Below are positions 1-22,253 of a DNA stretch of 22,253 bases, piece after piece. Under the pieces are notes generated by a model. It saw only the letters and a list, made by a program, of their open reading frames with translations, made no database searches and was not told the origin of the DNA. Both the position numbers and the translations under genes were made by a program. The stretch covers positions 1 to 22,253 of the forward strand of contig JALPMN010000574.1 in NCBI GenBank assembly GCA_024243835.1. Reading direction: 5' to 3'. How positions within the stretch are numbered: the stretch's first letter is position 1; each line of letters starts with the position of its first letter. This DNA is from Enteropsectra breve. Taxonomy: Eukaryota; Microsporidia.

Positions 1-33
1 CATTAAATAATACGTTAGAAACGAATGTTAACA
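1..33 (+). repeat. 3' end of the 5' LTR (partial)
   Basis: These bases match the last 33 bases of the complete LTR at 3639-3671 and end in TGTTAACA, the expected CA terminus. The reading frame of the downstream Gag-Pol ORF stays open through this LTR piece back to the window edge. Confidence 0.9.
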
Positions 34-3000
34 TGGCGACAACTACAAAATCAATAATAAGCAGCACGTTTAGCGGCACAGAAAACGAAGACATATCCAC
101 ATGGATATTAGATGCGAAGTTTATTCTGCAACTGCATGAAATGGAAGGAATTCCGGCACTAAGGCAGATATGCAGCGCATTAAGAGACGAAGCATTTGCC
201 TACGCAAGAGAATCACTATCAGCAAATCCTTATCTTCAGCCGAATGACTTGCTAAAACTCCTGGAAACAAGATTTGCGAGCGGTCTCAAGATTAAAAAAG
301 TCGCTCAAAAGTTTCTTCAAGGCTCTATTCCTGAAACAATCGACGACTACTTCATGATGATGCGCGACGCATCCTATTTGAGTCAGCATAATTATCTGTC
401 AGTCGCAGCGATTGTTGACCAGATAATTATACGTTCACCTGCAGAATTAAGAACAACACTATGGCAAGTAGCAAGCGATCTCAATAACGTCTATGAATTA
501 TCGAAAGCAGTAGAAAAGATATTACCGTTAGCATACAGTCAAGAAGGGAGCATGGCTCATGAGCAAGTAAATGCAAATAAAATGGCATTTAACAGAAATA
601 ATAATATTAATAATAACTCAGAAAAGAAATGGTGCGCGCTACACGGTAAAACGTATCACGATACAGATAGCTGTATAACAATACAAACTTTGAGGAAAAG
701 GCAGAGCGAAAAAAAAGCTATGAAATCGCAATTCAAGAAAGAATTTATTAAAGACGATTCAAACTATTCATTTACCTCAAAGTGTTTTAATAGTGAATCT
801 AAGTGTAACAACCCATTCGTGACTAAAGCAATTGTACAAAAAAGAATTTTTGATTGCATCCTTGATACGGGCGCCGACACATCTTTCATTCCAAGACACT
901 GTCTCCTAAATAATATTAGCATTATCCCAACGAATACTCAAGCACTAGCAGCTAACGGATCCAAAATAAAAATCATAGGGAAAGTCAGAAACCTCTCAAT
1001 CACAGTAAATAACACGGATATACAATTAACCACAGCACTAATTACAGACGACTCATTAAGTACAATATTAATCGGGGCTGATGCGTTAACTAGACACAAT
1101 GAAATACTTACCAACATATTAGCTCAAGAATCAACTCCCTGCATTGCTAATTCGGTACAGTACCCCATCCAAAACATATTAACTAAATTCGCTCCTCTCT
1201 TCTCAGATAATATTTCTCAATCAACATTATGCACAGTAATAAAACACAATATTAAAACTACAGACGAGCAAATAATTAGACAATCAAACGGGAGATTGCC
1301 AGTTTTTTGGGAAGAAGAAATACAGAAAGAAGTATCTAAACTATTGAAAAATGGAATAATTCGATATTCAGATAGCGGTTGGGCGTCAAGAATCAATCCG
1401 GTTAAAAAGAAAGACGGAAGCCTAAGACTTTGTATCGATTACAGAGCACTTAATAAGGTCACGATAAAAGACGCATATCCGATACCACGCATAGATGAAA
1501 TCGTTACAAAGCTCAGGAATGCAACTATATTCACAGTTTTAGATGCCACATCTGGCTATCACCAGATTGAGCTTTCCGAGGAGGACAAGTGCAAAACGGC
1601 ATTCTCGTTTAAAGGCATGCATTATGAGTTTAACCGAATGCCGTTTGGGCTATCAAATGCCCCAGCTACATTCCAGAGGGCAATGAACATCATCTTCAAT
1701 AACAAATTCAGCGAATTTGTAGCACCGTACTTCGATGATATAATTATCTTTTCAGAAAACATGAAGCAACATCAAAACCATCTGGAACAAGTATTTCACC
1801 GACTAAAAACATCAGGAATATATCTAAACAACAAGAAATGCAAATTCTTCAAATCCGAAGTTAAAATTTTAGGAAACATCATTTCAAAAGGAGAGATAAG
1901 GCCTGATCCAGAAAAAATCACGGCCATCAAGAATTACCCTCTTCCAAAAGACATAAGCGAATTAAGATCTTTCCTGGGTATAATAAATTACTGTAGGGAA
2001 TATGTTACCAAATTCGCAGATCACACTGCGGACCTATATGCACTTTTAAAAAACGAGTCGAAGAAAAGTAAAAAGACCATCGAATGGAACGAAAACCTAC
2101 GAGAAAGATTTAACACAGTGAAGCAAATAATAACACAAACAACTAAGCTTTCCCAGCCAGACTTCAACAAAGTTTTTATATTAACGACCGATGCATCAGA
2201 CAAAGCAATCGGCGCCATACTGGCTCAGAAAGATCATCACGGAAAAGAAAGAGTAATTAGCACATTTAGTAAAATCTTAGATAGCACACAGAAAAATTAT
2301 GGTATCACCGATAGAGAATTACTTGCGGTCGTGAAATCGATTGAGCACTATAGACACTTTTTAATAGGAAAGGAATTTATTCTTAGAACCGATCACAAAT
2401 GCCTAATTTATATGAATGAATCAAAAGACCAAACATCACGCTTAATGCGCTGGTCAATGAAACTGGCAGAATACCAATTTATAGTTGAATATATTAAAGG
2501 AGAAGACAACGCCGCGGACGGGTTCAGCAGAGCCTATGCAATACAAATGGATAGAGATCCAAAAATAAAGAATATAACCAATAGCGGCATGATAAAAGAA
2601 ATACTCAAGGAATACCATCTAACATCTGGCCACGGCTCAGCAACAGCAATGAAGTATCTCATAAAAAAGAAATACTACTGGAAAAGCATGTTTTCTGATA
2701 TCGATAAATATACACAATCGTGCGAAATTTGCCAGCAAAGTGGAAAAGCCCGAATTAATACTGAGAATAGAATCATAGAATCAAAATTTCCTAACCAAAT
2801 TTGGGAGATAGATATAATCGGAAGACTTCCAGAAACGGGCAAACATAATAAATTCATTTTAGTGATAATTGATCACTACACAAAGTGGGCTGAAACATTC
2901 GCAATAAACGCTAAAACGAGCAAAATGGTTACCTCTAAATTAACTACTGCAATAAATAAGCACGGGACACCATTTAGAATTATTTCAGATCAAGGATGTG

Positions 3001-3575
3001 AATTTAACAGCAATGAAGTCTCTAGATTTGCTGAAACTCACAACATAAAATGGGAATTCGCATCGCCGGCTCATCACACGACTATTGGAGCAGTAGAGAG
3101 AGCAATACAAACCATTTTTAATAAAATTAGAAAGTTAAATGATTTTAAAGCGAAAAATTGGGATCAAAAGTTAGAACAAGCGACATTAGCATACAATATT
3201 TCATATCAAAGAGCAATTGGTACATCGCCATTTATCTTAAACCACTTAACAGAGCCAAACCTCGAAATAGATAAAAAGACAACGACCTCAGAATTTTCAT
3301 ATAACAAAACACAAATTCTAAATAAGCGGGATCTTCACTGGAAAAAGTATGCGTCAAACAATATTCCTAAGGGCAAGATCAAAATCGATGACCAATTGAG
3401 AATAGGCGACGAAGTTCTTATATATCGAGATGTTTTAGGCGATGAATTTAAAAATAGATGGTCAACAGGATATACGATTAAAGAAATCATAATACCAGAC
3501 GCCTTCATAGTCTCTAAAAATAACAAAAACTACAGAGTAAACAAGAAACACATAAAGTTACATGTCAAAATCTAG
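33..3575 (+). CDS. Ty3/gypsy Gag-Pol polyprotein, single frame
   Basis: The product is a retrotransposon polyprotein that packages, copies and integrates the element. Counting from the ATG at 33 it has 1180 residues. A Gag-like region (about 1-240) contains a zinc-knuckle-like C201-x2-H204-x4-H209-x4-C214, where the usual second Cys is His. An aspartic protease follows with DTGA at 278-281. The reverse transcriptase has D504 (LDATSGYHQI) and YFDD at 566-569. RNase H carries D720 (TTDAS), E762 and D787. The integrase has an HHCC finger (H862, H867, C897, C900) and a DDE core (D927, D986, E1022, with 35 residues between the last two). The C-terminus (about 1120-1180) resembles a degenerate GPY/F module; no chromodomain is seen. 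There is no frameshift between Gag and Pol, so processing must come from the protease. The frame is open upstream to the window edge, and the 3' LTR shows an in-frame ATG 14 codons earlier, so the true start is probably inside the 5' LTR, outside the window. All catalytic residues checked are present. Confidence 0.95.
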   Translation: MATTTKSIISSTFSGTENEDISTWILDAKFILQLHEMEGIPALRQICSALRDEAFAYARESLSANPYLQPNDLLKLLETRFASGLKIKKVAQKFLQGSIPETIDDYFMMMRDASYLSQHNYLSVAAIVDQIIIRSPAELRTTLWQVASDLNNVYELSKAVEKILPLAYSQEGSMAHEQVNANKMAFNRNNNINNNSEKKWCALHGKTYHDTDSCITIQTLRKRQSEKKAMKSQFKKEFIKDDSNYSFTSKCFNSESKCNNPFVTKAIVQKRIFDCILDTGADTSFIPRHCLLNNISIIPTNTQALAANGSKIKIIGKVRNLSITVNNTDIQLTTALITDDSLSTILIGADALTRHNEILTNILAQESTPCIANSVQYPIQNILTKFAPLFSDNISQSTLCTVIKHNIKTTDEQIIRQSNGRLPVFWEEEIQKEVSKLLKNGIIRYSDSGWASRINPVKKKDGSLRLCIDYRALNKVTIKDAYPIPRIDEIVTKLRNATIFTVLDATSGYHQIELSEEDKCKTAFSFKGMHYEFNRMPFGLSNAPATFQRAMNIIFNNKFSEFVAPYFDDIIIFSENMKQHQNHLEQVFHRLKTSGIYLNNKKCKFFKSEVKILGNIISKGEIRPDPEKITAIKNYPLPKDISELRSFLGIINYCREYVTKFADHTADLYALLKNESKKSKKTIEWNENLRERFNTVKQIITQTTKLSQPDFNKVFILTTDASDKAIGAILAQKDHHGKERVISTFSKILDSTQKNYGITDRELLAVVKSIEHYRHFLIGKEFILRTDHKCLIYMNESKDQTSRLMRWSMKLAEYQFIVEYIKGEDNAADGFSRAYAIQMDRDPKIKNITNSGMIKEILKEYHLTSGHGSATAMKYLIKKKYYWKSMFSDIDKYTQSCEICQQSGKARINTENRIIESKFPNQIWEIDIIGRLPETGKHNKFILVIIDHYTKWAETFAINAKTSKMVTSKLTTAINKHGTPFRIISDQGCEFNSNEVSRFAETHNIKWEFASPAHHTTIGAVERAIQTIFNKIRKLNDFKAKNWDQKLEQATLAYNISYQRAIGTSPFILNHLTEPNLEIDKKTTTSEFSYNKTQILNKRDLHWKKYASNNIPKGKIKIDDQLRIGDEVLIYRDVLGDEFKNRWSTGYTIKEIIIPDAFIVSKNNKNYRVNKKHIKLHVKI
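34..44 (+). other. Candidate primer-binding site (tRNA-Ser-like)
   Basis: TGGCGACAACT starts directly after the LTR end with TGG, the complement of a tRNA CCA tail. Its reverse complement, AGTTGTCGCCA, matches the 3' end of budding-yeast tRNA-Ser as I remember it; the tRNA of this organism was not available. The site overlaps coding sequence: the A of the ATG at 33 is the last LTR base and TG belongs to this site. Confidence 0.6.
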
Positions 3576-3578
3576 CGC

Positions 3579-3584
3579 GAGGGA
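3579..3584 (+). other. Candidate polypurine tract
   Basis: GAGGGA lies directly before the TGTCG start of the 3' LTR, where the plus-strand primer of Ty3-type elements is expected. It is short and begins four bases after the Gag-Pol stop codon (TAG, 3573-3575). Confidence 0.6.
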
Positions 3585-3671
3585 TGTCGTTATGATACAA
3601 CTTAAAAGTTTTTACAAATTTTTAGCCCATGAATTCTTCATTAAATAATACGTTAGAAACGAATGTTAACA
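3585..3671 (+). repeat. 3' LTR, about 87 bp, TG...CA ends
   Basis: The left end is set by the purine tract and TGTCGTTATG, the right end by TGTTAACA matching the 5' LTR end. This length is very short for a Ty3-like LTR. It contains AAATTTTTAGCCCATG (3616-3631), resembling the start-codon context of the host genes in this window, and an in-frame ATG at 3629 that in the 5' copy would lead into Gag-Pol. The left boundary is inferred, because the 5' LTR is truncated. Confidence 0.8.
3611..3628 (+). promoter_or_regulatory. Putative host-like promoter inside the LTR
   Basis: The segment has an AAATTTTT stretch followed by AGCCC directly before ATG (3629). The same layout precedes the host-type genes at 18844 (AAATTTCACCC then ATG) and 11179 (CCCC then ATG). 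CCC-like and AAATTT-like motifs close to start codons are known microsporidian transcription signals. In the 5' LTR this copy would drive the element; in the 3' LTR it could drive a short transcript outward. Confidence 0.55.
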
Positions 3672-3830
3672 AATAGAACCTTCAACGTTTTTTTGGAGAA
3701 TGCCCTGTGTAAAGTACTCTTTACACAGTCTCACCGTTACCATGTTATTTGCAATGCCAATAAAGATTGCCGCGAGCAAACAAGTCAGCAGAGTAAGAAA
3801 TAGAATTCTTGCTTCTTTGGCTCCATTCAT
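3672..3830 (-). pseudogene. 5' fragment of a membrane-protein gene broken by the retrotransposon
   Basis: Read on the minus strand from ATG at 3830, this gives 53 codons that align without gaps to the N-terminus of the 204-residue protein at 4326-4940. Both contain the identical run VTVRLCKEYFTQG and a similar first membrane helix. The match ends at the LTR boundary, where a Cys codon and a TAA (3666-3668) come from LTR sequence. The rest of the gene should lie left of the 5' LTR, outside the window. A CCC (3838-3840, minus strand) precedes the start, as in neighbouring genes. It is therefore a tandem paralogue of the 4326-4940 gene, disrupted by the Ty3 insertion; whether it is still transcribed cannot be judged. 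Confidence 0.88.
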
Positions 3831-4325
3831 GTACGAAGGGATCTTAAAATAAAAACTCGAAAAGGAGAAAAAATTATCAACTTTAGAATACTCTTAAATA
3901 TAGATTAATTAATTATGCTCTCGTACTATGCTCTAATGATTAGTATTTTTGTAAGATCAATGCAATAAAAAAATGATATGAACTGTATCAAAGTAAAAAT
4001 CTAACTGCCATGGGTGCATGGCAAAAGTAGTCTTGAATTTTTGTAAAAATAAACTAGAACTTTTAAATTTACAAAGCTCTTTCTACCCGATGGTTCGCTT
4101 CATTCACATGATCCATTCTAACAAGGTACTCTGCTGAGCGGTTTTATGTTCCAAGAGCACCATTGCATATACTTTTTTTCAAATTCTGTTCTTGTGTAAT
4201 TTGTTGTTTGAGTAGATAGATGAATAATATTATTTTATTTTTGCATTTATGATACAAAAAAGTCGATTTTTAAATAGCTTTAATTTTTGTTCAACACAAT
4301 TGTGTATCATAATATTATGAATAGT
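3831..4325. other. Intergenic region, no gene recognised
   Basis: AT-rich sequence between the disrupted gene head and the 3' end of its paralogue. It contains the upstream region of the disrupted gene (AAATTTTTTC on the minus strand near 3865-3875) and short palindromes near 4293-4318 (ACACAATTGTGT, CATAATATTATG). No coding sequence is supported. Confidence 0.5.
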
Positions 4326-4334
4326 TTATTTATT
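4325..4334 (-). terminator. Polyadenylation signal overlapping the stop codon
   Basis: On the minus strand AATAAATAAA contains two overlapping AATAAA copies, and the TAA stop (4326-4328) of the four-helix membrane protein lies within it. Confidence 0.5.
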
Positions 4335-4940
4335 TAGTGTTTTATACTTTTTATAGCGCGAATAGACTACATACAATGATGATAGTATACCAAAGACTGT
4401 TCCCGCGGGATAAATTGTTCCATGAATATAGCAGCAGAGCATAAACTTTCGTTGTATTTCTAAGTTAGTCTTAAATTCTCCATTGATAAACTCTTTTTTG
4501 CAATATTGGTTAAGATGGCGCACAATTTTACTTTCATCAAATTGATTGAATAAAAAGTAGCAGATTATTCCTACTATCGCGGTCGTTGCTAGTATAGCCA
4601 AAATGCAAAAGAATACTGGTAGTAAAATGTTTCTTACTCCGTATCGTGGCCTCGGCCCGATTCTCATGCACAGATAAAGCACAAATCCGAAGATCAGCCC
4701 AGTGTCCCAAGTGGCAATTATTCCCCATAATACCGCAATTAGCTCCAGATCCGCACTAATTTTCTCCATAAGCTCTCCTACAAGACTACCCTTGGTCCTT
4801 TCCTGGTGAAAACCCTGTGTAAAATACTCTTTACACAATCTTACCGTTACCAAGTCATTTGAAATGCCGACAATACATGCTGCAAGAAAACAAATCAGCA
4901 TAGTGAAGAACAGAATTCCGATTTCCCGCATTATTTTCAT
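4326..4940 (-). CDS. Four-helix membrane protein, possibly of bacterial-type origin
   Basis: This 204-residue protein has predicted membrane helices at about 7-27, 66-91, 106-131 and 167-191, with a loop at 28-65 carrying VTVRLCKEYFTQG. The combination of an EYFT loop, a helix with IATWDTGLIFG (75-85) followed by RIGPRPR, and a last helix starting near H173 resembles, from memory, a family of uncharacterised bacterial inner-membrane proteins with EYFT and ATWWVGL motifs. I could not check this. The start at 4940 is supported because the broken paralogue at 3672-3830 aligns from the same Met, and CCCC (4947-4950, minus strand) lies six bases upstream. AATAAA overlaps the TAA stop. Function is unknown; a membrane role is the only safe inference. 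Confidence 0.85.
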   Translation of the reverse strand: MKIMREIGILFFTMLICFLAACIVGISNDLVTVRLCKEYFTQGFHQERTKGSLVGELMEKISADLELIAVLWGIIATWDTGLIFGFVLYLCMRIGPRPRYGVRNILLPVFFCILAILATTAIVGIICYFLFNQFDESKIVRHLNQYCKKEFINGEFKTNLEIQRKFMLCCYIHGTIYPAGTVFGILSSLYVVYSRYKKYKTLNK

Positions 4941-4946
4941 CTATAA

Positions 4947-4950
4947 GGGG
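4947..4950 (-). promoter_or_regulatory. CCC-type start-proximal motif
   Basis: CCCC on the minus strand, six bases before the ATG at 4940. It matches the CCC-like motif known near microsporidian start codons and supports the chosen start. Confidence 0.45.
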
Positions 4951-5027
4951 TTTTGAGCATGAAATTATAAGACCAATAAAGGAGTAGATTTCTTTTAAAA
5001 TTTTTCAGTTTTAACGTCATTATTAAT

Positions 5028-5051
5028 AAAATTTTTCAAAATTTAGGACCC
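5028..5051 (+). promoter_or_regulatory. AAATTT plus CCC promoter motif
   Basis: AAAATTTTTC and AAAATTT precede GGACCC, whose CCC (5049-5051) ends eight bases before the ATG at 5060. An earlier AAAATTTTTC lies at 4997-5006. The layout matches other genes in the window and supports the 79-residue gene being real. Confidence 0.5.
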
Positions 5052-5059
5052 ATTATCCA

Positions 5060-5299
5060 ATGGCGTTAGAACATTCAACCCTAAATAGTATCGAAGAAGA
5101 GGCTAGATTAAACTATAGACTTACAGAAGGCAAACTCTCTTTTCTGCTGGGATTTGCCGCTCTTGCAACTGTATGCTTCTTTCTAGGGTTGTTCGTATTA
5201 AGAAAAATTAGACCTTCAACGAGCAATGTCGCTTTACTCGAAGTAAAAGTAGATGCTCAGAGCACAGAGAATATGCTCAATGAAGGAGAAGCAAATTAA
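5060..5299 (+). CDS. Small single-helix membrane protein, function unknown
   Basis: A 79-residue protein with a charged N-terminal part, one hydrophobic helix at about 26-48, then KIRP and an acidic tail. There is no N-terminal signal peptide, so it may be a tail-region single-pass membrane protein. I recognise no family. Support for a real gene: ATG start, CCC and AAATTT motifs just upstream, and AATAAA overlapping the TAA stop (5298-5303), the same signals as larger genes here. It is divergently transcribed from the four-helix membrane protein, sharing a 119-bp intergenic region with promoter motifs for both. Confidence 0.7.
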   Translation: MALEHSTLNSIEEEARLNYRLTEGKLSFLLGFAALATVCFFLGLFVLRKIRPSTSNVALLEVKVDAQSTENMLNEGEAN

Positions 5300-5303
5300 T
5301 AAA
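5298..5303 (+). terminator. Polyadenylation signal overlapping the stop codon
   Basis: AATAAA begins inside the TAA stop of the 79-residue gene. Confidence 0.5.
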
Positions 5304-5752
5304 AACGCTTTTAAAACATTTATATACGTTAGTTTTCATGAATAAATAAAAACCAAGCCTAAAAATTACTTCGTTTAATTTTAATGTGTTTCGCAGCTTT
5401 TATTTAGTAGTTTGAACGCATTAAACATCAGCATAATGCGTATAAGCAACACTCTTTTAAATATTGATCAAATCATCTCTGCATAATAAAAAAGATCAAT
5501 TTTACAATCAAGATGTAAAACTATAGCCTCTTCACGTTCTTAGTACGGCTGCGAATAAAGAAGAAGATTATTGTTCATGCATTTTGTCAGATCAATAAGC
5601 ATGGCAACTTTATAGTTATGGGAACAACTTATTTTTCCATTGATTAACATTAATGAATAAGATTCATTGCGTTCTGTGCATTTCCTATCATCATTTCACC
5701 TCTCTATTGTTACACCTTTTACAAGCACCACCATTTAACCCCTTGGCTTCAG
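5300..5752. other. Intergenic region, no gene recognised
   Basis: AT-rich sequence with no supported coding frame or RNA gene. Its right end holds the CCCC motif of the next gene. Confidence 0.5.
5739..5742 (+). promoter_or_regulatory. CCC-type start-proximal motif
   Basis: TTTAACCCC ends ten bases before the ATG at 5753, as at other genes in this window, and supports that start. Confidence 0.45.
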
Positions 5753-6268
5753 ATGGAAAAGCAGAAACACATGCTTATTACGAAGTTTAAAGATCTCCTT
5801 TCTGGGCAAAACGAAGTACATGGAGGAGATGTCATAAAAATGGCTTTTGCCTACTTTCGCAACTGCAATCAACTTAAAATTCAGCCGCTGTCTCTTTTTA
5901 CCGAGCAGGAACGCGAAAAAATAGACCAGCAAATAATAGAATCCCTTCCCCTTCTGCGCAGGGACATCGGATGCAGAGTCAATACTCTTGGCTGGGAAAG
6001 TGCCATGTATCTTCGCCTGATTCGTTCCGGACTGGAGTTCATAACGGAGTACTTCACCATGGATAACGCCTTGCTGGCTCTCGAATGGAATGAATTAATG
6101 CTGGATTATTGTGTTAAGAGCCTGAACCGGAAGTTAAAAGCGTATGAAGGACAACGTGGAGAATATGATAATGGAAGTGATTGCGTAGATCTTCGAGGCG
6201 TTCCAGATAGTCACACCTGGTGGTGCGATATGGAGCGCGGAGATTCAAATCGCAAGTTTGGTCGATGA
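5753..6268 (+). CDS. Hypothetical helical protein, 3' end possibly frame-disrupted
   Basis: The open frame encodes 171 residues. Residues 1-125 are rich in amphipathic helix (for example 86-125 with LGWESAMYLRLIRSG and ALEWNELMLDY); no signal peptide or membrane helix is seen and I recognise no family. From about residue 130 the sequence changes character to Gly/Asp/Arg/Ser-rich. In the next frame, from about 6130 to the TAG at 6303-6305, the translation is instead helical and hydrophobic-patterned, with one internal TAG at 6186-6188. This suggests a frameshift, so the gene may be a recent pseudogene, or the listed C-terminus may be genuine. The start is supported by CCCC ten bases upstream. 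Confidence 0.55.
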   Translation: MEKQKHMLITKFKDLLSGQNEVHGGDVIKMAFAYFRNCNQLKIQPLSLFTEQEREKIDQQIIESLPLLRRDIGCRVNTLGWESAMYLRLIRSGLEFITEYFTMDNALLALEWNELMLDYCVKSLNRKLKAYEGQRGEYDNGSDCVDLRGVPDSHTWWCDMERGDSNRKFGR

Positions 6269-6798
6269 TATCATTAAAAAGCATTCGTTTTTTATCGTCG
6301 CCTAGCTTATATCCATTTTTCCTCTTTTTTTGCAAAGCGCCTACTTTTTGTGTCTATTTTAAAGTTTTATCATGATACAACTGCTTGAGTGATTAAAGAT
6401 ACTCTATCAATTAATTATTTAAATACTTCTTTCCTATCATATAAAACAGGCACGCTACATGTGGGAGGTTAATGCACATAACTACACAGGCCTCATTTGA
6501 CTCTTATAACGGGTAAATAAAACGTTGACTGGTGAATGTGCTTAAAGATTGCTATCTGTCTAATACTAATAGGATTGTGCCCTTTAGGATTCACGATATT
6601 AAGCTTTAACGACCAATAATATAAATACCTAACGATATTGTGATATTTAATTGATACGAAATACATTTTTATCCCCATACGCTAGTTTATTTTCGTTTTT
6701 GTCATATTATGTTTTTAATATTTGAGTAAATTTTGTAGGGGCTTGTTACGCACCCAAATGTTCCAAGATCACATAAAAAATATGGCAAAATTTTGTAC
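6269..6798. other. Intergenic region upstream of the RING-like gene
   Basis: AT-rich sequence. A small minus-strand frame near 6493-6678 has no promoter motif or recognisable product. CACCC lies at 6751-6755 and AAAATTTTG at 6787-6795, before the downstream ATG at 6799; these could be its promoter, but the spacing of CCC (43 bases) is longer than at other genes. Confidence 0.45.
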
Positions 6799-9702
6799 AT
6801 GTTCTTTGTGACCTTGCTGATACAGTGCCTCTGTGCATCAGGCAACGCAACAGAAGAGGAAAAACAGCAGAAAGCAATTGAAGATCAGTTGTTCGAGGAC
6901 CTTACGAAGAACAGAGAGGCAATTCTCGATGCAGAGGAAAGAGGACTGACTGAAGTATATCTTCCGTGCCCGATGCCAAACAGAAAGCAAATGTACAACC
7001 TTAATGAGCTTAGGAATTTTTTAGACAAAGAAAAAAATGCACAAGCCAAAAACAAGGATGGCAATAATCATAAAAACGAATACAATGATATTTTGGCTGC
7101 GAGATGTGTTGTATGTCTTGATCCGTTCTTCGCCGGCAAGAAAGAAGAAAGCTTGTTTAGGAAAAGAGTCTATAAAACACATAACCAGCTGCCGGTGTGT
7201 GTGATGTGCCCTAATCCCCGGTGTAGCGGTGGAAGGATATGCTGCACATGCATAAGGACCTTAATTATAGAAGACACTCAGCCCAATCTTTTTAGAGTGC
7301 CTGTAAAATATTATGATATAGAGAAAAAGCTTATTTCAGATCAGCGAATGGTTACGTGCCCCGTTTGTAGAATTTATCTAAACTTTGAGCTTTCTGCACT
7401 GGAACAAATCCCTGAAGATGCAAATTTGAGCAATCGTGATAAACTCAATTATATTGAGGATCTAGTTAATAACCAAGCAAAGACACACTGGCTCCTGGAA
7501 ATTGAAAGCTCTTTAGATGCTGAATCAGCAGGTAGGCTTTATACCACAGTTTTCGGCCTAAATAATGTTAATATCACCCGTGATGCCTCGCTTATCTTGC
7601 TTTCGGAAGATCTTTCTGCGCAGTATAACTTTTACACAGCATGCTCACACAAATACAAATCTTTTGCGGTGCGTGCTTTTCATATTTACACGTTTATCAA
7701 GAATTGCACTGAAAATATTAACTATCCCTTTATAACTGATCTAAAGGATATAATCGCTTCATCTGATCTATCACCCTATGAGCTTGAAAAAGAGTTTAAA
7801 AATATCTGTTCAGGAGTTCCAATTGGGCATGCTGACAAGTTTACATTGCTCTATTATTCTATGATTTTAGGCTATTTTGAAAAGACAAAAGACGTCAATA
7901 TGAACCGCAATTTTATTATAAGATGGATTATGTCCAAGTATTCCTTTATACTCACAGGATTTCAGCATCGAAAGCAGCATGATTGCAGAGAATCGCAGTA
8001 CTTCCCTTATGTGGGCACGCTTTACGACGCATTTACTGCAGCTCTTCATGATCCGAGGCTATTCGACAATATTATCAAATACAATGCATTAGAATTCACG
8101 TATAAAAGGCTAATCTACTATCCAAGGCCCAATTTCAGCTCCTATGAATATTTCATCACTAATCTGATGGAAAAGTACTACCAAAACCTGAAGAAAGAGA
8201 ATATCACTGGGGAATACAAAGACATTTTTGTAAATAGGCATTCGGCAGATGCCCGCCGTTTCTCATATCCGATTTATAAAAAGATTCTTAAAGAAAAAGC
8301 AGGTCTTGATATTGGGGCACTTGAATTTAATTCCGCTAGTACTGAAGAAATGCTGGTGAGTTTACCTGCATTCATTTATGATGCGATACTCAAGATTGTT
8401 TTTACGATGGCTCCTGTGCATTTCGATCACATCGCTGAAAAAGTTACCACATTTTCCACCCTCTACATTAATCGCTACGATTGCGATGAAAGCTTCACTG
8501 ATTATCTCCGTGAGGTCTATAAAGCACAAAATTATCGTAATGATGTTATTAGAGAAAGGCTTGCGCGATTAATAAAGAAACGGCACTGTCAGCCAGCGGT
8601 TCTTCTTTTCAAGCACCTGCCTAATTCCTTTGCAACTCAAACTGCTATTGAGCTATTTCAACGGAATAACAAGCTAGAACAGCTTTTAATAGGAATCCAA
8701 AAGTTAGAATTTGTCAACTGGGAAAACGAGACGCCCATCTACAGTATGCTGAAACAGCACTGCCGTAGGTTTATACCCCAGCTGCTCGTGGGTATGAGCA
8801 AGCAGCCATCCTGCTTCTTTGAAGTGCCGAATGAAGAGATTGATTACCTTATTAAAAAGTATCATGATAATTACAACAACTACAGAAGAATTGGATCGCT
8901 TGCTTTTGTTTGCAGGAATAAAGAGCTTCTTGAAAGCTTCAGGGATGATCTTGAGGGGATTCTCAACAGCTGGGGCTTTGCTCAAAGTCTTGATAAATTT
9001 TACAAAGGTGTCATTTCGCCCGAAGGTACAAAGTCAATGCGTGATTTGCCGTTTTTCAGAATTTATCACGCTGAGCTATTTTTGTGGCTGGATAAAAACA
9101 TTGCCAGTAATGACATTGCGCTGAAAATCAGCAGAATGCTGATGGTGGCAAAGCTTGCTACCAGGGATTTAACAGACAGAATGGGTGATGTAACGAGTGA
9201 AAATAACAGTGCAGGAGTAATTCCAGGAAAGAAAATCGCAAAGTCAAGTGGTTCTTCCATCTTTGCTCTTGAGAAAGATATGCTCAAGGCTGTCGGGAGA
9301 ACTAGTGTTGGTCATTCTGCGTTTAGCGCTTTCCAGTGCTATTTGAGTGTTGCCTTTAAAAAGCATTTGGAAGAAAAGGCGCTAGCGAACATTATTGCAA
9401 TCGAAGGTGCTGAAAGTGCTGAGCTGCTCCAGGAATGGTGCTTTCGAGGGTACTACAGAAAGCTGCTGAAGTTGCAGAAAGAATTAAATCTTGAGCTTGG
9501 GATGGTCACCTGCTGTGAAGGGGAGATGCGGAAGCTATTAGAAATGCTTTCTGTGCTGCAAAAAATCGAAGGGCTAGGTGCGCTGAGTGCCATCAAGAAA
9601 AAGAGCGAGATAAAGGGGGTATTTACGGAGATCAATTTCTATACCGAAAACATCGCTGTTTTGCCAATGCGTGTTTGCAAAATTGTTTTTCGATATCTGT
9701 AA
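6799..9702 (+). CDS. Large secreted RING-like zinc-finger protein
   Basis: The ATG at 6799 gives 967 residues starting with a hydrophobic signal-peptide-like segment (MFFVTLLIQCLCASGNA). A longer reading would need a TTG start. Residues about 55-80 carry LPCPMPNRKQ followed by LNELRNFL, echoed in the 84-residue protein at 11179. A Cys-rich module spans 103-190: C103-x2-C106, C134/C137-x4-C142, C148/C149, C151, C187-x2-C190. This fits a RING-like cross-brace with Cys in place of the central His. The remaining 770 residues are predicted mostly helical without recognised domains. RING domains typically act in E3 ubiquitin ligases; with a signal peptide, a role in the host cell is possible but is inference. 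AATAAA overlaps the TAA stop. The minus-strand protein at 11905-14412 has the same architecture, so I regard the two as one family. Confidence 0.9.
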   Translation: MFFVTLLIQCLCASGNATEEEKQQKAIEDQLFEDLTKNREAILDAEERGLTEVYLPCPMPNRKQMYNLNELRNFLDKEKNAQAKNKDGNNHKNEYNDILAARCVVCLDPFFAGKKEESLFRKRVYKTHNQLPVCVMCPNPRCSGGRICCTCIRTLIIEDTQPNLFRVPVKYYDIEKKLISDQRMVTCPVCRIYLNFELSALEQIPEDANLSNRDKLNYIEDLVNNQAKTHWLLEIESSLDAESAGRLYTTVFGLNNVNITRDASLILLSEDLSAQYNFYTACSHKYKSFAVRAFHIYTFIKNCTENINYPFITDLKDIIASSDLSPYELEKEFKNICSGVPIGHADKFTLLYYSMILGYFEKTKDVNMNRNFIIRWIMSKYSFILTGFQHRKQHDCRESQYFPYVGTLYDAFTAALHDPRLFDNIIKYNALEFTYKRLIYYPRPNFSSYEYFITNLMEKYYQNLKKENITGEYKDIFVNRHSADARRFSYPIYKKILKEKAGLDIGALEFNSASTEEMLVSLPAFIYDAILKIVFTMAPVHFDHIAEKVTTFSTLYINRYDCDESFTDYLREVYKAQNYRNDVIRERLARLIKKRHCQPAVLLFKHLPNSFATQTAIELFQRNNKLEQLLIGIQKLEFVNWENETPIYSMLKQHCRRFIPQLLVGMSKQPSCFFEVPNEEIDYLIKKYHDNYNNYRRIGSLAFVCRNKELLESFRDDLEGILNSWGFAQSLDKFYKGVISPEGTKSMRDLPFFRIYHAELFLWLDKNIASNDIALKISRMLMVAKLATRDLTDRMGDVTSENNSAGVIPGKKIAKSSGSSIFALEKDMLKAVGRTSVGHSAFSAFQCYLSVAFKKHLEEKALANIIAIEGAESAELLQEWCFRGYYRKLLKLQKELNLELGMVTCCEGEMRKLLEMLSVLQKIEGLGALSAIKKKSEIKGVFTEINFYTENIAVLPMRVCKIVFRYL

Positions 9703-9706
9703 TAAA
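9701..9706 (+). terminator. Polyadenylation signal overlapping the stop codon
   Basis: AATAAA starts within the TAA stop of the large RING-like gene. Confidence 0.5.
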
Positions 9707-10404
9707 AGTTTTCTAAGGATCTTTTACTTTCTTCTTTTAAAATTGAGCAGAGAAAATGCTTGTAGGAAGTTCTTACGTTTAGGAAAGAGCGTGTTTGGCA
9801 GTATTCTGCTAAAAATATGACACGAGCCGCCTGCATCCAACATGAATTTTTCGATAGCGCCCACTAACCTATTTCGTAGTGTTTTTAATAAATTTTGATT
9901 TTTCAAACAATTCAGTTATCAAACTTGAAAGCATCAAGAAGGTGCCCAAATAAAGAATTTAACGCTTTAAATACAATCTTTAAACACATGTGCTGGATAA
10001 CTGGCAGCGGTTCTGCTATATAAAGGATATTTGACTCAGAACTTCGTTCCTTGATATTTTAATATACTTTATTATAATCACGTCATGATTTCTTAAAGCT
10101 TTTAAAAGAGCTAGTGTTAACGAGGTTAAAATGTAGAATAAAATTATATTCATGTCAAAAGTAAAAGCTTTTATTTTTACCTAAATCCGAAGCAAAGCAC
10201 GGGCGCAAGAGACGTTTTTTGACTCTGCTCAAGGGATTCAGCCAGGAAGCTTCAATTACCTGAGGATTGTCCCGCTAGTAGTGAACAAACATCTATACAT
10301 CATTACTTATTAACCACAGGGCCATCTAGGATGCGTATTATTCATTCATGCAACATAAGTAAGTGATTTTTAAATTATTTTCGCATTAAAATTTGTAATA
10401 CGGG

Positions 10405-10456
10405 GCATGCACTTGTGCATGCTTCTTTGAAGCTACCAAAGGGCTTTAGAGCCCTT
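10405..10456. ncRNA. Cluster of three stem-loops, possible structured RNA
   Basis: Three perfect hairpins follow each other within 52 bases. GCATGCAC/GTGCATGC pairs at 10405-10422 (8-bp arms, 2-base centre). GCTTC/GAAGC pairs at 10421-10433 (5-bp arms, 3-base loop). AAGGGCT/AGCCCTT pairs at 10439-10456 (7-bp arms, 4-base loop). No known RNA family was recognised. It could be a small RNA, a processing or termination structure, or the remnant of a palindromic element end. Confidence 0.3.
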
Positions 10457-10682
10457 CGTAAGCTTTTTAAGTAAAAATTTAATCATTGAAGACAAGTTGC
10501 AAACTTTTCAACTGCGGATCATAGCATACTTTGTTCATAATTAATTGGTTACTTTCTTTGGCCAGCCTAGTTGTTGTGGCGTTGTGCTTTTTTGATTCTA
10601 AGATCACATGTACATAATATCTAGTGATTTACTCAGTAGAACTGTTTTCCTCCTAAGTCGACTAAAAGGGGGTTTTAACCAA

Positions 10683-10712
10683 TGAGGACTGAAGTCCTGC
10701 TTCATCCCCTCA
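10683..10712. other. Two-tier hairpin
   Basis: TGAGG (10683-10687) can pair with CCTCA (10708-10712), and inside it TGAAG (10690-10694) with CTTCA (10700-10704), separated by small internal loops. An alternative local palindrome is AGGACT/AGTCCT (10685-10698). No family is recognised. Confidence 0.25.
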
Positions 10713-11174
10713 GATGAACTTATTTAGCAACGAAAGATAAGAACTCGCACTAAAATTCACATAAAAATGCATTGGTGTAGTTTTGGATGAAAGTCTAGTG
10801 CTAAAAACTCATATACCGAATTGGTTAACCTTTGCATCGGACCATATCACAGGACTGATAGGTACAAAACTTAATTTACATACTGTTTCTGCTAAAATAA
10901 AAATTTCACCCGCATCAGTATCTATTAGGCTTCATTATCCTGCTATAAAATCTTAAAGTAATTTTCAGCAGAAAGATCTTTAGCCAAGATGCACTGTTAT
11001 AGAGATTTTGGACTCTGGATTGTTGATAATTTTTCATTTGCTGCTGAGTTAGGATATGATTTCAATACGGTGCTAACTATTAAAGGAGGTTTAAATATCC
11101 AATTAAATACTATTTACTCCTTAAAATATAATTTTATTGGCTAGCACTAGACATAAAAAAGAAATTAAAAATGG

Positions 11175-11178
11175 CCCC
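11175..11178 (+). promoter_or_regulatory. CCCC directly before the start codon
   Basis: CCCC abuts the ATG at 11179, the tightest spacing of this motif in the window together with the LTR and the gene at 18844. It decides this ATG over the TTG at 11137. Confidence 0.5.
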
Positions 11179-11433
11179 ATGTTTATCCCAGTGTTGAGTC
11201 TTATCTTTTCCATGTCACAAGTGCAGTGCTCAAACCAGCCAGGACAAAATCCAAATATTTCTAATGCTGGTTACTCACCTCAGCAGGCAAATCAGCCATA
11301 TGGTTATAATGGAGCTGACAACACAAGAATTCACGTTCCACAGACTAACCAAATGAATAGACTAGGTCGTAAGCATCCGCTCCCCTGCCCCACACCAGAT
11401 GATAGAAGAAACTTCTTCAATCACGAGAACTAG
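11179..11433 (+). CDS. Short secreted protein sharing an N-terminal motif with the RING-like gene
   Basis: From the ATG at 11179 this gives 84 residues: a signal peptide (MFIPVLSLIFSMSQVQC), a low-complexity Asn/Gln/Pro/Tyr-rich segment (about 18-60), then RKHPLPCPTPDDRRNFFN near the C-terminus. The PLPCPTPDDRRNF motif matches LPCPMPNRKQ...LRNFL, just before the RING-like module of the 967-residue protein. The frame ends where that protein would continue, and no Cys-rich remnant was found in the following 400 bases. It may be a functional short secreted protein or the stub of a RING-family gene that lost its body. An upstream TTG extension would put charged residues before the signal peptide and is less likely. 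Confidence 0.6.
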   Translation: MFIPVLSLIFSMSQVQCSNQPGQNPNISNAGYSPQQANQPYGYNGADNTRIHVPQTNQMNRLGRKHPLPCPTPDDRRNFFNHEN

Positions 11434-11904
11434 ACCATTTAAATAAGAAATTCTATAAAAAATACTTTTTTATGGCAGATGGCATTGCTTATATTGCTTT
11501 TCTGACTAGAAAAAGCAAATAAAAGCCGTAAAGAACAACAGTAAGAAATATTTTGAATGGTCATTCATTAAAAACCTTTAAAAAATCATTTTAGTTTTTA
11601 TGCTAATTAGTCTCCAAAATTAAAGACTTAGCACGACCTTATATAGAAAAAAACATATTTCTAGACACTCTTCGAGGAAAGAGAATTTTGTGTGGCCGAT
11701 AAAAAGACATATTAAGATACGCAAGCAAAAAATAAAAAATTGGCATTGCTGTAATATAAACTCCTTATACTTCACAAATATTGGATACTATTAAACATAA
11801 ATACAGATCCATTGTACCAAGGATGGATCCTTCAGACAAACACTTGAATAAATCATTTTCACTTAACAATTTTATATTCTAAATTCTTATATAAAAACCA
11901 GCTT
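11434..11904. other. Intergenic region, no gene recognised
   Basis: AT-rich sequence between two convergent genes. I see no coding frame, RNA gene or transposon end. Confidence 0.5.
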
Positions 11905-14412
11905 TTAATCTATATCTCGCTTTTTAAGTCCATCAAAGACATTTTGTGGCAGTACGACCGTTTCATCCAAGATACACTTATACATCGTGAAATTTGTGGT
12001 TTTTATATCACTCAAAAACTCTATGCCCTGCGAGATCAAGTATTTAAACGGAGACATTTCTTCGGAACAAGCAAGTTCATTGCATATTGTAATGATATTG
12101 TTACTTGTGACATTGCAAAATAGTGTCTTCGAGCTGCAGTTGAATTTAGCCAGCACCATCCTTTCCCTATATTTTTGGAGTATAAAAGCAAGTGTTTCAT
12201 GCTTAGCCGGGCGCTGGCTTCTCTTTCTGCAGGCAGCGCTATACGCGAACCAATCTAGAAGTTTGAATTTTAAGGCAGGATAATCTTCAAGACATAATAG
12301 CAAAATTCCTGCGAAGTAGTGAGGGCAGGAAGTGTCCAGAATGGCAGCAAACATTTCTTTAAGTAGCTCACCATCTACATGACCCATTGCTATTTTCGTT
12401 AGATGGTAGACTGAACTCATTTTTAGTTCCAATTGTTCTTCGTAGCAGAGTTTCTTGTCCAGATAGCTCAAAATGTATCCAAAGTAGATTGTAAAGAATT
12501 TTTTTGAAAAATTCGTGCTTTCAAAATAGAGTTTAGACACCATGCATTCTATTTTTGTTGCTGCACACCATTTTTCAATATCTGCCTGAGTTTGCCCAGT
12601 TGGAATGGCGTAATTTGGGATCGCTAATATCATGTATCCAGTATTCCATATTTGTCCATCAACAAGGGCGCGATTAAACATCGTTGTAAACTTTGAAAAC
12701 AACACGTGTGGGAACCATCCAGGCAGCTCTTTTAGGTAGTTAATTACGGTATCATCATACTCATAGTTTGGCAGAAGAGCCGTTTTATCCAGATAGAAGT
12801 GGCAATTACTGTTCGTCAAGATATGATTTTTCCACACTGTCATTTTTAGCTCATTGAACAAAAAGTCAATTCCAGTTCTACTGATGTTGTTGTTAGAGAA
12901 GAATAATTTGGGATCATGTTTATAGTTTGCAAAAATGTACGTCATTAGTTCCGCATTTTGTCTTCTGTCTGCTGCAACGACAATATTCTCGAGCATTTGT
13001 GTCTTCTTATCCTGAATCAACATATTAATCCAGATATCAACTAAAGGGCAATTGTTGTATAGTGAATAAAGTGAGTGGCAGGTATTGAAGAAGTTTAAAA
13101 AATTTTCCATTTGATTTTTCCAGAGAATTGTCCAAAAACAATTTGATATAATTCCTTCTGTCAAAAGAAGTTTAAGACTATCCTGTATTTCCATTTTATT
13201 TTTCTCAGAATAATTAATTATAGCATGCAGATGTAGCTGGTATGAAGACAGGATTTGCCTCAAATAGTGCTTTTCAAAATGTGCAGTTATTTTAGATTTG
13301 GCACACTGTTTGAGCCAGAAGCTTGTAAACAAATGAGCAGTCCCATCAACAGATTCAAGGTAATTAAGAACAAAGATGATTGAGTTAGGCATATTATATG
13401 CCATGCTGGCAACATCCCCCTTTGCGCATCTCTCTGAAAACTCTTTGAAAAATTCTCGTGTAATCTCAGCACCAGAAGGCAATTTGCAGCCATGCACCCT
13501 ACTGTAATTGACAAATTGAAGGCCGATGCATTCTTTTTTAAAGATAGCAGCGGAAAAATATTCTAAAATCTCTTTCTTCGATGGCTTTTGTGCAAAATAA
13601 ATCTCATAATATATTTCAAAAACATACTGAAGTTGTACGAAATTTGCGGGATTCATGCTGTTGATTAATGTGGAAAGAGGCTGTGAAGCCACTGTGCTAT
13701 CTAATTTGTTTGTAATTGCATTTAAGAAGGCCATTCTTAGCCCCCAGCTGTACATTTTATTGTATTTGACAAAAGCCATTAGATCCTGAATACAAGTATT
13801 TAGTTTAACGTCGCTATCCATGCAGGAGGTATAAAGCCTCAGACAAATATTAAAATATTCTCCGCCTATGGTTTCTTTCTTCGTTTCTAGCAGTTTTTTG
13901 CAATCTCCCACTGGAAGCCTCAGCAAATTGAGGCATTCTATAAATTCAATTTTTATAGTGGCAGATTGATCGAAGAGCCAGTACATAAATGCTGCGTTCA
14001 TGAAAAAGTTTTGTCGAAATGCACCGAGGATCTCCATTGGCTTTAGTTTTGTATTAAATTGGCATACTTTGCAACAAAAGTTAAGCTCTTCATACGTTCT
14101 CGGATCTTCAATGAAGCCGTTTTGCATTATTCCGGGACAGTTTTTGATGAAACAGGTTGCATGATAAAAAGCGTTGCATGTTTCTCTGACGCATTTAAGG
14201 TATAAATAAAAATGTTCAGGAGACGCGCTAAGCCTAGGGTCATCGTCATTCTTGAAAAGCATGCTATTCAGTTCATCATACAAGAGAGTGTCGTTACAGA
14301 TCCGGCAGATGTTGTTCTTACTGGCTTTCAAATGCTCAGTGTACATTTCTGTCTGCCTCATCACGTTGAATGCATAAATTAATTTTATGATCAGCAGGAT
14401 ACCAAGTTGCAT
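11905..14412 (-). CDS. Large secreted RING/PHD-like zinc-finger protein
   Basis: The first in-frame ATG (14412) gives 835 residues and begins with a hydrophobic segment, MQLGILLIIKLIYAFNV, a likely signal peptide. A zinc module follows: C36-x2-C39, C74-x4-C79-x4-H84-x2-C87, C114-x2-C117. This C4HC3 order is seen in PHD and RING-CH domains. The spacing C-x4-C-x4-[H/C]-x2-C parallels C137-x4-C142-x5-C148-x2-C151 in the 967-residue protein on the opposite strand, so both probably belong to one family. The remaining 700 residues are predicted helical with scattered Cys and no recognised domain. GGAGCCC lies just before the ATG and AAAAAATTTTT about 25 bases further out. A secreted ubiquitin-ligase-like role is inference only. 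A longer frame upstream needs a TTG start. Confidence 0.88.
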   Translation of the reverse strand: MQLGILLIIKLIYAFNVMRQTEMYTEHLKASKNNICRICNDTLLYDELNSMLFKNDDDPRLSASPEHFYLYLKCVRETCNAFYHATCFIKNCPGIMQNGFIEDPRTYEELNFCCKVCQFNTKLKPMEILGAFRQNFFMNAAFMYWLFDQSATIKIEFIECLNLLRLPVGDCKKLLETKKETIGGEYFNICLRLYTSCMDSDVKLNTCIQDLMAFVKYNKMYSWGLRMAFLNAITNKLDSTVASQPLSTLINSMNPANFVQLQYVFEIYYEIYFAQKPSKKEILEYFSAAIFKKECIGLQFVNYSRVHGCKLPSGAEITREFFKEFSERCAKGDVASMAYNMPNSIIFVLNYLESVDGTAHLFTSFWLKQCAKSKITAHFEKHYLRQILSSYQLHLHAIINYSEKNKMEIQDSLKLLLTEGIISNCFWTILWKNQMENFLNFFNTCHSLYSLYNNCPLVDIWINMLIQDKKTQMLENIVVAADRRQNAELMTYIFANYKHDPKLFFSNNNISRTGIDFLFNELKMTVWKNHILTNSNCHFYLDKTALLPNYEYDDTVINYLKELPGWFPHVLFSKFTTMFNRALVDGQIWNTGYMILAIPNYAIPTGQTQADIEKWCAATKIECMVSKLYFESTNFSKKFFTIYFGYILSYLDKKLCYEEQLELKMSSVYHLTKIAMGHVDGELLKEMFAAILDTSCPHYFAGILLLCLEDYPALKFKLLDWFAYSAACRKRSQRPAKHETLAFILQKYRERMVLAKFNCSSKTLFCNVTSNNIITICNELACSEEMSPFKYLISQGIEFLSDIKTTNFTMYKCILDETVVLPQNVFDGLKKRDID

Positions 14413-15012
14413 TGCTTGGGCTCCATCGCTGATCACAAAAAATTTTTCAAAAAACTGAAAAGAGCGAGAATGTAAGGTTAATTCATAGAAACTTGCAATA
14501 ATGAACAATAAAAACTTAAGATACAAAACGAGGTAGTTTATCTTCGTATGACATCCTATTCTTAAGCATCGAAAATAGACATTTTAAAAGAGAAGGTTTA
14601 GTCTTAGCTTTTATGCTTTGAAAGTGTAATTAGCCTTTTCACTTTAGCATCTAGACTAATCATGTAGTATATCAGTCACCTCAAAGCCATCGTAGAATAG
14701 TTAAAGAATTTAATGTACCCATAGAAAAATGATCTTTGGTTATAAAGCTCAAGACTGTACTATTTATCCCATAACCTGCACCATTATATGTCTATAATAT
14801 GGGCCATTTTACCATAAACAAATTTAAATTATATATAAAGTTATGTTATTTCATGCTTTTGTTCATTTTGGCTAAAATTGTATTTATGCTCTTGGACGGG
14901 GAATTCAGACTGTAACAACAAAAACTCTACAACAATACTGAATAGTAGCATGGATTTAATATAAACTGCCTAAAAATTTATATTTTCAAGTGAACGTATG
15001 TCTTCAAAGCTG
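14413..15012. other. Intergenic region, no gene recognised beyond the promoter
   Basis: Very AT-rich sequence. Apart from the promoter motifs at its left end, nothing supported was found. Confidence 0.5.
14418..14447 (-). promoter_or_regulatory. AAATTT plus CCC promoter motif
   Basis: On the minus strand, AAAAATTTTTTG (near 14437-14447) is followed by GAGCCC, whose CCC (14418-14420) lies five bases before the ATG at 14412. The layout matches the other genes and supports that start. Confidence 0.45.
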
Positions 15013-15077
15013 GACCTCTTTTCGCCTACAGGTTAAAAGAGGCAATTTCGCCAATATTTTTTTGGCCTCTTTTCGCC
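15013..15077. repeat. Degenerate direct and inverted repeats, possible transposon end
   Basis: GACCTCTTTTCGCC (15013-15026) recurs as GGCCTCTTTTCGCC (15064-15077), and the similarity continues for about 15 bases beyond each copy. CCTCTTTT (15015-15022) is also inverted as AAAAGAGG (15035-15042), which again is inverted relative to 15066-15073. The segment sits at the left edge of a transposon-remnant region, so a decayed terminal repeat is plausible but not shown. Confidence 0.4.
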
Positions 15078-15336
15078 ACAGAATAAAAAAAGCAAATAAA
15101 TTTTCGAATAACTGATTTATTCCAATTTCCATTTTGAAATTGATTGAGGCATCTTAAGGTAGCTATTTTCAGAAACAAGGCCGATACTTGAAACCGCATT
15201 TTTCAATTTTTCTTCATTGTTGCCGGATAGGTCCACCGATCCGCTTGGCAGGTCCGTCAGCTCCCGGCGCAACGTATTCAATTGTATCCGCCGGATCTGC
15301 TTTGCGGACCCGTTAGGTTGAAACATACTACATTGC

Positions 15337-15354
15337 GCGTCAAAAGTTTAAAAC
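15337..15354 (+). repeat. Direct repeat copy 1, mariner-end-like
   Basis: GCGTCAAAAGTTTAAAAC matches 17 of 18 bases at 15509-15526. The second copy ends next to the stop of the mariner remnant, so this copy may be the isolated end of another mariner insertion. Confidence 0.45.
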
Positions 15355-15508
15355 ACCCCTTGTTTCTGGTTTTTGGCTGCCGATAGTATACTGCAGAAAT
15401 TAAAACTTTCTCCAGATCGTTTATTTTTACTTTTGCATTTGCTGCCTTTTTTCTTTTTTTCCAAGATTGCATAAATCTAGACTTTTGGCAAAAATAAAGG
15501 TTTTTGCC

Positions 15509-15526
15509 GCGTCAAAAGTTTAAGAC
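15509..15526 (+). repeat. Direct repeat copy 2, next to the mariner remnant
   Basis: GCGTCAAAAGTTTAAGAC lies directly downstream (minus-strand sense) of the mariner remnant stop at 15529. This is where a Tc1/mariner terminal repeat would be expected. Confidence 0.45.
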
Positions 15527-15528
15527 AG

Positions 15529-15990
15529 TTAAGAATAAATACTTTTATATCTAGTACTAGCACCTTTTTCAATCAACACATTAAATATTCTTTCTCGCAT
15601 AGACAATATCAAGCTCTTTAATGTATCTTTGCTGATGCATTCCCACTCTTTTATTTCAGTTTCTTTCAGCAGATCTTCATTATCAAATTGGCGGCCATTA
15701 GCATAAACGCGATGTACTAAGATGCCCCAGAGGTTTTCAATGGGGTTAAGATCAAGAGAATAAGCAGGCTACTCCATGCATTCAATTCCATTCGCCTCCA
15801 GCCACGTCATATTCGATTTTGCTATATTTGGCCGAGCATTATCCTGTTGAAAAAGTGCTTGACTATTATCATGCAGTGAGAGGAAAGGTAGCAAATGTTC
15901 TTTCAATACCGTTTGGTACTTGCCGCCGTCGATTCATCTCTCCAGAAATACAAGCTTTGACTTTCCAAAATAGTCGAAACAAGCCCTTTC
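15529..15990 (-). mobile_element. Degenerate mariner/Tc1 transposase remnant
   Basis: Translation of the minus strand gives, in order, GKSKLVFLER, a KYQTVLKEHLLPF block, FQQDNARP (catalytic Asp), WLEANGIE and PAYSLDLNPIENLWG (catalytic Glu), then a C-terminal part to a TAA at 15529-15531. This is the typical DDE core of Tc1/mariner transposases (DD34E type). It is broken: a TAG replaces the Trp before PAYS, a TGA lies in the segment before KYQTVL, the HTA usually after ARP is changed, and the N-terminal half with the first Asp is missing or unrecognisable. It is non-functional. Confidence 0.88.
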
Positions 15991-16249
15991 ATCTTCAGCT
16001 TAGCATACTTGGATATTTGCGCAGTAGCACCAATGATCCAATAGATTTGAATCACAAGAGCTCTTCCATTATCATACTTGCGAGTAAGTAGAGGGTCTCA
16101 TCCATCTCCATAGTTGAGCCTGCACTGCTAATTTTATCGCCAGCGAGCCAGCAGTACTCGTTGAGAAGGTTATCCTATTTTGCCATTAAAAGAGATAGAC
16201 TTCTTCCCTCAATCCCCATTGCTTCTGCTTTCCAAAATAAGATGATATT
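15991..16249 (-). mobile_element. Degenerate Merlin/IS1595-like transposase remnant
   Basis: On the minus strand one frame reads DNLLNEYCWLAGDKISSAG then MEMDETLY, and after a one-base shift TRKYDNGRALVIQIYWIIGAT. The pattern (V/M)E(I/M)DE, RKY-x-x-GR and W-x-x-G is that of IS1595/ISXO2-like DDE transposases, whose eukaryotic members are Merlin elements. Merlin elements are reported from microsporidian genomes. A TAG sits just before DNLLNEY, and the frame is broken before TRKY. It directly abuts the mariner remnant near 15990, so one element may have inserted into the other before both decayed. Confidence 0.72.
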
Positions 16250-16603
16250 TCCACTAAGCATAAATAAACTCAAATATCTGACTCAAAGAAAACATTAAAA
16301 TGTAAAAATTAATATTGTTAAAGATATTAAATGTTCTTCTAATGTTTCTTTTGTTGCAACGCCGCCTCAGATCAATTCCTTGTCTTTTTAAACCTTTCTT
16401 TTTATTTTAAATCCGCTTTCCGGGCACTGGCGCTTTTCTAAGGTTATCAGTCTTACTTTCTGCGCATATTCAATCGCTTTTTAATGTTATAATTTTCCTG
16501 TAGTATTCTACTCTTCACATCAGCTCTGGAAATCTGATCGTGAGATCTATCCTTCTTAAAAAAACGTTTATAAAACAACTAAATTAACCCATGAAAATTT
16601 ATT
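16250..16603. other. Intergenic region, no gene recognised
   Basis: AT-rich sequence between the transposon remnants and the surface-protein-like gene. No coding frame is supported. TTTATT at its right edge is the polyadenylation signal of that gene. Confidence 0.5.
16598..16603 (-). terminator. Polyadenylation signal directly after the stop codon
   Basis: On the minus strand AATAAA follows the TAA (16604-16606) without a gap. Confidence 0.5.
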
Positions 16604-18844
16604 TTAGATAGATGCTTCTGGCACAGCAACGCCTTTGCTGTCTGATCTCAACACAACGATAATCACTATAATCAAAGCAATTGCACCAATTGCTACAATC
16701 ACTATCTTTCCCTTGTGCTTATCGACTTTATCCATAAGTGTTGGCTTATTATTTGGGTCTGATGTCTTATTCTCAAGCCCTGATGCAATGGCAGTGTTTT
16801 GCTCCTTAAGGGCTACTAGTTTTGCTTTTATAGCCGCTATTACTTTAGTGAATCTGGCCTCAATATCAACATTCAGGTCATTCATATTGTTCAGAAGCAA
16901 GTTGTAGTTAGCCTCAGTTTTCAATTTTTTTTGATTGCTTTCTAATTTACGTGATGCCATGTTGGCGAAGGCCTCCAGTGGCTCGATTTCCTTCAACCGC
17001 TCATCAAGGAAGGCCAAATTCTTCTGAAGAATTTCCTTCTTATTTTTGAGATTCTCGTCGGTTGGCACATTTTTAAGACGCTCATCGATCTGAGTTATCA
17101 GCTTGCCCATGTTTTGTTTCAGTGCCTCATTTTCTTCCTTGTTGTTTATCTCAGCAAGCTTGCTTTTTCCGTCCTCCAGGATTTCTGCTAGTTTGATAGC
17201 GAGATCCTGGCATTTTGCGCGCTCAACTGCCTCCTTCTCACTGTTATTCACGACCTGAACAGGATCCTCTTTTTCAGCGCCCTCCGGCTTTTGTTCTGTT
17301 GGTATTTTCATTTCGTGCGAATCATCAACTACCGGTGGATCGCTTGATTTTGAATTAGCAAGCTCCTCTATAAAGTCTTTGTACTCAGGATGTTGTTTCA
17401 AAAACGCCAGTGCTTTGCTCCCATCCTTATTGAGAGTAAAATGTTCATTACAGCAATATAAATATCCATTACTATGGCTTGGTCCAAAAAGCAGTTCTCT
17501 CATCAAATTGCTTATTTCTTTCATTAATTCGTTTATTGCCATTAAATTGCTATAGTATTGCGTCTTAACCGTCCTGCTCACACATTCTACTTCAGCTTTT
17601 TTAACCTCCTTATCATCCATCATATTTTTATTCTTCTCGTATGCGTCATCTAAAATATTAACAATTTTGAGGATTATGTTCATGCTTTCTTTCTCTGTGC
17701 TTTTATCACGCTTAATTTTCTCTGCTGCATGCTTAAAAGCACCTGTCAGATTATAATTCTCAATATTTATCTTATCCATGTTTATAGTATCTTTATCCAT
17801 CTCATTCTTCAAATTAAAAGCATTCAATCTAGATCGACTAAATAATTTGAATTTTAAGTCATTCAAAAAATCCTCATAACAATAACCTTTAGAATAATTA
17901 GTCAAAATCACTTCATCAACTAATGGCGTATGGGTAGTTGGAGTTTCACTATTTTTATTCTTCTCATAATCGTTTTGCATTTTTAAGAACTGCAATGCAG
18001 CCTCATAGCTCATAAATAGCCCCTGAGGAAGTAAAGCTGAGCCAGTGGCGCAATTTAATGATCCTTCGTTAAAGAATTTTTCTTCTAAATCTGTGCGTAT
18101 TTTATCCATACAATCAGCTATGCTTAATAGTCTAATGCGATACTCATCCTTGCTGGCTTTAATATTGTTTTGAGTTGCTGTAGTATCACCATTGAGCTCT
18201 TCGATGGTCAAAGGTTTCTTATTTCCAGGCTTTAGTATGTTTCTTCCTTGCTGTATTGAGGTTATTTTTTCATTATAATTCTTAATTTTCTGTTGTGCCT
18301 CTTCTTCTAGCTTTACAAATTCGTTTTTAGTTTGGACAAACGTGTGCTCTAACACTACTATCGTTTCAACCAGAACTTTAGTGTACTTCTGCGCCTCTTC
18401 AATGGTTATAGAACTACCAAATAGTTGTGTACTTGCACTTTCTGCAGCTTTACTTATGTTGAATTCATTTATAATAACAGGATCCATTGTTCTGTCTTCT
18501 CGCTTGAAATCAAGTTTACCGTATAAAAAGGCATAATGATCAATACACTGCTTTTCCATATGATTGAAAAATTTTTTATAAAAACTTTTTACACTACCGT
18601 TGTGTTCAATAGCTAACGTAGTAGATACAAGAGTGTTGTTATCGTCAGCATTATGAGGAGGCACTGTTTCACCCTTTGGATTGGGCTGTGGAATTGGACT
18701 TTCATGCGCTTTTTCTACTTGATCACCGCTGATTTTAGCTGCTTGTGGTGATGAAAGTGGTGTTGGTCCTACTGTTTCACCTGATGGCACACATTTGCTG
18801 ATTGCAATCAATGTCAGTATCATGTCATATCCGTTGAACAGCAT
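16604..18844 (-). CDS. Putative surface protein, duplicated helical domain, C-terminal anchor
   Basis: A 746-residue protein with an N-terminal signal-like segment (MLFNGYDMILTLIAISKCVP), a Pro/Thr-rich stretch to about 85, and two related helical domains: about 88-295 (INEFNISKAAESA, ETIVVLEHTFVQT, AALQFLKMQNDYE) and about 322-495 (IENYNLTGAFKHAAEKI, ILKIVNILDDAYE, ALAFLKQHPEYKDF). A Glu/Lys-rich coiled-coil-like region (535-690), one membrane helix (714-733) and the short tail SKGVAVPEASI follow. The upstream-in-tandem gene at 19175-21109 shares the signal segment, both domains and the anchor. A signal peptide plus a single C-terminal helix predicts an exposed N-terminal ectodomain; the function is unknown. 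The start is supported by CCC touching the ATG, with AAATTTTTT just upstream. Confidence 0.9.
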   Translation of the reverse strand: MLFNGYDMILTLIAISKCVPSGETVGPTPLSSPQAAKISGDQVEKAHESPIPQPNPKGETVPPHNADDNNTLVSTTLAIEHNGSVKSFYKKFFNHMEKQCIDHYAFLYGKLDFKREDRTMDPVIINEFNISKAAESASTQLFGSSITIEEAQKYTKVLVETIVVLEHTFVQTKNEFVKLEEEAQQKIKNYNEKITSIQQGRNILKPGNKKPLTIEELNGDTTATQNNIKASKDEYRIRLLSIADCMDKIRTDLEEKFFNEGSLNCATGSALLPQGLFMSYEAALQFLKMQNDYEKNKNSETPTTHTPLVDEVILTNYSKGYCYEDFLNDLKFKLFSRSRLNAFNLKNEMDKDTINMDKINIENYNLTGAFKHAAEKIKRDKSTEKESMNIILKIVNILDDAYEKNKNMMDDKEVKKAEVECVSRTVKTQYYSNLMAINELMKEISNLMRELLFGPSHSNGYLYCCNEHFTLNKDGSKALAFLKQHPEYKDFIEELANSKSSDPPVVDDSHEMKIPTEQKPEGAEKEDPVQVVNNSEKEAVERAKCQDLAIKLAEILEDGKSKLAEINNKEENEALKQNMGKLITQIDERLKNVPTDENLKNKKEILQKNLAFLDERLKEIEPLEAFANMASRKLESNQKKLKTEANYNLLLNNMNDLNVDIEARFTKVIAAIKAKLVALKEQNTAIASGLENKTSDPNNKPTLMDKVDKHKGKIVIVAIGAIALIIVIIVVLRSDSKGVAVPEASI

Positions 18845-18870
18845 GGGTGAAATTTTTTACAAAAATTTTA
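18845..18870 (-). promoter_or_regulatory. AAATTT plus CCC promoter motif touching the ATG
   Basis: On the minus strand TAAAATTTTTG and AAAAAATTTCACCC run directly into the ATG at 18844. The same arrangement occurs in the retrotransposon LTR, and a closely similar sequence (TAAAATTTTTTGCC then ATG) precedes the paralogue at 21109. Confidence 0.55.
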
Positions 18871-19174
18871 CAAGGTATTTTATAATAATATCAATGGTGA
18901 TCAAAATTAAAGGAGAAAAGACGTTTGAAATATAAGTGCTATCCACTCTAAACAATGCATTTTGTATAAATTATAAATTAAAAAGTGATGATAGTTTATA
19001 TAACCAAGTAAATGCATTTAAGATCATTTTTATTAATACGCCATGCTATAATAACCGCCTCTGTAAAATAGTGTTACTTTATTTCTACAAATCTTACCTA
19101 CAGCACTATATAAATACTTAAGACATGTATCAAAATTAATGAAGATCTAAATGAAATTTAATCAATAATCTTTT
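18871..19174. other. Intergenic region between the two paralogues
   Basis: AT-rich sequence. No coding frame is supported; a short plus-strand frame at 18936-19121 lacks promoter motifs and recognisable content. Confidence 0.45.
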
Positions 19175-21109
19175 TTAAATAGCTGCTTCTGATACGGCAC
19201 CACCTTTGCTGCTTATCTTTAAAACAACAGCAATTGCTAATATTAGAGTGACTGCTCCTATCAGTATCTTTCCTTTGTGAGCATATATTTTACTCATTAG
19301 CGAAGGCTCATTTTTAAACTTGTTTTCATTATTCGGGTCTTGTTTTTCTTGTGATGTGTTAGCCTTGGAAGAGTCATTTACAACTGGAATCTCTATTTTA
19401 GGCTTCTCATCTTCTTCTTTTCTTATAGCTTCATCCGACTCTGTGCTTTCTGTTGATGTCGTACTGACATCAATGCCGCTAGGATGAGAATCTTCTGTTA
19501 AATCATCGATACCTGGCATAATAATAGTGTTGGTTTCTGATGACTCTTCAATAAAGGCTTTGTATTCTGGATGGTGTTTCAAAAATCTCAGTGCAGCCTT
19601 ATCATCTGCCTTCATATAACTATGATATACACAGCAGCCTATAAAGTCATTAATTAGGCACGGCTTTTTACTCTGTGCTTTTATAAATGGTATTATAATA
19701 TTCCTCATAAATACCAATATGCCAACCATGTTGTTATAGCAATGTACCTTGTCTTTCTTAGATTTGCTTTCTTCTTTGAATCGGCAATAATTTAGCCTGA
19801 AAGCCCGATTTAGAATTGTTACTATTTTGCCTATAATGTCCATGCTTTCTTTTTCTATAGAATTGTCGCATTTAATTTTCTCAACAGCATACTCAAAAGC
19901 TTTTGAAATATTATACCGGTATATTATTATGGTTTGTTCTATTGTGAACTGTGCTCTTATTTTTTTTTCGGCTTTAAGTATCATTCTGTAAAATTTTTTA
20001 TCTTCACTAACTAAGTCTTTCGAAAATTCGTGCCATGAATATTTTTGTGAATCATCCTTTAGAACCACATCGTTATCAAAGGGCTTACATGTAATGGGCA
20101 TTTCTACATTAAATATAACTTGTTCCGAGTTAAATGCATGGCTGTTTGCATTAGCCGTTACTCCGTTTTTAAACTTTTCATATCCTTCATGATTAAGAAT
20201 GAACTGCAGTGCTGGTTCAAAGTTCACATAAAGTTCGTGTGGAAGATAAATTCTCCTACGAGGACATTTTAATACATTAATATTAAGAAATTCAGATTGT
20301 AAAAACGACTGTATCTCACTCATGCGATTAAGTATGCTATATAGTCTTTTGCAAAATGTTCTTTTGGTAGCTGCTGCATTTAATCGTGCTACTGAAATAG
20401 CACTATTCAGCTCTTCGATCTCTTTGATAGTAAATTGTTTCTTGTTTCCAGTGTTTAGAATATTTTCTTCATAGCTCTTAATCTTCTCGGCAGAGTCCTT
20501 AGTTAGTTTTTTATATTCGTTTCTTGTTTGAATAAACAAGTGTTCCAAAACTACAATCATTTCCAGCAAGACTTTTACATGCTTTTGAGCATTGTTCAAC
20601 TCTTTTCTATCTGTCAAGTTGATTTGTTTGATTGCAAATTCTGAAGCTGCGTCGATGTCAAAATTATTTATAATGATAGGCAGTGCTTCGTTCTTCTGAT
20701 TTTCGATGTCAAGATCTTTGTTTATATATTTATAATGCTCTTGACATTTTCTAAATAAGCATTTAAAAAAATTTTTATAAAACAAAAATACACCAGTGTT
20801 ATGAGGGATAAATGCTCCATTGAACTTAGTCCTTGCATTAATTGTGCCATCGTCTCTTATTTCAATGCTTGTAGCTTTTGCATTATCTGCTGTTTCAGTA
20901 TCATCCGATGGTTGAAGCTGTGTAGAAGGGATTTCATGTTCCGATTCTACGCGATTACCGCTAACAATATTATTTTGTGGTGCTGGAACAAGGATTGGTG
21001 TTTCATTCTTATTTGTATGGACTCCATGATTGTGAGTTGTTTGTTCTAATGGCACGCAATTATAGAGTGCAATAGCGATCAATATCGAATTTAATCCGTT
21101 GCAGTGCAT
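19175..21109 (-). CDS. Putative surface protein, paralogue of the 16604-18844 gene
   Basis: The first in-frame ATG (21109) gives 644 residues; a longer reading needs TTG. The start MHCNGLNSILIAIALYNCVP aligns with the signal segment of the neighbour. Two related helical domains follow: about 111-314 (INNFDIDAASEFAIKQI, EMIVVLEHLFIQT, PALQFILNHEGYEKF) and about 358-520 (RYNISKAFEYAVEKI, IGKIVTILNRAF, ALRFLKHHPEYKAF). A Ser/Thr/Glu-rich linker, one membrane helix (about 615-630) and the tail SKGGAVSEAAI complete it. Compared with its neighbour it lacks the long coiled-coil region before the anchor. The same-strand tandem arrangement indicates gene duplication. The role is unknown; surface exposure is inferred from topology. 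Confidence 0.9.
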   Translation of the reverse strand: MHCNGLNSILIAIALYNCVPLEQTTHNHGVHTNKNETPILVPAPQNNIVSGNRVESEHEIPSTQLQPSDDTETADNAKATSIEIRDDGTINARTKFNGAFIPHNTGVFLFYKNFFKCLFRKCQEHYKYINKDLDIENQKNEALPIIINNFDIDAASEFAIKQINLTDRKELNNAQKHVKVLLEMIVVLEHLFIQTRNEYKKLTKDSAEKIKSYEENILNTGNKKQFTIKEIEELNSAISVARLNAAATKRTFCKRLYSILNRMSEIQSFLQSEFLNINVLKCPRRRIYLPHELYVNFEPALQFILNHEGYEKFKNGVTANANSHAFNSEQVIFNVEMPITCKPFDNDVVLKDDSQKYSWHEFSKDLVSEDKKFYRMILKAEKKIRAQFTIEQTIIIYRYNISKAFEYAVEKIKCDNSIEKESMDIIGKIVTILNRAFRLNYCRFKEESKSKKDKVHCYNNMVGILVFMRNIIIPFIKAQSKKPCLINDFIGCCVYHSYMKADDKAALRFLKHHPEYKAFIEESSETNTIIMPGIDDLTEDSHPSGIDVSTTSTESTESDEAIRKEEDEKPKIEIPVVNDSSKANTSQEKQDPNNENKFKNEPSLMSKIYAHKGKILIGAVTLILAIAVVLKISSKGGAVSEAAI

Positions 21110-21134
21110 GGCAAAAAATTTTACAATTTTTAAT
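21110..21134 (-). promoter_or_regulatory. AAATTT promoter motif touching the ATG
   Basis: On the minus strand TTGTAAAATTTTTTGCC runs into the ATG at 21109. It resembles the promoter of the paralogue at 18845-18870, with CC in place of CCC. Confidence 0.5.
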
Positions 21135-21404
21135 AGGAGTATTTTTGCATTATTCAATTAAATTCAGCCATAAAGGAGAAATTCCTCTGGTGATTTTATT
21201 AGTAGCCATCAGAGTGCATATATTTCTTCAGCACCTAAAATCATCTCATAATGGAACACATTTTGATCTTGTACTAAAATTATCAAAGTCAGCACAATTC
21301 ATTCATTTAAACTGATTTTCGCATGCGCTGTGAGCGCTGTGTATCTTTATCTTATCATGCTACGGTACTATTTTGAAAAAAAAAATTAAACTGTTTTAAA
21401 TGAA

Positions 21405-21410
21405 TTTATT
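21405..21410 (-). terminator. Polyadenylation signal after the stop codon
   Basis: AATAAA on the minus strand, one base after the TAA (21412-21414). Confidence 0.5.
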
Positions 21411-21411
21411 C

Positions 21412-22253
21412 TTAAACGAGCTCTGCTCCAGCAGCACCGCCTTTTCCCATCGTAGTGAGTAAAGCAACGCCACAGATGGCAAAAAAACCAAGAGCCACGA
21501 CTCCCACTATTATCTTTATCATGTGCTTATCGAAGAATTTGCTCATCGAGTTTTTGTTGTCCGTGCTGTCATCGTTGCTATTGCCTTGTTTATCATCGCC
21601 TTTCTCAGCATTTTTTCTCTCAGCATTTTTTCTCTCAGCATTTTTTCTCTCAGCATTTTTTCTCTCAGCATTTTTTCTCTCGAGCTCTCTTTTCTCTGCT
21701 TCAAGCTTCTTTTTCTCAAGCTCTTTTCTCTCGAGCTCTTTCCTCACAGCATTTTTTCTCTCATGCTCTTTTTCTTCAGCAGCTTTTCTCTCGAGCTCCT
21801 GCCTCTCAGCATCCCTTGTTTCGAGCTCTTGCCTCTCAGCAGCTTTTTTCTCGCGCTCTATTTTCTCACGCTCTATTTTCTCACGCTCTATTTTCTCACG
21901 CTCTATTTTCTCACGCTCTATTTTCTCACGCTCTTGCCTCTCAGCATCCCTTTTCTCAGCATCCTTTTTCTCACGCTCTATTCTCTCGAGCTGTTTCTTT
22001 TCGATCTCAAGAAGTGAATTTAGTACTGATGAAATTCGAGTAACTTCTTTTGCATAGTAATCAAGTTTAGCCTTCAACTTTGGCAGTTTTTCTTGAATAG
22101 CATTAGAATTAGTTTCTTCACTAGCTATAGCAGCTAAGTGTTTATCAATATTACTTGCATCATTAGCATTCAAATCAATTGCACTTAATTCAGCTATTCT
22201 ATTTTCTATATCACGTAAGAATTCTGCAAGTTCCTGTATAAATATTTCCAAAT
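21412..22253 (-). CDS. Repeat-helix membrane protein, 5' end outside the window
   Basis: The frame is open to the window edge, so the N-terminus is missing; 280 codons are visible. They encode a helical segment, then about 130 residues of Glu/Arg/Lys-rich five-residue repeats (EREKI-type and ERKNA-type) likely to form a long charged single helix or coiled coil. A linker (KGDDKQGNSNDDS), the sequence MSKFFDKHMIKIIVG leading into one membrane helix, and the tail GKGGAAGAELV follow. The anchor and tail match the two upstream paralogues (MDKVDKHKGKIVIV and MSKIYAHKGKILIG, with SKGGAVSEAAI-type tails), although the ectodomain differs. It appears to be a third member built on the same anchor module. 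A signal peptide is expected beyond the edge. Confidence 0.85.
   Translation of the reverse strand, partial: LEIFIQELAEFLRDIENRIAELSAIDLNANDASNIDKHLAAIASEETNSNAIQEKLPKLKAKLDYYAKEVTRISSVLNSLLEIEKKQLERIEREKKDAEKRDAERQEREKIEREKIEREKIEREKIEREKIEREKKAAERQELETRDAERQELERKAAEEKEHERKNAVRKELERKELEKKKLEAEKRELERKNAERKNAERKNAERKNAERKNAEKGDDKQGNSNDDSTDNKNSMSKFFDKHMIKIIVGVVALGFFAICGVALLTTMGKGGAAGAELV
21600..21685 (-). repeat. 15-bp tandem repeat encoding ERKNA units
   Basis: The unit TTTTTTCTCTCAGCA (plus strand) repeats about five times with almost no change. Each unit encodes five residues in frame, so copy-number changes would keep the gene open. Confidence 0.9.
21846..21935 (-). repeat. 15-bp tandem repeat encoding EREKI units
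   Basis: The unit TTTTCTCACGCTCTA (plus strand) repeats about six times, nearly identical. It lies in the same gene as the ERKNA repeat, with more diverged units between the two arrays. Confidence 0.9.

What the first reader, a model, noticed from the sequence alone, without database searches (positions are those of the whole stretch)
3611..3671. The retrotransposon LTR carries a host-style promoter and the polyprotein start codon
The 3' LTR contains AAATTTTTAGCCCATG, the same AAATTT-then-CCC-then-ATG layout seen at host-type genes here (18844, 11179, 5060). Its ATG (3629) is followed by 14 codons that stay open to the LTR end. In the 5' copy (visible from base 1) this frame joins Gag-Pol without a stop. 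The polyprotein therefore probably starts inside the LTR and is translated through the primer-binding site. In an 87-bp LTR, promoter, start codon and RNA 3' end signal would all be compressed together. The element would then be adapted to the very short leaders of microsporidian mRNAs.
Basis: partly seen in the sequence, partly recalled or inferred. Interest (0 to 1): 0.78.

Follow-up and report, generated by a model that had tools for sequence, protein, structure and literature searches.

The report
Retrotransposon protein starts inside its repeat
In a parasite of nematodes, mobile elements related to yeast Ty3 have very short end repeats that appear to hold both a host-style gene promoter and the first codons of the element's own protein, so control sequence and protein code share the same few dozen bases.

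Summary
The 87-bp LTR (3585-3671) carries AAATTTTTAGCCC-ATG; the ATG opens 14 codons to the LTR end in the Gag-Pol frame. The first 54 bases of the 5' LTR, ATG included, lie off the contig, so the join is inferred from the 3' copy. An in-frame ATG at 33-35, where LTR "A" meets PBS "TGG", is the main rival start. Contig lengths identify the genome as Enteropsectra breve. In 8 of 8 elements with paired LTRs (49-178 bp), and 12 of 12 whose downstream frame is at least 98 codons, an LTR ATG is open and in frame through the PBS (2.1 of 12 expected). The PBS is read in two different phases and the LTR ATG follows. In C60, C105, C88, C144 and C150 no in-frame junction ATG exists. Relatives from Nosema, Vairimorpha, Pancytospora and Pseudoloma show matching N-termini. 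In 4 of 10 elements the stop codon lies inside the 3' LTR. Yeast Ty1 already translates through its PBS; this is a Ty3/gypsy version fused to a microsporidian near-leaderless promoter: a new variant of a known kind. No RNA or protein data were available.

The parts
1..33 (+). last 33 bp of the 5' LTR (LTR positions 55-87); the contig begins here
   Evidence: exact repeat of 3639-3671
33..35 (+). in-frame ATG formed by the last LTR base and the first two PBS bases; rival start codon
   Evidence: sequence; frame
34..43 (+). primer binding site TGGCGACAAC, complementary to the 3' end of tRNA-Ser(AGA) plus CCA over 10 bases
   Evidence: tRNA gene C135:51594-51674(-); match
3..3575 (+). open Gag-Pol frame, 1190 codons, stop TAG at 3573-3575; it continues into the LTR leader by inference from the 3' LTR
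831..1094 (+). retroviral-type aspartic protease domain
   Evidence: Pfam PF13975 on piece 801-1199
1401..1877 (+). reverse transcriptase domain
   Evidence: Pfam PF00078 on piece 1200-2600
2160..2474 (+). RNase H domain
   Evidence: Pfam PF17917
2601..3074 (+). integrase: zinc-binding domain and core
   Evidence: Pfam PF17921 and PF00665 on piece 2601-3572
3576..3584 (+). purine-rich stretch CGCGAGGGA before the 3' LTR, presumed polypurine tract
   Evidence: sequence
3585..3671 (+). 3' LTR, 87 bp
   Evidence: repeat with 1-33; identical in C132; relatives in C40 and C95
3616..3628 (+). host-type promoter motif AAATTTTTAGCCC
   Evidence: sequence; host genes; other LTRs
3629..3670 (+). LTR-coded leader: ATG and 13 further codons, open, in phase with Gag-Pol
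3640..3645 (+). ATTAAA, poly(A)-type signal inside the leader (use untested)

Best explanation
A single-polyprotein Ty3/gypsy retrotransposon of a microsporidian, whose LTR doubles as a host-style gene start. Shown by sequence: the LTR carries AAATTT, CCC and ATG, and the frame from that ATG runs through the LTR end and the tRNA primer binding site into Gag-Pol; the same holds in every element of this genome whose 5' end and downstream frame could be tested. Inferred: transcription starts at or near the CCC, so the RNA has almost no untranslated leader; translation starts at the LTR ATG; R and U5 are therefore coding; the first cDNA product is only about 20-50 nt in most of these elements; a poly(A)-type signal ends the RNA inside or close to the 3' LTR. 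Where an in-frame ATG also exists at the LTR/PBS junction, as in the window, some initiation there remains possible.
For: 8 of 8 elements with paired LTRs, chosen without regard to ATGs, and 12 of 12 with a downstream frame of at least 98 codons have an open in-phase LTR ATG; 2.1 of 12 expected, p 2e-10; CCC within 8 nt in 9 of 12. The phase over the PBS differs (nine elements one way, C144, C88 and C150 another) and the LTR ATG follows it; in C88 and C150 the junction ATG is out of frame and its own frame closes after 7 codons. In C60 the next in-frame ATG is 299 nt past the repeat. Proteins from other species: a Met 8-22 residues before the PBS-type MA[TS] in 19 of 28 with a start Met; 8 with [NQS]LA[TS] and no junction Met. 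The deposited E. breve proteins ENBRE01_0423 and ENBRE01_0846 already start at the LTR ATG.
Against: No RNA or N-terminal protein data. 9 of the 28 relatives begin at MA[TS]; some may be cut by contig ends, which was not checked. C74 has a PBS-like junction but no LTR ATG and no frame over 53 codons. The solo LTR in C95 has GTG. For C83 and for C150:6627-7829 no LTRs were found; the C83 frame begins with an ATG after AGAGAGG, without CCC. Leader peptides are mostly not conserved, so selection on them could not be shown. E. aedis mRNAs have long leaders (PMC2474625 passages).
Confidence: 0.8

Rival explanations
1. In elements of the window's type, translation starts at the ATG made where the LTR meets the PBS (33-35); the LTR ATG is bypassed because the leader before it is too short, or is used only in part.
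For: The junction ATG is in frame and followed by G. 9 of 28 relatives with a start Met are annotated from it. Window-type elements C136, C116, C129, C101 and C91 have both ATGs.
Against: Its presence follows from LTR ...A plus PBS TGG, so it needs no selection. It does not explain why the LTR ATG is open and in phase in every tested element with both ATGs (7 of 7: C136, C116, C129, C143, C101, C64, C91), and it cannot apply to C60, C105, C144, C88 and C150.
Confidence: 0.15
2. Translation starts at the LTR ATG, but the promoter is not of the host near-leaderless kind: RNA starts well upstream of the CCC and the CCC is incidental.
For: No 5' ends mapped for E. breve; long leaders exist in E. 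aedis (PMC2474625 passages); 3 of 12 LTRs lack CCC within 8 nt (C116 has TCC, C64 ACC, C150 CCC 9-11 nt away).
Against: CCC is sharply placed before host ORFs of this genome (13 of 26 at -12..-1, 0 of 26 at -24..-13), E. cuniculi leaders are under 7 nt (PMC2803860), and leaders in C88 and C143 cannot exceed 29 nt if the RNA starts in the LTR.
Confidence: 0.25
3. The open frame through the LTR is chance or a by-product of LTR conservation for DNA and RNA functions.
For: The frames are short (6-34 codons), and leader sequences are mostly not alike between families.
Against: 2.1 of 12 expected, 12 of 12 seen; the phase of the LTR ATG follows the phase in which the PBS is read.
Confidence: 0.03

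Closest known systems
Ty1 of Saccharomyces cerevisiae (Pseudoviridae)
   Same: The PBS lies inside the GAG reading frame, right after a 334-bp LTR: PBS changes are described that preserve the GAG amino-acid sequence (PMC5454406 passages). That the GAG ATG itself lies in the LTR is recalled.
   Different: Ty1 is a copia-type element (integrase before RT, recalled); its LTR is 334 bp and has a long 5' leader before the ATG (recalled); no CCC-ATG host-type start.
Microsporidian Ty3/gypsy groups (Anncaliia, Nosema, Edhazardia and others; PMC4202319, passages and one section)
   Different: The words 'start codon' and 'primer binding' do not occur in that paper's main text; LTR start and PBS translation are not described in what I saw. 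Its supplements were not read.
Canonical Metaviridae (ICTV profile PMC7879559, whole text)
   Same: Protease-RT-RNase H-integrase order, LTRs, tRNA-primed PBS, purine tract.
   Different: The profile gives non-coding LTRs, U3 of 200-1200 nt and U5 of 75-250 nt; here the 5' LTR end, and in some elements the 3' LTR start, are coding and the whole LTR is 49-178 bp.
mag of Bombyx mori and other elements with very short LTRs (recalled only)
   Same: LTR of about 77 bp (recalled).
   Different: No start codon in the LTR is known to me; not compared here.

Membership tests
Metaviridae / Ty3-gypsy | domain order protease, RT, RNase H, integrase | tested here: met
   Pfam on pieces in that order
Metaviridae / Ty3-gypsy | two LTRs | tested here: met
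   33 bp of the 5' LTR match the 3' LTR exactly; the rest of the 5' LTR is off the contig. Full pairs in 8 related elements
Metaviridae / Ty3-gypsy | PBS complementary to a tRNA 3' end | tested here: met
   10-base match to tRNA-Ser(AGA), shorter than the 18 nt given by ICTV
Metaviridae / Ty3-gypsy | target-site duplication | tested here: inconclusive
   Not visible for the window copy (5' flank missing); 5-bp duplications read by hand in 6 of 8 paired elements: C116, C144, C60, C105, C143, C88; none in C129; C136 ends with its contig
Metaviridae / Ty3-gypsy | non-coding LTRs with U3 of 200-1200 nt (ICTV description of a canonical member) | tested here: not met
   LTR 87 bp with an open in-frame ATG; 49-178 bp in relatives. 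A description of the canonical form, not a requirement
Ty1/copia (Pseudoviridae) | integrase before RT | tested here: not met
   integrase follows RNase H
Microsporidian CCC/AAATTT gene start | AAATTT-like then CCC-like signal just before the ATG | tested here: met
   3616-3631; host genes; published signal
Microsporidian CCC/AAATTT gene start | RNA 5' end within a few nt of the ATG | not testable with these tools
   no RNA data

The most novel reading that the evidence does not exclude
Microsporidian Ty3/gypsy elements as a class have given up non-coding leaders: the RNA starts practically at the polyprotein ATG inside the LTR, so R, U5, the primer binding site and, in some elements, the purine tract and the start of the 3' LTR are all protein-coding. 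The LTR then shrinks to as little as 49 bp, with U3 reduced to a host-type promoter of about 30 bp and the first cDNA product to about 20 nt.
Probability: 0.5. Interest if true: 0.75.

Novelty: new variant of a known kind. Interest (0 to 1): 0.62.

Why it matters
It would show a mobile element taking on its host's compressed gene architecture, down to a repeat of 49-178 bp that serves as promoter, start codon, probable RNA end and integration substrate. It bears on how little an LTR needs. It gives gene-start rules for many microsporidian retroelements. It also makes a question testable: how packaging, priming and strand transfer work on an RNA that is coding from practically its first bases.

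Tried and rejected
Chance open frame: rejected by shuffles and by phase covariation. Ty1/copia membership: rejected by domain order. A scan of IMG/VR viral contigs with a 500-aa piece found no relative. The missing 5' LTR starts of C33 and C132 were not found in the assembly (up to 3 mismatches). Synonymous/nonsynonymous tests on leaders were judged useless by eye: few codons, few close pairs. A tree of RT pieces (13 rows of this genome, 10 others) places the phase and junction-Met types over deep branches (4 changes, least possible 2); only 6 of 20 inner branches are well supported and C144 has a long branch. Ten paper searches listed nothing on an LTR start codon or a translated PBS in microsporidian elements; the library holds open-licence papers only, and the first N. 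bombycis LTR-element paper (recalled) did not appear.

Rows left out: one search gave 24 places and one search gave 5; I judged 11 of the 24 by eye not to be LTR ends. One search took 18 places; 6 were not counted: C97, C99, C100 and C135 have only 16-78 nt before the contig ends (they agree when read by hand, C99 and C100 being alike), C109 is broken after 25 codons, C74 has no LTR ATG. C33/C132, C130, C40 (3' LTRs) and C95 (solo) have no testable 5' end. C83 and C150:6627-7829 gave no LTRs. In one search the LTR length was set to 87 for C101, C64, C91 and C150 and to 147 of 178 for C144; C60 and C105 are close relatives, not fully independent. In one search the automatic [NQS]LA[TS] list has 9 entries; P0100 (a Closterium protein) is a false hit. 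In one search the tRNA-Lys comparison was out of register and printed nothing; that match was read by eye.

Full report
What is there. The window is contig C33 of a genome of 3.96 Mb in 155 contigs. It is very probably Enteropsectra breve: database proteins ENBRE01_1973, ENBRE01_0423 and ENBRE01_0846 lie on contigs of 16399, 55909 and 38063 bp, the lengths of C130, C116 and C60. Bases 1-3671 are a Ty3/gypsy retrotransposon cut at its left end. Protease, RT, RNase H and integrase follow in that order in one frame open from base 3 to 3575. The 3' LTR is 3585-3671; 33 bp of the 5' LTR are visible at 1-33. Contig C132 begins with the same 3671 bases but continues into a different 3' flank.

The finding. 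The LTR holds AAATTTTTAGCCC followed by ATG at 3629; 14 codons reach the LTR end with one base over, which in the 5' arrangement makes A|TG with the primer binding site TGGCGACAAC. That site matches the 3' end of a tRNA-Ser(AGA) gene plus CCA over 10 bases. The 5' ATG lies 10 bases before the contig begins and is inferred from the 3' LTR.

Other elements of the genome. A search with a Pol piece gave 45 matches. Repeat comparison in the 14 loci L012-L025 (13 elements, C101 being in two loci) gave 8 complete LTR pairs, chosen without regard to ATGs. Trimmed by hand for target-site duplications and chance matches, the LTRs measure C88 49, C143 60, C105 68, C60 70, C129 80, C136 110, C116 119 and C144 178 bp. 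All 8 have an LTR ATG that is open and in phase with Gag through the PBS; the product of their shuffle probabilities, worked out by hand, is about 1e-6. With four more whose 5' ends appear (C101, C64, C91, C150), 12 of 12 have it against 2.1 expected (p 2e-10), and 9 of 12 have CCC within 8 nt upstream against 0.17 expected. Several of these copies are broken further downstream (C129, C143, C101, C91, C150).

Phase covariation. Nine elements read the PBS in one phase (MAT..., LAPEAG..., MVES...) and three in another (C144 VGDN..., C88 DGTR..., C150 HGDN...). In each the LTR ATG is in the phase used. C60, C105 and C144 have no ATG at the junction; in C88 and C150 the junction ATG is out of frame and its frame closes after 7 codons. 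In C60 the next in-frame ATG is 299 nt past the repeat. There the LTR ATG is the only plausible AUG start. The C150 fragment is a Gag relative of C144 (E 7e-13). The second PBS class, TGGCACCCGAWGC (C60, C64, C88, C97, C105), fits a tRNA-Lys(UUU) gene (match read by eye).

Against generality. C74 has a PBS-like junction but no LTR ATG and no frame over 53 codons. The solo LTR of C95 reads GTG. For C83 and C150:6627-7829 no LTRs were found, and the C83 frame begins without CCC.

Other species. The Pol search scored 6025 relatives and listed 120. Among the 119 other than the window, 28 with a start Met carry MA[TS] in the first 40 residues: 19 have a Met 8-22 residues before it, 9 begin with it; P0039 has it but no start Met. 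The residue before MA[TS] is D or N in 19 of 19, as an LTR ending in GACA, GATA, AACA or AATA read in this phase would give. Named sources of the 19 are Nosema granulosis, Vairimorpha necatrix, Pancytospora philotis, Pseudoloma neurophilia and E. breve; two carry bacterial MAG names, presumably misbinned. Eight more proteins, one from N. bombycis (Q15F60), read [NQS]LA[TS] with no junction Met. A second search from C105 scored 539 relatives; of 37 listed proteins of 830 aa or more (P0121-P0167), 6 read M-x(4-6)-LAP[DEN], four of them with the same leader FTSNSY, 8 read MAP[DEN] after a short Met-led leader, and 23 show neither (counted by hand). Gene callers favour long frames, so this supports the pattern without proving it; the LTR/PBS border in those species is inferred from the PBS-coded residues, no DNA being at hand.

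Promoter. Of 26 sampled ORFs of at least 150 aa, 13 have CCC in the last 12 nt before the ATG and 0 in the 12 nt above; one of the 13 is element C143 itself (locus L066), leaving 12 of 25. This is the signal described for E. cuniculi, where RACE gave leaders under 7 nt (PMC2803860, abstract and passages). E. aedis differs, with leaders of 180 nt on average (PMC2474625 passages). A retrotransposon RNA must start inside its LTR to carry R (established retroelement biology), so its leader cannot exceed the LTR part before the ATG: 44 nt here, 29 nt in C88 and C143. A[AT]TAAA is present in 13 of 13 LTRs, expected 4.6 by mononucleotide shuffle.

The other end. In 4 of 10 elements (C136, C116, C129, C144) the stop codon ends 10-44 nt inside the 3' LTR, so the purine tract is read as protein too; in the window the stop ends 9 nt before the LTR.

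Mechanism. Shown: motif order, open and phased frame, tRNA match, recurrence. Inferred: transcription start near the CCC, translation from the LTR ATG, coding R/U5, a very short first cDNA. The junction ATG may be used as well where it is in frame.

Comparison. Translation through the PBS is known for Ty1 (PMC5454406 passages; its start codon in the LTR is recalled). The ICTV profile of Metaviridae describes non-coding LTRs with U3 of 200-1200 nt (PMC7879559, whole text). Ten searches of an open-licence library listed no report for microsporidia (see Tried and rejected).

Noticed in passing
window 1-3671 and C132:1-3671 (L007): Both contigs begin at the same base inside the 5' LTR and share 3671 identical bases, with different 3' flanks: two recent insertions, or one copy placed twice by the assembly.
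   Followed up: partly
L013, L014, L015, L016 (3' LTR starts): In C136, C116, C129 and C144 the polyprotein stop codon lies inside the 3' LTR, so the purine tract is translated.
   Followed up: yes
L017, L018, L022 (LTR ends): The LTRs of C60 and C105 run AG...CT and that of C88 AG...GA instead of TG...CA, with 5-bp target-site duplications read by hand.
   Followed up: partly
L021 3678-3826: The C143 element ends a few bases from a tRNA-Leu(AAG) gene on the opposite strand; one case only.
   Followed up: no
window 3689-3808 and 4799-4918: The element's 3' flank carries a 78%-identical copy of the start region of the membrane-type gene 4326-4940 (-), so the element sits next to a duplicated gene fragment.
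   Followed up: no
window 21556-22008: 15-bp tandem repeat inside a long minus-strand frame, coding Lys/Glu/Arg-rich repeats.
   Followed up: no
L016 (C144) and L055 (C109): The LTR coding leaders of these two elements contain a GC-rich stretch unlike the AT-rich rest; origin unknown.
   Followed up: no
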